From Stygiobacter sp. (GTDB lineage Bacteria > Pseudomonadota > Alphaproteobacteria > Rhodospirillales > Magnetospirillaceae), in assembly GCA_006218045.1 (NCBI GenBank), contig VBWB01000019.1:62001-126000 (forward strand): a DNA stretch of 64,000 nucleotides. The letters are read 5' to 3'. Positions 1 to 64,000 of this stretch are shown here, one piece after another. The number at the start of each line of letters is the position of its first letter. Position 1 is the first letter of the stretch. A program made the position numbers and the translations under genes. Under the pieces are notes generated by a model that was given only the letters and a program-made list of their open reading frames with translations, searched no databases and was not told the DNA's origin.

Positions 1-689
1 ATGCCCATCGGGTGTTTCTGGCCGATGGCGATGCCTATAACCTGCCCACCGATCATCTGGCCGCCATTTGCGACCGTTTGGCGGCGACATTCCCCAACCT
101 GCAACGGGTCACCGCCTATGCGACGCCGTTCAATCTGTTGGGCAAAAGCGTTGCCGAAATCCAGTTCCTCAAGACCAAAAAGCTGTCGCTGGTCTATGTC
201 GGCATCGAAAGCGGTTCGGACTTCTTGCTGAAAAAGATCAAGAAGGGCAATGCCAGGCAGATGCACGACGGTTTGGCCCGCGCTGCCCAAGCCGGGCTCA
301 AGGTGTCGGCCACGGTGATCACCGGTCTCGGCGGGCAGGCCCATTGGCAACAGCACATGGACGAGACGGCGGACCTGATCAACAAGGTGCCGGTGACGTT
401 CTTGTCCACCTTGCAACTGCGCCTGGCCGACGAGGTCGAGGACCGTTTCATGGAAAAATTCGGCGAGCCGTTCCAATGGCAGGATGATGCAGCCGTCCTG
501 CTGGAAATGCGCCGGCTGGTGGAGCGGCTCGACCCGCCCAGCCCGGTGATCTTCCGTTCCAACCATGCCAGCAACGCCTTGCCCTTGGCCGGTACCTTGC
601 CCAAGGACAAAGCCCGCGTCTTGGCCCAGATCGACCAAGCCATCAGTATGGGCGGTGGACTTCGGCCCAAATGGATGCGAGCTTTATAA
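1..689 (+). CDS. Radical SAM protein, C-terminal part (5' end outside window)
   Basis: The reading frame is open from base 3 to a TAA at 687-689, giving about 228 visible residues; the true start lies upstream. The segment carries the back half of a radical SAM barrel: FLADGDAYNL near the beginning, the VGIESGSD strand typical of Elp3/YgiQ-like radical SAM proteins near residue 70, and a VTGLGG-like ITGLGG turn near residue 107. The CxxxCxxC cluster that binds the 4Fe-4S centre should be upstream and cannot be seen, so the substrate is unknown. The C-terminal part (RSNHASNALPLAGTLPKDK) matches B12-independent radical SAM proteins of unknown role. Family assignment is fairly secure; specific function is not. 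Confidence 0.75.
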   Translation, partial: AHRVFLADGDAYNLPTDHLAAICDRLAATFPNLQRVTAYATPFNLLGKSVAEIQFLKTKKLSLVYVGIESGSDFLLKKIKKGNARQMHDGLARAAQAGLKVSATVITGLGGQAHWQQHMDETADLINKVPVTFLSTLQLRLADEVEDRFMEKFGEPFQWQDDAAVLLEMRRLVERLDPPSPVIFRSNHASNALPLAGTLPKDKARVLAQIDQAISMGGGLRPKWMRAL

Positions 690-847
690 GGATTCTGAAA
701 GTGCTGCCTAAGAATTGAGCCGACAGATCAGGGATTGCGCATGGTGTTGCTGCGCACATCGCCAAGACCTTTGAAAGGCAATGGTTTTCCCCAGGCACGC
801 CGGTTGCATTGGCAAATTCGACAGTGATAACAAGGAATGGAGAGGGA

Positions 848-2266
848 ATGGCCTACGATGAAATGAAGTCCCAGGCCGGCGGCGTTCGCGCTCCATACCG
901 GACATACGAGAATTGGTTGCTGTCGCTGCCCCCTGATCTGCTGCGCCGCAAGCACGAAGAAGCCGACATGCTGTTCCGGCGTCTGGGCATCACCTTCGCC
1001 GTCTATGGCGACGAGGACGGCACCGAGCGTCTGATCCCCTTCGACACCGTGCCGCGCATCATCGCCGCCAAGGAATGGAAACATCTGTCCACCGGCTGTT
1101 GCCAGCGCGTGCGCGCGCTCAATGCCTTTTTGACCGATCTCTATCACGGCCAGGATATCCTGAAGGCCGGCATCATCCCCAAGGAACATGTGCTGACCAA
1201 CAACATGTTCCGTAAGGAGATGATGGGTATCGACGTGGCCCGCGACGTCTATGTGCACGTGGCCGGCATCGATCTGGTGCGCACCGGCGAAAACGATTTC
1301 TATGTGCTCGAGGACAATCTGCGCTCGCCGTCCGGGGTTTCCTACATGCTGGAAAACCGGGCGATGATGATGCGCCTGTTCCCCGACCTGTTCGCCCGCC
1401 ACCGGGTGGCGGCGGTGGACGATTACCCCGATATCCTGATCAAGAATCTGCGTTCGGTGGCGCCGTCCAAATGCAAGGGCGACCCCACCGTGGTGATGAT
1501 GACGCCCGGCTATTACAATTCCGCCTATTTCGAGCATGCCTTCCTGGCCGAGCAGATGGGCATCGAACTGGTTGAAGGCCGCGACCTGTTCGTCTCCGAC
1601 GGTCTGGTGTGGATGCGCACCACCCGTGGCCCCAAGCGCGTCGATGTGATCTATCGCCGCATCGACGACGATTTTCTCGACCCCGACGCCTTCAACCCGG
1701 ACTCCACCTTGGGCGTGCGCGGCCTGCTCGAGGTCTATCGCAACGGCGGGGTGACCCTGGCCAATGCCATCGGTACCGGCGTCGCCGACGACAAGGCCAC
1801 CTATACCTACGTCCCCGACATGATCCGCTTCTATCTGGGCGAGGAACCCATTCTCAACAACGTCCCCACCTGGCGGCTGGAGCGCGACGACGACCGCAAA
1901 TACGTGCTCGAGCATCTGGGTGAGCTGGTGGTCAAGGAAGTCCAGGGCGCCGGCGGTTACGGCATGCTGGTGGGGCCGACCTCGACCAAGGCGCAGATCG
2001 AGGATTTCCGCCTGCGCATCATCGCCAATCCCAGCAATTACATCGCCCAGCCGACTTTGGCGCTGTCCACCGTGCCGACCCTGGTGGAGCAGGGCATCGC
2101 GCCCCGGCACGTGGATTTGCGTCCCTATGTGCTGGCCGGTGAAACCGTCACCCTGGTCCCCGGCGGCTTGACCCGCGTGGCCTTGACCGAAGGGTCGCTG
2201 GTGGTCAACTCGTCGCAAGGCGGCGGAACCAAGGATACCTGGGTGCTGGAGAACGACCCATGCTGA
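848..2266 (+). CDS. Circularly permuted ATP-grasp family protein
   Basis: This 472-residue protein belongs to the circularly permuted type 2 ATP-grasp family (formerly DUF404/DUF407), thought to form amide bonds using ATP. Visible family segments are LEDNLRSPSGVSYMLENR (about residue 155), VDVIYRRIDDDFLDPD (about 265), VVKEVQGAGGYGMLVGP (about 360, glycine-rich nucleotide loop) and HVDLRPYVLAG (about 420). The start at 848 is chosen because a purine-rich AATGGAGAGGGA precedes it; an in-frame ATG 39 bases upstream lacks a ribosome site. It overlaps the alpha-E gene by 7 bases, so the two are translationally coupled. Such pairs recur beside Anbu proteases and are proposed to make or ligate a peptide; the substrate is unknown. 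Confidence 0.88.
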   Translation: MAYDEMKSQAGGVRAPYRTYENWLLSLPPDLLRRKHEEADMLFRRLGITFAVYGDEDGTERLIPFDTVPRIIAAKEWKHLSTGCCQRVRALNAFLTDLYHGQDILKAGIIPKEHVLTNNMFRKEMMGIDVARDVYVHVAGIDLVRTGENDFYVLEDNLRSPSGVSYMLENRAMMMRLFPDLFARHRVAAVDDYPDILIKNLRSVAPSKCKGDPTVVMMTPGYYNSAYFEHAFLAEQMGIELVEGRDLFVSDGLVWMRTTRGPKRVDVIYRRIDDDFLDPDAFNPDSTLGVRGLLEVYRNGGVTLANAIGTGVADDKATYTYVPDMIRFYLGEEPILNNVPTWRLERDDDRKYVLEHLGELVVKEVQGAGGYGMLVGPTSTKAQIEDFRLRIIANPSNYIAQPTLALSTVPTLVEQGIAPRHVDLRPYVLAGETVTLVPGGLTRVALTEGSLVVNSSQGGGTKDTWVLENDPC

Positions 2267-3186
2267 GCCGTACCGCTGAACATCTGTACTGGTTGAGCCG
2301 GTACATGGAGCGGGCCGAGAACATTGCCCGTTTCCTCGACGTCGCCAACCGCACCGCGCTATCGGCCAGCGGCGACCGCAACGCCTTCTGGCGTTCGGTG
2401 CTGTCCATCGCCGGCGGCGAGCGTGCCTTCAACGCCCGCTATGGCGAAGCCTCCGCCGTCAACGTGGTCAGCTTCACCGTGCTGGATTGCACCAACCCGT
2501 CCTCTATTTACGCGGCGCTCAGGGCGGCGCGTGAAAACGCCCATGCGGTGCGCTCGGTCATCCCCAACGAATTGTGGGAAGCCATGAACGCCACCTGGCT
2601 GGAGGTCAAGTCCATGGACGGCCCCCGCCTGCGCGAACAAGGCCTGATCGCCTTTTGCGAATGGGTGCGCGAACGCTCGCACCTGTTCCGCGGCATTGTC
2701 GATGGCGTCATGCTGCGGGACGAGCCCTATCACTTCCTGCGCCTGGGCACGGCGTTGGAGCGGGCCGACAACACCGCACGGCTGATCGGCGTGCCCTTGG
2801 GCGGCTTCTCGCCCAGCGGCGCCGGTTCCGATCCGTTCGGCCATGTGCATTGGGCGGTGGTGCTGCGCTCGGTCAGCGCGCTCAAGGCCTATCGCACCGT
2901 CTATCGCGACGAGCCCAAGCAGACCCATGCGCTCGACATGCTGATCCTGCGCGACGACATGCCGCGCTCGCTGCAATCGTGCCTGGGCTTCGCCTTGAAA
3001 TCGCTGGAGGCGCTGGGGCCGGACCTGGAATGCACCCGTATGACCGGGGCGTTGCAGGCCCGCCTGCACTGGAGCAAGCTGGATGAGTTGCTGGATAAGG
3101 GCCTGACCGCCTTTATCAGCGATTTCATCACCGCCAATAACCACCTCAGTGCACGACTGCACGAAGACTTCTTGATGTCGGCCTAG
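2260..3186 (+). CDS. Alpha-E domain-containing protein
   Basis: A 308-residue, largely helical alpha-E protein. The N-terminus (MLSRTAEHLYWLSRYMERAENIARFLD) is the family hallmark, and a related RLGTALERADNTARL segment recurs near residue 165. It starts inside the end of the ATP-grasp gene (ATG at 2260, upstream stop at 2264-2266). Known genomic association is with circularly permuted ATP-grasp, transglutaminase-like and Anbu proteins, a set suspected of handling a peptide or protein tag; no enzymatic activity has been settled for the alpha-E fold. No transglutaminase-like gene follows here: the next gene is Anbu, after 133 noncoding bases. Confidence 0.87.
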   Translation: MLSRTAEHLYWLSRYMERAENIARFLDVANRTALSASGDRNAFWRSVLSIAGGERAFNARYGEASAVNVVSFTVLDCTNPSSIYAALRAARENAHAVRSVIPNELWEAMNATWLEVKSMDGPRLREQGLIAFCEWVRERSHLFRGIVDGVMLRDEPYHFLRLGTALERADNTARLIGVPLGGFSPSGAGSDPFGHVHWAVVLRSVSALKAYRTVYRDEPKQTHALDMLILRDDMPRSLQSCLGFALKSLEALGPDLECTRMTGALQARLHWSKLDELLDKGLTAFISDFITANNHLSARLHEDFLMSA

Positions 3187-3267
3187 AGCATTTTCACGCG
3201 AAACGTGGACATGCGATAAGCCCGCGCGGCGCCTGAGCGGCCCGTCACGGGCCATTTTTGGAATCTA

Positions 3268-3297
3268 GACCAGTTTCCGCTTTAGCTGAAACTGGTC
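3268..3297. repeat. Perfect 10-bp inverted repeat between alpha-E and Anbu genes
   Basis: GACCAGTTTC at 3268-3277 is the exact reverse complement of GAAACTGGTC at 3288-3297, with a 10-base loop. It sits 22 bases before the Anbu start, in a 133-base gap that also begins with a sequence (GAGCATTTTCACGCGAAACG at 3187-3206) resembling one arm of intergenic palindromes common in alphaproteobacteria. There is no T-run after it, so attenuation, mRNA stabilisation or a decayed repeat are all possible. Confidence 0.55.
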
Positions 3298-3319
3298 CAA
3301 GCGCCGCAGGGGAAGAGTA

Positions 3320-4060
3320 ATGACCTATTGTTTGGCCATGTCCCTGGACCAGGGGCTGGTGTTCGCCTCCGATTCGCGCACCAATGCCGGGGTGGATCAC
3401 GTCTCCACCTTCCGCAAGATGCGGGTATGGGAAAAGCCCGGCGACCGCGTGCTGGTCATGCTGTCGGCGGGCAATCTGGCGGTGACCCAGTTCGTCTCGA
3501 CGCTGTTGGACCAGGGCACCAAATCGGACGACCCGAAAAAGAATATCCTGCTGGCGGACACCATGTTCGACGCCGCCCGCGTGGTGGGCGCCTATGTGCG
3601 TGAAGTGCACGGCCACGATGCCAAGCATTTGAAGGAACATGGCGCCGATTTCGCCCTGTCGCTGATTTTCGGCGGCCAGATCAAGGGCGAGGCGCCCAGG
3701 CTGTTCATGATCTACGCCGCCGGCAATTTCATCGAATGCGGCGAGGATTCCCCCTTCATCCAGATCGGCGAGACCAAATACGGCAAGCCCATCCTGGACC
3801 GGGTGGTGACGCGCAAGCTGGATTTGATGCCGGCGACCAAATGCGCGTTGCTGTCGCTCAACTCCACCGTCCGCTCCAACCTGACGGTGGGGTTGCCCAT
3901 CGATTTGCTGGTCTATCACAAGGACGAGTTCAAGGTCGGCCTGCACCACACCATCGGCGAGGACGACCCCTATTTCCAGAAGCTGGGGCAGATGTGGGGC
4001 GAGGGCCTGCGCAACCTGTTCCAGGTGCTGCCCGACCCGCCCTGGGGCAGCGAAGTGTGA
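3320..4060 (+). CDS. Anbu-type proteasome-like peptidase
   Basis: A 246-residue Ntn-hydrolase of the Anbu (ancestral beta subunit) class, related to HslV and 20S proteasome beta subunits. The second residue is threonine (MTYCLAMSLD), which becomes the N-terminal nucleophile after Met removal; the expected Asp (FASDSRTNAG, about residue 18) and Lys (TFRKMRV, about 33) follow. A glycine-rich LSAGNLA segment occupies the position of the conserved SGxxAD region. It follows the ATP-grasp and alpha-E genes on the same strand, the classical Anbu neighbourhood. No HslU-like ATPase is adjacent. A ribosome site GGGGAAGAG lies just before the ATG. A hairpin terminator follows the stop. Confidence 0.92.
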   Translation: MTYCLAMSLDQGLVFASDSRTNAGVDHVSTFRKMRVWEKPGDRVLVMLSAGNLAVTQFVSTLLDQGTKSDDPKKNILLADTMFDAARVVGAYVREVHGHDAKHLKEHGADFALSLIFGGQIKGEAPRLFMIYAAGNFIECGEDSPFIQIGETKYGKPILDRVVTRKLDLMPATKCALLSLNSTVRSNLTVGLPIDLLVYHKDEFKVGLHHTIGEDDPYFQKLGQMWGEGLRNLFQVLPDPPWGSEV

Positions 4061-4065
4061 AATGA

Positions 4066-4100
4066 AAACCGGCCCCCGACGGATGTCGCGGGGTCGGTTT
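4066..4100. terminator. Bidirectional hairpin between Anbu gene and outer-membrane protein gene
   Basis: AAACCGGCCCCCGAC and GTCGCGGGGTCGGTTT form a GC-rich stem with short A and T flanks on either side. It lies between the Anbu stop (4060) and the convergent stop at 4114, so it probably ends transcription from both sides. Confidence 0.7.
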
Positions 4101-4113
4101 CCTTCGTCTGCGA

Positions 4114-4905
4114 TTAGATCGGTCCGGCGTCGACCGTGGTGGGCACCGGGATATGGTCGGTCTTGGTGGTGATGGCCGACGAACCCACCGTGTTCATGTA
4201 GGTGACGATGTTGCCGGGATCGTCGTAGCGGTCGCGCTGCTGCAAGGTCTTGGACGGCGCGCCGAACGAGAAACGTATGCCGGCCAGGACAAAGGCGGCG
4301 CCTTGGTTGCCCACACCGGTATCAAACAGATACGAGGTGTTGGTCCACGATTCCGGGCGGTACTCGAAGCCGGCCTGAATGGCCCGGCTGTTGGCGACGC
4401 CGGAAACGCTGGTGCCCAGGGCCAGATTGGGGGTGGCGTAGTAAATGCCGCCCAGATTGGCGTAACCGGTGGTGTCGGCGTGATCGTTCTGCACACCCGC
4501 CGATGGCAGGATGGAGAAATCGTCGAAGTAGAATTCCGCTTCGGCGCCGATGCGGCGGATATCGGATTTTGCATCCTTGTGCGGGCCGGCGATGTTCGAC
4601 CACATGCCGGTCACGCCCAGCAGCATGCTGGTCGGGTCACGGTAGAACAAGTGGACGGCCATGCCACCGCGCAAATCCCGATCAGCCATGCCGAAGGCAC
4701 CGTCCATCTGAACGCCGAAATCATGGCCCAAAGGCGCGGTCAAGGTCGCGCCACCCAAGACGGCGGGGCCACCGCTCAGGGCGCCGCCCACCACATCCAC
4801 CTTGATGTTGGGGGCCGAAACCGCCGGGGCGGGGTCGGCGGCGAAAGCGGAAACCGCCGACATTCCGGCGAGCATGGCGGCAACGGTACAGGCGTGACGG
4901 CGCAT
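4114..4905 (-). CDS. Secreted, probably outer-membrane beta-barrel protein of unknown function
   Basis: A 263-residue protein beginning with a classical signal peptide (arginine-rich start, hydrophobic stretch, cleavage probably after SAFAA near residue 23). The mature part is rich in Gly, aromatic and alternating polar/hydrophobic residues (FGVQMDGAFGMADRDLRGGMAVHLFYRD, FVLAGIRFSFG), the pattern of porin-like or surface beta-barrels. The start at 4905 is preferred over one 30 bases upstream because AGAGGG lies nine bases before it. It stands alone on the minus strand with no clear partner. I recognise no catalytic motif; the barrel assignment is inference from composition. Confidence 0.7.
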   Translation of the reverse strand: MRRHACTVAAMLAGMSAVSAFAADPAPAVSAPNIKVDVVGGALSGGPAVLGGATLTAPLGHDFGVQMDGAFGMADRDLRGGMAVHLFYRDPTSMLLGVTGMWSNIAGPHKDAKSDIRRIGAEAEFYFDDFSILPSAGVQNDHADTTGYANLGGIYYATPNLALGTSVSGVANSRAIQAGFEYRPESWTNTSYLFDTGVGNQGAAFVLAGIRFSFGAPSKTLQQRDRYDDPGNIVTYMNTVGSSAITTKTDHIPVPTTVDAGPI

Positions 4906-5020
4906 TTTAATCCGCCCTCTTGAATGCATCTTCACCTGATGTTCTAGCGTTTGTGGCGTGTCCTGAAAAGTTACGAAATGTAGCGAATTGTCTGCGCCTA
5001 AAGCTGGAGATATGGCTTTC

Positions 5021-6358
5021 CTATTGGAATTCCCGTGCTTTCATCCGGCGGCGGATATCCAGCAGCGCCTGACAGGGTTGTTCCAGGTCCACATCGCTTA
5101 AGGCGATGGGGTGCCCGGCGGCGACAGGGGCCTTCAGCACCGCGCCCTGGGACAGGCTGACGGGCAACAGAGCGGCGGTGGCGCTGGCCGGCAGCAGGAT
5201 GCCGCGCACGCAATAACCGCCGATGCCATCCAGGATCTCTCCCGGTTTCAAGTCGCGCTTGGCGACACTCGCCACATCGGCGACCCAGGCCCGCGGGCAG
5301 CCGGTGTGTTCGCCGCGCAGGCAGACGCTGACCACCGATAGCGCCGCTTCCAGACCGGCCAGTCGGTGCGGACGCCAGCGGGCGGCATAGGTGCCGCTGT
5401 CATCGGTCAACAGCCCGAATTCGGTGAAGGACAGCTTGGAATGATTGGCCGGACTGGTGAAGGTGACGAAGACCCCCCAGCGCAAGGCGCCGGCCACGGC
5501 ACGCCCGTCGGGCTCCAGACAGGATGCCGCCTCGACCATGCCGGCCCGGGGAAGGCGTCCGCCATCTTGCTGCGGACGGAACACATGGGGCAGGTCATGG
5601 GTGCCGCAGGGCAGGAAGGCCAGCCCGGCTTGCGGCGGTTCCAGCAAGGTGGCATTGGCCACCGACGCCAATTCCAAGGCCGCGCGGGTGCCGTCCAAGG
5701 TGGCGGTGACGCCGGTGGCATCGTGATCGCTGGCGCGGGCCTGATCCGGGCTCAGGCCCAGATGGGCCCAGGCGGTGTCGGGGGTGATGGCTTCATTGCC
5801 CGGTTTCCAGGCGATGCCGCGCCCGGCGGCGGCGATCTGGAAGCCGCAGGCCCGCGCCCAATCCACCAATTCGCAGATCAGCGCCGGCTGATCGCCATAG
5901 GCCAGGGAATAGATGATTCCGCGCCGCGCCGCCTGTTCGGCCAGCCAGGGGCCGACCAGGGCGTCGGCCTCGATGCTGGCCATCACCACATGGATGCCGC
6001 GTTCCATGGCGGCGATGGCATGGGTAATGGCCCTGGGCGCGTTGTTGCTGGCCTCGAACACAACGTCCAGGCCTTCCTGTTCGCACAGGCTCATGGGGTC
6101 GCCGGTCACCCAGGTGCCGCCGCTGTCGATGGCGTCGGCCAGCGAGCGGGCCACCGCCTTGGCCGGCGGCCAGGCCGCCAGGGCCAGGGCGGTATGGGCG
6201 CGTTCCGGGTTGGCATCGGCCAAGGCGGCCACGTGCAGGGCGGGCAGATGGCGGGCCTGGGCCAGAAACAAGGTGGCGAACTTGCTGGCGCCGATGACGC
6301 CGGCCCGGATCGGGCGGCCATGGGCGAGGCGGTCGGCCATCAAAGATGTCAGGCTCAT
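5021..6358 (-). CDS. SAF-domain NAD(P)-dependent oxidoreductase (homoserine dehydrogenase-like)
   Basis: A 445-residue protein with an N-terminal Rossmann fold (RAGVIGASKFATLFLAQAR, about residues 18-36) and the VVFEASNNAP segment near residue 100 that resembles homoserine-dehydrogenase-like NAD(P)-binding domains. The C-terminal third (VAKRDLKPGEILDGIGGYCVRG, about residues 345-370) is a SAF domain, as found in antifreeze-like, FlgA-type and sugar-acid-processing proteins. Related fusions are annotated as oxidoreductases acting on carbohydrate acids, but the substrate cannot be read from this sequence. It is monocistronic on the minus strand and divergent from the PrkA operon. Confidence 0.75.
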   Translation of the reverse strand: MSLTSLMADRLAHGRPIRAGVIGASKFATLFLAQARHLPALHVAALADANPERAHTALALAAWPPAKAVARSLADAIDSGGTWVTGDPMSLCEQEGLDVVFEASNNAPRAITHAIAAMERGIHVVMASIEADALVGPWLAEQAARRGIIYSLAYGDQPALICELVDWARACGFQIAAAGRGIAWKPGNEAITPDTAWAHLGLSPDQARASDHDATGVTATLDGTRAALELASVANATLLEPPQAGLAFLPCGTHDLPHVFRPQQDGGRLPRAGMVEAASCLEPDGRAVAGALRWGVFVTFTSPANHSKLSFTEFGLLTDDSGTYAARWRPHRLAGLEAALSVVSVCLRGEHTGCPRAWVADVASVAKRDLKPGEILDGIGGYCVRGILLPASATAALLPVSLSQGAVLKAPVAAGHPIALSDVDLEQPCQALLDIRRRMKAREFQ

Positions 6359-6479
6359 GCAGCAAATCCCAGCTTCAGCGCGGCGTCACATTACCCTTAA
6401 CCCGCACCGATGAAAACCATGCAGCAGAAGGGGATGAGTAAATGTTCGGTTAATGGCGTTTATTATTTCCTGAACATTC

Positions 6480-6507
6480 CGCCACCCCAGCCATGCGCCG
6501 GGTGGCG
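6480..6507. repeat. Inverted repeat in the prkA leader
   Basis: CGCCACCC at 6480-6487 pairs exactly with GGGTGGCG at 6500-6507 (12-base loop). Flanking it are two further short dyads: AATGTTC (6441-6447) with GAACATT (6472-6478), and TGATGTTC (6523-6530) with GAACATCA (6571-6578). They lie in the 257-base gap between the divergent oxidoreductase and prkA genes, which holds no gene I can support; it must contain both promoters. Confidence 0.45.
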
Positions 6508-6615
6508 ACTTGATCTGAGTATTGATGTTCAGTCCACCCCTTTTCTTTGGCGCGGCCATCCCCAAGTGAAGAACATCAGGTCCCCCGCAGGCCGGTTCCG
6601 TGAAGGGAGAACGCC

Positions 6616-8562
6616 ATGCACGCCGCCGATGACATATTCGCCCATTTCGCCCGATCATACGAGGGGCGGAAGGAAACCGAGATGAGTCTGGCCGAGTATC
6701 TGGCCGGCTGTCGCGACGACCCGATGATGGTTGCCTCCGCCGCCGAACGGATGATCGCCGCCATCGGCGAGCCGGCCATCGTCGACACCGCCAAGGATCA
6801 GCGGCTCAGTCGGGTGTTCATGAACCGGACCATCAAGATCTATCCGGCCTTCGCCGAGTTCTACGGCATGGAGGAAACCATCGAGCGCATCGTCGGCTAT
6901 TTCCGCCACGCGGCGCAGGGGCTGGAGGAACGCAAGCAGATCCTTTACCTGCTGGGGCCGGTGGGCGGCGGCAAGTCGTCGCTGGCCGAGCGGCTGAAGG
7001 CGCTGATGGAAGCCATGCCCATCTATGTGCTGAAGGCCGGCAAGGAAATATCCCCTCTGTTTGAAAGTCCGCTGGGGCTGTTCGATCCCGAGACCATGGG
7101 GGCGGTGCTGGAAGAAAAATACGGCATCGCCAAGCGCCGCCTGCCCGGGGTGATGAGCCCGTGGGCGGTCAAGCGCCTGGACGAGTTCGCCGGCGATATC
7201 GCGCGCTTCAAGGTGGTCAAGGTCTATCCGTCGCGGCTCCGGCAGATCGGCGTGGCCAAATGCGAGCCGGGCGACGAGAACAACCAGGACATTTCCACCC
7301 TGGTGGGCAAGGTGGACATCCGCAAACTGGAGATGTTCGGCCAGAACGACCCCGACGCCTATTCCCATTCCGGCGGCTTGAACCGCTGCACCCAGGGGCT
7401 GCTTGAATTCGTCGAGATGTTCAAGGCGCCGATCAAGATGCTGCATCCGCTGCTGACGGCGACGCAGGAGGGCAATTACGCGGGCTCCGAAAATATCGGC
7501 GCCATGCCGTTCCAGGGCGTCATCCTGGCCCATTCCAACGAAGCCGAGTGGCAGACCTTCAAGAACAACAAGAACAACGAAGCCTTCATCGACCGCATCT
7601 GCGTCATCAAGGTGCCCTATTGCCTGCGCGTCACCGAGGAACAGCGCATCTACGACAAGCTGATCCGCACATCGGAGCTGGCCCAAGCGCCGTGCGCCCC
7701 GGCCACCTTGGAAATGCTGGCCCGTTTCACCGTGCTGTCGCGGTTGAAGGAGCACGAGAACTCCAACCTTTATTCCAAGATGCGGGTCTATGACGGCGAA
7801 AGCATCAAGGAGACCGATCCCAAGGCCAAGCCCATGCAGGAATACAAGGACGCCGCCGGGGTGGACGAAGGCATGGACGGCATTTCCACCCGCTTCGCCT
7901 TCAAGGTGCTGTCGTCGACCTTCAATTACGACACCGGCGAAGTGGCCGCCGACCCGGTGCACCTGATGTACGTGCTGGAACAAAGCATCAAGCGCGAGCA
8001 ATTCCCCGAGGATACGGAAAAGAAATACATCGACTTCATCAAGTCCGATCTGGCCCAGCGTTATGCCGAATTCATCGGCAACGAAGTGCAGAAGGCCTAT
8101 CTGGAAAGCTATCACGATTACGGCCAGAACCTGTTCGACCGCTACGTCGATTACGCCGATTCCTGGATCGAGGATCAGGACTTCAAGGACCCCGATACCG
8201 GCCAGTTGCTGAACCGCGAGCTGTTGAACCAGGAATTGTCCAAGATCGAAAAGCCGGCGGGCATCGCCAATCCCAAGGATTTCCGCAACGAGGTGGTCAA
8301 GTTCAGTCTGCGCGCCCGCGCCAACAACAAGGGCCGTAATCCGTCATGGACCTCTTACGAGAAAATCCGCGAGGTGATCGAGCGGCGCATGTTCAGTCAG
8401 GTGGAAGACCTGCTGCCGGTGATCAGCTTCGGCACCAAGAAGGACAGCGACAGCGAGAAGAAGCATCATGAATTCGTCGAGCGGATGATGAGCCGCGGCT
8501 ACACCGAACGGCAAGTACGCCGGTTGGTGGAATGGTACATGCGGGTCAAGCAGGCGGGGTGA
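6616..8562 (+). CDS. prkA: PrkA family serine protein kinase
   Basis: A 648-residue PrkA protein. The N-terminal AAA+ domain shows a Walker A loop GPVGGGKSS at about residues 114-122 and a long conserved stretch around NRCTQGLLEFVEMFKAPIKMLHPLLTATQEGNY (about 255-290); the C-terminal PrkA kinase-like domain follows. Length matches the family. GGGAGAA lies just before the ATG. In enterobacteria prkA (yeaG) is co-expressed with yeaH and is induced by nitrogen starvation and stationary phase; here it leads the same trio with YeaH and SpoVR. The cellular substrate is unknown for most species. Confidence 0.95.
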   Translation: MHAADDIFAHFARSYEGRKETEMSLAEYLAGCRDDPMMVASAAERMIAAIGEPAIVDTAKDQRLSRVFMNRTIKIYPAFAEFYGMEETIERIVGYFRHAAQGLEERKQILYLLGPVGGGKSSLAERLKALMEAMPIYVLKAGKEISPLFESPLGLFDPETMGAVLEEKYGIAKRRLPGVMSPWAVKRLDEFAGDIARFKVVKVYPSRLRQIGVAKCEPGDENNQDISTLVGKVDIRKLEMFGQNDPDAYSHSGGLNRCTQGLLEFVEMFKAPIKMLHPLLTATQEGNYAGSENIGAMPFQGVILAHSNEAEWQTFKNNKNNEAFIDRICVIKVPYCLRVTEEQRIYDKLIRTSELAQAPCAPATLEMLARFTVLSRLKEHENSNLYSKMRVYDGESIKETDPKAKPMQEYKDAAGVDEGMDGISTRFAFKVLSSTFNYDTGEVAADPVHLMYVLEQSIKREQFPEDTEKKYIDFIKSDLAQRYAEFIGNEVQKAYLESYHDYGQNLFDRYVDYADSWIEDQDFKDPDTGQLLNRELLNQELSKIEKPAGIANPKDFRNEVVKFSLRARANNKGRNPSWTSYEKIREVIERRMFSQVEDLLPVISFGTKKDSDSEKKHHEFVERMMSRGYTERQVRRLVEWYMRVKQAG

Positions 8563-8599
8563 GAGCGAGCGTGAGCGCCCGGCGACTGAGGGACATGAA

Positions 8600-9886
8600 A
8601 TGAACATAATCGACCGCCGCCTGAACCCGAAAGGCAAAAGCTTGGCCAACCGCCAGCGCTTTTTGCGCCGCGCCCGCGAGCAGATCAGGAAGGCGGTGCG
8701 CGAGGCGTCCAGCGGGCGCTCCATCACCGATATCGACGGCGGCGAGGGAATTTCCATCCCCATGGACGATCTGCGCGAACCCGGCTTCCGCCGGGCGGCG
8801 GAAGGCGGCATCCGCGATTACGTCGTCCCCGGCAACAAGGAGTTCATTGCCGGCGACACCATCGCCAAGCCGCCCAAGCAGGCCGGCGGGGCAGGGGGAG
8901 CGGAAGGATCACCCGATGGCGGCGGCGAGGATGCCTTTCATTTCGTCCTGTCGCGCGACGAGTTCCTCGACCTGTTCCTGGAAGACCTGGAACTGCCGGA
9001 CATGGACAAGAAGAATCTGCAAAAGTCCGAGCAGATGGCGTTTTCCCGCGCCGGTCTGTCGGTCACCGGCTCGCCGTCCAACCTCAACCTTGTGCGCACC
9101 ATGCGCAACTCACTCAGCCGGCGCATCGCGCTCAAGCGACCCAAGCCCGCCGAAATGGCCGAGTTGCAGGCCGCTATCGCCGAACTCGAGGAAAACGGCG
9201 ACAACCCGGAATTGCTGTCGGAACTGCGCCTCGAGTTGGAGGCGCAACTGACCAAATCGCGGCGGGTGCCCTATATCGACCCGGTGGATGTGCGCTACAA
9301 TCGCTTCCAGGCCACGCCCAAGCCCATTTCCCAGGCGGTGATGTTCTGCCTGATGGACGTGTCGGGGTCGATGACCGAGCACATGAAGGATTTGGCCAAG
9401 CGCTTCTACATGCTGCTTTATCTGTTCCTCAATCGACGCTATGCCCATGTGGACATCGTCTTCATCCGCCACACCCACGAAGCCAAGGAGGTGGACGAGC
9501 AGACCTTCTTCTATTCCACCGAAACCGGCGGCACCGTGGTGTCCACCGCCCTGGTCGAGATGGCCCGGATCGTCAAGGCCCGCTATTCGCCCCATGACTG
9601 GAACATCTACGCCGCCCAGGCCTCGGACGGCGATAATACCAATTCCGACAATGGCACTACCATCGGGCTGTTGACCTCCGCCATCCTGCCCTTGTGTCAG
9701 TACTTCGCCTATATCGAAGTGGGCGCCGAGTACAAGGACTGGCTGGGCCGCGAAACCGATCTGTGGCGCACCTATAAAAGTGTCGCCGCCCCTAACATGG
9801 CCATGCGCAAGGTGCGCAACCGCGCCCAGATCTTCCCGGTGTTCCGCGAATTGTTCAGCCGGGAGAAAAGCCATGCCCAGCCATGA
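8600..9886 (+). CDS. YeaH/YhbH family protein (DUF444)
   Basis: A 428-residue DUF444 protein, 37 bases after prkA. The N-terminus (NIIDRRLNPKGKSLANRQRFLRRAR) is typical of YeaH. A von Willebrand A-like domain begins near residue 245 with FCLMDVSGSMTEHMKDLA, whose DVSGS matches a MIDAS metal site (DxSxS, Asp about residue 253). A low-complexity Gly-rich linker lies near residues 95-112. Its stop overlaps the SpoVR start by 14 bases, indicating coupled translation. YeaH works with PrkA and SpoVR in starvation responses in other bacteria; its biochemical role is unresolved. Confidence 0.93.
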   Translation: MNIIDRRLNPKGKSLANRQRFLRRAREQIRKAVREASSGRSITDIDGGEGISIPMDDLREPGFRRAAEGGIRDYVVPGNKEFIAGDTIAKPPKQAGGAGGAEGSPDGGGEDAFHFVLSRDEFLDLFLEDLELPDMDKKNLQKSEQMAFSRAGLSVTGSPSNLNLVRTMRNSLSRRIALKRPKPAEMAELQAAIAELEENGDNPELLSELRLELEAQLTKSRRVPYIDPVDVRYNRFQATPKPISQAVMFCLMDVSGSMTEHMKDLAKRFYMLLYLFLNRRYAHVDIVFIRHTHEAKEVDEQTFFYSTETGGTVVSTALVEMARIVKARYSPHDWNIYAAQASDGDNTNSDNGTTIGLLTSAILPLCQYFAYIEVGAEYKDWLGRETDLWRTYKSVAAPNMAMRKVRNRAQIFPVFRELFSREKSHAQP

Positions 9887-11399
9887 CGGTCTGCTGTTCA
9901 CCGGCGCCGACTGGAACTTCGACAAGCTCCAGCGCACCCACGACGCCATCGCCCGCATCGCCCATGACGAATTGGGGCTGGACACCTATCCCAACCAGAT
10001 CGAGGTGATCACCGCCGAGCAGATGCTGGATGCCTATTCCTCCATCGGCATGCCGTTGATGTACAAGCATTGGTCGTTCGGCAAGCATTTCGCCGCCGAC
10101 GAAAGCCTGTACCGCAAGGGCATGCGCGGTCTGGCCTATGAAATCGTCATCAATTCCAGCCCGTGCATATCCTATGTCATGGAGGAAAACTCCATGGCCA
10201 TGCAGACCCTGGTGGTCGCCCATGCCGCCTTCGGCCACAACCATTTCTTCAAGAACAACGCCCTGTTCCGGCAATGGACCGACGCCAAGGGCATTCTGGA
10301 TTATCTGGAATTCGCCAAGGGCTACATCCAGCACGCCGAGGAGCGCCATGGGCAAAGGGCGGTGGAACGGGTGCTGGACGCGGCCCATGCGCTGATGAGC
10401 CACGGCGTGCACAAATATCCGCGCAAGCGCCCCTTCGATCTGGCCGAGGACAAGCGGCGCGAGAAAGAGCGGCAGGACTGGTTCCAGCAGAATTACAACG
10501 ATCTGTGGCGGACGCTGCCCAAGGGCGGCGCCACCCCCCCGGTGGACGAGGATCTGGCCGAACGCAAGCGCGCGCTAGGCCTGCCCGAGGAAAACATCCT
10601 GTATTTTCTGGAGAAATCGGCGCCGCTGCTGGCGCCGTGGCAGCGCGAGATTTTGCGCATCGTCCGCAACATCGCCCAGTATTTCTATCCGCAGAAGCAG
10701 ACCAAGGTGATGAACGAGGGCTGCGCCACCATGGTGCATTACACCATCGCCAACCGCCTGCACGAACAGGGCCGCATCGATGACGGCACGCTGATGGAGA
10801 TCTTGCACTCCCACACCAATGTGGTGTTCCAGCCCGGCTTCGACGACCCGCGCTATGCCGGCCTCAACCCCTATGCCCTGGGTTTCGCCATGATGCAGGA
10901 CATTGTCCGCATCTGTACCCAGCCCACCGCCGAGGATCGCGCCTGGTTCCCCGATTTCGCCGGCAACAACGATTCCTGGGCCACGCTTCGTCATGCCTGG
11001 GCCGATTACCGCGACGAAAGCTTCATCCTGCAATTCCTGTCGCCCCAGGTGATGCGCAAGCTCAGGCTGTTTCATCTGCACGACAAGGCCGAGGATGACG
11101 ACATGGTGGTCAAGGCCATCCATGACGAACGCGGCTACCGTCAGGTGCGCCAGACCCTGGCGCGCAGCTACGATATCGGCGCCCTGGAAGCGGACATCCA
11201 GGTGGCCGATGTCGACCTGAGCGGTGATCGCCGGCTGATCGTTCATCATCGGGTCGCCAACGGCATTCTGCTCGACCCGGCCCAGGCTGGTCATACCCTG
11301 CGCCATTTGGCCAATCTGTGGGGCTATAAAGTGCAATTGGTGGAAGTGGACGAAAACGGCGCCCCCTTGCACATCTGCGAGGACATGGAGCCGGTATGA
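9873..11399 (+). CDS. SpoVR family protein
   Basis: A 508-residue SpoVR/YcgB protein. Recognisable segments are PLMYKHWSFGKHFAADESLYRKGMRGLAYEIVINSSPCISYVMEENS (about residues 55-105), FGHNHFFKNN (about 120) and ILYFLEKSAPLLAPWQREILRIVRNIAQYFYPQKQTKVMNEGCA (about 240-285). The ATG at 9873, after GGGAGAAAAG, gives the expected family start; a longer frame upstream only reads through the end of the YeaH gene. Third gene of the prkA-yeaH-spoVR operon. In Bacillus SpoVR affects spore cortex formation; in non-sporulating proteobacteria it belongs to the stationary-phase stress set, so the name does not imply sporulation here. Confidence 0.94.
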   Translation: MPSHDGLLFTGADWNFDKLQRTHDAIARIAHDELGLDTYPNQIEVITAEQMLDAYSSIGMPLMYKHWSFGKHFAADESLYRKGMRGLAYEIVINSSPCISYVMEENSMAMQTLVVAHAAFGHNHFFKNNALFRQWTDAKGILDYLEFAKGYIQHAEERHGQRAVERVLDAAHALMSHGVHKYPRKRPFDLAEDKRREKERQDWFQQNYNDLWRTLPKGGATPPVDEDLAERKRALGLPEENILYFLEKSAPLLAPWQREILRIVRNIAQYFYPQKQTKVMNEGCATMVHYTIANRLHEQGRIDDGTLMEILHSHTNVVFQPGFDDPRYAGLNPYALGFAMMQDIVRICTQPTAEDRAWFPDFAGNNDSWATLRHAWADYRDESFILQFLSPQVMRKLRLFHLHDKAEDDDMVVKAIHDERGYRQVRQTLARSYDIGALEADIQVADVDLSGDRRLIVHHRVANGILLDPAQAGHTLRHLANLWGYKVQLVEVDENGAPLHICEDMEPV

Positions 11400-11474
11400 C
11401 CAAATTTATGTTGCACTGCACAATGGATTTCTGGTAATCCTGTGATCAGGGAGGGAAAGCAGGAGTACAAGGTC

Positions 11475-12026
11475 ATGCTGCATCGCAAGCTATTGATGGC
11501 TGAACGCCCGCTTTTCGCCGCGCATCTGAAGCGCCTGTCACCCGCCGACCGTTCCTTCCGTTTCGCCCATTCCCGCGTCGGTGACGACTGGATCGACAAA
11601 TATGTCGCCGGCATCGCTGCCGATGATCTGCTGCTGGGTTGTTTCGACGATGACCGGCTGGTGGGGGTCGCTCATGTGGCCTTTGCCGGTCCGGTGGCGG
11701 AAATGGGCATCAGCGTCGATGGCGACAGCCGTGCCCATGGCATCGGTGCCGAACTGACCCGGCGCGCCGTGCGCTGGACCCGCAACCGCCGGGCGGAAAA
11801 GCTTTACACCCTGTGTCAAAGCGACAACCGCTCGATGATCGCCCTGGCGCGCAAGCTGGGGATGACCATTCACCGCGAATGCGGCACCGCCGAGGCCTAT
11901 CTGCCGCTATCGCCCCCCGATCTGCTGACCGTGGGCGACGAAATCGGCGCCGAAATGGGCGGTTTGGCCCAGGACTGGATGTCCATGGTCAAGGCCTGCC
12001 AAGGGGCGCTGTTGCCCAAGCCATGA
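11475..12026 (+). CDS. GNAT family N-acetyltransferase
   Basis: A 183-residue acetyltransferase-like protein. The central GNAT core is visible: LVGVAHVAFAGPVAEMGISV (strands 3-4), then DSRAHGIGAELTRRAVRWTRNR, a variant acetyl-CoA pyrophosphate loop (R/QxxGxG/A as RAHGIGA), then LYTLCQSDNRSMIALARKLGMTI, the usual strand-helix with conserved N and LARKLG. The ATG at 11475 is chosen for its AGGAG site; an in-frame GTG lies 33 bases earlier. Substrate is unknown. It sits behind the prkA operon with a 75-base gap and is followed by hairpins, so it may be a last operon member or separate. Confidence 0.8.
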   Translation: MLHRKLLMAERPLFAAHLKRLSPADRSFRFAHSRVGDDWIDKYVAGIAADDLLLGCFDDDRLVGVAHVAFAGPVAEMGISVDGDSRAHGIGAELTRRAVRWTRNRRAEKLYTLCQSDNRSMIALARKLGMTIHRECGTAEAYLPLSPPDLLTVGDEIGAEMGGLAQDWMSMVKACQGALLPKP

Positions 12027-12028
12027 TC

Positions 12029-12069
12029 ATACCAAGTCCCGCTGAGTCGAACCCATCGGGACTTGGTAT
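12029..12069. repeat. Long perfect hairpin (13-bp arms) after the GNAT gene
   Basis: ATACCAAGTCCCG at 12029-12041 is exactly matched by CGGGACTTGGTAT at 12057-12069, with a 15-base loop. It starts two bases after the GNAT stop codon and probably acts as a terminator or mRNA 3' stabiliser, though no T-run follows. The left arm's first ten bases (ATACCAAGTC) recur at 45819-45828, again directly after a stop codon, suggesting a dispersed element. Confidence 0.7.
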
Positions 12070-12071
12070 CA

Positions 12072-12087
12072 GGGCCGATTTCGGCCC
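12072..12087. repeat. Short perfect hairpin upstream of gltX
   Basis: GGGCCGA and TCGGCCC are separated by two bases, immediately after the 13-bp hairpin. Together the two stems isolate the GNAT gene from gltX. Confidence 0.5.
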
Positions 12088-12093
12088 CTGGGC

Positions 12094-12122
12094 TTGTTGC
12101 CGCCAAGGCCAGGTGCTATAGG
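12094..12122 (+). promoter_or_regulatory. Candidate sigma-70-type promoter of gltX
   Basis: TTGTTG at 12094-12099 and TATAGG at 12117-12122 are spaced by 17 bases, about 44 bases before the gltX start and just downstream of two hairpins. The match is moderate and predicted by eye only. Confidence 0.35.
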
Positions 12123-12165
12123 GGGAGGACAGTTTCAGCAAACCTTTTGGAAACGTCCTCATCCC

Positions 12166-13506
12166 ATGACCGTCACGGTCCGCTTCGCCCCCAGCCCCAC
12201 CGGGCTTTTGCATGTGGGCAATGCCCGCGTCGCCTTGATCAACTGGCTGTTCGCCAAGGCGCATGGCGGCTATTTCATGCTGCGCTACGACGACACCGAT
12301 CTGGCGCGCTCCACCGATGCCTTCGCCCAGGGCATCGCCCGCGACCTGTCCTGGCTGGGCTTGGCCTGGGATAAAAAGGCGTGGCAGTCCAAACGGCTGG
12401 ATCAGTACACCGCCGCCGCCGAGCGGCTGAAGGCCGATGGCCGCCTGTATGCCTGCTGGGAAACGCCGGAAGAGCTGGATTTCAAGCGCAAGCGCCAATT
12501 GGCCCGGGGTCTGCCGCCGGTCTATGACCGCGCCGGCTTGCACGTCATCGCCGCCGACCGCGCCAAATACCAGGCCGAGGGCCGCCAGCCCCATTGGCGC
12601 TTCAAGCTCGATCACAAGGATGTGCACTGGGACGATCTGGTGCGCGGCGACAGCCACGTCAATTGCGCGTCCTTGTCCGACCCGGTGCTGATCCGCGCCG
12701 ACGGCACCTATCTGTACACCCTGCCCAGCGTCGTCGACGACACCGAGTTCGCCATCAGCCACATCATCCGCGGCGAGGATCACGTCACCAATTCGGCGCC
12801 GCAAATCCAATTGTTCCGCGCTTTAGGGGCCGAGCCGCCGGCTTTCGCCCACCTGCCGCTACTGACCGACATTTCCGGTGCCGGCCTGTCCAAGCGCCTG
12901 GGATCGCTGTCCCTGGCCGATCTGCGCGACCAGGGGACCGAGCCCATGGCGGTCAATTCGCTGCTGGCCAAGCTGGGCACGTCCGACGCCATCGAGATTC
13001 GTGCCAGCCTTGATCAACTGGTGGACGAATTCGACATCGGCCATTTCAGCCGCTCCACCGCCAAGTTCGATCCGAACGAACTGGCCCACCTCAACGCCAA
13101 GCTGCTGCATGGCCTGAGCTTCGATGAGGTGGCGCCGCGTTTGGCCGCCTTGGGCCTGGACGGTGTCCATGCGGGCTTCTGGGACGCGGTCAAGGCCAAT
13201 CTGGCCAGCATCGGCGATGCCGCCCAGTGGTGGCCGGTGATCACCGGCCCCATCGATCCGGTGATCGAGGATGCGGCTTTCTGCGCCCAGGCGGCGGCGG
13301 TTCTGCCCGACGGCACTTGGGACCAGGCCACCTGGGGGGCGTGGACCGGCGCCGTCAAGCAGGCGACGGGGCGCAAGGGGCGCGAGTTGTTCCACCCGCT
13401 CCGTCTGGCGCTGACCGGTCGTGAAAACGGCCCGGAGCTGAAATTGCTGCTGCCGCTGATCGGTCGCGACAAGGCGTTGGCGCGCCTGTCCGGCCAAGCG
13501 GCGTAA
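12166..13506 (+). CDS. gltX: Glutamate--tRNA ligase
   Basis: A 446-residue class I aminoacyl-tRNA synthetase that charges tRNA with glutamate. The N-terminal [26 protein letters not shown] (residues 5-30) contains the HIGH-like HVGN, and [10 protein letters not shown] (about residue 243) is the KMSKS-like loop. [28 protein letters not shown] is diagnostic of GluRS. The start is set at [13 protein letters not shown], the usual GluRS N-terminus. It is rather short and of the kind often present as one of two gltX copies in alphaproteobacteria; whether it charges tRNA-Glu, tRNA-Gln or both cannot be told here. cysS follows after 16 bases. Confidence 0.95.
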
Positions 13507-13522
13507 ACGGGGAGTAACGAGC

Positions 13523-14902
13523 GTGGCCCTGGTTCTGTACAACACGCTGACCCGCCGGAAGGAAGCGTTCGAGCCCCTGTCCGCTGGCCATGTGGGCATG
13601 TATGTGTGCGGCCCCACCGTCTATGACCGCGCCCATATCGGCAATGCCCGCCCGGTCATCGTCTTCGACGTGCTGTACCGGTTGCTGACCCGGCTGTATC
13701 CGGCGGTGACCTATGTGCGCAACATCACCGACGTCGACGACAAGATCAATCAGCGCGCCAAGGATTCGGGCGAGCCGATCGCGGTGATCACCGCGCGCAC
13801 GACGCAGATGTTTCATGACGACATCGCTGAACTGAACGCCCTGCCGCCCAGCATCGAGCCGCGCGCCACCGCCCATATCCAGCAAATGATCGACATGATC
13901 CAGGTGCTGATCGCCAAGGGTCACGCCTATGCCGCCCAAGGCCATGTGTTGTTCGAGGTGGGCAGCATGGCCGATTACGGCCAGTTGTCGCGCCGCTCCA
14001 TGGACGAGATGATCGCCGGTGCCCGGGTCGAGGTGGCGCCCTATAAAAAGAATGCCGGTGATTTCGTGCTGTGGAAGCCGTCCACCGCCGATCTGCCCGG
14101 CTGGGACTCGCCCTGGGGCCGGGGTCGTCCGGGCTGGCATATCGAATGCAGCGCCATGAGCGGCCAGTATCTGGGCAAGACCTTCGACATCCATGGCGGC
14201 GGTCAGGATCTGGTCTTTCCCCACCACGAAAACGAAATCGCCCAAAGCGTTTGCGCCAACGGCGCCCCCTTCGCCCGCTATTGGCTGCATAACGGCTATC
14301 TGATGGTGGAAGGCGAGAAGATGTCCAAGTCCCTGGGCAACTTCTTCACCGTGCGCGAATTGCTGGAGGTCGCCCCGGGCGAGGCCATCCGCCTGTGCAT
14401 GCTGTCCACCCATTATCACCAGCCCTTCGACTGGACGACCGAGGGATTGAAGCAGGCCCGCGCCACCTTGGACCGGCTGTACAATGCCTTGCGCGGCAGC
14501 GCCGATGCCGGCACCGAGGCGGCGGAGCTGCCGCTGGCGGTGCAGGCGGCGCTGGAAGACGACCTCAACACGCCCTTGGCCATCAGCCATCTGCATGAAC
14601 TGGCCGGCGCCCTCAACAAGGCGGAAAGCACTGCCGACAAGGCCCGTGCCCGTGGCGCCCTGCTGGCCGCCGGCCAAGCCCTGGGCGTGCTGCTGCAAGA
14701 TCCGGAAGCATGGTTCCGCTGGCAGCCGGCGGGCGCTGACAGCGGTCCCGACGAGGCCCGGATCGAAAGCCTGATCCACGCCCGCCTGGAGGCGCGCAAG
14801 GCCAAGAATTTCGCCGAGGCCGACCGCATCCGCAAGGAACTGGCCGATGCCGGCGTGGTTCTGGAAGACGGCCCGCAAGGTACTATCTGGAAACGGGCGT
14901 GA
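13523..14902 (+). CDS. cysS: Cysteine--tRNA ligase
   Basis: A 459-residue CysRS with a GTG start preceded by GGGGAG. Diagnostic motifs: [19 protein letters not shown] (about residues 26-45, including a zinc-ligand Cys and the HIGN form of HIGH), [10 protein letters not shown] (about 207, second zinc Cys), [18 protein letters not shown] (about 229) and [13 protein letters not shown] (about 268). Length is normal. It follows gltX closely and its stop codon overlaps the next gene's GTG by four bases, so gltX, cysS and the membrane gene form one transcription unit. Confidence 0.97.
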
Positions 14903-16356
14903 TCGGGGCGACCGCCCGCTTTCTGCATTGGCAAGGCTGGCGGATCGCGTCCGTCGCGGCGGTGATGCTGCTTTTGCTGGGGCCGGCGCTGTGGAACGGC
15001 TATCCGTTGGTTTATTTCGACAGCGAAGATTATGTCGAGATGGCCTTTTCCTGGCAGCCGATCATCTTCCGCATCATGACCTATGGCCTGGTCACCGTGC
15101 TGGCCCGGCCCTTCGATACCTTGTGGGTGATCCCGGTGTTCCAGGCGCTGCTGATGGCCTGGATGCTGCACGAGGCGGTGTGGGCGTGGATCGCCCGCTA
15201 TCGCCCCCATGTCTATCTGGCCCTGGGGCTGTTGCTGTCCCTGGCCACCGGCCTGCCTTGGGTGGTGGCCCAGGTAATGGCCGACATGTTCGCCGGCCTG
15301 ACCATTCTGGGGGTGGCGGTGCTGGCCTTCGGCTCCGCCTTGCCGCGCTGGCGGCGGCTGGTGCTGATCCCGGTGATCGGTCTGTCCATCTGCGTCCATA
15401 TGACCCATGTGGCGGTGGCCTCGGGGCTGGTTCTGGTGCTGGCGGCCATGTGGCTGGCCTCGCGCTTTTCCCTGCGCATGCCGCGCCCGCGCCTGGCTTT
15501 GGTGCTGCCGGCGGTGGCCTTGGGGGTGGGATTGGTGCCGGCGACCCATTGGGCGGCCACCGGCAAGGGCTTTTTCAGTGCGTCGGGCCAGGTGCTGCAA
15601 CTGGCCTTGTTCGTCCAGGACGGACTGGCACAGAAATATCTGGACGAGGTCTGTCCCGGCGGCGCCCCGTTGAAATTGTGCGAATACAAGGAGCAATTGC
15701 CGCACACCGCCGACGAGTTCCTGTGGGGGCCGTCGGTGTTCCAGCAATTGGGCGGCTGGACCGGTATGCAGGACGAGGCCGCCGCCATCGTCAAGGGCAC
15801 CATCAAGACCTTTCCCCTCGATACCGCCAAGGCCATGGTGGGCAACACGCTCACCCAGATGGAACTGATCGGCACCGGCGAGGATCTGGTGCCCATGAGC
15901 TGGCATTTCGTCAAAACCCAGCTCAGGCGTTATCCCGACGATTTCCGCGCTTTCCGCTATGCCATGCAGCAGCGTCACGGCGGCATCGACTTCGAGCTTC
16001 TCAATCAGATTCAGGTGCCCATCGCCCAGGCGGCGCAATTGGCGGCGTTGGCGTTGCTGCTGGTGGCGTGGAAGCGGCGCGACCGCATCAGCACCGGATT
16101 GTTGGCGGTGGTCATCGTCGCCTTTTTGGGCAACGCCTTCGTCTGCGGGGCACTGTCCAACCCGCATGACCGTTACCAGAACCGCATCGTCTGGCTGGCC
16201 CTGTTCGCCGTCTCCATCGCCGCCATCCGGCTGGATCAGCGTTTCACCACCAAGCGCCCGGCTTCATCCGGTGAGCGCCGGCCCGTTGTGGATTACCCCG
16301 AGCAGCAGAACCAACCCCAGAAGCAGGATCGTCCCGGCTCCGGCCACCGCCAGTAA
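14899..16356 (+). CDS. Multi-pass membrane protein of unknown function, GT-C-like layout
   Basis: A 485-residue integral membrane protein with roughly ten hydrophobic helices (for example residues 18-35, 55-75, 105-125, 155-190, 200-220 and a set after 375). The first loop contains [10 protein letters not shown], an acidic D-x-E type motif placed as in GT-C glycosyltransferases, but I cannot confirm the family. It is translationally coupled to cysS (GTGA overlap). The last 40 residues are hydrophilic and Gln/Arg/Pro-rich, and their last 93 coding bases are antisense to the 3' end of the convergent zevB-like gene, which looks like a C-terminal extension made by loss of an earlier stop. Confidence 0.75.
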
Positions 16357-17136
16357 CCGCCGCCACAAGGCGGCATGGGGGGAGGTGCCGAAACGGTTTT
16401 CCAGCAACCGGTTCAGCCCCAGGGCCGACAGGCCGATGCCCGACACGGTGATGGTCACGCCCACGGCCATGGCCAGGGTCGCCACGATCCCCACCCACAA
16501 CAGGTCATTGGCCAGGGTGAACAGCAAAACCAGGATGGCGCCCGAACAGGGGCGGAAACCCACCGCCGCCGCCATCGCCCACAGGCCGCGGTCCGGGGTG
16601 GCCAGGGCGTGATCGGCGTGATCGCAATGGGGGCCATGTTGGTGGTCGTGGTGATCATGACCGCAGGCATGGCGCCCGCGCAGGGCCTGTACCAGCATCC
16701 ACACCCCCATCAGGGTGATCAGGGCATAGGATCCGGTTTCCAGCCACGCCGCCTGGGCCAGCACGTCGCGCGGGGCCAGCGACAGGGCACCGGCCAGAAG
16801 CCCGACGATAGCGATGGCCGACGCCGCCTGGACCAGCGCCGACAGGGCGCAGGCGGCCAGACCATGGGCGATGCGGGCGTGACGGGTGGTGAACCACGAT
16901 CCGATCACCACCTTGCCGTGACCGGGACCGATGGCGTGGAAGATGCCGTAGAGGAAGGCGGCCAGGATGATGGCGACCAAGGGCTCCCAACTGACGCCGC
17001 CGTCTTGCATCAGGACCAGTTGGCGGCGCATCTCGCCATTCAGGCTCCGTTGCAGGGCAAAGCCCCATTCGGCCAGGGATCGCAAAGGTTCCGGCAGGTC
17101 GAAACCGGTGGGGGCGGGGGGAGGCATCAGGCTCAT
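16264..17136 (-). CDS. NicO-family metal permease, ZevB-like
   Basis: A 290-residue inner-membrane NicO (nickel/cobalt/zinc) transporter. Two conserved features are clear: FHAIGPGHGKVVIGSW near residue 67 and a histidine-rich cytoplasmic loop HACGHDHHDHQHGPHCDHADHA near 160-185, followed by VGFRPCSGAILVLLF. Six to seven hydrophobic helices. The gene next upstream is a DUF1007 protein; the DUF1007 + NicO pair is the ZevA/ZevB zinc-uptake system described in Haemophilus influenzae. A Zur-type palindrome lies 31 bases before the start codon, supporting a zinc rather than nickel role. Its 3' end overlaps a convergent gene by 93 bases. Confidence 0.85.
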   Translation of the reverse strand: MSLMPPPAPTGFDLPEPLRSLAEWGFALQRSLNGEMRRQLVLMQDGGVSWEPLVAIILAAFLYGIFHAIGPGHGKVVIGSWFTTRHARIAHGLAACALSALVQAASAIAIVGLLAGALSLAPRDVLAQAAWLETGSYALITLMGVWMLVQALRGRHACGHDHHDHQHGPHCDHADHALATPDRGLWAMAAAVGFRPCSGAILVLLFTLANDLLWVGIVATLAMAVGVTITVSGIGLSALGLNRLLENRFGTSPHAALWRRLLAVAGAGTILLLGLVLLLGVIHNGPALTG

Positions 17137-17166
17137 GGTCGGCTTTCGTCGCGATGGCTGGTTAAG

Positions 17167-17181
17167 TGTTATAACATAACA
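17167..17181. promoter_or_regulatory. Zur-type operator upstream of the NicO/ZevB gene
   Basis: TGTTAT AAC ATAACA is a 6-3-6 perfect dyad closely matching the alphaproteobacterial Zur box core (TGTTATAnTATAACA). It lies in the 67-base gap between the DUF1007 gene stop (17204) and the NicO start (17136). Zinc-dependent repression of the permease is inferred from this match; binding is untested. Confidence 0.6.
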
Positions 17182-17203
17182 TTACCCATAGGCGTCATCG
17201 GGC

Positions 17204-17797
17204 TCAGCCGCAACGGATTTCCACCTTTTTGGGGAAAGCGATGCCGCCCAGCAACGGATTGGCTTTGTCCGGGCCGATCACGGCGCGGCAGCCCTGCGAA
17301 CCATCGCCCACCAGTTTGACCGCCGCGTCATTGGGGATGTCGATGTCGATATAGAAGGTTTCCTCGTAGGTGGAAAGCTTGAGCGGGCTGGTGCGCGGAT
17401 CGACGGGATCGGGAAAGTTCAGGCGAAAGGCGTAAAGCAGCGCGTCCTTATGGACCAGCACCTGGAAATTGGCCGCTTCCGGCCATTCCACCACCCGCCC
17501 GTCCACCTGGGCATGGGTGAAGTACTGGTACTGGCGGGTGTCGCGGAAGGCCTCTTTCTCGATGGTGGCCAGTTCACCGGGCGACAGGCTGCCGCTTTTG
17601 TCGGCGTCGAAATCCTGGACCAGGGTGGAGGAATAGACCGGATCGAATTTCCAGCCCACCTGGATGCCGGCGATCCTGCCCGCCTCGAACAGAAAGATCA
17701 GATGGGAATCGATCAGCACATGGGGATGGGCCCAAGCGATTGTGGGGGCGGTGAGGGGAGGCAGCAGCAGGCCCGCCAGCAGCGCCAGCCAGCGCAT
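17204..17797 (-). CDS. DUF1007 periplasmic protein, ZevA-like
   Basis: A 197-residue exported protein with a signal peptide (MRWLALLAGLLLPP, cleavage about AWA at residue 23). The mature N-terminus HPHVLIDSHLIFLFE is the DUF1007 signature; the exposed His residues are candidate metal ligands. Residues about 63-77 read DFDADKSGSLSPGEL, a near-perfect EF-hand calcium loop. It is the periplasmic partner of the downstream NicO permease (ZevAB-type zinc uptake). Its start codon overlaps the upstream lyase stop by one base, so it is co-transcribed with that gene. Confidence 0.83.
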   Translation of the reverse strand: MRWLALLAGLLLPPLTAPTIAWAHPHVLIDSHLIFLFEAGRIAGIQVGWKFDPVYSSTLVQDFDADKSGSLSPGELATIEKEAFRDTRQYQYFTHAQVDGRVVEWPEAANFQVLVHKDALLYAFRLNFPDPVDPRTSPLKLSTYEETFYIDIDIPNDAAVKLVGDGSQGCRAVIGPDKANPLLGGIAFPKKVEIRCG

Positions 17798-18975
17798 CAG
17801 CCGCCCCGCAGCCGGGCGAAGCCGGCTTCCAGATCAACGATCAGATCGTCCGCATCCTCGAGCCCGGCATGATAGCGCAGGCTGATGGCCGCATGGTTCC
17901 AGGCGCTGGCGGTGCGGATGATGGAATGGCCATAGGTGGGGATGACCAGACTTTCAAAGCCGCCCCAGGAAAAGCCCAGGCCGAAGAAGGCATAGCCGTC
18001 GAGCATGGCCTCGATGGCCGGCTTGCCGAAACCGGGCTTGAGGATCACCCCGAACAGGCCGCAGGCGCCGGTGAAATCGCGCTGCCACAAAGCATGGCCG
18101 GGATCGTCGGCCAGGGCCGGATACAGCACGCGCTCGACTTCAGGCCGGGTTTGCAGCCATTGGCACAAGGTCAGGGCGGTGGCGGCGTGCTGCCTGAGCC
18201 GCACCGCCAGGGTGCGCAGGCCGCGCAGGCCCAGATACAATTCCTCCGCTCCGGGCGAATGGCCGAAGGCGGCGACCGAGGATTTGACCCTGAGCCAGCT
18301 TTCCTCGTCCGCCAGGGTGATGGCCCCCAGCATGGCGTCGGCATGGCCGACCACGTATTTGGTGCAGGCCTGGATGGAGACGTCGACACCATGGGCGAAA
18401 GGTTGAAAGTTCAGCACCCCCCAGGTGTTGTCCATCATCACCACGGCGCCGTGGGCATGGGCGATCGCGGCGATGAGCGGGATGTCCTGAACCTCGAAGG
18501 TCAGGGAACCGGGCGATTCGGTGAACACCACCCGGGTGTTGGGGCGCAACAAATCCTTGATTCCGGCGCCCACCAGCGGGTCGTAATAAGTGGTCTCGAT
18601 ACCCAGGCCGGCCAGCACCGAATCGCAGAACTTGCGAGTGGGGAAATAAGTGGTGTCGACCATCAGCAGGTGGTCGCCGGCCTGCAGATAAGCCAAAAGC
18701 GCGCCGGTGATGGCGGCCAGACCGGACGAGGTGGCGACGGTCTTGTGCCCGCCCTCGACAGCGGCCAGGGCTTCCTCGAAGGCATGGGTGGTGGGCGTGC
18801 CGAAACGGCCATAGCGCACGCCCTCGAACGGCTTCTTGCCGCTTTGTTCCATGGCGGCGACCGATGGGTGCAGAATGGTCGAGACGTGGTAAACCGGCGG
18901 GTTGACGGCACCGAAATGATCTTCGGGGTGACGACCGGCGTGGACGATCAGGCTGTCTTTTTTCATGGCATCCAA
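17797..18975 (-). CDS. metC: Cystathionine beta-lyase (PLP-dependent)
   Basis: A 392-residue Cys/Met-metabolism PLP enzyme. YGRFGTPTTHAFEEALAAVEGG near residue 52, ATSSGLAAI near 82, MMDNTWGV near 180 and QACTKYVVGHADAMLG near 203, whose Lys should bind PLP, all match; the MetC-type ending (GFSWGGFESLVIP) favours cystathionine beta-lyase over gamma-synthase. The reaction would cleave cystathionine to homocysteine, pyruvate and ammonia. Its coupling to a ZevAB-like metal pair is unusual and may only reflect shared transcription. Confidence 0.88.
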   Translation of the reverse strand: MDAMKKDSLIVHAGRHPEDHFGAVNPPVYHVSTILHPSVAAMEQSGKKPFEGVRYGRFGTPTTHAFEEALAAVEGGHKTVATSSGLAAITGALLAYLQAGDHLLMVDTTYFPTRKFCDSVLAGLGIETTYYDPLVGAGIKDLLRPNTRVVFTESPGSLTFEVQDIPLIAAIAHAHGAVVMMDNTWGVLNFQPFAHGVDVSIQACTKYVVGHADAMLGAITLADEESWLRVKSSVAAFGHSPGAEELYLGLRGLRTLAVRLRQHAATALTLCQWLQTRPEVERVLYPALADDPGHALWQRDFTGACGLFGVILKPGFGKPAIEAMLDGYAFFGLGFSWGGFESLVIPTYGHSIIRTASAWNHAAISLRYHAGLEDADDLIVDLEAGFARLRGG

Positions 18976-19021
18976 GATGGCGGCAAGGTCAGGCGGGCAC
19001 CGCCATCCAAGGCCCGATCAT

Positions 19022-19129
19022 CTAGAGCGCATAAAGGGCGAAGGCGGCGATCATGAACAGGAAGGTCACGGCCAGGGGACGCAAATCCACCTGTTGTTGG
19101 GCCTTGGCGAGTGCTTGGCGACGGCGCAT
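19022..19129 (-). CDS. Small single-pass membrane protein (35 residues)
   Basis: A short frame with its stop (TAG) at 19022-19024. It begins MRRRQALAKAQQQVDLRPLA and then has a hydrophobic helix (VTFLFMIAAFALYAL) that runs to the end. AGGAG sits six bases before the ATG at 19129; an in-frame ATG at 19144 would add five residues and has GGGAGG ten bases upstream. The arginine-rich start predicts an N-in, tail-anchored topology. It lies 65 bases behind the membrane-anchored ParA-like gene on the same strand, so it may belong to that operon. Homologues unknown; the call rests on ribosome site, topology and position. Confidence 0.5.
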   Translation of the reverse strand: MRRRQALAKAQQQVDLRPLAVTFLFMIAAFALYAL

Positions 19130-19194
19130 CGGCTGCTCCTGCATAGTTAGGGAACCTCCCTTGTCCACCAAGATGGGGAAGAAAAGTCCAGCGG

Positions 19195-20286
19195 TCAATG
19201 TCCGGCGATATCTTTATATGAAAATACGGTGGCAGCCGCCCCCAGCATCCCACCCAGCAGCAGCGCCAGCAGCAGCGCCCCCCAGCCGAAGCCCCGGCGC
19301 GGCGCCTCGCCCATGGACGGCGGGGTGGCCGGGGGCAAGTCGTCGGCATCCTCGTTGGCGATCTGCACGGCGGTCCAGGCCGGGGTGGCCCCGGCCCGCC
19401 GTTGCAGTCCCGGCAGCCTTGAGCGCCAGTCACGCAAGGTGTTTTGCGCGGTGATCAGGGGCAGCGGCTCGGCCAGGGCATGGACGTCGTGGCGGGTGTG
19501 ACGGCGCAGCCGGGTGATCAACTCATGGGTGGCCTGCAAATAGCTCAGTCCGGCGCCGCCATCGGGGTCAAGCACCGATACCGGTACCCCCATCTGCGCC
19601 GCCTCGGTGACCTTGGGGTCGTTTTCGATGGCGATCGTATAGACCTGATCGCCGAATTCCGCCCGCATGGAGCGGGCGACATCGCCGCCGGTGACATCCT
19701 CGCCGGTCATGGTCAGCAGGATGCCGGCCACGTTCAGCGCCGCATTGGCATTCTGGCGCAGGCGCTTGATCTCGTGCCAGGTGTTGACCAGGCCTTCGTG
19801 CGAATAGGGATCGGGCCGCGCCGGGATCAGCACCGCCGCCGCCGCCGCCAGGGCGTTGCCGGTGATGGTGCCCAAGGATGGCGGGCAATCGATGATGACG
19901 ATATGGGCATGGGCGGCGATGTTCTGATTGGCAAACGCCGTCCGCAGCGCCAGATGCGAGCGTTCATGCGCCCCCAATTCCTGTTCCGCCGTGCGCAATT
20001 GGGTGGTGGCCGGCAGCAGCGATAGGCCGGGGAACGAGGTGGGGATCAGCGCCTCGTCCAGCCGCACCCGTCCGGTGATGACGTCCATGGCGCCGATCGG
20101 CGGCAACGGCAGAATGCCGAAAGAACCGGTGGCGTTGCCCTGGGCATCCAGGTCGGCCAGCACCACCCGATAGCCGAAGGCGGCCAGACAGGCGGCCAGA
20201 TTGCCGGCGGTGGTGGTCTTGGCCACACCGCCCTTGTGGTTGAATACGGCAATGATCGGGGGGAAGACCGCTTTTTGCAGCTCCAT
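19195..20286 (-). CDS. ParA/Soj-family ATPase with C-terminal transmembrane anchor
   Basis: A 363-residue MinD/ParA-type ATPase. The deviant Walker A KGGVAKTTTAGNLA is at about residues 18-31, Walker A' VVLADLDAQGNATGS at about 41-55, and IVIIDCPPSLG (Walker B region) near 133. After about residue 260 the sequence leaves the ParA core, runs through an acidic/proline linker (NEDADDLPPATPPSMGEAPRRG) and ends in one hydrophobic helix (GWGALLLALLLGGMLGAAATVF, about 332-353). No ParB follows. The start is the ATG at 20286 (overlapping the radC stop by one base); longer frames upstream run into radC. A chromosome- or protein-positioning role at the membrane is inference. Confidence 0.85.
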   Translation of the reverse strand: MELQKAVFPPIIAVFNHKGGVAKTTTAGNLAACLAAFGYRVVLADLDAQGNATGSFGILPLPPIGAMDVITGRVRLDEALIPTSFPGLSLLPATTQLRTAEQELGAHERSHLALRTAFANQNIAAHAHIVIIDCPPSLGTITGNALAAAAAVLIPARPDPYSHEGLVNTWHEIKRLRQNANAALNVAGILLTMTGEDVTGGDVARSMRAEFGDQVYTIAIENDPKVTEAAQMGVPVSVLDPDGGAGLSYLQATHELITRLRRHTRHDVHALAEPLPLITAQNTLRDWRSRLPGLQRRAGATPAWTAVQIANEDADDLPPATPPSMGEAPRRGFGWGALLLALLLGGMLGAAATVFSYKDIAGH

Positions 20287-21029
20287 TACAGGAAACCTTG
20301 CGCCTTGAAGCTGACATGGCCCTTGCGGCCGATGATCAGGTGGTCGTGTACCGAGATGCCCACCCCTTTCAGGGCATTGGCGACCATCTTGGTCATGTCG
20401 ATGTCGGCACGGCTGGGGGCGGGGTCGCCGCTGGGGTGGTTGTGCACCATGATGATGGCCGAGGCGTTCAACTCCAGCGCCCGCTTGACCACCTCGCGCG
20501 GGTAGAGCGGCGTGTGATCGACGGTGCCCTGACCCTGTAATTCGTCGGCGATCAGCACGTTCTTGCGGTCCAGGAACAGCAGGCGGAATTGCTCGGTCGG
20601 CAGCCGGCCCATGGCCATGGTGCAGTAATCCAGCAATTGGTCCCATTTGGTGATCACCGGTCGGTCGATCACCTGCAAGCGGGCCATGCGGGTGGCGGCG
20701 TGTTCAACCACCTTGAGGTAGGCGGCGGTGGCCGCCGAAACCCCGGTGAAGCTTTCCAAGGCCTGAACCGGGGCGGCGAGGACATCGGCGAAGGTCTTGA
20801 ACTCGGCGATCAGCGCCTTGGCCAGCGGCTTGGTATCCTTGCGCGGAATGACGCTGGCCAGCAGCAGTTCCAGGATTTCGTAATCGGGTAAGGCGTTGGG
20901 TTCGGCCAGGAAACGCAGGCGCAGACGCTCGCGGTGGCCGGCGTGGTGCGGTGGCAGAGCGTCGGGGTCTTCCAGACCAGGATGATGGGGGTCTTTCAGA
21001 CCGGGAAAGAGGTCTTGATCGGAACTCAC
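20286..21029 (-). CDS. radC: RadC-family JAMM/MPN+ protein
   Basis: A 247-residue RadC protein. The N-terminal helix-hairpin-helix-like part (DYEILELLLASVIPRKDTKPLAKALIAEFKTF) is followed by the metal-binding JAMM signature HNHPSGDPAPSRADID at about residues 196-211. GTG start overlaps the preceding gene's stop by four bases, and its own stop overlaps the ParA-like gene's ATG. RadC was named for DNA repair but that role is doubtful; the JAMM motif suggests a metallopeptidase or nuclease-like activity. Lying between a putative regulator and an anchored ParA is not the usual housekeeping context. Confidence 0.92.
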   Translation of the reverse strand: MSSDQDLFPGLKDPHHPGLEDPDALPPHHAGHRERLRLRFLAEPNALPDYEILELLLASVIPRKDTKPLAKALIAEFKTFADVLAAPVQALESFTGVSAATAAYLKVVEHAATRMARLQVIDRPVITKWDQLLDYCTMAMGRLPTEQFRLLFLDRKNVLIADELQGQGTVDHTPLYPREVVKRALELNASAIIMVHNHPSGDPAPSRADIDMTKMVANALKGVGISVHDHLIIGRKGHVSFKAQGFL

Positions 21030-21568
21030 AGCCGGGCGCGGAACTCTTCCAGCCAGGACAGCCGGGTTTCCAAGGTGCCGATGTCGTGGTCCAGCCAGTC
21101 GATCAGGTGGCAGCCGTCGCCATCGCCGGCAAAGGCGCCGCGCAGATCCAGCAGGCGGGCCAGTTCGCTTTCCACCATTTCCAGCAACAGATCGGCCTGG
21201 GCCTGCTGTTCCTTCACTTCGAGCAGATCAAGAAAGCGCATCTTGAGCGCGATGATCAGCTTGGACAGGTCGGATCCGGGGCGCAGGCGCGCCGTCAGCA
21301 AGGCTTGAAGCTCACGGCTACCGGCCTCGGTGATGGTCAGTTGGGCGTCGTCTTCCATGCCTTCGCCGCCTACCGCCTGGACCAGGCCTTCATAGCGCAG
21401 CAACTCGATGGACATGCCCATCAGGTCGATCTGCGGACCGGCGACCCGGCTGATGAAATGCCGCACCGCCCCGGCCAAGTCGGAATAGCGCATGCATTGA
21501 CGCGCGATCATGCCCAACGCGCACAAGCGCACGGCTTCCTTCGGCGTCAGGGTGTTGTCGGTGAACAT
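21026..21568 (-). CDS. Winged-helix-like protein with C-terminal coiled coil
   Basis: A 180-residue protein. The first 100 residues (LTPKEAVRLCALGMIARQCMRYSDLAGAVRHFISR..., then IELLRYEGLVQA and LTITEAGSRELQALL) have the layout of a PadR/MarR-type winged helix: recognition region, wing, then a helix. The C-terminal half is Leu/Glu-rich helix (LLEVKEQQAQADLLLEMVESELARLLDLR, RLSWLEEFRARL) resembling a PadR dimerisation helix. It is first in the operon with radC and the anchored ParA and could regulate it. Exact family is uncertain. Confidence 0.6.
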   Translation of the reverse strand: MFTDNTLTPKEAVRLCALGMIARQCMRYSDLAGAVRHFISRVAGPQIDLMGMSIELLRYEGLVQAVGGEGMEDDAQLTITEAGSRELQALLTARLRPGSDLSKLIIALKMRFLDLLEVKEQQAQADLLLEMVESELARLLDLRGAFAGDGDGCHLIDWLDHDIGTLETRLSWLEEFRARL

Positions 21569-21727
21569 GATCGGTTTTCCCAGGGGCCTGAATGCGAGCC
21601 ATTCGCAACATTAACGCGCGACGAGATCGATGTCCAGCTTTGGTTGAGTATGCCAGATCACCAGGGGCGGCGGCTATAGTCCAATCGTGGAATTCATGGC
21701 GGGCGTCGTTGGCCCGCTACATTCCGC

Positions 21728-23062
21728 CTACGGATAGCATTCCTGGAAACGTACAGGCTTGCCGGCGGGGTCGCCGATCAGCTGGCCGTCGCTCATCACC
21801 AATTGGCCGCGGATGATGGTGGCCATGGGCCAGCCCTTGACCTTCTTGCCGTCGAACGGAGTCCAGCCGCAACGGCTGACGATCCATTGGTTGGTGATGG
21901 TGCGTTCCGCCTTCATGTCGACGATGGTGAAGTCGGCATCGTAGCCCATGGCGATGCGGCCCTTGCCGGCCAGGTTGTAGATGCGCCCGGGGCCGGCGGA
22001 GGTCAGATCGACGAAGCGTTCCAGGCTCAGGCGGCCCTGGTTGACGTGGTCCAGCATGATCGGCACCAGGGTCTGCACCCCGGTCATGCCCGACGGCGAT
22101 TGCGGGTAGGGCTTGTCTTTTTCCTCGCGCGTATGCGGCGCGTGGTCGGAGCCCAGCACATCGACGGTGCCGTTGTTGATGGCCCGCCACAGGGCGCCGC
22201 GATGGTGGTTCTCGCGGATGGGCGGGTTCATCTGGGCATAGGTGCCCAAGGTTTCATAGCAATCGGGCGCGGTCAGGGTCAGGTGCTGCGGTGTGGTTTC
22301 CACCGTCACCAGATCCTTGTGAGCGGCCAGGAAGTCCATTTCCTCGGCGGTGGTGACGTGCAGCACGTGGACCCGGCGCTTGGCCGCCTCGGCCAGCGTG
22401 ACCAGCCGTTTGGTGGCGACCAGCGCCGTCTCGGCATCGCGCCAGATATGGTGGGCGCGGGGATGGCCGGCGGCATCGGCGATGGATTTGCGGGCGATCA
22501 GCCGGGCCTCGTCCTCGCAATGGACGGCGATACGGCGATAACCCTGGTCGATGACCTTGGCCAGGGTCTCATCGTCGGCGACCAGCAGATTGCCGGTGGA
22601 GGATCCCATGAACACCTTGATGCCGGCGCAGCCGGGGATACGTTCCCACTGGGCCAGATGGTCGATGTTGTCGCCCGCCGCCCCCAGGAAAAAGGCGTGG
22701 TCGGTCCAGCAGCGGCCCGCGGCCCGCTTGAGCTTGTCCAGCAATTCCACCTCGGTGGTGGTGCCGGGCTTGGTGTTGGGCATCTCGAAGAAGGCGACGA
22801 CACCGCCCATGGCGGCGGCGGCGCTGCCGGTGGACAGGTCTTCCTTGTGCTCCAGCCCCGGCTCGCGGAAATGCACCTGGGTGTCGATGACACCGGGCAA
22901 AACGTGCAGGCCATGGCAGTCGATCTTGTCGGCCATGGCCTGCCCGCGCAGGTCACCGATGGCAGCGACGCGCCCGCCCCGGATGCCGACATCGGTGGTG
23001 GCGGTGCCGCCGGGGGTGACGACGGTACCGTTGGCCAGGACCAGATCGAAGCTTGGGGACAT
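21728..23062 (-). CDS. Dihydroorotase-like amidohydrolase
   Basis: A 444-residue amidohydrolase annotated by similarity to class I dihydroorotase. FREPGLEHKEDLSTGS, AFFEMPNTKPGT, GIKVFMGSSTGN (Lys for carbamylation, about residue 152), HVLHVTTAEE and GSDHAPHTREEKDKPYP are all present. The first metal motif, however, reads DTQVHFREPG at about residue 60: the usual HxH is QxH. The ATG at 23062 lies two bases after the asparagine synthetase stop. It may be an active variant, a pseudo-enzyme or another cyclic amidase; its operon with asnB and glycosyltransferases is not a pyrimidine context. Confidence 0.75.
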   Translation of the reverse strand: MSPSFDLVLANGTVVTPGGTATTDVGIRGGRVAAIGDLRGQAMADKIDCHGLHVLPGVIDTQVHFREPGLEHKEDLSTGSAAAAMGGVVAFFEMPNTKPGTTTEVELLDKLKRAAGRCWTDHAFFLGAAGDNIDHLAQWERIPGCAGIKVFMGSSTGNLLVADDETLAKVIDQGYRRIAVHCEDEARLIARKSIADAAGHPRAHHIWRDAETALVATKRLVTLAEAAKRRVHVLHVTTAEEMDFLAAHKDLVTVETTPQHLTLTAPDCYETLGTYAQMNPPIRENHHRGALWRAINNGTVDVLGSDHAPHTREEKDKPYPQSPSGMTGVQTLVPIMLDHVNQGRLSLERFVDLTSAGPGRIYNLAGKGRIAMGYDADFTIVDMKAERTITNQWIVSRCGWTPFDGKKVKGWPMATIIRGQLVMSDGQLIGDPAGKPVRFQECYP

Positions 23063-23064
23063 GA

Positions 23065-24816
23065 TCACCTCGTGCTCAGGGTGTCGAAGGCATCGCCGTC
23101 GGCGGGCGCGCCCAGTATATGGATTTGGTGCCACAGCGCATAGAACAGCAACGACCAGCGGGCAAAACCGGTCTTGGGCGTGGCGGCGGCGAACAGCTTT
23201 TCCACCTGGCCGGGCAGGGCGATTTCGCCGATGCCCGCTTGCGCCGCCACCAGGGCGCCGATTTCGCGGCGGGTGCCGATCCATTCGCCCACCGGCACGG
23301 TGAAGCCGCGCTTCTTGTCGAAGGGGCGGGCGGCGGGCATGGCGCGCTCCAGCCACAGGCGCAGCAGATGCTTGCCCAGGCCGTTCCTGATCTTGAAGCG
23401 GTCGGGCAGGGTGAAGGCGAATTCGGCCACCACCGGATCAAGGAAGGGCACCCGGCCCTCGATGGCGTTGGCCATCAGGCAACGATCGGCCTTGATCAAG
23501 AGATCGTTGGCCAGCCAGTCGGCGCAATCGGTGGCCTGGGCCGCCTGCAAGCGGCTGCGACCGGGCAGGGCAGCGGCCCTTTCGGCCAGGGCGAAGCGGT
23601 CGCGCCAGCCGGGCAGGGGGCGCAGCACCCCCAATCCGTCGAATGTGCCGCTGCGGCGCATGGGCTTGGACAGCGGCCATGGGCGCATGGCGCCGCGATA
23701 GCGGCCATAACCGCCGAACAATTCGTCGCCGCCTTCACCCGACAGGATGACCTTGACCTGCTGGCGGGCCCGCATGGCCAGCTTGTAGGTGGGCAGGCAG
23801 GCATAGTCCGCTGCCGGATCGTCCATGGCGGCGGCGACCCGGGGCAGCAGGGTCCAGAAATCGCTTTCGCCGAAATCCACTTCCACGTGCCGGGCGCCGA
23901 CGCTGCCGGCCAGGGCGCGGGCGTGGTCGCGTTCGTCATGGACAGCCGTGCCGGAAAAGCCGGCGGTGAAGGCCAGGACCGGGCGTGGGTTCAGCCGTGC
24001 CATCAAGGCCAGCAATACCGACGAGTCGATGCCACCCGACAGGAACATGCCATAGGGCACGTCCGAGCGTTGATGCAGATCCACCGATTCGGTCAGCACC
24101 TGATCCAACCGGTCGAGCAGACTGTCGGCGTCGCCCGACCGGGTGCCGCCGGCGACCAGCGCCGGGCGGCGGGCGTGCTGGCGGATCTGGCCGTTTTCGA
24201 TGACCAAGGTGGCACCGGCGGGGACGCGGCTGATGCCGGGATAGATGGTGGCGTCGGAACAGGTGAACTGCAATTGCAGCACCTCCGCCCGCGCCTGCGG
24301 GTCAACCATGGCCGCCACCAGCCCGGCCTTGATCAAGGCGTGCGGTTCCGAGGCGAAGGCGATGCCCCATTGCCCTTGCGCCAGATAAAGCGGCTTGATG
24401 CCGAAGGGGTCACGGGCCAGCACCACGCGGTTTTCCTGCGGATCATGGATGACCAGGGCGTACATGCCGCGCAAGGCCCGGGCGAAGTCCAGGCCGTCAC
24501 GGGCATAAAGGTGCAGCGGCGGCTCGCAATCGGATTGGGTGGTGAAGGTGGCGCCGTCCAACTGCCCGCGCAGTTCCAGGTAATTATAGACCTCGCCATT
24601 GGCGACGATGGCCCGGCCCTGGGGGTCAAGGATGGGTTGGCGCCCACCTTCCAGGTCGATGATGGACAGCCGGTTTTGCAGCAAGGCCACATTGTCGCGC
24701 ACATAACGCCCCCGACCGTCGGGGCCGCGATGGGCCAGGGCATCGGCCAAAAGGTCCATCACCGCTGAATCGGGAACCTGCCCGGCGGGGGCGATCAGGC
24801 CGGCGATGCCGCACAT
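23065..24816 (-). CDS. asnB: Asparagine synthetase (glutamine-hydrolysing)
   Basis: A 583-residue two-domain enzyme. Cys2 (MCGIAGLIAP) is the class II glutaminase nucleophile; RLSIIDLEGGRQPI, NGEVYNY and DPFGIKPLYLA belong to the same domain. The C-terminal synthetase domain has the ATP pyrophosphatase loop FLSGGIDSSVLLALM near residue 256 and VILSGEGGDELFGGY near 355. It transfers glutamine nitrogen to an acidic substrate, classically aspartate. Within a run of glycosyltransferases it could instead amidate a glycan, a frequent role of AsnB paralogues in polysaccharide loci. Confidence 0.9.
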   Translation of the reverse strand: MCGIAGLIAPAGQVPDSAVMDLLADALAHRGPDGRGRYVRDNVALLQNRLSIIDLEGGRQPILDPQGRAIVANGEVYNYLELRGQLDGATFTTQSDCEPPLHLYARDGLDFARALRGMYALVIHDPQENRVVLARDPFGIKPLYLAQGQWGIAFASEPHALIKAGLVAAMVDPQARAEVLQLQFTCSDATIYPGISRVPAGATLVIENGQIRQHARRPALVAGGTRSGDADSLLDRLDQVLTESVDLHQRSDVPYGMFLSGGIDSSVLLALMARLNPRPVLAFTAGFSGTAVHDERDHARALAGSVGARHVEVDFGESDFWTLLPRVAAAMDDPAADYACLPTYKLAMRARQQVKVILSGEGGDELFGGYGRYRGAMRPWPLSKPMRRSGTFDGLGVLRPLPGWRDRFALAERAAALPGRSRLQAAQATDCADWLANDLLIKADRCLMANAIEGRVPFLDPVVAEFAFTLPDRFKIRNGLGKHLLRLWLERAMPAARPFDKKRGFTVPVGEWIGTRREIGALVAAQAGIGEIALPGQVEKLFAAATPKTGFARWSLLFYALWHQIHILGAPADGDAFDTLSTR

Positions 24817-25841
24817 CAGCGGGCGACCCGAGCGAGGAAATCCAGATACTTCCGGACCACGGCGGCTTCGGTGAAGTGCGCCTGATAGGCGGCGTGCCCG
24901 GTGCGGCCCAGATGGGCGGCGAAATCGCGGTCGCCCAGCACCCGGTTGATGGCCCCGGCCATGGCATTCGCGTCGTCCACCGGAGTGAGCAGGCCGTTTT
25001 CACCGTCGAAGATCAGTTGCGACGGCCCTTGCGCGGCGGCGGCGACCACCGGCTTGCCCTGGGCCCAGGCCTCGATCACCACATTGCCCAGGGGTTCATG
25101 CCGTGATGGACAGACGAACAGATCGGCGGCGGCGAACAGGCCGGCGACGTCGTCGCGCCAGCCGAGGAAACGGGTGCGGGCGATCACCCCCAGCCGGGCC
25201 GCCTGACGTTCCAGATCGCCCAGCAGCGGCCCTTCACCGGCGATCCACAGATAGGCTTCCGGCACCCGGGTCAGGGCGTCGATCAGGGTATCGAAGGCCT
25301 TGTTGGGGTGCAACCGGCCCAAGGCCAGGATCACCGGCACGCCGCCGGGGGTGGAAAAAATCTTGCGCGCCACCGGCTCGGCCCGAATGTCGGCGACGAA
25401 ATTGGGGACGTAATGGGCACGGTCCGCTGTCCAGCCCTGGTCGGTGATCCAATTGCGGATGTCCGGGGTGTTGCCGATCAGGTGATGGCATTTCCGGTAA
25501 TATTTCAGGTCGTAATAGCCGCCCAGGCGGCCCACATGGACGAAGTCTCCGCGCGGGCAGAATCTGGTCGCCCGGTTCATCCAGGTCAGCACATGGCTGG
25601 GGCGGAAAGCCTTGATCGTCCGGCGAAAGCCCAGATGGGTGGACAAATCCAACGCACCGCCGAACGGCAGTTCGGTCACCTGCACCCCGTTGGCACGCAG
25701 ATGGGCGGCACGGCGGGGATTGCGGCGGATCAGCACGTGCTGGTCCAGTCCGGCCTTGTGCAGGGCGATGGCGAGGCGCTCGAAAAAGGCCTCGGCGCCG
25801 CCGTGATCGGCTCCGGCCATGGCTTGCAACAGACGGGTCAT
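24816..25841 (-). CDS. Glycosyltransferase, family 4-like
   Basis: A 341-residue GT-B fold glycosyltransferase. The N-terminal MAGADHGGAEAFFERLAIALHKAG loop is a typical acceptor-domain start; the C-terminal domain shows VILALGRLHPNKAFDTLIDAL (about 175), LWIAGEGPLLGDLERQA and the donor-binding motif CPSRHEPLGNVVIEAWAQGKPVVA with the E-x7-E arrangement (about 255-280). Its start overlaps the upstream glycosyltransferase by four bases (ATGA), its stop overlaps asnB by one. Substrate is unknown; lipopolysaccharide or capsule assembly is likely. Confidence 0.87.
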   Translation of the reverse strand: MTRLLQAMAGADHGGAEAFFERLAIALHKAGLDQHVLIRRNPRRAAHLRANGVQVTELPFGGALDLSTHLGFRRTIKAFRPSHVLTWMNRATRFCPRGDFVHVGRLGGYYDLKYYRKCHHLIGNTPDIRNWITDQGWTADRAHYVPNFVADIRAEPVARKIFSTPGGVPVILALGRLHPNKAFDTLIDALTRVPEAYLWIAGEGPLLGDLERQAARLGVIARTRFLGWRDDVAGLFAAADLFVCPSRHEPLGNVVIEAWAQGKPVVAAAAQGPSQLIFDGENGLLTPVDDANAMAGAINRVLGDRDFAAHLGRTGHAAYQAHFTEAAVVRKYLDFLARVAR

Positions 25842-26863
25842 GCCAGCAAGGTTTCCAGTTTTTCCGCCGCCCGGTCCCAGGTGCGGCCCTGGTACAGGGC
25901 GCGGGCCTCGGCCCCCAAATTGGCGCGGGTGTCGGCATTGTTGAGCAGCAAGGCCGCCAGATTGGCGAAGGCGTCATCGTCGGGGGCGACATAGGCCGAC
26001 GATCCGTCGACCACCCGGCCCGGTGCCGCCCCCAGGGGCCGCAGCACGGCGGGGGTGCCGCAGGCCTGGCTTTCCATCAGGGTGAAGGCGGTGCTGTCGT
26101 CGGGATGACCGGGATAGAGATGGACCATGGACTGGCGATAGGCAGCGGCCATCAGGGCGTCGCCCTGGGGACGGGAAACCTCGATTCCGTCGCCCTTGGC
26201 CGCCAAAATCTTGATGGACAGATCCTGCAAGCCGTCATCGACACCGCCGCCCTCGGCCATCTTGGCCAAGCTGGTGGAATGGATGTGCAGTTCCGCCGTG
26301 GGCGCCAGCGGGCGGATTTTTTCCACCCACAGATCCACCAGCCACGACAGGCCATGGGCCGGGTGAGTGGTGACGATGGCGCGCGGCGGTTGTTCCGGCA
26401 GTGTGTCGGTGTCGGCGAGGAAATCGGATTTCAGCGCCGGCGGCAGCAGCGCCACCTTCAACCCGCGCGCCTGCCAATCCAGGGCTTGGGTTTCCGAACA
26501 CAACAGCACCCCTGGCTTCAGATCGTCGAAAATGGCGCGGGTGGATTTGCGTTCCAGCAGGCGTCCGGGGCCAGTGTGCCACAGCACCCGGCGCTTGGCC
26601 TGACGGATGAACGACAACAGTTCCGGCTTTCTGAGCGCGATCAGGAGATCGGTCATCAGCGGCTTTTTCGCCTCGAAGGTTTCCCACTGGGCCCCTTCGA
26701 TGAACATGGACCAGCGGCAGCGGTTGAACACCGCCACCGAGTGCCCGCGCCGGGCCAAGGCCCCGGCCAGGGCGGCGAATCCCTTTTCCGCCCCGCCCAA
26801 CGGGCGCGACGAGGCGGTATAGCCGTCAAAGGGAATGGAATCGTCAACCAAGGTGATATGCAT
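25838..26863 (-). CDS. Glycosyltransferase
   Basis: A 341-residue protein, first of the minus-strand glycan operon. MHITLVDDSIPFDGYTASSRPLGGAEKGFAALAGALARRGHSVAVFN is a GT-B N-terminal domain; HLYPGHPDDSTAFTLMESQACGTPAVLRP near residue 255 is the donor-domain ExxACG-type signature. The start is set at the first plausible ATG (26863) after GGGGGGAC; longer frames extend into noncoding DNA. Sequence is more divergent than its downstream partner. Acceptor and sugar cannot be deduced. Confidence 0.8.
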   Translation of the reverse strand: MHITLVDDSIPFDGYTASSRPLGGAEKGFAALAGALARRGHSVAVFNRCRWSMFIEGAQWETFEAKKPLMTDLLIALRKPELLSFIRQAKRRVLWHTGPGRLLERKSTRAIFDDLKPGVLLCSETQALDWQARGLKVALLPPALKSDFLADTDTLPEQPPRAIVTTHPAHGLSWLVDLWVEKIRPLAPTAELHIHSTSLAKMAEGGGVDDGLQDLSIKILAAKGDGIEVSRPQGDALMAAAYRQSMVHLYPGHPDDSTAFTLMESQACGTPAVLRPLGAAPGRVVDGSSAYVAPDDDAFANLAALLLNNADTRANLGAEARALYQGRTWDRAAEKLETLLA

Positions 26864-26965
26864 CGTCCCCCCTATATACGGCCAGGAACGGGGGTTGCCA
26901 AGCGGCCCTGATTGTCCCACCTTTTGATGATCCGCCGTCCACACCCCAGCCAAGGCAGGACATTC

Positions 26966-27790
26966 ATGCCCGCTTATCAGTTCACTCGCCTTCCCCGTAC
27001 CGTGTTGGACGTGGCCGGTGACGACCGCACGACCTTTCTGCAAGGCCTGATTTCCAACGATGTGGCCAAGATCGTTCCCGGCCAGGCACTGTGGGCGGCG
27101 TTTTTGACCCCGCAAGGCAAGTTCCAGTGGGATCTGTTCCTGACCGAACAGGGCGGAGCCGTGCTGATCGACGTCGATGCCGCCACCGCCGAAGCTTTCC
27201 GCAAAAAGCTGTCCATGTACAAGCTGCGCTCCAGGGTGACCATCACCGTTACCGACTTGGCGGTGTACGCCGTGTTCGGCGGTGACGGTGCCCTGCCCGA
27301 GGGGGTCGCCGCCGACACCCGTCTGCCGGCCATGGGCGGGCGGCTTTACGCCAGCCAGCCCCCGACCGATCTGACCGAAGCGCCGCTATCGGCCTGGGAT
27401 GCTTGGCGCTTTGCCCTAGGCGTGCCCGATGGTGCCCGTGATCTGGTGGTGGAAAAGTCGTTGCTGCTGGAAAATGGCTTCGACGAGTTGGGCGGCGTCG
27501 ATTTCAACAAGGGCTGCTACATGGGCCAGGAGCTGACGGCGCGAACCAAGTATCGCGGTCTGGTGAGAAAGCGCCTGCTGCCGGTTCACTTCGACGGCGC
27601 CGCTCCCGAAGCGGGCACCCCGGTTTTGGCCGGTGAGATCGAGGCGGGGGAAATGCGCTCGGGCGGCGATGGCGGCGGTCTGGCCATGATTCGGCTGGAA
27701 CATTTGCGCGCCGGCACGCCGCTGGTTTGCGGTGGCAAGGCGATCACCGTCACCGTGCCCGCTTGGGCGGTGCTGCCCGAAGGCGAATAA
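26966..27790 (+). CDS. ygfZ: YgfZ/GcvT-like folate-binding protein (Fe-S cluster repair)
   Basis: A 274-residue YgfZ protein: tetrahydrofolate-binding, helping assembly or repair of certain iron-sulphur enzymes. The hallmark GGVDFNKGCYMGQELTART, containing the conserved KGCYxGQE, is at about residues 182-200. The N-terminus (FLQGLISNDVAKI...LWAAFLTPQGKFQWDLFL) matches. The start at 26966 is favoured over one 54 bases upstream because the latter adds non-conserved residues. Divergent from the glycosyltransferase operon and followed by a hairpin terminator. Confidence 0.9.
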   Translation: MPAYQFTRLPRTVLDVAGDDRTTFLQGLISNDVAKIVPGQALWAAFLTPQGKFQWDLFLTEQGGAVLIDVDAATAEAFRKKLSMYKLRSRVTITVTDLAVYAVFGGDGALPEGVAADTRLPAMGGRLYASQPPTDLTEAPLSAWDAWRFALGVPDGARDLVVEKSLLLENGFDELGGVDFNKGCYMGQELTARTKYRGLVRKRLLPVHFDGAAPEAGTPVLAGEIEAGEMRSGGDGGGLAMIRLEHLRAGTPLVCGGKAITVTVPAWAVLPEGE

Positions 27791-27794
27791 TCGT

Positions 27795-27838
27795 CCGTGA
27801 AAAAGTCCGCAGGCTTCGCCTCGGTGTACTTTTCACGG
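27795..27838. terminator. Hairpin between ygfZ and the convergent GGDEF gene
   Basis: CCGTGAAAAAGT and ACTTTTCACGG form an 11-bp stem with one bulged A around a GC-rich loop. It fills the 56-base space between two convergent stop codons and should serve both directions. Confidence 0.6.
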
Positions 27839-27846
27839 GTAACCGA

Positions 27847-29166
27847 TCAATCCAGCAGCTTGTCGTCCTCACCGGCGGCGATGACGCCGCCGTCGGTGTT
27901 GGAATAGAAGCAATAGCCATTGCGGCCCGAATGCTTGACCCGGTACATGGCCAGATCGGCGGCCTTGCACACTTCCTCGATGGTGTTGCCATCGTGGGGG
28001 AACAAGGCGACGCCGATGGAGGCGCCCACCTGGCATTGATGGTCGTGATAGGGAATGGGGTGCTCGAGCGCGTCCAATATCTTGCGCGCCACCAAAGCCG
28101 CCTCGCCCTGGCGGGTGATTTCCTCGACGACGACGACGAATTCGTCGCCGCCCACCCGCGAGACCGTGTCGGATGAGCGCACGCACGAGATCAGCCGGGT
28201 GGCCACCTCTTGCAGCACGGAATCGCCGGCCTCGTGGCCCAGGCTGTCGTTGATGGGCTTGAACCTGTCCAGATCCACGTACAGCACCGCCATGTGGCCG
28301 CCATGGCGTTTGATGCGGGCGAGCGCGTGGTTCATGCGGTCGTTGAGCAGATTGCGGTTGGGCAAGCCGGTCAGGGTGTCGTGGTGGGCCAGCCGGCGGA
28401 TACGCTCCTCGGCCTCCTTGCGGTCGGAAATGTCGCGCAGGATGGCGGTGAACAGGCGGTGGCGGCCATGGCGCAACTCGCTGACCGAGATTTCCATGGG
28501 GAACATGCTGCCGTTGAGGCGCAAGCCCAAGCCTTCCACCTGACGGCCCATCAGGGTGGGGAACAGCCCCGACATATAGGCGTCGAAAAAGCGGACGTGA
28601 CGTTCACGTGCGTCGGCCGGCAGCAGGTCGGTCATATCGCGGCCCACCAATTGGCCGCGGCTGAAGCCGAACATGCGTTCCGCCGCCGGATTGGCCGATT
28701 CGATGCGGCCCGAATCGTTGATGGTGACGATGCCCTCGGCCACCGAGGCGAGAACGCCTTGCAGCCGTTCCTCGCGCTCGCGCAGGGCTTCCGCCGATTT
28801 GACGAATTTCGAGATGTCGCGCGCTTCCACCAGGAAAATGTCGGTGGCCGATGGCGCCTGACGCACGCGTAATTCCGCCTCGAACACTTGGCCATCGGCG
28901 CGGGACAGTTTCAGCGGCAGAAAATCTTCCTCGGCCAGCAATTCCCAGCCGGCTTCCATCAGAAAACGGTAATCTTCGACGACGAAGGATTCAAACAGCT
29001 CGTCCTGGGCGTCGACCGCCGAGGACAGGCCCAGCATGCGCACGCCGGCATTGTTGAGGAAAAGCACCCGACCGTCGCGCAACAGGCAGACAAGGGAAGA
29101 CACGAGCTCCAGCAGCTCGCGATCAAGGACGACCGACGCGGACTTTCCCGTCATGGCTGCCGTCAA
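27847..29166 (-). CDS. Diguanylate cyclase with two PAS domains
   Basis: A 439-residue soluble signalling protein. A first PAS-like region spans about residues 15-130 (VCLLRDGRVLFLNNAGVRMLGLS), a second about 135-255 (GVLASVAEGIVTINDSGRIESANPAAERMFGFS), then a GGDEF domain from about 265. The active-site RVGGDEFVVVVEE near residue 345 is intact, and RSSD five residues before the loop is a proper inhibitory I-site for c-di-GMP feedback. No EAL domain. No transmembrane segment, so it senses an internal cue. The start is a TTG at 29166 after GGGGGA; ATG 12 bases later is an alternative. Confidence 0.92.
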   Translation of the reverse strand: MTAAMTGKSASVVLDRELLELVSSLVCLLRDGRVLFLNNAGVRMLGLSSAVDAQDELFESFVVEDYRFLMEAGWELLAEEDFLPLKLSRADGQVFEAELRVRQAPSATDIFLVEARDISKFVKSAEALREREERLQGVLASVAEGIVTINDSGRIESANPAAERMFGFSRGQLVGRDMTDLLPADARERHVRFFDAYMSGLFPTLMGRQVEGLGLRLNGSMFPMEISVSELRHGRHRLFTAILRDISDRKEAEERIRRLAHHDTLTGLPNRNLLNDRMNHALARIKRHGGHMAVLYVDLDRFKPINDSLGHEAGDSVLQEVATRLISCVRSSDTVSRVGGDEFVVVVEEITRQGEAALVARKILDALEHPIPYHDHQCQVGASIGVALFPHDGNTIEEVCKAADLAMYRVKHSGRNGYCFYSNTDGGVIAAGEDDKLLD

Positions 29167-29252
29167 CTCGCTTTCCCCCGTATTCGACTAAAGGATGGTC
29201 GACGGATCGTCACGTCATGTCAACACATGTGATCGATATGCACAGGCTTCTT

Positions 29253-30176
29253 TTACATGTAATACTTTAGTTTGTTATTCAAAAGTGCCAGCCGATGGAA
29301 CGGCGATTGTTCCGGCGGCAGGCTCAGGTCACCGGCCCGGGCGATGCCTTCGCGGCCCCAGCGTTCCCGCACCGCCTCGGTCAACCATTGTTCGGCCTGG
29401 GTGTGACGGGTGGCGCCAAGGCGGTTTTCGGCCAACAGGAAGTCGCGATGGTCATCGATGGTGGCGATCAGGTCGTCGACGCCATCGCGGCGCAGGGACG
29501 ACACCATCAGCACCGGCACCTGCCAATCGTCCGTTTCATCGACGTTCCCCAGGGACAGCGCGCCCAGAACATCGGAACGGGCCCGCCGCGCCGCCTGTTC
29601 CATATCGGCCTTGGTCACCACCACCACATGGGGGATCTCGGCGATGCCGGCCTTCATGAATTGCAACGAATCGCCCGATCCCGGCTGCACGCAGAACAGC
29701 ACGGTGTCGGCGACGCCGACCACGTCGGTTTCGCTTTGGCCGACGCCGACGGTCTCGATCAGCACCACGTCGTAAAGGGCGCGCATCAGCACCATGGACG
29801 ACACGGTCAGCGCCGCCAGCCCACCCAAGCGGTCGCGCGCCGCCATGGAACGGACGAAGATGTCCTGGTCCTCGGGATCGGTGGACAGTCGGGTGCGGTC
29901 TCCCAGCAACGCCCCGCCCGAGCGCCGCGACGACGGGTCGACGGCGATGCAGGCGACACGGCGGCCCCGTGCCCGCCAGCCGCCGATCAGGGCGTTCATC
30001 AATGTCGACTTGCCGACACCGGGCGGGCCGGTCATGCCGACCACATGGGCCATGGGCTCGGCATAGGCGGCGTCCAGCAAGGCCACGGTCTCGGCGGCGT
30101 CAGGGGCGCGTTCCAACTGGGCCAGGGCGCGGGCCAGGGCGGCCTTGCCGCCGGAACGAAGAGTGGAAAGATCCAT
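29253..30176 (-). CDS. meaB: MeaB/ArgK-type GTPase, methylmalonyl-CoA mutase chaperone
   Basis: A 307-residue G3E-family GTPase. GMTGPPGVGKSTLMNALIGGWRARGRRVACIAVDPSSRRSGGALLGDRTRL (about residues 47-97) includes the P-loop and the ADPSS-like metal motif; DVVLIETVGVGQSE is the G3 region and VTKADMEQ the NKxD-type base contact. MeaB protects and loads B12 in methylmalonyl-CoA mutase. No mutase gene is adjacent. The start is placed at the MDLSTLRSG methionine; the in-frame extension upstream is proline/arginine-rich and not conserved-looking. Confidence 0.88.
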   Translation of the reverse strand: MDLSTLRSGGKAALARALAQLERAPDAAETVALLDAAYAEPMAHVVGMTGPPGVGKSTLMNALIGGWRARGRRVACIAVDPSSRRSGGALLGDRTRLSTDPEDQDIFVRSMAARDRLGGLAALTVSSMVLMRALYDVVLIETVGVGQSETDVVGVADTVLFCVQPGSGDSLQFMKAGIAEIPHVVVVTKADMEQAARRARSDVLGALSLGNVDETDDWQVPVLMVSSLRRDGVDDLIATIDDHRDFLLAENRLGATRHTQAEQWLTEAVRERWGREGIARAGDLSLPPEQSPFHRLALLNNKLKYYM

Positions 30177-30277
30177 GAAGCCTCGATGATGGGAGAGCGG
30201 GGGCGGGAGAACGGGAAAGAGCGGGCGGGCCATTGTTCCCGCCCAAGCCCAACTGGTCAAGCGGATGGGGTGGTGAT

Positions 30278-30763
30278 ATGCTGCGGTGCATGACCTCCTC
30301 GCGCTTTCTCCCCCTCTTCGTCCTGGCGGCAAGCATCGGCGCCCTGATCGCGGCTTACGTGGCCCAGTATGGTTTCGGCCTGCGTCCGTGTTCGCTGTGC
30401 CTGACCCAGCGGGTGCCCTTCGCCATCGCCGCCCTGCTGGCCGTGGCCGCCCTGTTGCGGCCCCGCTCGTGGCAGCGTTCGCTGTTGACCCTGGCCGGGC
30501 TGGCCTTTCTGGTCAATGCCGGCATCGCCGTCTATCATGTGGGCGTCGAGCAGAAATGGTGGGATGCCGCCTGTGCCGCCAGCCCATCCGGGGCGGTGAG
30601 CCTGAACGACCTGTCGGCGCTGATGAGCAAGCCGGCCGAGGCCCGCTGCGACGAGCCGGCCTGGCAATGGCACGGCATCACCATGGCCGCCATGAACATC
30701 GTGTTTTCCGGCGGCCTCGCCCTGGTGGTGCTGGCCGCTCTTCCCAGGAAGGGACGCCGATGA
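30278..30763 (+). CDS. dsbB: Disulfide bond formation protein B (DsbB family)
   Basis: A 161-residue four-helix inner-membrane protein that passes electrons from DsbA to quinone. The first periplasmic loop carries the redox pair CSLCLTQR (a CxxC), and the second carries the partner cysteines WWDAACAASPSG and ARCDEPAWQ. Helices: about residues 9-30, 45-60, 67-85 and 140-158. Start at ATG 30278 after GGTGGTG; an ATG 12 bases later is possible. The stop overlaps coq7 by four bases, linking disulfide oxidation to ubiquinone synthesis in one transcript. Confidence 0.85.
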   Translation: MLRCMTSSRFLPLFVLAASIGALIAAYVAQYGFGLRPCSLCLTQRVPFAIAALLAVAALLRPRSWQRSLLTLAGLAFLVNAGIAVYHVGVEQKWWDAACAASPSGAVSLNDLSALMSKPAEARCDEPAWQWHGITMAAMNIVFSGGLALVVLAALPRKGRR

Positions 30764-31314
30764 GTGCCGATACCGCCCAACACCGTATTCCCGGTGATTT
30801 GACCCGCGAGCAATTGCTGGCCCGTATCCTGCGCGTCGATCAGGCCGGCGAGTTGGGGGCGGTGCGCATCTATCAGGGCCAGCGGGCGGTCCTGGGGCGC
30901 GGGCGGCACGGGCCGGTTCTGGCCAAGATGGCCCGGCAGGAACAACACCATCTGGACACCTTCAGCCGGCTGATCGGCGAACGCGGTGTGCGCCCGACGA
31001 TTTTTTCACCCCTTTGGCACGTAGCCGGCTTCGCCCTGGGCGCCGGCACGGCGCTGATGGGGGAACGCGCCGCCATGGCCTGTACGGTGGCGGTGGAAGA
31101 AGCCATCGACGAACATTATGCCGCCCAAAACGCCGTCCTTGGCGATGACGAGGCCGAATTGAAGGCCACCATCGAGGAATTCCGGCAAGAAGAGCTGGAA
31201 CACCGCGATATCGGTCTCGCCAACGAGGCGGAAAAGGCCCCGGCCTATCCCTTGCTGTCCACCGCCATCAAAAGCGGCTGCAAGCTGGCCATCTGGCTGT
31301 CGGAGCGGTTTTAA
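30760..31314 (+). CDS. coq7: Demethoxyubiquinone hydroxylase Coq7
   Basis: A 184-residue di-iron hydroxylase for a late step of ubiquinone synthesis (5-demethoxyubiquinone to demethylubiquinone). The iron ligands are visible as RVDQAGELGAVRIYQGQ (Glu), RQEQHHLDTF (Glu, His), VEEAIDEHY (Glu) and FRQEELEHRDIG (Glu, His). Length is normal for bacterial Coq7. Translationally coupled to the DsbB gene. An inverted repeat follows the stop. Confidence 0.95.
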   Translation: MSADTAQHRIPGDLTREQLLARILRVDQAGELGAVRIYQGQRAVLGRGRHGPVLAKMARQEQHHLDTFSRLIGERGVRPTIFSPLWHVAGFALGAGTALMGERAAMACTVAVEEAIDEHYAAQNAVLGDDEAELKATIEEFRQEELEHRDIGLANEAEKAPAYPLLSTAIKSGCKLAIWLSERF

Positions 31315-31355
31315 TACCGGTCGTCCATTGAAATGATCCGTTTCGGCGACCGGTA
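31315..31355. terminator. Inverted repeat after coq7
   Basis: TACCGGTCG at 31315-31323 and CGACCGGTA at 31347-31355 are exact complements with a 23-base loop, starting directly after the coq7 stop codon. Without a T-run it may be a weak or Rho-assisted terminator, or a 3' stabilising stem. Confidence 0.5.
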
Positions 31356-31461
31356 AGCCCGGAGTCGCAGACGTGTGCTCCGCTACCCTTTGCCGCCGTT
31401 CAGCCATTTCCCTGACACAATCGGCTTTTAACCTGCCCCGGCATCAAGACCGGAGGCACGA

Positions 31462-31692
31462 ATGACCATCCCCTATCGTTCGCAATACCGCAATCCGCTG
31501 CGTCGGCATCTGGCCATCGGCCTCACCCGCACGGTGCGGCTGCTGGCGCGTCCATTGGTGCAATTGGGCGTGGCCGTTTCGTTCATGCTGGCCGCCACCT
31601 TGTGGCTGCACCAGCACACGCCGGAACAAGGCGGCGGCAGCGTGGATTTGCGCGCCTCGGGCGGCTATGTGCAAAGCAATAGGGCGAGTTAA
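31462..31692 (+). CDS. Small single-pass membrane protein (76 residues)
   Basis: A 76-residue protein with a good ribosome site (CCGGAGGCACGA). The basic N-terminus (RSQYRNPLRRHLAIGLTRTVR) precedes one hydrophobic helix (PLVQLGVAVSFMLAATLWL, about residues 31-49), then a short Gly/Ser-rich tail predicted outside. No family recognised. It overlaps the convergent M48 peptidase stop by four bases. Confidence 0.65.
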   Translation: MTIPYRSQYRNPLRRHLAIGLTRTVRLLARPLVQLGVAVSFMLAATLWLHQHTPEQGGGSVDLRASGGYVQSNRAS

Positions 31693-32717
31693 GGGCAGAT
31701 GTCCCGGAGTGCCCGCCATTGTACGGCATCCAAAGCCGGAGCGAAGGCGCGGCGCTGGGTTGCCGCCTCCACCGCCTGGCGGCGCGCGTCCAACTCGGGA
31801 TGGGTGGACAGCCATTGCGGTATCTCGCCGCCCTCATCCGCCAGCTTGGCGAAGAACGACGCCAGCCCCAGGGGGGAAATGCCGGCCTGATGCAAGATCT
31901 CCACCGCCAGCGCATCGGCGCTGGTTTCGTCCTGGCGTGAATAATTGCCGGCCAGGGCCATGCCGCCGATGGTGGCGGCCACCGCCGACAGATCGCCGGT
32001 GAACAAGGTCACCAGCGCCGCCAGCCCGACCGAGCGGATACCGGCGATCAGCGGGTGACGCTCGGCCACATGGGCCATTTCATGGGCCAGAATTCCGGCC
32101 ACTTCGTCGGCATTGTCGGCTTGGCGCAGCAAGCCGTTGAACAGCAAGATGGTGCCGCCGGGCAAGGCCACGGCGTTGACCATGGGGTGCTCGACCACCA
32201 CCACCCGGCTGGGCCGTTGCGGCTCGGGCAGGGGGGCGGCCAGCTTCTGTTGCAAGACCGCCAGCGCCGCCATGCCGTCCGCGCGGGTGCAGGCGCGGTG
32301 ATCGCCCTCGATCTCGCGGGCCATGGCCCGGCCCCAGGCGCGCTCGGCCTCGATCGGCACCATATGGGCGGCGGCGGCGGCCAGATGCGGCAAGCCCCAA
32401 AAGGTCAGGCCCAGGACCAGGGCGGCGCCGACGGCCAGTCCCGCCCACAGCCAGGGTTTGGTCTGGCGCCGGGGCAGCAATGCCGCCAGATCCTGGCCAT
32501 CGGCGATCACCAGCCGGGCGGCGGGGAAATCGGCGCAACGCAGCCTGAGCGCCGTGCCGACGCTGTCGCCATCGCGGGCGATGCGGGCCAGCGGCCAGCG
32601 TTCCACCAATTGGCTGTCATGGGCGACGATTTCCAGCCCATGGCCCAGCACGCGAACGTCAACCGCGTGGTCCTGGGCGGTCTTGCCGTCGCGGTAGAGG
32701 CCGGCCAGCACCCGCAT
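31689..32717 (-). CDS. M48 family membrane metalloprotease
   Basis: A 342-residue HtpX/Ste24-like zinc peptidase. The catalytic HExxH is in AGILAHEMAHVAERHPL near residue 219, with the downstream ligand Glu in QDETSADALAVEIL near 280. One transmembrane helix (WLWAGLAVGAALVLGLTFW, about 97-115) follows a 95-residue N-terminal domain, so the protease domain is probably periplasmic. Its start overlaps the stop of the DUF898 gene by one base; DUF898 (YjgN) and such peptidases are recurrent neighbours. Substrate unknown, envelope quality control likely. Confidence 0.85.
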   Translation of the reverse strand: MRVLAGLYRDGKTAQDHAVDVRVLGHGLEIVAHDSQLVERWPLARIARDGDSVGTALRLRCADFPAARLVIADGQDLAALLPRRQTKPWLWAGLAVGAALVLGLTFWGLPHLAAAAAHMVPIEAERAWGRAMAREIEGDHRACTRADGMAALAVLQQKLAAPLPEPQRPSRVVVVEHPMVNAVALPGGTILLFNGLLRQADNADEVAGILAHEMAHVAERHPLIAGIRSVGLAALVTLFTGDLSAVAATIGGMALAGNYSRQDETSADALAVEILHQAGISPLGLASFFAKLADEGGEIPQWLSTHPELDARRQAVEAATQRRAFAPALDAVQWRALRDICP

Positions 32718-33784
32718 CAGAATTCGCCGATGCCGTCCAGCGCCGCCACCAGCCCTTCGCCGGTGCGCGGGATCGGCTGGGTGCCGGCGAACAGCCGCGC
32801 CAGATCGGGCTGGCTTTCCATGCTCAGGCACTGGCAGGCGGTGCGTAAGGTGCGCATGCTGGCCACCGGGCGCAGGATGCCCAGGGACAGCGCGGTGATC
32901 AGCGCGTTGCCGACGAACAGCCGCAGCAGCCGCCATGCGCCCAGATCAAAGCTGAAGCCGATGCCGTCGAAACGGGTGTGGGCGGCGATCTGGCGCCAAT
33001 AGGCGGCGGTATAGCCAGCATAGGGCAGGGCGACGAAAGCCAGGATCGAGGCGAACAGCCAGACGTAGACCAAAGCCAGCTTGGCGAAGAACTCGCCCGG
33101 CTCCATGGCATCGGGGTTGGGATAATCCGTCAACTGGCCGAGCACCGCCATGCTGGCGATCACCGGGATGAAGCTGAACCATAGCGCGGCAAAACGTTTG
33201 TACAGTGGTCCCGAACTGGCGTCGCAAGTGAAAACCGTATCGCCGAAACGGGTGTGGTTCAGCCGATAGCGTTCGATCTTCACCGCCATCCACGGCCCCG
33301 ACCAGCCCAGGGTCAGCCCCATCAGGACGATATGGCCCAGGATCAGCAGGGCATAGGTCAGGGCCGAACCGTCCAGGCCGGCGCGCAGGCCCCGCCACAG
33401 CGTCCGGGTCATCAGATAGCGCCGGGCCCGGTACAGACCGATACCGATGAGGAAGAACAAGGTGAACTGGGCCAGGGCGAACAGCAACCCGCCCCACGGG
33501 TTTTGCTCGACCAGCATGATCTGCGCCACGCTGACCAGGATCATGTAGGGGGTGAAGACCACCAGCATGGCCAGCAGGAAGCCTACGAACAATTCACCGC
33601 CGCGCCCCACATATTCCAACGGCTCGCCCCAGATGGTGGTCTGGCCCCACAAATAGGCGCGCACCCGGGTCTTGCCCCAAAATCGCCACAAGGACAAGGT
33701 TACGATGTTGAGCAAGGCATTGATCACCGACAGGCGGATCACCGCCCCCAATCGGCCATGATGGGCAAAGGCGCTCTCGGACAT
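32717..33784 (-). CDS. DUF898/YjgN family membrane protein
   Basis: A 355-residue integral membrane protein. The N-terminus (FAHHGRLGAVIRLSVINALLNIVTLSLWRFWGKTRVRAYLWGQT) is the DUF898 (YjgN) signature, and FWGKTRVRxYxW-type motifs recur in the second half (AAYWRQIAAHTRFDGIGFSF). Six to eight hydrophobic helices are visible. Function is unknown for the family. It heads the operon with the M48 peptidase. Confidence 0.85.
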   Translation of the reverse strand: MSESAFAHHGRLGAVIRLSVINALLNIVTLSLWRFWGKTRVRAYLWGQTTIWGEPLEYVGRGGELFVGFLLAMLVVFTPYMILVSVAQIMLVEQNPWGGLLFALAQFTLFFLIGIGLYRARRYLMTRTLWRGLRAGLDGSALTYALLILGHIVLMGLTLGWSGPWMAVKIERYRLNHTRFGDTVFTCDASSGPLYKRFAALWFSFIPVIASMAVLGQLTDYPNPDAMEPGEFFAKLALVYVWLFASILAFVALPYAGYTAAYWRQIAAHTRFDGIGFSFDLGAWRLLRLFVGNALITALSLGILRPVASMRTLRTACQCLSMESQPDLARLFAGTQPIPRTGEGLVAALDGIGEF

Positions 33785-33927
33785 GGTCTCAATCCCCCCG
33801 GTTGAATGGGGAAAGTGTCCTTTTAGTCGAAGACAAAGGCAATCCGCATTTTTTCGGCGCGTAACTTTTCCGCCCCCCGGGGCGAATTCATGCTGATGAC
33901 CACCACCACGACAGGACGACCCAAGCC

Positions 33928-34830
33928 ATGCTGATCCGCCCCGCTGCCGATTTACGCGATCATGATGTCACCGATCAGGCGCTGTATCTGGACCGCCGCC
34001 GTTTTCTCGCCCTGGGGGCGGCGGCGGGGACTTTGCTGGCGGCGGGGCGGGGGCTGGCCGCCACCACCGGCGACGACGCCCCCACACCGTTCGAGGCGGT
34101 GACCACCTACAACAATTACTACGAATTCGGCACCGCCAAGGAAGACCCGGCGGTGAGTGCACCGTCTCGGTTGAAGCTGGCGCCGTGGTCGGTGGCGGTG
34201 GACGGTGAATGCGCCAAGCCCGGCACTGTCGCGCTCGACGATCTGATCAAGCCATTGAAGCCCGAGGAACGCCTCTACCGCATGCGCTGCGTCGAGGGCT
34301 GGTCCATGGTCATCCCCTGGCAAGGCGTGCCGTTGGGCCAGGTGTTGAAACGGTTCGAGCCCAATTCCAAGGCCAAATACGTGGAATTCACCACCCTGGC
34401 CGACAAGGCGCAGATGCCCGGCCTGCGGGTGCCGGTGCTGGACTGGCCCTATGTGGAAGGCCTGCGCCTGGACGAGGCCATGCATCCCCTGACCCTGCTG
34501 GCCACCGGTCTTTACGGCAAGGATCTGCTGGCCCAGAACGGCGCCCCCTTGCGGCTGGTGGTGCCGTGGAAATACGGCTTCAAATCCATCAAATCCATCG
34601 TTCGCATCCGCTTCAGCGAAACCCAGCCGATGAATTCATGGCAAAAGGCCAACAGGCGCGAATATGGCTTCTATTCCAACGTCAACCCCGACGTCGACCA
34701 TCCGCGCTGGTCGCAGGCGAGCGAGCGGCGCATCGGCGAGTTCCGCCGGCGCAAGACCCTGATGTTCAACGGCTATGCCGATCAGGTGGCGTCGCTTTAT
34801 GCCGGCATGGATTTGCGGGTCGATTACTGA
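33928..34830 (+). CDS. msrP: Protein-methionine-sulfoxide reductase catalytic subunit MsrP
   Basis: A 300-residue periplasmic molybdoenzyme that repairs oxidised methionines. It has a twin-arginine signal ([19 protein letters not shown], about residues 22-41), so it is exported folded with its cofactor. The molybdenum-binding cysteine is in [15 protein letters not shown] near residue 119, and the C-terminal half ([36 protein letters not shown]) is strongly MsrP-like. The stop codon shares a base with the msrQ start, giving the classic msrPQ operon. Confidence 0.95.
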
Positions 34831-35414
34831 TGCGTTGGCTGAAACCTGCTGCCTTCGCCGCCGCGTTGCTGCCCTTGGCCTGGCTGTTGTGGCGGGCCGG
34901 TTTCGGCTCGCTCGGCGTCAATCCGGTGGAGACCATCAACCGGTTCTTAGGCGATTGGGCGCTCCGTTTCCTGCTCATCGCCCTGGCGGTGACCCCGGTC
35001 CGGCAATGGACCGGCTGGTCAGCGCTGGCCCGGCTGCGCCGGATGATGGGGCTTTTCGCTTTTTTCTACGTCTGCCTGCATCTGGCATCCTATGTGGGCA
35101 TCGATCTGTTTTTCGACTGGGCGGCACTGTGGGCCGACGTGCTGAAGCGCAATTTCATCACCTTGGGCATGATCGCCGTGCTTTTGCTGGTGCCGTTGGC
35201 CCTGACCTCGACCAATGCCATGATCCGGCGCCTGGGCGGGGCGCGCTGGCGCCGGCTGCATCTTTTGGTGTTTCCGGCCTCTATCCTGGGGGTGGTGCAT
35301 TTCTGGATGATGGTCAAGGCCGACATCCGCGAACCCCTGGTTTACGCCGTACTCTTGGCGGTTTTGCTGGGCTGGCGCCTGTGGGGTTTCGCCCGTCGGG
35401 CGCAACGGGCATAA
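34830..35414 (+). CDS. msrQ: Heme-binding membrane subunit MsrQ
   Basis: A 194-residue integral membrane b-type cytochrome that feeds quinol-derived electrons to MsrP. About six hydrophobic helices; candidate heme histidines are in FYVCLHLASYVGIDL (about residue 87), RRLHLLVFPAS (about 145) and GVVHFWMM (about 158). RLRRMMGLFAFFY and TSTNAMIRRLG are family-typical. Coupled to msrP by a TGATG overlap. Confidence 0.93.
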   Translation: MRWLKPAAFAAALLPLAWLLWRAGFGSLGVNPVETINRFLGDWALRFLLIALAVTPVRQWTGWSALARLRRMMGLFAFFYVCLHLASYVGIDLFFDWAALWADVLKRNFITLGMIAVLLLVPLALTSTNAMIRRLGGARWRRLHLLVFPASILGVVHFWMMVKADIREPLVYAVLLAVLLGWRLWGFARRAQRA

Positions 35415-35421
35415 TGGGGGC

Positions 35422-35892
35422 ATGCGCAACCTTGTCCCCCTGACCGTCGCCCTGCTGATCCTGGCCGCCCCGGTAGCGGCCCAGGTCAAATTCAAGCGTT
35501 GCCTGACCGAGGCCGAGGTCAAGGTGGAGCAACTGGTCCGCCACGGCATCTTTCTGCGCGAGGGCGGCAATCGCTGCGACGAATATTACAATCCCGGCAC
35601 CGCCAGGATGTGGAAGGACTTCGATGCCAAGTTCGGCCCCCGGCTGGCGCAGCAGACGGCCAAGCGCAAGAAGGTGTTCGAGCGCGAGTTCAAGGACAAT
35701 CCGGTCGAGGTGATGACCTATTTCGACGGTCGGCTGGTGACCTATTACCGCTATTACCCGCTCAGCGTCGCCTATTGCGGCCATGTGGACAAGTTGCTGA
35801 AAGACATCAGCAAAACCGGTTGGGGCGCGTTCACCAGGCAGTCTGAAATCGTTCAGGCCGATGTCATCCACGACATGCGGGTGTGTAATTAG
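35422..35892 (+). CDS. Secreted hypothetical protein
   Basis: A 156-residue protein with a clear signal peptide (MRNLVPLTVALLILAAPVAAQ, cleavage about residue 20). The mature part is basic and contains four cysteines (positions about 27, 52, 118 and 155), compatible with periplasmic disulfides. It begins seven bases after msrQ, so it is probably the third gene of that transcript. No known domain recognised; a strong terminator follows. Confidence 0.7.
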   Translation: MRNLVPLTVALLILAAPVAAQVKFKRCLTEAEVKVEQLVRHGIFLREGGNRCDEYYNPGTARMWKDFDAKFGPRLAQQTAKRKKVFEREFKDNPVEVMTYFDGRLVTYYRYYPLSVAYCGHVDKLLKDISKTGWGAFTRQSEIVQADVIHDMRVCN

Positions 35893-35935
35893 GTTAAGGG
35901 CCGAAGGCCGGCCCGTGAACGGGCCCGCTCAAAAC

Positions 35936-35970
35936 AAAACCGCCCCGGCCTTGCGACCGGGGCGGTTTTT
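35936..35970. terminator. Strong rho-independent terminator
   Basis: AAAACCGCCCCGG and CCGGGGCGGTTTT form a perfect 13-bp GC-rich stem with an eight-base loop and a T-run on the plus side; the A-run on the other side makes it work for the minus strand as well. It separates the msrPQ operon from a convergent small membrane protein. Confidence 0.85.
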
Positions 35971-35989
35971 ATGCCGAACGCGTGAAAGC

Positions 35990-36211
35990 TTACGCCTCTT
36001 CGCCGCCGGTCGAGGCCAAGTACATGATGATGACCAGGAAGGTGGCGGTCAGGGCCAGGCCCAGATAGATCATGAAGCTGAGCGGGTTGGCGGTGCCGGG
36101 CGAGGCTACCGCCCCGAAGAACAGGCTGCCGACCACCGAGGTGGACAGGTACAGGGCGATCACCAGCACGCCGGCCACGGTCAGGCCGAGAACCTTGGGA
36201 AGAACGCTCAT
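35990..36211 (-). CDS. Small two-helix membrane protein (73 residues)
   Basis: A 73-residue protein with two hydrophobic helices (about residues 8-29 and 47-66) joined by a short loop (GAVASPGTANP), ending in TGGEEA. The start at 36211 is supported by AGGAG seven bases upstream; an ATG 24 bases earlier lacks a ribosome site. No family recognised. It stands alone, insulated by the terminator downstream and divergent from the glycogen operon. Confidence 0.68.
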   Translation of the reverse strand: MSVLPKVLGLTVAGVLVIALYLSTSVVGSLFFGAVASPGTANPLSFMIYLGLALTATFLVIIMYLASTGGEEA

Positions 36212-36414
36212 GAGACAAGCTCCTAAAAATTTCATTTGCCGGCCAGAATTCAGCCGGCCCCCTCGGCCAAAACCTCTACCAGATTGTGGACTTATCTGAA
36301 AGGGTAATCAGCCATGAAAAGGTGGAAAACCCCGTGCGCGTCGGCCCATCTGTTCTTGGCGGCCAAAGCCTGCTACCAAGGGGATGGCGCAATCGTGCCG
36401 GCAGGGGATGAACA

Positions 36415-38610
36415 ATGACCAAGAAGCACCCGCTCACGCTGGATCAGGCCGAGATCGGCGCCGTCGCCGCCGGCACCCATGGCAACCCCTTCGCCGTCTT
36501 GGGGCCGCATCACGGCCCTGACGGCTGGAGTCTGCGCGTCTTCGCCCCCGAGGCGGCGCGGGTGTGGGCCATCGGCCCGGCGGGCGAGGTGGAACTGGCC
36601 CGCCTGCATGCCGACGGTTTCTTCTGTGCCCCCCTGTCCGACGCCCTGGCGGCGTCGTACCGCCTGCGCCTGGATATCGGCGGCAGGATGATGGAGCGCG
36701 AGGACACCTATCGTTTCCCGCCGCTGTTGGGCGATCTGGACATCCATCTGCTGATGGAGGGCCGCCATCTGCGCACCTTCGAGAAGCTGGGCGCCCATCG
36801 GCGCGTGGTCGACGGCATCGCCGGCGTGCATTTCGCCCTTTGGGCGCCCAATGCCAAACGGGCGTCGGTGGTGGGCGATTTCAACGGCTGGGACGGGCGC
36901 CGCCACGTCATGCGCCTGCGCCATGACGCCGGAATGTGGGAATTGTTCATCCCCGGTCTCGGCAACGGCACCCATTACAAATACGAACTGATCGGCCCGC
37001 ACGACAACCTGCTGCCGCTGAAGGCCGATCCCTATGGCCATTATGCCGAGGTGCCGCCGCGCACCGCCTCGGTGGTCGCCGAGCTGGACGAGCGCGATTG
37101 GGCCGACGGCGCCTGGATGGCGGCGCAGGCCAAGCGCAACGACCGCCATGCCCCCATCTCTATCTACGAGGTGCATCTGGGCTCGTGGATGCGGGTGCCG
37201 GAAGACGGCAACCGCATGCTGAGCTATGGCGAGTTGGCCGACAAGCTGACCGCCTATGTCCAGGACATGGGCTTCACCCATGTGGAATTCCTGCCGGTGC
37301 ATGAGCATCCGTTCTCGGGCTCGTGGGGCTATCAGCCGGTGGGGCTGTTCGCGCCCACCTCGCGCCACGGCACGCCCGAGGATTTCCGCCTGCTGGTCGA
37401 GCGTCTGCATCAGGCCGGCATCGGTGTCATCATCGACTGGGTCGCCGGCCATTTCCCCCGCGATGCCCACGGCCTGCATCATTTCGACGGCACCCATCTG
37501 TACGAGCATGAAGACCCGCGCCTGGGCCTGCACAAGGATTGGGATACCCATATCTATAATTACGGTCGCACCGAGGTCAGGAACTTCCTGTATTCCAACG
37601 CGCTTTACTGGATGGAGCAATACCACGTCGACGGTCTGCGGGTGGATGCGGTGGCGTCCATGCTCTATCTGGATTATTCGCGCAGCCACGGTGAATGGCT
37701 GCCCAATCAATATGGCGGCAATGAGAACCTGGAAGCCATCGACTTCCTGCGGCAGATGAATGAAGTGGTCTATGCCGAACATCCCGGCGCCATGACCATC
37801 GCCGAGGAATCCACCGCCTGGCCCGGCGTCTCCAAGCCGACCTGGACCGGCGGCCTGGGCTTCGGCTTCAAGTGGAACATGGGCTGGATGCACGACACGC
37901 TCGATTATTTCAGCAAGGATCCCATCCACCGCCGCTTCCACCACGACAGCCTGACCTTCGGCCTGCTTTACGCCTTCAGCGAAAATTTCGTGCTGCCGCT
38001 GTCCCATGACGAGGTGGTGCACGGCAAGGGCAGCATCCTGGGCCGCATGCCGGGCGACGATTGGCAGCGTTTCGCCAATCTGCGCGCCTATTACGCCTTC
38101 ATGTGGACCCATCCGGGCAAGAAATTGCTGTTCATGGGGCAGGAATTCGGCCAGCAGCGCGAATGGAATTGCGAGGAATCGCTGGATTGGGACGTTTTGC
38201 GATATGGCCCGCATCTGGGGGCGCAGCGTCTGGTGCGCGACCTCAACCGCCTGTACCGGGTCGAGCCGGCGCTGCATCAACTGGATCACGACCCGGCGGG
38301 ATTCCAATGGGTGGATTGCAATGACCGCGACAACTCGGTGCTGTCCTTCCTGCGCCGGGGCTTCGACCGCGACGATTTCTGTCTGGTGGTGTGCAACCTG
38401 ACCCCGGTGGTGCGCTATGATTACCGCATCGGCGTGCCCCTGGGCGGGCGCTACCGCGAGGTGCTCAACACCGATTCGCACTGGTATGGCGGCTCCGACA
38501 TCAATAATGGCGATGGCGTCTGGGCCGACGACGCGCCCTGGCACGATCAACCCCTGTCGGTGACGGTGACCTTGCCGCCTTTGTCCACCTTGGTGTTCAA
38601 GCGGGCTTGA
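36415..38610 (+). CDS. glgB: 1,4-alpha-glucan branching enzyme
   Basis: A 731-residue GH13 enzyme that adds alpha-1,6 branches to glycogen. An N-terminal carbohydrate-binding/GlgB N domain is followed by the catalytic barrel: [21 protein letters not shown] (about residue 284), [18 protein letters not shown] with the nucleophile Asp (about 410), MTIAEEST with the acid/base Glu (about 463) and [12 protein letters not shown] (about 530). Normal length. It leads a four-gene operon; GGGGAT precedes the ATG. Confidence 0.97.
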
Positions 38611-38667
38611 ATGGGGGCGGTTTCCATGGCTTCTTGCACCAATTCAAGCTGACGGATCACATCTTCC

Positions 38668-40797
38668 ATGCCTCATCGCCGTCGTATCTGGCCCGGTTCC
38701 CCCTATCCCCTGGGTGCCACCTGGGATGGCAACGGCGTCAATTTCGCCTTGTTCTCGGCCCATGCCGAAGCGGTGGAACTGTGCCTGTTCGACTCTAACG
38801 GCCGTGAGGTCGAACGTATCCATCTGCCCGAATACACCGATCAGGTCTGGCACGGCTATCTGCCCGATGCGCGGCCCGGCCTGTTGTACGGCTATCGTGT
38901 CCACGGCCCCTATGACCCGACCGAAGGGCATCGCTTCAACGCAGCCAAGTTGCTGATTGACCCTTATGCCAAGGCGCTTTCCGGCCAGTTGCTGTGGTCG
39001 GACACCCATTTCGGTTTCAAGCTGGGCAATCCGCGCGCCGACATGATCATCGACAAGCGCGACAATGCCCGTTTCCTGCCCAAATGCCGGGTGGTGGACA
39101 CCGCCTTCACCTGGGGCGATGACCGCCGGCCCAACCGGCCTTGGGCGGAAACGGTGATCTACGAGGCCCATGTGCGCGGCTTCACCATGAAGCATCCGCA
39201 GGTGCCGACCCAGCATCGCGGTACCTTTTTGGGGCTGTCGCACCCGGCGGTGGTGGATTATCTGGTGAAACTGGGCATCACCGCGGTGGAATTGCTGCCG
39301 GTCCATGCCATCGTCGACGAGCGGCATCTGATCGACCAGGGCTTGCGCAATTATTGGGGCTATAACCCCATCGGCTTTTTTGCCGCCGATCCGCGCTATT
39401 ACGGCGCCTCGTCCCACGGCGATTTCAAGACCATGGTCGGACGTCTGCACGAGGCCGGCATCGAAGTCATTCTGGATGTGGTCTACAACCACACCGCCGA
39501 GGGCAATCATCTGGGGCCGACGCTCAGCTACAAGGGCATCGACAATGCCAGCTATTACCGGCTGATGCCGGGCCAGCTCCAGCATTACGAAAACTATTCC
39601 GGTTGCGGCAATACGCTGCAACTGTCCCATCCGCGCGTATTGCAGATGGTCATGGATTCCTTGCGCTATTGGGTCGAGGACATGCATGTGGACGGTTTCC
39701 GCTTCGATCTGGCGGCGTCGTTGGCACGCGAGAAATCCGGCTTTGACGGCGGCTCGGGCTTTTTGGACGCGGTGCGCCAGGATCCGGTGCTCTCAAGGGT
39801 CAAGCTGATCGCCGAGCCCTGGGACATCGGTGGCGACGGCTATCGTCTGGGCGCCTTCCCCCCCGGCTGGTCGGAATGGAATGGACGTTATCGCGACAGC
39901 GTGCGCCGGTTCTGGCGCGGCGATGGCGGGTTGATCGGCGATCTGGCCTCGCGCCTGACCGGGTCCAGCGACCTGTTCGGCTGGGGCGGGCGGCGGCCTT
40001 GGGCCAGCATGAATTTCGTCACCTGCCATGACGGCTTCACCATGGCCGATCTGGTCGCCTACGAGAAAAAGCGCAACGACGCCAACATGGAAGCCAACCG
40101 CGACGGCACGGATGCCAATTATTCGTGGAATTGCGGCATCGAAGGCCCGACCGAGCAGCCCAAGGTGCGCGCGCTTCGCACCCAGCAGATGCGCAACCTG
40201 ATGGCGACGCTTTTACTGTCGCAAGGGGTGCCGATGATCCTGGCCGGCGACGAATTCGGGCGCAGTCAGGGCGGCAACAACAATGCCTATTGCCAGGACA
40301 ACGATATTTCCTGGGTCGATTGGGACGATCAGGACCCGATCATGCTGGACTTCGTCCGCCGGTTGATCAAACTGCGCCGCGACCACCCGGTGTTCAGCCG
40401 TCCGCGCTTCTTCAACGGTGTGCGCCGGCCCGGACAGGTCATCAAGGACATCACCTGGGTGACGCCGGAAGGTTTGGAAATGAGCGACGCCGATTGGGCC
40501 ATGCCCTATGCCCGCTCGTTGGGCTGCGTGCTGGGCGGCGACAGCGATGAAATCCAGGCCCATACCGCCGGCGGTCAGGCCGACGATACCTTCATGCTGC
40601 TGATGAACGCTTATACCGAGATCATCTTCTACACCCTGCCGCCGCCGCAGTTGGCCAAGCGCTGGGAGGTGGTGATCGACACCGCCCGCATGGATTCCGT
40701 CCACGCGGACGAAACCTGCGCCGCCGGCAGTCGTTTTCCGGTCAAGCCCCATTCGCTGACGGTGTTGCGTCGGCGCCATGACCCATCCGACCAATAA
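38668..40797 (+). CDS. glgX: Glycogen debranching enzyme GlgX
   Basis: A 709-residue isoamylase-type GH13 enzyme that cleaves alpha-1,6 branches. GSPYPLGATWDGNGVNFALFSAHAEAVELCLFD is the N-terminal early-set domain; EAHVRGFTMKHP, YWGYNPIGFFAADPRY, DGFRFDLAASLARE (nucleophile Asp, about residue 350), KLIAEPWDIGG (acid/base Glu, about 387) and FVTCHDGFTMADLV complete the catalytic core. It follows glgB after 57 bases. Confidence 0.97.
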   Translation: MPHRRRIWPGSPYPLGATWDGNGVNFALFSAHAEAVELCLFDSNGREVERIHLPEYTDQVWHGYLPDARPGLLYGYRVHGPYDPTEGHRFNAAKLLIDPYAKALSGQLLWSDTHFGFKLGNPRADMIIDKRDNARFLPKCRVVDTAFTWGDDRRPNRPWAETVIYEAHVRGFTMKHPQVPTQHRGTFLGLSHPAVVDYLVKLGITAVELLPVHAIVDERHLIDQGLRNYWGYNPIGFFAADPRYYGASSHGDFKTMVGRLHEAGIEVILDVVYNHTAEGNHLGPTLSYKGIDNASYYRLMPGQLQHYENYSGCGNTLQLSHPRVLQMVMDSLRYWVEDMHVDGFRFDLAASLAREKSGFDGGSGFLDAVRQDPVLSRVKLIAEPWDIGGDGYRLGAFPPGWSEWNGRYRDSVRRFWRGDGGLIGDLASRLTGSSDLFGWGGRRPWASMNFVTCHDGFTMADLVAYEKKRNDANMEANRDGTDANYSWNCGIEGPTEQPKVRALRTQQMRNLMATLLLSQGVPMILAGDEFGRSQGGNNNAYCQDNDISWVDWDDQDPIMLDFVRRLIKLRRDHPVFSRPRFFNGVRRPGQVIKDITWVTPEGLEMSDADWAMPYARSLGCVLGGDSDEIQAHTAGGQADDTFMLLMNAYTEIIFYTLPPPQLAKRWEVVIDTARMDSVHADETCAAGSRFPVKPHSLTVLRRRHDPSDQ

Positions 40798-40807
40798 GGA
40801 TCCGACC

Positions 40808-43006
40808 ATGACCGCATCCGACACGCTCGACCAATTGGCGCGACTGGCCGGGATTGAAGATGGCTGGTGGGATTTCTACGGCCAGTGGCGGGTCGTGCCG
40901 GAAAGTACCAAGCGGGTGTTTCTGCGCGCCATGGGCTTCGCCATCGACGGCGAGGCCGAATTGGCGGCCAGTCTGGCCGAGTTCGACCAGCGCCCGTGGC
41001 GTCGACTGCTCGAGCCGGTGACGGTGGTCGAGCAGGGCGCTGACATGTGGGTGACGCTGACCATGCCGGCGACCGCCGACAAGGACATGCTGGCTTGGAC
41101 CGTCACCACCGAGGACGGCGCCCGCCATAGCGGTCGGGTGCAGGTGGACAGCCAAGTGTGGATCGAGGAACGTTGGCTGGATGGTGTCTTGATCAAGCGC
41201 TGGCGGTTGGTGCTGCCGGCGGGGGTGCCGCCGGGCTACCACCGTCTGGAGATCCAGACCAAGGCGGGGGCCGCCCAGGCCCAACTGGTGGTGGCGCCAC
41301 CCCGCGCCTTCGTCCCCAAGGTGGTGCAGGGCGCCGGCGCCTGGGGCATCGCCACCCAGATTTATGCCCTGCGCGACCCGACCGACTGGGGGGTGGGCAC
41401 TTACGGCTCGCTCGCCCGGCTGGCGGCGGGGGCGGCGCGGCTGGGGGCGGCGACCATCGGTGTCAACCCGCTGCATGCCCTGTTCCCGACCCAGCCCGAC
41501 AAGTTCAGCCCCTATGCGCCGTCGTCGCGCCGGTTTTTGAATGTCGGCTATCTGGATGTCGAGGCCATCCCCGAATTCACCACCTGCCGGGCGGCCAAGC
41601 GGCTTTATGCCTCGCCCGGCTTCCAGGCCAGTCTGGATCGCCTGCGCGCCACTCCCATGGTCGAATATGTCGATGTCGCCCATCTGCAAGGCCCGATCCT
41701 GGCCGAACTTTACGCCTGGTTCCGGGCCGAGCATCTGGCGGCGGGCGATGACCGCGCCCAGGCCTTCCGCGCCTTCCTGGCCAAGGGCGGCGACAAGGCC
41801 CGGCTGTTTTGCACCTTCGAGGCCCTGGCCGAGCATTTCGGCCGCGCCGGCACACCCTATTGGCGTCATTGGCCCCAGCAATACCAGCACCCCGATAATC
41901 CAGGGGTGGCCCAATTCGCCGCCGAACACGCGGACAAGGTGGAGTTTTACGGCTGGCTGCAATTCGTCGCCGACGAACAATTGGCAGCCGCGCACCGCGC
42001 TGGCCTTGAAGCCGGGGCCGGCATCGGCCTTTATCGCGATCTGGGCGTCGGCATCGCCGGCGACGGCGCCGATGCCTGGATGGAACAGGAGCGGCTGGCC
42101 TTGGGCGTTTCCGTCGGCGCCCCGCCCGACCCGCTGGCCTTGAAGGGGCAGGATTGGGGCTTGGCCCCCTTCAACCCCATAACCTTGCGCGAAGCGGCCT
42201 ACGAGCCCTTCATCGCCGTCATGCGCGCCAACATGACCCATGCCGGCGCCCTGCGCCTGGATCACGCCATGGCGTTGCAGCGGCTTTATTGGGTGCCGCC
42301 GGGGGTGGATGCCGACCAGGGCGCCTATGTGCGCTATCCGGTGGATGATCTGTTCCGGCTGGTGGCGCTGGAATCGCAACGCAACCAATGCCTGATCATC
42401 GGCGAGGATCTGGGCACCGTGCCCGAGGGCTTCCGCGAGCGCATGGACCGCATGGCCCTGTTCGCCTATCGCGTCATGGTGTTCGAGAAGACCGGTCCCG
42501 ACCGCTTCAAGGCGCCGGAAGAGTTCCAGGACCAGGCCCTGTCCATTTTCGCCACCCACGATCTGCCCAGTTTGCGTGGCTGGTGGAACGGCATCGACAT
42601 CGACTCGCGCGAACGTCTCGACCTTTATCCGCGCCCCGGCATGGCCGAACACGAGCGCCATGCCCGCGCCACCGACCGTGCCGCCCTGGTGGCGGCGCTG
42701 GCCGGCCAGGGGCTACTGGACCAAGACTTTCCCGTGGACGGGGAACTGTCCGACGAACAGGTGCTGAGTTTGGCCGATGCCGCCCATCTGTATCTGGCCC
42801 GGGCCAAGTCACGGTTGATGATGGTGCAGTTGGAGGACGTGTTGGGGTTGAACCTGCAAATGAATCTGCCGGGCACCGTCAACCAGCATCCCAATTGGCG
42901 CCGCCGCTTTGCCGGTGAAGTCCAGACCGTGCTGGATGACTTCCGGCTTGTGCGTATGTCGGGGGCTTTACGTCAGGCAAGGCCGCGATGCAATGAAACG
43001 CCTTGA
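40808..43006 (+). CDS. malQ: 4-alpha-glucanotransferase
   Basis: A 732-residue GH77 amylomaltase that disproportionates maltodextrins. GHY-like N-terminal MalQ domain, then WGVGTYGSLARLAAGAA, QPDKFSPYAPSSRRFLNVGYLD, LRLDHAMALQRLYWVPPG with the nucleophile Asp (about residue 485), CLIIGEDLGTVPEGFRERM with the acid/base Glu (about 537) and FATHDLPSLRGWW. The start at 40808 is set by AAGGAT; an earlier ATG overlaps glgX and lacks a site. Confidence 0.95.
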   Translation: MTASDTLDQLARLAGIEDGWWDFYGQWRVVPESTKRVFLRAMGFAIDGEAELAASLAEFDQRPWRRLLEPVTVVEQGADMWVTLTMPATADKDMLAWTVTTEDGARHSGRVQVDSQVWIEERWLDGVLIKRWRLVLPAGVPPGYHRLEIQTKAGAAQAQLVVAPPRAFVPKVVQGAGAWGIATQIYALRDPTDWGVGTYGSLARLAAGAARLGAATIGVNPLHALFPTQPDKFSPYAPSSRRFLNVGYLDVEAIPEFTTCRAAKRLYASPGFQASLDRLRATPMVEYVDVAHLQGPILAELYAWFRAEHLAAGDDRAQAFRAFLAKGGDKARLFCTFEALAEHFGRAGTPYWRHWPQQYQHPDNPGVAQFAAEHADKVEFYGWLQFVADEQLAAAHRAGLEAGAGIGLYRDLGVGIAGDGADAWMEQERLALGVSVGAPPDPLALKGQDWGLAPFNPITLREAAYEPFIAVMRANMTHAGALRLDHAMALQRLYWVPPGVDADQGAYVRYPVDDLFRLVALESQRNQCLIIGEDLGTVPEGFRERMDRMALFAYRVMVFEKTGPDRFKAPEEFQDQALSIFATHDLPSLRGWWNGIDIDSRERLDLYPRPGMAEHERHARATDRAALVAALAGQGLLDQDFPVDGELSDEQVLSLADAAHLYLARAKSRLMMVQLEDVLGLNLQMNLPGTVNQHPNWRRRFAGEVQTVLDDFRLVRMSGALRQARPRCNETP

Positions 43007-43066
43007 CTTGGGTGCGGGTTCAGGCGACTTCGTAACGCGTAGGGTTTAGGCGGGAAGGACCAAAGC

Positions 43067-45514
43067 ATGCACCGTGTCGGACCTCCGGTGGTCAAGCTGC
43101 TCGACGACGATGTGGAGAGCATCAAGTACTCGCTGGCCAGCCATCTGCTGTATTCGGTGGGCAAGGAGCCCATCAGCGCCACCGCGCGCGACTGGTTCAT
43201 GGCCGCCGCCTACGCCGTGCGCGACCGGGTGTCGGAGCACTGGATGCCGACGCTCAACCGCTATTACGCCGAGGACAGGAAGCGCGTCTATTACATGTCC
43301 ATGGAATTCCTGATCGGGCGGACCTTGTCCAATTCCATGATCAATCTGGACATCTACGACACCGTCAAGCAGGCCGTCACCGACATGGGCGTCGATTTCG
43401 ACGAGGTGTTGGGATGGGAAGTGGAAGCGGCCCTGGGCAATGGCGGTCTGGGCCGTCTGGCCGCCTGTCTGCTGGATTCCATGGCCACCTTGGGGGTGCC
43501 GGGTTTCGGCTATGGCATCCGCTACGATTACGGCATGTTCACCCAGCACGTCGAGCACGGCTGGCAGGTGGAAAGCCCGGAAAACTGGCTGCGCTACGGC
43601 AATCCATGGGAATTCGCCCGCCCCGGCATCATCTATCCGGTGCGCTTCGGCGGTCGCGTCGTCCATTACAAGGACGTCTTGGGCCACACCCGCGCCCAGT
43701 GGATGGACACCGAGGAGGTCATGGCCATGGCCTATGACGTGCCCATTCCCGGCTATGGCGGCAGGACCGTCAACAATCTGCGCCTGTGGACGGCCAAATC
43801 CACCCGTGAATTCGACCTGAAATACTTCAACGCCGGCAATTATATCGAGGCGGTGCGCGACAAGGCGGAATCGGAAACCCTGTCCAAGGTGCTGTATCCG
43901 TCCGATCTGACCGATCGCGGCAAGGAGTTGCGTTTCAAACAGGAATATTTCTTCGTCGCCGCCTCGATCCAGGACATCCTGTCCCGCTTCCGGAAGGCGC
44001 ATAGCGATTGGGACAAGCTGCCCGACAAGGTGGCGGTGCAACTCAACGACACCCATCCGGCCATGGTGGTGGCGGAACTGATGCGGGTGCTGGTGGACGA
44101 ATACCAGATCGACTGGCACCGCGCCTGGGCCCTGACCCGGGCCACCTGCGCCTATACCAACCACACGCTTTTGCCCGAGGCCCTGGAAACCTGGCCGGTG
44201 GATCTGTTCCAGCGGGTATTGCCGCGCCACCTGGAAATCATCTTCCAGCTCAATCACGAATTCCTGCAAGAGGTCCGCCATCGTCATCCCGGCGACAACG
44301 ACCTGTTGCGCCGGGTCTCGGTGATCGCCGAGGAAGGTGACCGCCGGGTGCGCATGGGCCATCTGGCGGTGATCGGCAGCCATAAGGTCAACGGCGTCGC
44401 CGCCATCCATACCGGGCCGACCATCTTCTCGGATTTCAATCACCTCAATCCGGGCAAGATCACCAACAAGACCAACGGGGTGACGCCGCGCCGCTGGCTG
44501 CTTTTGTCCAATCCGGGGTTGGCGGCGCTGATTTCCGGCCGGATCGGCAAGGATTGGGTCACCCATCTGGACCAGCTGAAAAAGCTGGAACCCCTGGCCG
44601 TCGATGCCGATTTCCGCGCCCGCTTCAGTGCCGTCAAGCATGCCAACAAGGTCCGTCTGGCCGAGGTCATCGCCCAGCGCCTGGGTGTGGACATCAGCCC
44701 CGATTCCCTGTTCGACGTGCAGATCAAGCGTATTCACGAATACAAGCGCCAGCTCCTCAATGTCTTGCACGTCATCAGCCGCTATTCGCGCATCCGCGCC
44801 AATCCGCTGGTGGATGTGGTGCCGCGCGTCGTCATCATCGGCGGCAAGGCGGCACCGGGCTATCTATTGGCCAAGCTGATCATCAAGCTGATCAACGACG
44901 TGGCCGACGTGGTCAACAACGATCCCCTGGTCGGCGACAAGCTGAAAGTGGTCTTCATCCCCAATTACAACGTCTCCACCGCCGAACTGGTGATGCCGGC
45001 GGCCGATCTGTCGGAACAGATTTCCACCGCCGGCACCGAGGCCTCGGGCACCGGCAACATGAAGATGAGCATGAACGGGGCCTTGACCATCGGCACCTGG
45101 GACGGCGCCAATGTGGAAATCTGCGAGGAAGTGGGCGAGGAAAACATGTTCCTGTTCGGCTTGACCGCGCAGGAGGTGGCCCGCCTGCGCGTCGACGGCT
45201 ATAGCCCGCGCGCCGCCATCGCCGCCAATCCGGATCTGAAGCGGGCCATCGATCTGATCGCCTCGGGCTATTTCTCGCCCGACGAGCCGGAACGCTTCGC
45301 GGCAATCGTCGACATTCTCACCAATTCCGACCATTACCTGCTGACCGCCGATTTCGCTGTCTACGTGGCGGCGCAGGAGCGCGTCGACCAATTATACCGC
45401 GACCAACCGGAATGGAATCGCAAGGCCATCTTGAATGTCGCCCGCATGGGCAAGTTCTCATCCGATCGCACGGTATCGGAATATGCCCGCGATATCTGGG
45501 GGGTGCCGGTCTGA
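43067..45514 (+). CDS. glgP: Glycogen/starch/alpha-glucan phosphorylase
   Basis: An 815-residue GT35 phosphorylase releasing glucose-1-phosphate from glycogen. Diagnostic segments: YYMSMEFLIGRTLSNS, ALGNGGLGRLAACLLDS (about residue 125), YGIRYDYGMF, TNKTNGVTPRRWL (about 470), QIKRIHEYKRQLLN (about 550) and GTEASGTGNMKMSMNGALTIGT near 660, whose Lys after GNM carries PLP. Full length. Last glycogen gene. No glgA or glgC lies in this window, so the operon is geared to branching and breakdown. Confidence 0.97.
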   Translation: MHRVGPPVVKLLDDDVESIKYSLASHLLYSVGKEPISATARDWFMAAAYAVRDRVSEHWMPTLNRYYAEDRKRVYYMSMEFLIGRTLSNSMINLDIYDTVKQAVTDMGVDFDEVLGWEVEAALGNGGLGRLAACLLDSMATLGVPGFGYGIRYDYGMFTQHVEHGWQVESPENWLRYGNPWEFARPGIIYPVRFGGRVVHYKDVLGHTRAQWMDTEEVMAMAYDVPIPGYGGRTVNNLRLWTAKSTREFDLKYFNAGNYIEAVRDKAESETLSKVLYPSDLTDRGKELRFKQEYFFVAASIQDILSRFRKAHSDWDKLPDKVAVQLNDTHPAMVVAELMRVLVDEYQIDWHRAWALTRATCAYTNHTLLPEALETWPVDLFQRVLPRHLEIIFQLNHEFLQEVRHRHPGDNDLLRRVSVIAEEGDRRVRMGHLAVIGSHKVNGVAAIHTGPTIFSDFNHLNPGKITNKTNGVTPRRWLLLSNPGLAALISGRIGKDWVTHLDQLKKLEPLAVDADFRARFSAVKHANKVRLAEVIAQRLGVDISPDSLFDVQIKRIHEYKRQLLNVLHVISRYSRIRANPLVDVVPRVVIIGGKAAPGYLLAKLIIKLINDVADVVNNDPLVGDKLKVVFIPNYNVSTAELVMPAADLSEQISTAGTEASGTGNMKMSMNGALTIGTWDGANVEICEEVGEENMFLFGLTAQEVARLRVDGYSPRAAIAANPDLKRAIDLIASGYFSPDEPERFAAIVDILTNSDHYLLTADFAVYVAAQERVDQLYRDQPEWNRKAILNVARMGKFSSDRTVSEYARDIWGVPV

Positions 45515-45639
45515 TGCGCCTTTTGGCGTCGGGTGAACACCTGAGATCCTCGTTCAAAAGACTCTGTGCGCCAGGATAGCGTTGAAAGCCCGGTCGGAGC
45601 AGGCGCATGATTTCCCATTAATTGAATGGGGGTATTGCC

Positions 45640-45819
45640 ATGCTGCGACATGTACCCGATATTCGCCGTCTCGGTGAACTGCTTGAGGCGGAATGCGCCG
45701 GTCTTCCCTTCGACCGCTGCCAGGCACGGGAATTGGCTTGCCATCTGGCGGAAGCTTGCCCGGAGATATGCAATAGTCTGCGTCGTATCAGCGAGCGTAT
45801 GACCGAACGCCCTCATTGA
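45640..45819 (+). CDS. 59-residue protein, cysteine-rich copy of a tandem pair
   Basis: A 59-residue, highly charged, probably helical protein (MLRHVPDIRRLGELLEAECA..., ending RRISERMTERPH) with a GGGGGT ribosome site. About 34 of 59 positions are identical to the protein at 46217-46396, with no gaps. It has five cysteines (19, 27, 34, 40, 44) where the paralogue keeps only Cys40 and has Ser at 19, 27 and 34. No family recognised. Conservation between the two copies is the main evidence that it is real. Confidence 0.7.
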   Translation: MLRHVPDIRRLGELLEAECAGLPFDRCQARELACHLAEACPEICNSLRRISERMTERPH

Positions 45820-46216
45820 TACCAAGTCTTGATGAGCTAGGGCGTAAACTCATAAATCCCATGGTGCTCTGTTTGTCTAAGCCGCCGTAATGCCAGGAAA
45901 CGAGCGCGGGCTGTACCTTGGGTACAGCCAAGCGACGATGACGTCGCAGTACGACGTCTTAGACAAACCCGAAGGGCACGCCCCGCAAGGCCATCTAACC
46001 GTGCCGTCAAATTTGGCGATAGCGCCGCTATCGCCTGCATTTCCCGCGGTGCGCCGCGCGGCTTATGCCGCGGGAGGCAAGCGTCCCGGAGGGATGCGCC
46101 CGCCGATTTGTGTGAAAAGGTCGGCTTCGACCAGAAGTATGAGTCATCAAAGAGTCCGTTGCGGTGCAGCATATTGCGGCGCAATATCTTTTGGTCAGCA
46201 CCAAGGAGATATCGCC
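45819..46216. repeat. Palindrome-packed spacer between the tandem paralogues
   Basis: This spacer of about 400 bases contains a chain of stems: a long-range dyad GTTTGTCTAAG (45871-45881) with CTTAGACAAAC (45958-45968) enclosing GGCTGTACC/GGTACAGCC (45909-45929); a 10-bp dyad GGCGATAGCG/CGCTATCGCC (46015-46035); CCCGCGG/CCGCGGG (46043-46074); GCGTCCC/GGGATGC (46081-46097); GGTCG/CGACC (46119-46132); and ATATTGC/GCAATAT (46171-46187). It opens with ATACCAAGTC, also found at 12029. A minus-strand frame of 115 codons crosses it but looks like a by-product. It may be an interspersed repeat or a structured RNA. Confidence 0.65.
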
Positions 46217-46396
46217 ATGCATCAGCTTCTGAGTGATATGCGCCGGTTATCCGAACTGCTTGAGGCCGAAAGCGCCGACCGCCCCTTCGACCGCTCCCAA
46301 GCCCACACCTTGGCGTCGCATCTGGCCGAAACCTGCCCGGAAATGGGCCAGACCATGCGCCGTATCAGCGAACGCATGCGCGGCGAGGCCCGTTGA
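46217..46396 (+). CDS. 59-residue protein, serine-type copy of a tandem pair
   Basis: A 59-residue protein (MHQLLSDMRRLSELLEAESA..., ending RRISERMRGEAR) with a strong AAGGAGATATCGCC leader. It is a gapless paralogue of the protein at 45640-45819, sharing the RRLxELLEAE, PFDRxQA, HLAExCPE and RRISERM blocks. Three cysteines of the other copy are serines here. Amphipathic helices with a strongly conserved PFDR turn are predicted. Function unknown. A strong hairpin terminator follows. Confidence 0.75.
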   Translation: MHQLLSDMRRLSELLEAESADRPFDRSQAHTLASHLAETCPEMGQTMRRISERMRGEAR

Positions 46397-46417
46397 TCTG
46401 AATTGAGTTTATCGTCG

Positions 46418-46454
46418 TTTCGCCACCTGGGGCCGCCGCCCCTGGGTGGCGAAA
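46418..46454. terminator. Bidirectional hairpin terminator
   Basis: TTTCGCCACC (46418-46427) and GGTGGCGAAA (46445-46454) pair perfectly, and inner GGGGC/GCCCC bases extend the stem. It lies between convergent genes ending at 46396 and 46477. Confidence 0.75.
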
Positions 46455-46476
46455 GGCGTTTCGGCTGCTATCTTGG

Positions 46477-46854
46477 TCAGCGCATCGGCAGGGCGGCGGG
46501 AACAAAGCCGATCAGGCGGTCGTTGCCCTCGTTATAAGGCTGGGAATAGCAACTGGGACGGGCGATGGACGCGTAGCAATAGACTTGCTGACGCGGTGGC
46601 GGCGGTCCCGGCCAATCCACGCACCAAACACCTTCGCGCTGGGCGCGGATGGTGGAACAATCCTTACCGGTGATCCAGGTGGCCAGATGGTCGCCCATGG
46701 TCTTCTTGGTGTTGATGACGCTCAACACCTCAAGATTAAGCAGCATGTTGGCGTCACCGACGCGGGCGACCTCGCTCTCGATACCGTCACGCCCGAAAAA
46801 GGCACAGCCTGACAGCAGCAGAATGCCCGCCAGGGGGGCAAGGCGCCTGATCAT
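46477..46854 (-). CDS. Lipoprotein of unknown function
   Basis: A 125-residue lipoprotein precursor: MIRRLAPLAGILLLSGCAFFG has a lipobox LSGC with Cys17. The mature part contains several cysteines (KDCSTI, VWCVDWPGPPPPRQQ, YCYASIARPSCYSQ), likely in disulfides. NTKKTMGDHLATWITGKDCS recalls small envelope lipoproteins of alphaproteobacteria, but I cannot name the family. Divergent from the redoxin gene. Confidence 0.72.
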   Translation of the reverse strand: MIRRLAPLAGILLLSGCAFFGRDGIESEVARVGDANMLLNLEVLSVINTKKTMGDHLATWITGKDCSTIRAQREGVWCVDWPGPPPPRQQVYCYASIARPSCYSQPYNEGNDRLIGFVPAALPMR

Positions 46855-46965
46855 CTTCTATGACCCCTTTGAACGATTCGCTATAGTATCGGCCCGATGG
46901 TCGGATCGGGTCAAATCGATTATGAGCCGGACCTTCCCAACAAAGCCTTAACGGAGGATCGGGCC

Positions 46966-47520
46966 ATGGCGGTGGAAACGCCTGTTTGCGATTTCGGCTG
47001 GCTGGCGCCGCCCTTCACCCTGCCCGGTATCGACGGGCGCTCGTGGTCGCTGGATCAAGTGCGCGGGGCCAAGGGCACGCTGATCATGTTCATCTGCAAT
47101 CACTGTCCCTATGTGCAGGCGGTGGCCGACCGGATGGTGCGCGATGCCAAGGATTTGCAGGCACTGGGCATCGGAATCGCCGCCATCATGTCCAACGACG
47201 TCGAGGCCTATCCCGAGGACAGCTTTGACAACATGAAGCTGTTCGCCGCCCGTCACGGCTTCGCCTTTCCCTATTTATACGACGAAAGCCAGCAGGTGGC
47301 GCGGGCCTATGACGCGGTGTGCACTCCCGATTTCTTCGGCTTCGATGCCGATCTCGGGTTGCAATATCGCGGACGGCTGGACCAGTCGCGCAAGCAGGCG
47401 GCGCCGGCGGATGTGCGTCGCGACCTGTTCGAGGCCATGCGCCAAGTGGTGGAAACCGGTCATGGACCGGTCAGCCAGACCCCCTCCATGGGCTGTTCGA
47501 TCAAATGGCGCGGTGATTGA
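46966..47520 (+). CDS. Thioredoxin-fold redoxin protein (AhpC/TSA-like)
   Basis: A 184-residue peroxiredoxin-like/thioredoxin-fold protein. FTLPGIDGRSWSLDQVRGAKGTLIMFICNHCPYVQAVADRM (about residues 17-58) carries the active CxxC as CNHC, typical of the cytosolic PRX-like2 redoxins annotated 'thioredoxin family protein'. DESQQVARAYDAVCTPDFFGFD has the conserved cis-proline region (CTPDFF). The start at 46966 follows GGAGG. No signal peptide, so it is cytoplasmic. Partner and substrate are unknown. Confidence 0.85.
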   Translation: MAVETPVCDFGWLAPPFTLPGIDGRSWSLDQVRGAKGTLIMFICNHCPYVQAVADRMVRDAKDLQALGIGIAAIMSNDVEAYPEDSFDNMKLFAARHGFAFPYLYDESQQVARAYDAVCTPDFFGFDADLGLQYRGRLDQSRKQAAPADVRRDLFEAMRQVVETGHGPVSQTPSMGCSIKWRGD

Positions 47521-47601
47521 TGGGGGAAAACGCACGCCGGATTTGCCTCTGCTCGCCAACCACACTATGTTGACGCCGACCGATTACCGGAGACGACTTC
47601 C

Positions 47602-48285
47602 TTGACCAGTTCCAAAGACGATGCCGCCACCGACTTGCTGATCCGCGAGGTTGACGACGATCTGCGCCAGGAAAACCTGGAAAAGATGTGGAAGAGGTAT
47701 GGCGGCCTGTTCATTGGCGGTGCCGTGGCCGTCGTGCTGGCCGTTGCCGGTGCCCAGGCCTGGCAGTCCTGGCGTCATGGCGAGAATCTGCACGCGTCGC
47801 AACGTTTCAGCGAGGCCAGCCAGATGCTGGACCGGGGCGACAAGGCCAAGGGGGCCGAGGCCTTGCAGGTGTTGGCCGCCTCGGGTCCGTCCGGCTACAA
47901 GCTGTTGTCCGAGTTGAAGCTGGCCCAGATCAAGCTGGCCGATGGCGATGCCGCCGCCGCCGCCGCACTCTATGACCGCATCGCCGCCGATGGTGGCGTC
48001 GATGACATCTATCGGGATATGGCGGTGCTGAAATCGGCCTATCTCAAGTTGGAAACCGGTGATGTCGCCTTGGTGGAAAAGTCGGTGGCGCCGTTGGCGG
48101 TGGAATCGGGCGCTTGGCGCCATTCCGCCCGCGAGATCCTGGCATTGTTGGCGCTGAAGGCGGGCGACAACGCCAAGGCCATGGATCTGCTGCGCAAGGT
48201 CGCCGACGATGTGGCGGCTCCGGCGGGTATTCGCGGTCGCGCCGCCGAATTGTTGGCGGCGCTGGAAAGCGCGGCCAAGGGCTGA
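47602..48285 (+). CDS. YfgM-like tetratricopeptide-repeat membrane protein
   Basis: A 227-residue protein with a TTG start after GGAGA. The N-terminus IREVDDDLRQENLEKMWKRYGGLFIGGAVAVVLAVAGAQAWQSW is the cytoplasmic tail and single transmembrane helix (about residues 35-52) of the YfgM/TPR-2-like family; the rest is alanine-rich TPR helices facing the periplasm. YfgM works as an ancillary SecYEG/chaperone factor, and yfgM-bamB-der is a conserved gene order, exactly as found here. Confidence 0.88.
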   Translation: MTSSKDDAATDLLIREVDDDLRQENLEKMWKRYGGLFIGGAVAVVLAVAGAQAWQSWRHGENLHASQRFSEASQMLDRGDKAKGAEALQVLAASGPSGYKLLSELKLAQIKLADGDAAAAAALYDRIAADGGVDDIYRDMAVLKSAYLKLETGDVALVEKSVAPLAVESGAWRHSAREILALLALKAGDNAKAMDLLRKVADDVAAPAGIRGRAAELLAALESAAKG

Positions 48286-48299
48286 ACGGGGGAAAGTGC

Positions 48300-49616
48300 A
48301 TGAGCCGTCGTCTGCTGTGGGTGGTGATCGCCGGATTGGGCCTGTCGGCCTGTTCAAGCTGGATAGGTGAAAAGGAAGCGCCACCCTTGCCGGGCAAGCG
48401 TATTTCCGTCCTGTCGGGGGAGCGTGGTTTGGCGCCGGAACTGTCCGGCGATCAGGCATTGATCAAGCTGCCGCCGCCCGAGCCCAATGACGACTGGCCG
48501 CAGGCCGGTGGTTATTCCAACCATGCCATGCACCATATGGAGATCAACGACCAGCTCCGGCGAGTGTGGCGCAGCTCCATCGGTGATGGTTCGACCAAGC
48601 GGGCCAAGCTGCTGGCTCAGCCGATCGTGGCCGAGGGCCGCATCTTCACTCTGGATTCCAGCGCCGAAATCCGCGCCTTCGATGCGGTGACCGGGGCCAA
48701 GGTCTGGGCCTTCGATATCACCCCCAAGGACGAGGACGACACCTTCTCGGGTGGTGGCATCGCCTATGAGGACGGCCAGTTGTTCATTTCCACCGGCTTT
48801 GCCCAGGTGGTGTCGCTGGATGCCGGCAATGGCCAGGTGTTGTGGCGCCAGACCTTGTCCGGCCCCATGCGCGGTCCGCCGACCGTGCGGGCCGGTCGCG
48901 TCTTCGTCATCACCGTCGACAACCAGACCCATGCCTTGGCCGCCGAAGACGGCGGCGTATTATGGAGCCATCAGGGTATCAGCGAAGCGGCCAGCCTGCT
49001 GGGCGGCACCAGCCCGGCGGTGGACGGCAACGTGGTGGTGGTGCCCTATTCGTCGGGTGAGCTGTTTGCGTTGCGCGTGGATAACGGCTCGGTTCTGTGG
49101 CAGGAGCAATTGGCCACCGTGCGCCGCACCGAAGGCGCCTCGGCCCTGACCGATATCCGCGCCCGCCCGATCATCGATCGCGGGCGCGTCTACGCCATCG
49201 GCCATGCCGATCTGCTGGTCGCCGTGGACCTGCGCACCGGTCGCCGGTTGTGGGATCGCGAGATCGGCGGCATTCAAAGCCCGTGGGTGGGGGGCGATTA
49301 CCTGTTCCTGGTCAACAATTCCAATGAGGCGGTGGCGCTGGACGCCAAGACCGGCAAGGTCATCTGGGTCACCCAGTTGCAGATGTGGGAGGACGAGGAG
49401 GATCGTACCGGCCGCATCATCTGGGCCGGCCCGATCCTGGCGTCGGACCGTCTGATCCTGGCCTCCAGCCATGAAAAGCTGCTGGCCCTGTCGCCTTATA
49501 CCGGTGCGGTGCTGGGCATCGAGGACTCCCCTGACGGCGTCAGCATCCCGCCGTCGGTGGCCCAAGGCACCGTGTATTTCCTGACCGATGATGCCGATTT
49601 GGTGGCGTACCGCTGA
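48300..49616 (+). CDS. bamB: Outer membrane protein assembly factor BamB
   Basis: A 438-residue lipoprotein: [20 protein letters not shown] has a lipobox with Cys18. The mature protein is an eight-bladed PQQ-type beta-propeller with repeats such as [50 protein letters not shown] and [24 protein letters not shown]. BamB helps the BAM complex insert beta-barrels. It sits between the YfgM-like gene and der. Confidence 0.94.
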
Positions 49617-49617
49617 T

Positions 49618-51027
49618 ATGACCTTTACCGTAGCCATCGTTGGCCGCCCCAATGTGGGCAAATCTACCTTGTTCAACCGTCTGGCCGGGCGTCGTCTGGC
49701 CATCGTCCACGACATGCCCGGCGTCACCCGCGACCGCCGCGAGGCCGCCGCCAGCCTGCTGGGCATGGAATTCCGGGTCATCGATACCGCCGGCTTCGAG
49801 GATGCCCACGACGAATCCATCGAGGCGCGCATGCGCTATCAGACCGACACCGCCGTGGCCGAGGCCGACGTGGTGCTGATGCTGATCGATGCCCGCGCCG
49901 GGGTGACGCCGCTGGATGCCCATTTCGCCGATTATCTGCGCAAGCAGAAGACGCCGGTGATCCTGGTCGCCAACAAATGCGAGGGCAAGGCCGGGGCGCC
50001 GGGGATGTATGAATCCTATGGCCTGGGCCTGGGCGAGCCGGTGCCGTTCTCGGCCGAACACGGCGAAGGGCTGGCCGAATTGTTCGACGCCCTGCGCCCC
50101 CATGCCGAAGCCGCCGGGGCATTGGATTTCGACGACGACGAGGAAGACGACTTCTTCGCCGCCGACCCCGTCGACGACGAGGAAATCGAGACCGAGGACC
50201 GGCCCGAACGGCCGTTGCAACTGGTCATCGTCGGTCGCCCCAATGTGGGCAAGTCGACCCTGGTCAACCGCCTTTTGGGCCAGGATCGCATGCTGACCGG
50301 CCCCGAGGCCGGGCTGACCCGCGACGCCATTTCGGTGGATTGGGACCATCAGGGCCGCGGCATCCGGTTGGTGGACACCGCCGGCCTGCGCAAGCGCGCC
50401 AATATCGAAGACCCGGTGGAAAAGCTGTCGGCCTCCAACACCTTGGAAGCCATCCGCATGGCCGAGGTGGTGGTGCTGGTGATGGATTCTGCGGCCATCT
50501 TGGACAAGCAGGATCTGACCATCGCCCGCATGGTGGTGGAGGAGGGCCGCTCGCTGGTCATCGCCATCAACAAATGGGACGCGGTGGAAAAGCCGCAGGA
50601 AGCCTTGCAGCGGCTGGCCGACCGCCTGGAGACCTCGCTGCCCATGGTACGTGGCCTGCCGACGGTGACCATCAGCGCCCTGACCGGGCGCGGCGTCGAC
50701 AAGATGATGGATGCGGTGCTGGCGGTGCACAAGACCTGGAACCGCCGTATTCCCACCTCGCAATTGAACCGCTGGCTGGAAGACGTGCTGTCGCATCATC
50801 CGCCGCCGGCCATGCCCGGTGGGCGCCGCCTGAAGATTCGCTATATGACGCAGATCAAGGCCCGCCCGCCGACCTTCGTCATCTTCGCCTCCAAGCCCGA
50901 GCAATTGCCGGAAAGCTATAACCGCTATCTGATCAACGGCCTGCGCGAGAACTTCAAGCTGGCCGGGGTGCCCATGCGCCTTTACGTGCGCGGTGGCCGC
51001 AATCCCTACGCCGACAAGAAGAAATAG
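49618..51027 (+). CDS. der: Ribosome biogenesis GTPase Der (EngA)
   Basis: A 469-residue double-GTPase that helps mature the 50S subunit. Both G domains are intact: [20 protein letters not shown] (residue 3) and [20 protein letters not shown] (about 203), with [29 protein letters not shown] and NKWDAV. An acidic linker ([23 protein letters not shown]) separates them, and the C-terminal KH-like domain ends in [16 protein letters not shown]. The ATG is one base after the bamB stop. Confidence 0.97.
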
Positions 51028-51028
51028 G

Positions 51029-51089
51029 GCCAGAGCCTCATGGGTTAAATCATACGCATGAGGCTCTGGCATTGAGCGAGTGATTTAAC
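51029..51089. terminator. Hairpin with pseudoknot-capable loop after der
   Basis: GCCAGAGCCTCATG (51029-51042) and CATGAGGCTCTGGC (51057-51070) form a perfect 14-bp stem. The loop contains GTTAAATCA (51044-51052), which is exactly complementary to TGATTTAAC at 51081-51089 downstream. It starts two bases after the der stop codon and lies between convergent genes. Confidence 0.65.
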
Positions 51090-51099
51090 GCATTAAGGC

Positions 51100-53133
51100 C
51101 TAGAACGCACGCTGGCGTTCGTGCAGGGCCATGTTCATATCCAGTTCCTTGACCACCTGTTCCAAGGTGGTGATACCCCGGCTTTCCAGGGCGTCGATCT
51201 GGTTCAGCAGCACGGCGGCGGTGACGATGGCGTCGCCCAGGGCGGTATGACGGTCGGTGATGGAAATGCCCAGGCGGTCGCAGATGGCATCCAGGGAATG
51301 ACCGGTTTCCGGGCCGTCCAGGTAATTGGACAGCATCATGGTATCCAGCACCGGATTGTCGAAGGTCAGGCCGAATTTTCGTTCGTTCATGCGCAGGAAT
51401 TTCAGGTCGAAGGCGGCGTTGTGGGCCACCAGCACCGCATCGGCGGCAAAGGCCTTGAATTGCGGCAACACCACGGCCAGAGGCGGCTTGTCCTTGACCA
51501 TGTCGTCGGTGATGCCGTGGAACTTGATGCTTTCCGGCGGAATGATCCGGCCCGGATTGACGATGCGGTTGAAGCTTTCCCCCGACAGGATACGGCCGTT
51601 GACGATGCGCACGGCGCCGATCTGCACGATCTGGTCGCCCTGGCTCGGCTGCAAGCCGGTGGTCTCGGTGTCGAAGACGATGAAGGTCAGGCTGCGCAGC
51701 GGCTGACGGCCCTTTTCACCGATGTCGCGGGCGGCGTCCAGCAATGCCATGTCATAGAATTCGGGGCGGGTCGGCAGGGCGGTGACCTTGGCCTGATAAT
51801 GCTGCTCGATGCCCTTGCGCATGGGCAGGCGCAGCCATGACCGACCGGCCCGGTGTTCCTGCACGATTTCAGCCCCGGCATGATGGTCGAGCACGTCGCG
51901 TACCCGCATGCCGCCCAGGCTGTGCAGCGGCTGGGCCAACCAGCCATCCAGCGCCGGCTTGGCGGCGGTGGAGCCGGCCCAGCCGATTTCCACCCACGAC
52001 CCGGCCTCATCCTCGCTGGCGGCCAGATCGACCTCGGCCAGATTGAAACGCTCGGAAATCTGGCGGATCATGGCTTCCATGGTCAGCGACAGTGAATGGG
52101 AATCGGCGTGCAGCCATACCGGCAAGCCGGTGGCGGTGACCTTGACCGCGGATTGGTCGAAGCGTTGGGCGACAAAGGCGAACAGATCGGCGGAATGCAG
52201 ATCGGCCATGGGCCACCAGCCCGACAGCGCCCGCTGATAACCATCGGTGACGCGCTTGATGGCGGCTTCGATGTTGGCGGCCTCGCGTTCGACGATGACC
52301 GGATTGTTGGCGGCGATGCGCAGCCGGATCAACGGCGATTGCAGGCCCTCGGCCACCTCGCGCAGCAAGGCGTCGCGCCGTGACAGCGCCGCCACCTGCG
52401 GGCTGGCGTCGACCATGGTGATGACATAGCCCGAGGCATCGCCGTCATTGGTGCGGATCAGCGACATGCGCGCCTGCAACAGCGTGGCGCCGTCGGTGGC
52501 GCTGGCCAGAAACGGCGTGCCGCGGCTGCCCATCTCGGGGCGGTGGGTGAGGACTTCCAACATGTGGGTGACCGCCTCGCGCGTCACCGTCTCGAACAGG
52601 GATCGGCCCAGCCCCACCGGGCCGATGCCGGCCAGCATGTCCATGGCCACCGAATTATAGAGCACGATCTGGTGGCGCAGGTTGCACACCACCACGCCCT
52701 CGTGCAGATCGTTCAGGATGGCGGCCAGGCGGTTGGAGTTCTCCTCGGCCTTGCCGGTGGCGCTTTGCAGACCCTCGGCCAGTTCCTGGCGGGCCTGGAT
52801 CATCTTGGCGATGACCTGGTTGACCGATTCGGGCAATGGCGCCAGCAGCGGATAACGCGCCGTCTCGATGTCGCTGCGGTTGCCGCCATGGGCGATGGCG
52901 CGGACCTCGGCGGCCATGCGCTTGATGCCGCGCATGACGGCGAAATCGATGATTTTCCACGACAGCACGAACAAAAGCGCCGATCCGGCCACGGCGATCA
53001 TGGCCAGAGCGCGCAGCTCCTCGCGGTCAACGACGCCTTGGCCCAGCAGATACGCAGCAGCGCCGATGGCGGCGACATTGGCGGCAAAGGCCATGGCCAG
53101 CCAGGGAAAGGGACCCCGCCAGTTTTGCGGCAC
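51100..53133 (-). CDS. Membrane sensor (PAS/HAMP-like) fused to a DnaQ-type 3'-5' exonuclease
   Basis: A 677-residue fusion. Two N-terminal transmembrane helices (about residues 10-30 and 42-62) lead into a HAMP-like region, a PAS domain (AAILNDLHEGVVVCNLRHQIVLYNSVAMDML, about 137-250), a degenerate kinase-like stretch (no phosphorylatable HxxxxP His or clear ATP boxes), and a C-terminal DEDDh exonuclease from about residue 480: VFDTETTGL, HNAAFDLKFL and DRHTALGDAIVT. GTG start with AAGGAG. The exonuclease part resembles DNA polymerase III epsilon; membrane location suggests nucleic-acid or nucleotide signalling rather than proofreading. Confidence 0.88.
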   Translation of the reverse strand: MPQNWRGPFPWLAMAFAANVAAIGAAAYLLGQGVVDREELRALAMIAVAGSALLFVLSWKIIDFAVMRGIKRMAAEVRAIAHGGNRSDIETARYPLLAPLPESVNQVIAKMIQARQELAEGLQSATGKAEENSNRLAAILNDLHEGVVVCNLRHQIVLYNSVAMDMLAGIGPVGLGRSLFETVTREAVTHMLEVLTHRPEMGSRGTPFLASATDGATLLQARMSLIRTNDGDASGYVITMVDASPQVAALSRRDALLREVAEGLQSPLIRLRIAANNPVIVEREAANIEAAIKRVTDGYQRALSGWWPMADLHSADLFAFVAQRFDQSAVKVTATGLPVWLHADSHSLSLTMEAMIRQISERFNLAEVDLAASEDEAGSWVEIGWAGSTAAKPALDGWLAQPLHSLGGMRVRDVLDHHAGAEIVQEHRAGRSWLRLPMRKGIEQHYQAKVTALPTRPEFYDMALLDAARDIGEKGRQPLRSLTFIVFDTETTGLQPSQGDQIVQIGAVRIVNGRILSGESFNRIVNPGRIIPPESIKFHGITDDMVKDKPPLAVVLPQFKAFAADAVLVAHNAAFDLKFLRMNERKFGLTFDNPVLDTMMLSNYLDGPETGHSLDAICDRLGISITDRHTALGDAIVTAAVLLNQIDALESRGITTLEQVVKELDMNMALHERQRAF

Positions 53134-53237
53134 CTGGCATGCTCCTTGGACGGTTTATTTTCGTTATCCCCAGTTTTATCACGACAAGGCGCCGGGGCAA
53201 TGGCCCTATTATCGGTGCCGGCAAACAAGCCCGCCGT

Positions 53238-53441
53238 TCAGGCCGCCTTATGCTCCCGTTCCAGCGACGCCCGCACCTGATCATAGACCGATGCCGCCGA
53301 TACCCCGCGGTAATAGCCGTCGCGCAACAGGCCGTGGTCGATTCCCAAGGTCTTGGCCGACAAGCCGAAGCGTTCCATCAGCCGGGTGTCCACGTCGGAA
53401 ATCCACAAGGTGTAGCCGGTGTCGAACAGGGGGTAGGTCAT
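53238..53441 (-). CDS. Small hypothetical protein (67 residues)
   Basis: A 67-residue soluble protein (WISDVDTRLMERFGLSAKTLGIDHGLLRDGYYRGVSAASVYDQVRASLERE) with GGCGGA ahead of the ATG. No transmembrane or metal motif; no family recognised. It lies between the sensor-exonuclease and the divergent solute-binding protein. Confidence 0.6.
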   Translation of the reverse strand: MTYPLFDTGYTLWISDVDTRLMERFGLSAKTLGIDHGLLRDGYYRGVSAASVYDQVRASLEREHKAA

Positions 53442-53599
53442 GATCGTATCCGCCGAAAAACTATCGATGGTCTTAGCCTAGCCCCCGCTTGCGGCATGCT
53501 TTTGGTGGAAAGGTGGCGGGATTGGGGCATGTGATCGGGGGTTGCTTTAACCGGAACTTTAGTGTGTCTTTGTGCACACGAGGGCGGTTGGAGGTATAT

Positions 53600-54394
53600 A
53601 TGCGCATAGTCGTTGCAGGATTGGTGGTTATCCTCACGCTGATATGGGGCATGTCCGCCCAGGCGGCCCAGGCGGCCCAGGCGGCCCAGGCGGCCCAGGT
53701 GGTGCGCGTGGGCGGCTATGATTTTCCGCCTTTCGTCGACGTGGGCAAGGACGGTCGCCCCGCATTGGTGCCGCAGATCATCGACGCGCTGAACCAGATG
53801 CAGTCCAGCTTTCGCTTCGAGTTCGTGCCGGTGGCGGCACGGCGCCGTTATGGCGATCTGGTCGAGGGTCGCTTCGACGTCATGTTCTTTGAAAGCCCGC
53901 AATGGGAATGGCAGGCCCAGGGGTTCCCTGTGGATTTCACCAAGATCTTCCTGAGTGGCGGCGAGGTTTATATCGCCCGGGCCGAGGCCGGGCGCGGCCA
54001 GGATTATTTCGCCGATCTGTCGGGCAAATCCCTGGTCGGCATTCTGGGCTATCATTACGGTTTCGCCGATTTCGAGGCCGACCCCGAGCGGTTGGCCCGT
54101 AAATTCGACATCAAGCTGGTCAGTTCCCACCGCTCCAGCATCGAACTGGTGCTGAATGGCCGGCGTGACATCGCCGTGGTCACCGACGCCTATCTGCACG
54201 GCTATCTGCAAGACAACCCCAAGGCCCGCGACCGTCTGTTGGTGTCGCAGCGGCTGGACCAGGCCTATGAACACCGGGTGTTGGTGCGCCAGGGCGGTCC
54301 CATCTCGGTGACGGCCATGGACAAGCTGATGGATGATCTGGCCGCCAGCCATCGGCTGGAGGCGATCCTGAAGGCAGCCGGCCTCCACAAATGA
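53600..54394 (+). CDS. Periplasmic solute-binding protein-like (transporter substrate-binding domain)
   Basis: A 264-residue family 3-like solute-binding protein. The start at 53600 follows GGAGG. The signal peptide runs MRIVVAGLVVILTLIWGMSAQA, and around the cleavage site is an unusual AQA repeat encoded by five 9-base units. The mature part (VVRVGGYDFPPFVDVGKDGRPALVPQIIDALNQMQSSFRFEFVPV, ...VSQRLDQAYEHRVLVRQGG) matches two-lobed binding proteins for amino acids or small acids. No permease genes are adjacent, so it may be a stand-alone sensor feeding a chemoreceptor such as the one downstream. Confidence 0.82.
   Translation: MRIVVAGLVVILTLIWGMSAQAAQAAQAAQAAQVVRVGGYDFPPFVDVGKDGRPALVPQIIDALNQMQSSFRFEFVPVAARRRYGDLVEGRFDVMFFESPQWEWQAQGFPVDFTKIFLSGGEVYIARAEAGRGQDYFADLSGKSLVGILGYHYGFADFEADPERLARKFDIKLVSSHRSSIELVLNGRRDIAVVTDAYLHGYLQDNPKARDRLLVSQRLDQAYEHRVLVRQGGPISVTAMDKLMDDLAASHRLEAILKAAGLHK
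53657..53701 (+). repeat. 9-bp tandem repeat, five units
   Basis: GCCCAGGCG is repeated four times perfectly and once as GCCCAGGTG. Each unit adds three residues (A-Q-A) at the signal-peptidase site of the solute-binding protein, so copy-number change keeps frame. Confidence 0.85.
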
Positions 54395-54505
54395 CCGGGC
54401 GCACAGGTACGCACAAGTTTAACCGAAGCTTCAGGTCTTGGTCACCTTACTGTCACGACTGCCGCCTATAGTCTGCGTCCACGCATCGTCGGACGGAAGC
54501 TATCG

Positions 54506-56578
54506 GTGAAAAAAGCAACCTCGGCCCTGGCCATTGTCTTTCCCGGCGGATTGGCCCCCTCCATTTCCCTGGATTTCCTGCGCGGCGCCGCCCAGTCGTG
54601 GCGCAGTGGCGACCTGCCCATTCTCAGTGATCTGCCCATCCGTATCCGCTTCGGCCTGCTGGTCGGACTGGTGCTGGTCGGCGCCTTGGCTTTCGCCGGC
54701 ATCTTTCATGTGGTCGAGACGCGTATCGACGCGCTGCTGGTGGCCCAGGACGATTATCGCCGCCTGAACGATCTGGCCGGTGACGTGCGAGCCAAGGCGG
54801 CGGCCCTGCAAAACCACGAAGAGCATTTCCTGCGCGAGCGTGACCAGGACTCGGCCCAAGCCTATGAGGCCGAGATCGCCTTTATCGGCGCCAGCTTGGA
54901 AAAGATGGAAACCCTGCCCGGTGCCGCCGATCTGGCCACTCAGGTGGCGGCGTTGCGCCAGGGCTACACCCAATTGTCCGACCGCTTCCAGGCGGTCAAG
55001 CGCCGGGCCGAGGTTTTGGGCCTGACCGCGTCGGGTGGCTTGCGCGGCCAGTTGGCGACTTCGGTCAAGGCGGTCGAGGATGAATTGAAGATGTGGCCCA
55101 ATGTGGGGCCGCTGCTGCCCGAATTGCTGCAAATGCGCATCGCCGAAAAGAACTTCATGCTCTATGGCAAGGAAGTCTATCTGGGCCATCACCGCCGTTA
55201 CAGCAACCAGTTCGCCTTCGATCTCAGCGTTTCAGCCTTGCCTAAATCGACCCAGGATGATCTGGGCAAGATGCTGGCCGATTATGGCCGCGACCTCGAG
55301 GCCTTCATCACCGAGACCATTGCGCTCAATACCGAGGTCGACGAGTTGCGCCGCCAGTCCACCGCGCTGCGCCCGATCCTGGCCCAGGTCTTCACCCATG
55401 CGCGCGAAGGCATGGCCAACGCGGTGGCCCAGCAGGAAGCCGCCCGTCGCCAGATGTCCAACCTGATCGCCGTTTTCAACCTTTCCGCCCTGGGGGCGTT
55501 CTGTCTGGTCGCCCTGGTGCTGGCCCGTTCCATCACCCAGCCGGTGCGCCTGATCGAAGCCGCCATGGAACGTCTGGCCGGCGGCGATCACGGCGTCGTC
55601 GTCCCCGGCATCGCCCGCAAGGACGAAATCGGCGATATGGCCAAGGCGGTGGCGGTGTTCAAGGACAACGCCATCGCCATGGTCCGCCTGCAACAGGAAC
55701 AAGAAGCCATCCGCGCCGAGGCCGAGGCGGTCAATCACACCCGCATGCTGGCTTTGGCCGATCATTTCGAGCAGGCGGTGAAGTCGGTGGCCGATTCGGT
55801 CAACACCAATGCCCAGGCCATCAAGGAAACCGCCGCCCGCATGGTTCGGCGCGACCGTGACGGCGACAGCCGCTCGCTATCGGTGGCCGAGGCGGCCCAG
55901 CGGTCGCGCCAGAACGTGGCGGCGGTGGCCGAGGCGGCGGTGGAACTCAATGAAAGTGTCGATGAAATCGCCCATCATGTCAGCGCCACCTCGGAAGTGG
56001 TGCGCCAAGCGGTGAGCGAGTTGGAGCGCACCAACGCCCAGGTCAGCGGCCTGTCGCAGGTGGCCAGCAATATCGACCGCGTGATCAATCTGATCGGCGA
56101 CATCGCCGGACGCACCAACATGCTGGCGCTCAATGCCACCATCGAGGCCCAGCGCGCCGGTGAGGCCGGCAAGGGCTTTGCCGTGGTCGCCGACGAGGTC
56201 AAGCATCTGGCGCAGAAGACCGCCGATTCCACCCGCGAGATCGCCGACCAGATCAATGCCATCCAAACCGCCACCGCCGAGACGGTGGCGGCCATCGGCG
56301 ATGTGGGCGACGCCATCCGCCGCATGGACGACATCGCCGCCCAAGTGGCGCAAGCCGTCGCCCGTCAGGCGCAAGTGACCGAAAAGATCGGGCGCTGCGT
56401 CGTCGAGGTCACCGCCGGCAGCCAGGACGTCACCAGCGGCGTGGTCGGCGTCACCCAATCGGCGGTGCGCTATTGTGGCGCCGCCGTACGGGTGATGTGG
56501 GCCGCCGACGATCTGGCCGGTCCGGCGGCCAATCTGAAGCACGAGGTGGATGGTTTCCTGCGCACCATCCGCGCCTGA
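54506..56578 (+). CDS. Methyl-accepting chemotaxis protein
   Basis: A 690-residue transmembrane chemoreceptor with a GTG start after GGAAG. Transmembrane helix 1 spans about residues 46-68 and helix 2 about 318-340 ([17 protein letters not shown]), enclosing a helical periplasmic sensor of about 250 residues. A HAMP domain follows ([45 protein letters not shown]) and then the signalling hairpin, with the tip [44 protein letters not shown]. No CheR-binding pentapeptide at the end. Its stop directly abuts the convergent MFS stop. Confidence 0.93.
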
Positions 56579-57778
56579 TCACTTGTCACGCCGTCGCGCA
56601 GCCAGCAGTATCAAGGCGCCGGCCAGGGCGGGCAGGGCGGTCAGGGCGTAGGTGACGGTATAAGCCCCCACCAGAGTGTGCAGCCCGGCAAAGGCCGGCG
56701 GCCCGACCAGAACGCCGCCATAGGTGAAGAACAGCGAGGCGCCGGTGACGCGGGGGATACTGGCCGGTTCGCTGGATCGGGCCAGTTCCGCCAGATAGAC
56801 GCCGTTCCAGCCCAAGGCGGCGGCACCGAACGGCACCAGGATGGCGAAGACCATGATTGCCGGCCAGTCGGGGGCCAGCAACCCGGTCAGGAGGGCGAGA
56901 ATGCCGGTGACCAATCCCAGCCCGATCAGGGTACCCGAGCCGCCGAAAAAGCGGTCGGCCAGTGATCCGATGCTGATGCGGCCCACCACCCCGGCCACCT
57001 GCACCGCCGACAGCAATAGCCCGGCATCCACCAGCGACCACGACAGATCGGCCACCAGCATGGTGACGGCGAAGGTGGAAACGGATAATTGCACGGCGGC
57101 ATAGGCGAAGCCGGTCAGCGACAGCGCCTTCAGCCGCGGCGACCGCCAGATGGAGACCAGACCGCTGAACGGATTGCCGGTCATGCGCGCCTTGGGGTCA
57201 CGGTCACTGTCCCAGGCCCGCCGCACCCGCATCAGCACCAGCGCCAGCACCAGGCAGGTGAGGGCGACGCTGGCCATGGCCACCGGCCAGCCCCAGGCCT
57301 GGGTCAGGCGCGGGGCGATCAGGCCGGCCAGGGTGCCGCCCAGCGGCACGCCGGTCTGTTTGATGGAAAACACCAGATTGCGCCGTTCCGGGCTGGTGCT
57401 GCGGGCCAGCAGATGCGACGCCGCCGGATTGGTCATGCCATAGCCCAATCCGGTCAGCAGCGCCGCCAGCAGGGCCAGGGGCAAGGTGCCGGCCATCATG
57501 GCGGCGCCGCCTGAGAAGACCAGCAGCAAGCCGATCTGGGTCGAGCGGGTGGCGCCGAAGCGGCGCACGGCGTTGCCGCCCAACAGCGAGGTGATCATGG
57601 CGCCGCCATAGGCCATGCTGATCCACCAGCCGATCATGGCGCCGGAGACCTGAAGATCGCGGGCGATGGCCGGGGCGACCGCCGCCGGCGACAACATGGC
57701 CAGCGACACCAGAGATTGCGCGGCGGTGGTGGCGGCCAGGATGGGGATATAGGCGGGTATGGACATGGTCACTGTCAT
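56579..57778 (-). CDS. MFS transporter
   Basis: A 399-residue major facilitator with about twelve hydrophobic helices. The loop 2-3 region reads GGNAVRRFGATRSTQIG, a variant of the GxxxDRxGRR motif, and the second half has GRISIGSLADRFFGG, a better match. No substrate motif is visible; the layout resembles CynX/NimT or multidrug-type carriers. Start taken as the first ATG (57778); another four codons later is possible. The gene stops on the base next to the convergent chemoreceptor's stop. Confidence 0.85.
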   Translation of the reverse strand: MTVTMSIPAYIPILAATTAAQSLVSLAMLSPAAVAPAIARDLQVSGAMIGWWISMAYGGAMITSLLGGNAVRRFGATRSTQIGLLLVFSGGAAMMAGTLPLALLAALLTGLGYGMTNPAASHLLARSTSPERRNLVFSIKQTGVPLGGTLAGLIAPRLTQAWGWPVAMASVALTCLVLALVLMRVRRAWDSDRDPKARMTGNPFSGLVSIWRSPRLKALSLTGFAYAAVQLSVSTFAVTMLVADLSWSLVDAGLLLSAVQVAGVVGRISIGSLADRFFGGSGTLIGLGLVTGILALLTGLLAPDWPAIMVFAILVPFGAAALGWNGVYLAELARSSEPASIPRVTGASLFFTYGGVLVGPPAFAGLHTLVGAYTVTYALTALPALAGALILLAARRRDK

Positions 57779-57880
57779 GCCGCTTTTTCGCCGCCCAGGT
57801 CAACACCCGCCGTTAACCTGACCCCGTTGCCGTGGATGCGGGGCTGGATTGCACCGTGCTGATCGGGTTAAAATTCGGCC

Positions 57881-58408
57881 ATGGACATCTTCGGCATCGC
57901 CGGCTGGAGCGGCAGCGGCAAGACCACCTTGATCACGGCATTGCTGCCGGTGTTCACCGCCCGGGGCGTGGTGGTGGCAACCGTCAAGCACACCCACCAC
58001 CATCCCGGTTTCGGTGGACCCGAGGATCTGGCCCTGGGGGAAAGCGGCGCGGTGGAAAACGTGGTGGCTTCGCCCCGGCGGCTGATCGTCGTGCACGAAC
58101 ATGGGCAGCACCCCCAACCGGCCTTGCCCGGCCTGCTGAAAACCATCGGGGTGGTGGATCTGATCCTGGTCGAGGGCTTCAAGTTCTCGCCCCATCCCCG
58201 CCTGGAAGTGTGGGATGAGGCATTGGCGGAGCCTCTGCTGGCCTTGGCCGATTCGACCATCAAGGCCGTGGTCGCCGACAGCATGGAGCCGTCGATGCGC
58301 CGAGAATTGGCCAAGGCGGGAAAGCCGTGCTTCCGGCGCCAGGACGTCGCCGATATTGCAGGCTTTATCCGTAGAAATTGTATGAATTTGTATCAGTTCA
58401 TTTGCTGA
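57881..58408 (+). CDS. mobB: Molybdopterin-guanine dinucleotide biosynthesis protein MobB
   Basis: A 175-residue P-loop protein: MDIFGIAGWSGSGKTTLITALLPVF carries Walker A (GWSGSGKTT), VVVATVKHTHHHPGF is the MobB-typical VKHxHH segment and VDLILVEGFK the Walker B region. MobB aids conversion of Moco to the guanine dinucleotide form. It does not sit beside other mob or moa genes, though the molybdoenzyme MsrP is encoded elsewhere in the window. The last 12 residues are AT-richer than the rest. Confidence 0.9.
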   Translation: MDIFGIAGWSGSGKTTLITALLPVFTARGVVVATVKHTHHHPGFGGPEDLALGESGAVENVVASPRRLIVVHEHGQHPQPALPGLLKTIGVVDLILVEGFKFSPHPRLEVWDEALAEPLLALADSTIKAVVADSMEPSMRRELAKAGKPCFRRQDVADIAGFIRRNCMNLYQFIC

Positions 58409-58633
58409 TTAGGCACGGTACATCCTGCAAGAGAACTATAGTGATACATCAATTTTCACTGTTCAAAACCACAAGACATATACTTTTGTTTGTGTGCCAA
58501 TAAATGCCTTCTGCAAGTCTTTTTTATCATTAAGCGGAATTCTTGCAAGGGGGTGGAAAGGTGTCTTGCCGGTTGTAGCCCCCTATGACTAAGATGTGCC
58601 ACGCAGCCAGACCAACAACAAGGTAGACCTGGG

Positions 58634-59260
58634 ATGAGAGTACTTCTTGCCGACGACCACGCCCTGTTTCGCGAGGGGGTCAGGCTGGTACTGGAAAATC
58701 TGGTTGATGACCTCTTGGAAGTGGTCGAGGCCGGTGATTTCGTCCAGGCGGTCGCCGCCTTGCGCGCCGGCGGCGAATTCGATGTCGGTCTGGTCGACCT
58801 GAACATGCCGGGCATGGACGGCTTCGACGGTATCGGGGCGGTTTGCCGTGCCGCTCCCAACATGCATCTGGTGGTGATCTCGGCGTCCGAATCACCCTCT
58901 GACGTGCGCCGGGCCCTGGATGCCGGGGCACAGGGGTATATCGCCAAGACCTCGTCCAGCTCATCCATGCTCGAGGCCATCCGTCAGGTGCTGTCGGGCG
59001 ACACCTACCTCAGCCCCCGCCTGGAAGTGGCCTCGGCCAACGAGGATGCCGCCGGGCGCGATCAGGCCCGCAACGTGCTGACCCCGCGCCAGCGCGATGT
59101 CCTGGCCATGCTGCGCCAGGGCAAGAGCAACAAGGAAATCGCCCGCGATCTCAACTTGGCGGAAATTACCGTCAAGTTGCATGTCACCGCCATTTTGCGG
59201 GCCCTGGGCGTGGAAAATCGGACCCAGGCGGCGATCCTGGCGGCCAAGATCGGCTATTGA
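58634..59260 (+). CDS. LuxR/NarL-type response regulator
   Basis: A 208-residue two-component regulator. The receiver has the acidic pair LLADDHALF (Asp7/8), the phospho-acceptor in VGLVDLNMPGMDG (about residue 56), VISASES and the conserved Lys in GYIAKTSS (about 105). The C-terminal LuxR helix-turn-helix (LTPRQRDVLAMLRQGKSNKEIARDLNLAEITVKLHVTAILRALGVENRTQA) is intact. No histidine kinase is adjacent. The upstream 225 bases are AT-rich and hold no gene I can support, only the promoter region. Confidence 0.92.
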   Translation: MRVLLADDHALFREGVRLVLENLVDDLLEVVEAGDFVQAVAALRAGGEFDVGLVDLNMPGMDGFDGIGAVCRAAPNMHLVVISASESPSDVRRALDAGAQGYIAKTSSSSSMLEAIRQVLSGDTYLSPRLEVASANEDAAGRDQARNVLTPRQRDVLAMLRQGKSNKEIARDLNLAEITVKLHVTAILRALGVENRTQAAILAAKIGY

Positions 59261-59333
59261 TCCGGAACGGGCTTGCCAAGCGGCGCCGCTGGCGTTAGGC
59301 AGGATGATCTGGATAATTCAAAAGGGGATCGCC

Positions 59334-59630
59334 ATGAGGCATGTCGTTTTTGCCGCCGCCATTGCGCTTATGCTGGCCGGTTGCTCCACCTCACCGCGTC
59401 CCCTGGTTCCCGATACGGCGCAAGGTCCGACCAGCTATGTGTGCTATTCCAGCATGAGCTCGACACCGGAAGAAGTCCGCGCCATCGCCGAGAATCAGTG
59501 TCGCCGCAGCGGCCACGGCGTCGCCGGCCTGCTTGGGCAAAGCTGGACGCCCCTGCGTTGCGGCTTTCTCACCCCCAGCGTTGCCGCCTTCCAATGCGGC
59601 TCATCCTATTCCTATTACGGCGGCCGTTGA
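59334..59630 (+). CDS. Small lipoprotein of unknown function
   Basis: A 98-residue lipoprotein: MRHVVFAAAIALMLAGCSTSPRPL has a lipobox LAGC with Cys17. Four further cysteines in the mature part suggest disulfides. The tail ends SSYSYYGGR. AAGGGGATCGCC precedes the ATG; a longer frame upstream overlaps the regulator gene and has no ribosome site. Terminator hairpin follows. Confidence 0.75.
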   Translation: MRHVVFAAAIALMLAGCSTSPRPLVPDTAQGPTSYVCYSSMSSTPEEVRAIAENQCRRSGHGVAGLLGQSWTPLRCGFLTPSVAAFQCGSSYSYYGGR

Positions 59631-59669
59631 CCGATCCGCTTCATCGATTGCCCTACGCCAACGACAAAA

Positions 59670-59699
59670 ACCGCCGCTCCCGGCAACGGAAGCGGCGGT
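59670..59699. terminator. Bidirectional terminator hairpin
   Basis: ACCGCCGCT (59670-59678) and AGCGGCGGT (59691-59699) form a perfect 9-bp stem with A-rich and T-rich flanks, between the convergent lipoprotein and DUF697 genes. Confidence 0.75.
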
Positions 59700-59718
59700 C
59701 TTTCGGCAAAAGCGGCGA

Positions 59719-60315
59719 TCAGTGCGCGGCGGCCACGTCGTCGGTGGCGGCGGCTTCCTTGCGTGCCTTGACCTTGGCGGCCAGGGCCTTGCCCTTCTCG
59801 AATTGCTGCTTGTAGTAAGCGCGCATGGCATCGGCGCTGAGATTGAAGATGTCGCCGCCGTTTTCGTAATGCTTGACGAAGACGCGACCGATGGCATAGG
59901 TGGCGGCACCGGCGATCACCGGCAGCGATACCATGCCCAGCATCCAGCCGACACCGGGGATCAGTTTGGTCAGGCTGACCGCCACGGCCATGCCGGCGCC
60001 ATAGCCGACGACGCCGCCGGCCAGCGAGGCGATGACGCTGCGGCCCAGGCTTTCCGAGAACGGCTTGCCGTACAGTTCCGACAGCTTCTGGATCATGCGC
60101 AGTTCGATGGCCACCACGGCGGCGATGTCGAACAGGGGCACCGGCACGATGCTGGCGGCCACGGCGGCAAGGACGTAATCCTTGATCATGTTTTCCGCCA
60201 CCAGATCACGCCCGACGGAATCCGGGGTCGGGACCACTGCCGCAGCGGCGGTCGAACTGTCCGCCGGGGCGGCGGTGGGGGCGGGAGTTTCGGAAGCAGC
60301 GGTTTGCGCGGCCAT
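59719..60315 (-). CDS. DUF697-domain membrane protein
   Basis: A 198-residue protein. After an Ala/Pro/Thr-rich stretch of about 35 residues, the DUF697 core appears: MIKDYVLAAVAASIVPVPLFDIAAVVAIELRMIQKLSELYGKPFSES, then two hydrophobic segments (about residues 95-120 and 125-150). In other proteins DUF697 is attached to Era/YcjF-type GTPases; here no GTPase domain is present. The end is a basic coiled stretch (KQQFEKGKALAAKVKARKEAAATDD). Start at 60315 is fixed by GGAGGA. Confidence 0.8.
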   Translation of the reverse strand: MAAQTAASETPAPTAAPADSSTAAAAVVPTPDSVGRDLVAENMIKDYVLAAVAASIVPVPLFDIAAVVAIELRMIQKLSELYGKPFSESLGRSVIASLAGGVVGYGAGMAVAVSLTKLIPGVGWMLGMVSLPVIAGAATYAIGRVFVKHYENGGDIFNLSADAMRAYYKQQFEKGKALAAKVKARKEAAATDDVAAAH

Positions 60316-60460
60316 GATGTTCCTCCGGTTGCGCCCCGCGTCCGACATGAAGCGCGAGGGAAGAGACGTCGGTGTCGACGAGTCGGGCTGAATCCCGCAG
60401 GTACCCTACTATTTGAGGCCATGGAATAAAAGTGCCGTTTTATACCACAGAGATATTTCC

Positions 60461-60482
60461 GCCCGCGCCTGCTCGCGCGGGC
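60461..60482. repeat. GC-rich hairpin upstream of the acyltransferase gene
   Basis: GCCCGCGC (60461-60468) and GCGCGGGC (60475-60482) are exact complements with a six-base loop. It ends 49 bases before the acyltransferase start and could be a leader structure or a terminator for upstream transcripts. Confidence 0.45.
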
Positions 60483-60531
60483 ATTGCCAGATGTATGGGC
60501 GCGAGGTAGCGTCCCCCATATTTTCGCAGAC

Positions 60532-61524
60532 ATGGACAGGCCCGTGCCGCCGCTTCCCGTGATTTTCTGTTTTGCCGGCCAGGGCTCGCAATATTTCGGC
60601 ATGGCCGGTCAGTTGCTGGCCGAAAATGCCGTCTTCCGCCACTGGATGCAGGCGGGCGATGCCATCGTCGCCGCCCGCCACGGCTTTTCCGTCCTGGCCG
60701 AAATCCAAGGCGGCGGCAAGCGCGCCTCGCAGCCCTTCGACCGGCTGGAAGCCAGCCATCCGGCCATTTTCCTGGTGCAATACGCCTTGGCCAAGGTGTT
60801 GCAGGATCACGGCCTGCGCCCCCATATGCTGTTGGGGGTGTCGTTGGGCGAGATCGTCGCCCAGGCCATCGCCGGCATGATCAGCTTCGAGACGGCGCTG
60901 ACCCTGGTGGCCGACCAGCCGGCACTGTTCCGCCGCACCTGCCCGCCCGGCGGCATGGTGGCGGTGCTGGCCCCGGCTTCCCTGCACGCCGAAAACCCCG
61001 TGCTGGCGGCACGTAGCGAGGTGGCCGGCATCACCTCGCCCAACCATTTCATCCTGTCGGCCCGGGCCGAAGACCTGGACCGGATCGAGGCCGAATTACG
61101 CCGGTGCGAGGTGGTGTTCCAACGTCTGCCGGTGCCTTTCGCCTTTCATTCCCGCTTCATCGATGCCGCCCAAGCCGAATGCCTGGCCGCCACCGCCCCG
61201 CTGCGGCGCGAAAGCCCGTTCTGGCCGGTATGGTCGTGCTGTACCGCCGGGCCGACCGGGACGGCCATGCCCGATCTGATCTGGCGCATCGTTCGCCACC
61301 CCATGCGGGTGGCGCGCAGCGTGGAGATTCTCGAGCAACAAGGGGCCGTCTATGTGGACCTCAGCCCCTCGGGCACCTTGGTCACCGTTTTGCGGCAATG
61401 CCTGCAACCGGGGTCGCCATCCAAGCTCTTGAGCGTCTTGTCGCCGTTCGGCGGCGATGACCAGCGGTTGACCAAGACGGTGGAGACATTGCGCCGTCTG
61501 GCCGAGGCCGATGCTTTGCGCTAG
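60532..61524 (+). CDS. Malonyl-CoA/acyl-carrier-protein acyltransferase-type protein
   Basis: A 330-residue free-standing acyltransferase (AT) of the FabD/polyketide AT fold. VIFCFAGQGSQYFGMAGQLL is the GQGSQ oxyanion-hole motif (about residue 17), LLGVSLGEIVAQ the GxSxG nucleophile elbow with Val instead of the common His before Ser (about residue 99), and VPFAFHSRFID the catalytic His (about 203). Compared with FabD the loading-site residues look unlike a malonyl-specific enzyme, so the acyl group is unknown. It heads a plus-strand operon that includes an acyl carrier protein, its likely acceptor. Confidence 0.85.
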   Translation: MDRPVPPLPVIFCFAGQGSQYFGMAGQLLAENAVFRHWMQAGDAIVAARHGFSVLAEIQGGGKRASQPFDRLEASHPAIFLVQYALAKVLQDHGLRPHMLLGVSLGEIVAQAIAGMISFETALTLVADQPALFRRTCPPGGMVAVLAPASLHAENPVLAARSEVAGITSPNHFILSARAEDLDRIEAELRRCEVVFQRLPVPFAFHSRFIDAAQAECLAATAPLRRESPFWPVWSCCTAGPTGTAMPDLIWRIVRHPMRVARSVEILEQQGAVYVDLSPSGTLVTVLRQCLQPGSPSKLLSVLSPFGGDDQRLTKTVETLRRLAEADALR

Positions 61525-61552
61525 TCTGATGGCCTATCGGAGTGGGGGAACG

Positions 61553-62422
61553 ATGTTGCTTTGGACCTGGACCGGGATCCGCCACACCATTGCCGTCCTC
61601 GGCCTGTTGGTGCTGCCGCCCACCGCTGCCTGTGCCGCCGACCCCGCCACCGCCCCCGACATCGCCCGCATCATCGCCCGTGGCACCTTGGTGGTGGCCG
61701 CCTATAAATCCGACATGCCGCCGTTTTTCTATGTGGACGCGGCGGGCAAGCCGGGCGGCATCGACGTCGAACTGGCCACCGACATCGCCCAGCGCCTGGG
61801 CGTCAAGCTCAACTATGCCCGCATGGCCGATAATTTCGACGATCTGCCGCATCTGGTGGCCAGCCGCAAGGCCGATGTCGCCATCAGCTATCTCAGCCGC
61901 ACCTTGCGCCGGGCCGCGCTGGTCCGCTTCACCCAGCCTTACGCCCGGCTGCGCCAGACCCTGATGGTCAACCGCACCAAGACCGCGCCCTTGTTCCGTG
62001 GCGGCGAGCGGGTGGAAATGCTGAACGATGCCAGCGTCCAGATCGGCGTCGAGGACGGCAGTTCCTATGTGGATTTCGCCGCCGAGCGCCTGCCCCGCGC
62101 CCAGGTCAAGCCCTATCCCAGCAACGAGGACGCCATCGCCGCCCTGCTGGCCGGTCAACTGCATGCGGTCATGGTGGATGAGGGCTTTTCCTATTCGCTC
62201 ACCCGGGTCCAGGCCGGGGTGCCGCGCTATCGCGTCCGCGACGACTGGGCGCTTTACGTCAAGATCGTGCCCTTGACCGGCGCCCGCGACCCCATCGCCA
62301 TGGCGGTGCACCGCGACGATCCCAACTGGCTGGCCTGGCTGGATACCTATATCGCCGACCGCCAGGAAGACGGCAGCCTGGACCGCCTGCTCGACCGCCA
62401 TCTGGGGGGGCCGCGCAAGTGA
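61553..62422 (+). CDS. Periplasmic amino-acid-type solute-binding protein
   Basis: A 289-residue family 3 solute-binding protein. Signal peptide near residues 8-28 (TIAVLGLLVLPPTAACAAD), then IIARGTLVVAAYKSDMPPFFYVDAAGKPGGIDVELATDIAQRLGVKLNY, the classic first strand and binding loop. GVEDGSSYVDFA is the second-lobe entry. Start at 61553 is set by GGGGAACG; two earlier in-frame ATGs lack ribosome sites. It overlaps the symporter by four bases although such proteins normally serve ABC or TRAP systems. Confidence 0.85.
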   Translation: MLLWTWTGIRHTIAVLGLLVLPPTAACAADPATAPDIARIIARGTLVVAAYKSDMPPFFYVDAAGKPGGIDVELATDIAQRLGVKLNYARMADNFDDLPHLVASRKADVAISYLSRTLRRAALVRFTQPYARLRQTLMVNRTKTAPLFRGGERVEMLNDASVQIGVEDGSSYVDFAAERLPRAQVKPYPSNEDAIAALLAGQLHAVMVDEGFSYSLTRVQAGVPRYRVRDDWALYVKIVPLTGARDPIAMAVHRDDPNWLAWLDTYIADRQEDGSLDRLLDRHLGGPRK

Positions 62423-63663
62423 GCCGGCTGAGCGCGCACCTGTCCAGCCCGTGGGCGGTGGTGGCCGGCCTGGTGGCCGGCGGCATGCTGGGGGCGACAC
62501 TGCCCGAGGCCGGCACGGCATTGGAGCCGGTCGGCCAGCTTTACCTGCAACTCATGCAGATGTGCGTGCTGCCCATCATCATCAGCGCCGTCACCGCCAG
62601 CATCGCCCGGCTGATCCTGGGCGACAGCGGCGCGGCGCTGCCGCGTCTGGCCCTGGTCTTCCTGGCCGGACTGGCCGCCGCCGCCGCCATCGCCCTGGCC
62701 GCCGGGCTGGTGTTTCAGCCGGGGATCGGGCTGGGCCAGGACCAACGCGTCTTTCTCGCCAACGAGATATTGCAGCAAGACGCCGCCGCCAGCGGCCAGC
62801 CGGCGCCCAGCCTGTGGCTGCTGGCGCAGATGGTGATCCCGGCCAACGTCATCCGCGCCGCCGCCGAAGGCCACATGCTGGCGCTGTTGCTGTTTTCGCT
62901 GTTGCTGGGCATGGGCCTGGGCAAGCTGGGGGGCGAACAAAGCCTGTTCGCCGTCGGTGTGCTCGATGCCTTCTACAACGCCCTGGTCAAGGTGATGGGC
63001 TGGATCCTGCTGGGCCTGCCCTTCGGTCTGTTCGCGCTGATGGCCGCCCACACCGCCCAGGGCGGCATCCACATGTTCCTGATGCTGGGCAAGCTGGTCG
63101 CCACCTTGTACGGCGTCGCCGTGCTGGTGATCGCGGCGTTGACCCTTTTGATCGCCCGGCGCACCGGGCTTGGGCCGTTGGCCGTCCTCTCGCTGGTGCG
63201 TCAGCCGCTGTTCACCGCCTTCGGCACCGGCTCCAGCATCGCCACCTTGCCGGCGGCGCTCAGGGTGGCGGAAACCGGCCTGGGCCTCAGCCGCCAGACC
63301 ACCCAGATGGTGCTGCCCCTGGGGGTCAGCCTGTATCCCCTGGGCAACGTCGTCCATGTGGTGATCAGCAGCCTGTTCGTGCTGCAACTCTACGGCCTGC
63401 CCATCGGCTTGCAGGCCGGGCTGGTGGTGACCATCGGCGGCATCCTGGTCGCCTGCGCCATGTCGGGGGCGCCGGGCGTGGCCTCGATGGCCTTGCTGGG
63501 CATGCTGCTGGCCCCCTTCGGCGTGCCGGTGGAGGTGGCCATCGTCCTTCTGGTGGCACTCGATCCTGTACTGGACCCGGTGCTGACCGTGGTCAACGTC
63601 TACGGCAACATGGGGGCTGCCGCGCTGATGGAGCCCCAGCAAAAGGAAGCGCCTCATGGATAA
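62419..63663 (+). CDS. Dicarboxylate/amino acid:cation symporter (DAACS)
   Basis: A 414-residue membrane carrier of the glutamate/dicarboxylate (GltP/GltPh) family. TAFGTGSSIATLPAAL near residue 268 corresponds to the serine-rich tip of HP1, VSLYPLGNVVHVV near 300 to TM7, GAPGVASMALLG near 353 to HP2 and DPVLDPVLTVVNVYGNMGAA near 378 to the TM8 substrate site (the usual NVxGD reads NVYGN). About eight helices. GTG start overlaps the binding-protein stop; its own stop overlaps the ACP gene by eight bases. Confidence 0.9.
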   Translation: MSRLSAHLSSPWAVVAGLVAGGMLGATLPEAGTALEPVGQLYLQLMQMCVLPIIISAVTASIARLILGDSGAALPRLALVFLAGLAAAAAIALAAGLVFQPGIGLGQDQRVFLANEILQQDAAASGQPAPSLWLLAQMVIPANVIRAAAEGHMLALLLFSLLLGMGLGKLGGEQSLFAVGVLDAFYNALVKVMGWILLGLPFGLFALMAAHTAQGGIHMFLMLGKLVATLYGVAVLVIAALTLLIARRTGLGPLAVLSLVRQPLFTAFGTGSSIATLPAALRVAETGLGLSRQTTQMVLPLGVSLYPLGNVVHVVISSLFVLQLYGLPIGLQAGLVVTIGGILVACAMSGAPGVASMALLGMLLAPFGVPVEVAIVLLVALDPVLDPVLTVVNVYGNMGAAALMEPQQKEAPHG

Positions 63664-63901
63664 GATCCGCGCCTTCATCGAGGAACAGTTCCTGGTGGAA
63701 TTCGACGACGACGACTTCCCCGAGGACAGCAACCTGTTCAAGGAAGGGGTGATGGATTCCTTCGGCTATGTGCAATTGTGCCGCTTTCTCGAACGCGAAT
63801 TCGCCATCACCTTCACCGAGGCCGAGATGACCGGCAACGTCCTGGTCAGCCTGACCCAGATCCGCGACACGGTGGCGGCCAAGCTCAAGCGGAACGGCTA
63901 G
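63656..63901 (+). CDS. Acyl carrier protein
   Basis: An 81-residue carrier protein. The phosphopantetheine site is the Ser in FKEGVMDSFGYVQL (about residue 35; D-S-x-x context as in D-alanyl or dedicated ACPs rather than FabF-cycle AcpP). A very acidic patch (EFDDDDFPED) precedes it. The C-terminus is normal. It is nested between a symporter and an asparagine synthetase, pointing to a dedicated biosynthetic or ligase role rather than general fatty-acid synthesis. Confidence 0.9.
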   Translation: MDKIRAFIEEQFLVEFDDDDFPEDSNLFKEGVMDSFGYVQLCRFLEREFAITFTEAEMTGNVLVSLTQIRDTVAAKLKRNG

Positions 63902-63904
63902 GCC

Positions 63905-64000
63905 ATGTGCGGCATCGCCGGCCTGATCCACACCGACGTGGCGTCGCAGGATTTGCCCGACATCATCGCCGGCATGCTCGACCGCATCAGCCATCGCGGT
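63905..64000 (+). CDS. Asparagine synthase-type glutamine amidotransferase, 5' end only
   Basis: The first 32 codons are visible before the window ends: MCGIAGLIHTDV with Cys2 as glutaminase nucleophile and HRG at the edge, the class II amidotransferase start of AsnB-like enzymes. It begins three bases after the ACP stop. By position it should act on an ACP-linked or free substrate in the same pathway. Confidence 0.85.
   Translation, partial: MCGIAGLIHTDVASQDLPDIIAGMLDRISHRG

Follow-up and report, generated by a model that had tools for sequence, protein, structure and literature searches.

Results

The window, a stretch of 64,000 nucleotides from a contig of Stygiobacter sp. (Magnetospirillaceae), ends in five genes on the forward strand, and their reading frames and Pfam matches agree with the head-to-tail order given in the preliminary description. 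The first gene (60532..61524; PF00698, 4e-36) encodes a protein with an acyltransferase (AT) fold that reads as an SbnA-like acyl hydrolase. It is followed by the gene of an SBP_bac_3 solute-binding protein (SBP) with the amino-acid-type ligand residues kept (61511..62422; PF00497, 2.5e-26), by its partner gene encoding a divergent SDF-family membrane protein (62419..63663; PF00375, 1e-71), by the gene of a discrete, SbnK-like acyl carrier protein (ACP) with the serine in a DSFG motif (63656..63901; PF00550, 1e-4) and, in a conserved neighbourhood with the latter, by the first 32 codons of the gene of an SbnJ-like AsnB amidotransferase (63905..64000; PF00733 and GATase domains). The full-length AsnB protein has 657 aa (L002:6905-8878) and ends at the equivalent of window position 65878. 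Counted from the first start codons, the genes overlap by 14, 4 and 8 bases and the last two are separated by a 3-base gap, in agreement with the spacing reported earlier for the last four; as the start of the SBP gene is uncertain (ATG at 61511, 61529 or 61553), its overlap with the AT-fold gene may be a short gap instead. On the reverse strand, a gene for a DUF697 protein (59719..60348; PF05128) forms the left end of a displaced block, and its orthologue (94.7% identical) lies beside SbnA in the relative G007. The same five-gene arrangement is present in G007 with protein identities of 92.7-97.4% and dN/dS values of 0.09-0.19, which argues against a chance run of frames.

Beyond the window edge lie, in convergent orientation, a four-gene HMGS beta-branching cassette (ECH-KS-ACP-HMGS), a P450 and an FkbM methyltransferase, and gene content and order agree with the published sbn set (PMC8262917). 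Another contig, C29, carries the SbnO and SbnQ synthases (C29:236846-278294), comprising 11 KS domains, a BVMO between the two and a terminal C-A-T-TE (NRPS) module, as well as the true AT SbnN. The operon thus very probably belongs to a sesbanimide-type (glutarimide) trans-AT PKS cluster, at the left end of its accessory half, and the predicted product is a glutarimide polyketide. The sesbanimide cluster, a gene set for a cytotoxic polyketide, has been known from Magnetospirillum gryphiswaldense since 2021, and the sesbanimide R cluster of strain MSR-1 consists of the same genes, sbnN-O-P-Q, the SbnA hydrolase, AsnB-ACP, the four-gene beta-branching cassette, P450 and FkbM (PMC8262917). In contrast to MSR-1, the cluster described here lies in two pieces on different contigs, and the A domain of SbnQ contains an insert, about 40 aa long, that is not present in G007; at this step the pathway may therefore be changed or no longer functional. 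The catalytic residues are as expected (Cys to Ser in the KS; ACYSG and HTPF in HMGS; Cys2 and SGGIDS in AsnB), and dN/dS is 0.05-0.19 in 15 genes of both cluster halves, a constraint not datable to the time after their split. The preliminary description had seen in ACP and AsnB the central enzymes of a small-molecule pathway, of which it expected more just outside the window, and the sbn accessory genes past the edge confirm both; its view that no named system was known with such a set does not hold, as these are glutarimide/sesbanimide accessory genes (PMC8262917, PMC7756379).

The AT-fold protein had been regarded as part of an acylating core with a dedicated ACP. Its best solved match is PksD (215 bits over the whole domain; next 110), and it has in common with this acyl hydrolase (PMC11775670) a Gln in place of the malonyl-binding Arg (Arg117 column) and the GxSL motif, its own hydrolase activity being a prediction. 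The Gln recurs in nine of the ten SbnA rows aligned, with Ser in G057. An AT fold with Arg117 replaced, usually by Gln, and with G(A/S/V)SL marks the acyl hydrolases of trans-AT PKS, whereas malonyl-CoA:ACP acyltransferases have Arg117 and GHSxGE, here Gln and GVSLGE. SbnA thus appears to be an acyl hydrolase and not an ACP loader, and the acylating role should fall to SbnN on C29.

Judging from the sequences and from published schemes, SbnN would malonylate the discrete ACP, AsnB would use glutamine to turn malonyl-ACP into malonamyl-ACP and the first SbnO modules would build the glutarimide. Acyl-ACPs that are mis-primed or have stalled would be hydrolysed by SbnA, the exomethylene branch would come from the convergent ECH-KS-ACP-HMGS genes, P450 would oxidise and FkbM would O-methylate. 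In glutarimide pathways the malonamyl starter is made by AT-ACP-AsnB triads, and the triads GdsBCD of gladiostatin, SmdFGH and ChxBCD hold, as here, an ACP and an AsnB homologue for this starter (PMC7756379); in contrast to these triads, the AT-fold neighbour here reads as a hydrolase and the AT expected to load the ACP is encoded on C29. The same triads, together with the tight packing of the genes, would also suit a self-contained small pathway along the lines of the preliminary description, in which malonyl is loaded onto the ACP by the neighbouring AT and amidated by AsnB and the symporter brings in an amino acid or dicarboxylate to be acylated, but this is highly improbable given an AT without the malonyl-binding Arg, a genome that holds the full sbn gene set and an SDF protein without the sodium and acidic-side-chain residues described below.

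The accessory block (C21:121666-134427; left edge by BLASTN at C21:121666, near window position 59666) lies apart from the synthases on C29, whereas relatives keep both together, a split inferred from a draft assembly of 62 contigs. The two pieces are exactly collinear with the undivided cluster of G007, and the cut between them falls within one short intergenic gap of the G007 arrangement. Contiguity of the cluster is not required for function. The DNA to the right of the cluster in G007 corresponds to C21:29434-31769, reversed, and that flanking the C29 half (pal region) to G007 810146-812258, and therefore more than one rearrangement is needed. A simple two-breakpoint inversion as the cause is accordingly unsupported. 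ARAGORN found no tRNA in L002, L003 or L022, and no repeat was common to the inner junctions among the stretches compared. An assembly error, with the cluster contiguous as in G007, would be in keeping with the draft state and would spare the several rearrangements that a true split needs, yet we regard it as unlikely because none of the three junctions (C21:121666, C21:134427 and C29:234420) is near a contig end, C21 being 155.8 kb and C29 401 kb long, the one 28-base repeat found is elsewhere, and G005 has rearranged independently. Accessory genes for starter, branching and tailoring that lie away from their synthases are easily missed by cluster-based genome mining, each half resembling an orphan.

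The SDF protein matches the Pfam SDF family over its whole length and has in common with the GltPh/GltP-type (DAACS) symporters the Asp394 and Asn401 positions; the amino-acid-backbone residues are kept as well. In contrast to these symporters, it has lost the marks of sodium coupling: in the alignment to solved SDF proteins NMDGT reads YPLGN, Arg397 is replaced by Leu and Asp405 by Asn. It scores 128 bits where the NCBIfam cut-off for GltP is 638, and in the tree it falls on an SDF branch of its own that has full support. Residues of the NMDGT, Arg397 and Asp405 type serve GltPh for sodium and the acidic side chain. Ordinary Na+/dicarboxylate import is therefore unlikely, which speaks against the symporter for an amino acid or dicarboxylate suggested before. 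As its likeliest role, with about an even chance, the SBP/SDF pair would handle an alpha-amino acid through binding-protein-dependent transport.

Unlinked AT, transporter and ACP/AsnB genes in neighbouring species had been named as a sign against the operon, and the 17 sbn stretches compared give a divided answer: in G007, G008 and G011 the transporter pair stands directly before ACP-AsnB, and it was not found in 13 of the 17, some of which cover only part of the cluster. The place of the pair in the operon, and the general grouping of transport ORFs of the sesbanimide cluster as putative exporters in the 2021 paper (PMC8262917), could point to export of sesbanimide or protection of the producer. 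This is improbable, since an amino-acid-binding protein in the periplasm is at odds with export, SbnN has two ABC transporter genes before it, and the pair, besides not being found in those 13 partly incomplete stretches, is present at loci without a recognised sbn gene (seven loci examined).

Outside the genus of the window, the divergent branch offers 21 single loci that could be judged, and each has an SBP gene just upstream of the SDF gene, either directly or, at four, with a dCache/cyclase gene between; the window and these loci thus have a dedicated SBP gene adjoining that of an elevator-type membrane protein, the arrangement of a binding-protein-dependent secondary transporter. A like-for-like count (one model, the same short flank, upstream) gives an SBP at 15/21 divergent against 0/32 canonical SDFs, the other six SBPs having come to light with Pfam or in longer stretches, a broader search than was given to the controls. 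By Pfam, 15 of the 21 SBPs are above the cut-off, that of G484 is below (20.6 against 26.4 bits), and five (L214, L220a, L227, L231, L211) were recognised by a home-made model with L214 in its training set. G595, whose contig begins inside the gene, was left out of the count, and G738 has a second SDF in tandem with the first. In G452 the SDF gene is spread over two frames and may be defective. The 32 controls remained from 34 loci called canonical by pattern after L158 (NPAGS) and L161 (NRHGS) had been moved to the divergent branch; ten are NMSGN proteins, eight of them from one genus and therefore not independent, and L187 shows only about 700 bases upstream. Two controls (L172, L173) have a weak SBP-model match downstream on the opposite strand, and L184 proved canonical and without an SBP on re-reading. 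Six NMDGT-less SDFs outside the branch, with weak or no match to its model, have no SBP in the flank (L194, L198-L201, L207), and thus loss of NMDGT alone does not predict a binding protein. Branch membership is a lower bound, as at most four candidates per genome were scored and rows with a locus were covered.

The cyclase genes raise the alternative that the pair is a receptor, in which the SBP would sense an amino acid and the signal would be relayed or gated by the SDF protein, devoid of its sodium site. The lost sodium motif would fit, as would the dCache-cyclase genes, which in L216-L219 separate SBP from SDF and in L213, L214 and L220 lie close to the pair. Nevertheless, a receptor is the less plausible role, and we hold it to be doubtful: neither the other stretches nor the Magnetospirillum operon show a cyclase next to the pair, and the SDF protein of the window keeps its amino-acid-backbone residues.

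Discussion

According to the TAXI-GltS report, TRAP and TTT were previously the only secondary transporters known to use a soluble binding protein, and the elevator mechanism may permit such dependence, which further classes would allow to be tested (PMC12344293). TAXI-GltS resembles the pair described here in that a binding protein gene lies beside, and in places overlaps, that of an elevator-type family of glutamate transporters; it differs in that here the binding protein is SBP_bac_3 and not TAXI, the membrane protein is SDF and not GltS, and the sodium motif is lost (PMC12344293). No SBP-SDF system was recognised in a search of the open-access literature.

The SBP pairing suggests that the divergent SDF branch is one more class of elevator transporters that depend on a binding protein. 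For the fuller proposal we judge the case evenly balanced: the SBP_bac_3 and SDF pair (61511-63663) would represent an undescribed, rare but scattered class of such transporters with a lost sodium motif and a dedicated periplasmic amino-acid-binding protein, with additional links in some lineages to an Asp/Glu racemase and a dCache nucleotidyl cyclase, and some Magnetospirillum would have taken the pair up into the sesbanimide operon, where it is closely packed with the genes for the starter unit. If G007, as its cluster suggests, is M. gryphiswaldense MSR-1, a member of the branch would be available in a laboratory strain amenable to genetics. As the SDF family serves as a model of elevator transport, a branch of it paired with an SBP would open the elevator question to direct testing.

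Results and discussion

The five window genes and the sesbanimide cluster

In the Stygiobacter sp. genome (G000; 4.33 Mb in 62 contigs; window at C21:62001-126000), the five genes of the preliminary description are real and tightly packed, encoding an AT-fold protein (window 60532-61524), an SBP_bac_3 solute-binding protein (SBP; 61511-62422), an SDF protein (62419-63663), an ACP (63656-63901) and an AsnB-like enzyme, which starts at 63905 and ends at position 8878 of the overlapping stretch L002 (L002 position + 57000 = window position). Beyond it, on the strand opposite to AsnB, lie genes for ECH (L002:8909-9664), KS (L002:9661-10884), a second ACP (L002:10871-11128), HMG-CoA synthase (HMGS; L002:11131-12387), a P450 (L002:12387-13649) and an FkbM methyltransferase (L002:13671-14510), followed by a metallophosphoesterase gene on the + strand. 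By alignment, the active Cys of this KS is replaced by Ser (GAASAS), HMGS keeps ACYSG and HTPF, and AsnB keeps Cys2 and SGGIDS. The genes past the edge are a beta-branching cassette (ECH-KS-ACP-HMGS) and tailoring enzymes, a set that requires a polyketide synthase. A search of the genome for ketosynthases located 11 such domains of PKS type, within two giant open frames of another contig, C29. Pfam assigns KS, KR, DH, methyltransferase, ECH and carrier domains to these frames, and condensation, AMP-binding, carrier and thioesterase domains to the terminal module; a flavin monooxygenase gene lies between the two synthase genes, with an AT protein gene and two transporter genes upstream. The layout matches that published for the sesbanimide R cluster of M. 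gryphiswaldense, in which sbnN, O, P and Q are surrounded by sbnA, D, E, F-I, J and K (PMC8262917). The biosynthetic genes are a further example of a known cluster type, in an unusual split form. The operon itself is thus confirmed and its earlier interpretation is supported in part: it does contain biosynthetic genes, but their set was already known, and further pathway genes (the cassette, P450 and FkbM) do follow past the edge, with the synthases on C29.

Two side observations concern C29. An in-frame palindromic insert of ~119 bases (~40 aa) lies directly before YRTGDL in the SbnQ adenylation domain (C29:238334-238453, L022:16334-16453); it is absent from the relative G007 and has a 91% copy at window 3183-3301. 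The insert resembles a small mobile palindromic element and could affect the loading of arginine. Another SBP_bac_3 gene (PF00497), located upstream of the synthase transporters, directly precedes a ~1140-aa sensor-type frame (C29:281862-286257, L024/L025), likewise in G007.

Split of the cluster

In G007, assembled as a single contig of 4,365,796 bases, 20 of 25 query proteins match one stretch at ≥90% identity and three more match there by position only; the remaining two, the neighbours pal and a LuxR-type regulator, have weak matches (28% and 32%). By BLASTN, C29:234420-299714 matches G007 from 1724816 down to at least 1660001, and 121666-134427 of the window's contig, C21, matches 1724863-1737583. 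The cut maps to an interval of ~46 bases in G007 that separates a Peripla_BP_6 gene from the DUF697 gene, and the two halves are at least ~140 kb apart in G000 if the contigs are right. BVMO and AsnB genes lie 22-33 kb apart on the same contig in G008, G011, G046 and G057; an undivided cluster seems to be the ancestral condition. No sign of decay is seen in 15 genes from both halves (dN/dS 0.05-0.19 versus G007), values that are not datable to after the split. SPFH/Band_7 (C29:235931-236797) and DUF697 (window 59719-60348) genes, on different contigs here, lie close together in the sbn stretches L028, L033 and L034 as well as in G007; a self-protection or membrane role is possible. Directly beside the displaced block is an integration hotspot: a 28-base direct repeat (C21:134639-134666 and 147149-147176, L002/L003), whose right copy has a tRNA-like T arm at its end (weak tmRNA match, below the Rfam cut-off), a virion-like frame flanked by the two copies, and two phage-type integrases (L003:7825-8970 and 9335-10558).

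Distribution of the sbn genes

Among the 80 best loci of a scan of genome contigs, at least 10 full-length AsnB relatives reach ≥55% identity (two Roseibium, Stappia, Burkholderia, Oceaniovalibus, Azorhizobium, Cognatishimia, Magnetospirillum fulvum and two MAGs). The cassette adjoins ACP-AsnB in eight of these ten and was not seen in stretches L033 and L035. At 1e-100, AsnB matches occur in 12 of the 61 relatives searched, G000 counted, six besides G000 having ≥65% identity. Linkage of the transporter genes across relatives was borne out in part: the SBP/SDF pair stands directly before ACP-AsnB wherever found (G000, G007, G008, G011), but was not found in the other 13 of the 17 sbn stretches examined. 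G005 carries an independently rearranged cluster (C11:231245-334729, L127-L132), with ACP-AsnB ~46 kb beyond the cassette; no SbnA, SBP or SDF gene was found in this stretch.

The AT-fold protein as a putative acyl hydrolase

The AT had been taken for the partner of the dedicated ACP, a role that its residues argue against. Its best solved match is PksD (215 bits; next chain 110). According to PMC11775670, lack of the malonyl-binding Arg, mostly with Gln or His in its place, is diagnostic of acyl hydrolases, in which G(A/S/V)SL is frequent. In our alignment the window protein (SbnA) has Gln and GVSL, and SbnN, the AT on C29, has Arg and GHSV. The Arg position is Gln in nine of ten aligned SbnA rows and Ser in one (G057); G008, G011 and L034, where the best match was SbnN itself, were left out. 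The window protein thus looks like an acyl hydrolase. In glutarimide pathways, ACP and AsnB are accompanied by a true AT (PMC7756379), and here that partner would be SbnN.

The SBP/SDF pair

G000 has no PF00375 match besides the window SDF. Aligned to solved aspartate transporters, this protein has YPLGN for NMDGT, Leu for Arg397 and Asn for Asp405 (GltPh numbering), and keeps the Asp394 and Asn401 positions. In GltPh, Asn310, Asp312 and Asp405 are sodium ligands, Thr314 and Arg397 bind the side-chain carboxyl, and Asp394 and Asn401 bind the amino and alpha-carboxyl groups, respectively (PMC4900748). Consequently, the window SDF retains the residues that contact the backbone of an amino acid but has lost those for sodium and for an acidic side chain. 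On inspection by eye, Asp is missing from column 405 in all 11 aligned rows of the divergent SDF branch, although some keep Arg. Among 24 aligned SBPs, T-x-x-R is kept in 22 and a second-lobe Asp in 21, which presumably bind the alpha-carboxyl and alpha-amino groups as in LAO-type proteins.

Recurrence was followed with SDF alone, not SBP. Outside the window's genus, the window protein found 7 divergent loci in 385 genomes of its class, an 11-sequence profile 10 in 398 genomes of the phylum and 5 new ones in 369 of the class of G738, and PF00375 one more in 58 genomes. Of these 23 loci, one is truncated at a contig end and one is a tandem partner; all 21 others have an SBP gene upstream in the same orientation (7/7, 8/8, 5/5 and 1/1 by search); 15 SBPs pass the Pfam SBP_bac_3 cut-off, one falls below and five were called by a home-made model. 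The SDF of G452 looks broken. With equal model and short flank, an upstream SBP was found at 15 of 21 branch loci versus 0 of 32 canonical loci. Six other NMDGT-less SDF loci outside the branch had no SBP in the flank, so the association goes with the branch and not with motif loss as such. In a 48-row tree, a single branch with 100/100 support separates the 24 paired SDFs from the 24 canonical ones (L197 not placed); the paired rows came mostly from the branch profile, which favours a clean split but is blind to neighbours. In 15 of 16 pairs computed, no more than 50 bases separate the stop codon of the SBP gene from a possible start codon. Asp/Glu-racemase genes adjoin the pair in L213, L214, L216 and L231 (three confirmed by Pfam, L214 by eye). 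By motif, ABC-ATPase-like frames occur in three of 20 stretches, on the opposite strand in L215 and L216 and on the same strand ~1.8 kb beyond SDF in L225.

Judged from these residues and gene orders, the amino-acid-binding protein likely passes its ligand to the SDF elevator; the main rival is that the pair is a receptor, and at 4 of the 21 loci (L216-L219) a dCache-cyclase gene lies between SBP and SDF. The pair is the novel part, its genomic pairing being strong, and from it we infer the hand-over to the elevator. Among the papers listed by our searches of open-access literature, we recognised none describing an SBP-SDF pair. TAXI-GltS was described in 2025 as a new secondary transporter that, like TRAP and TTT, depends on an SBP; its authors suggest that the elevator mechanism is what allows an SBP to be used and that more classes would test this idea (PMC12344293). 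For the presence of the pair in the sesbanimide operon of some Magnetospirillum, our guesses are that it may supply AsnB with glutamine or SbnQ with arginine.
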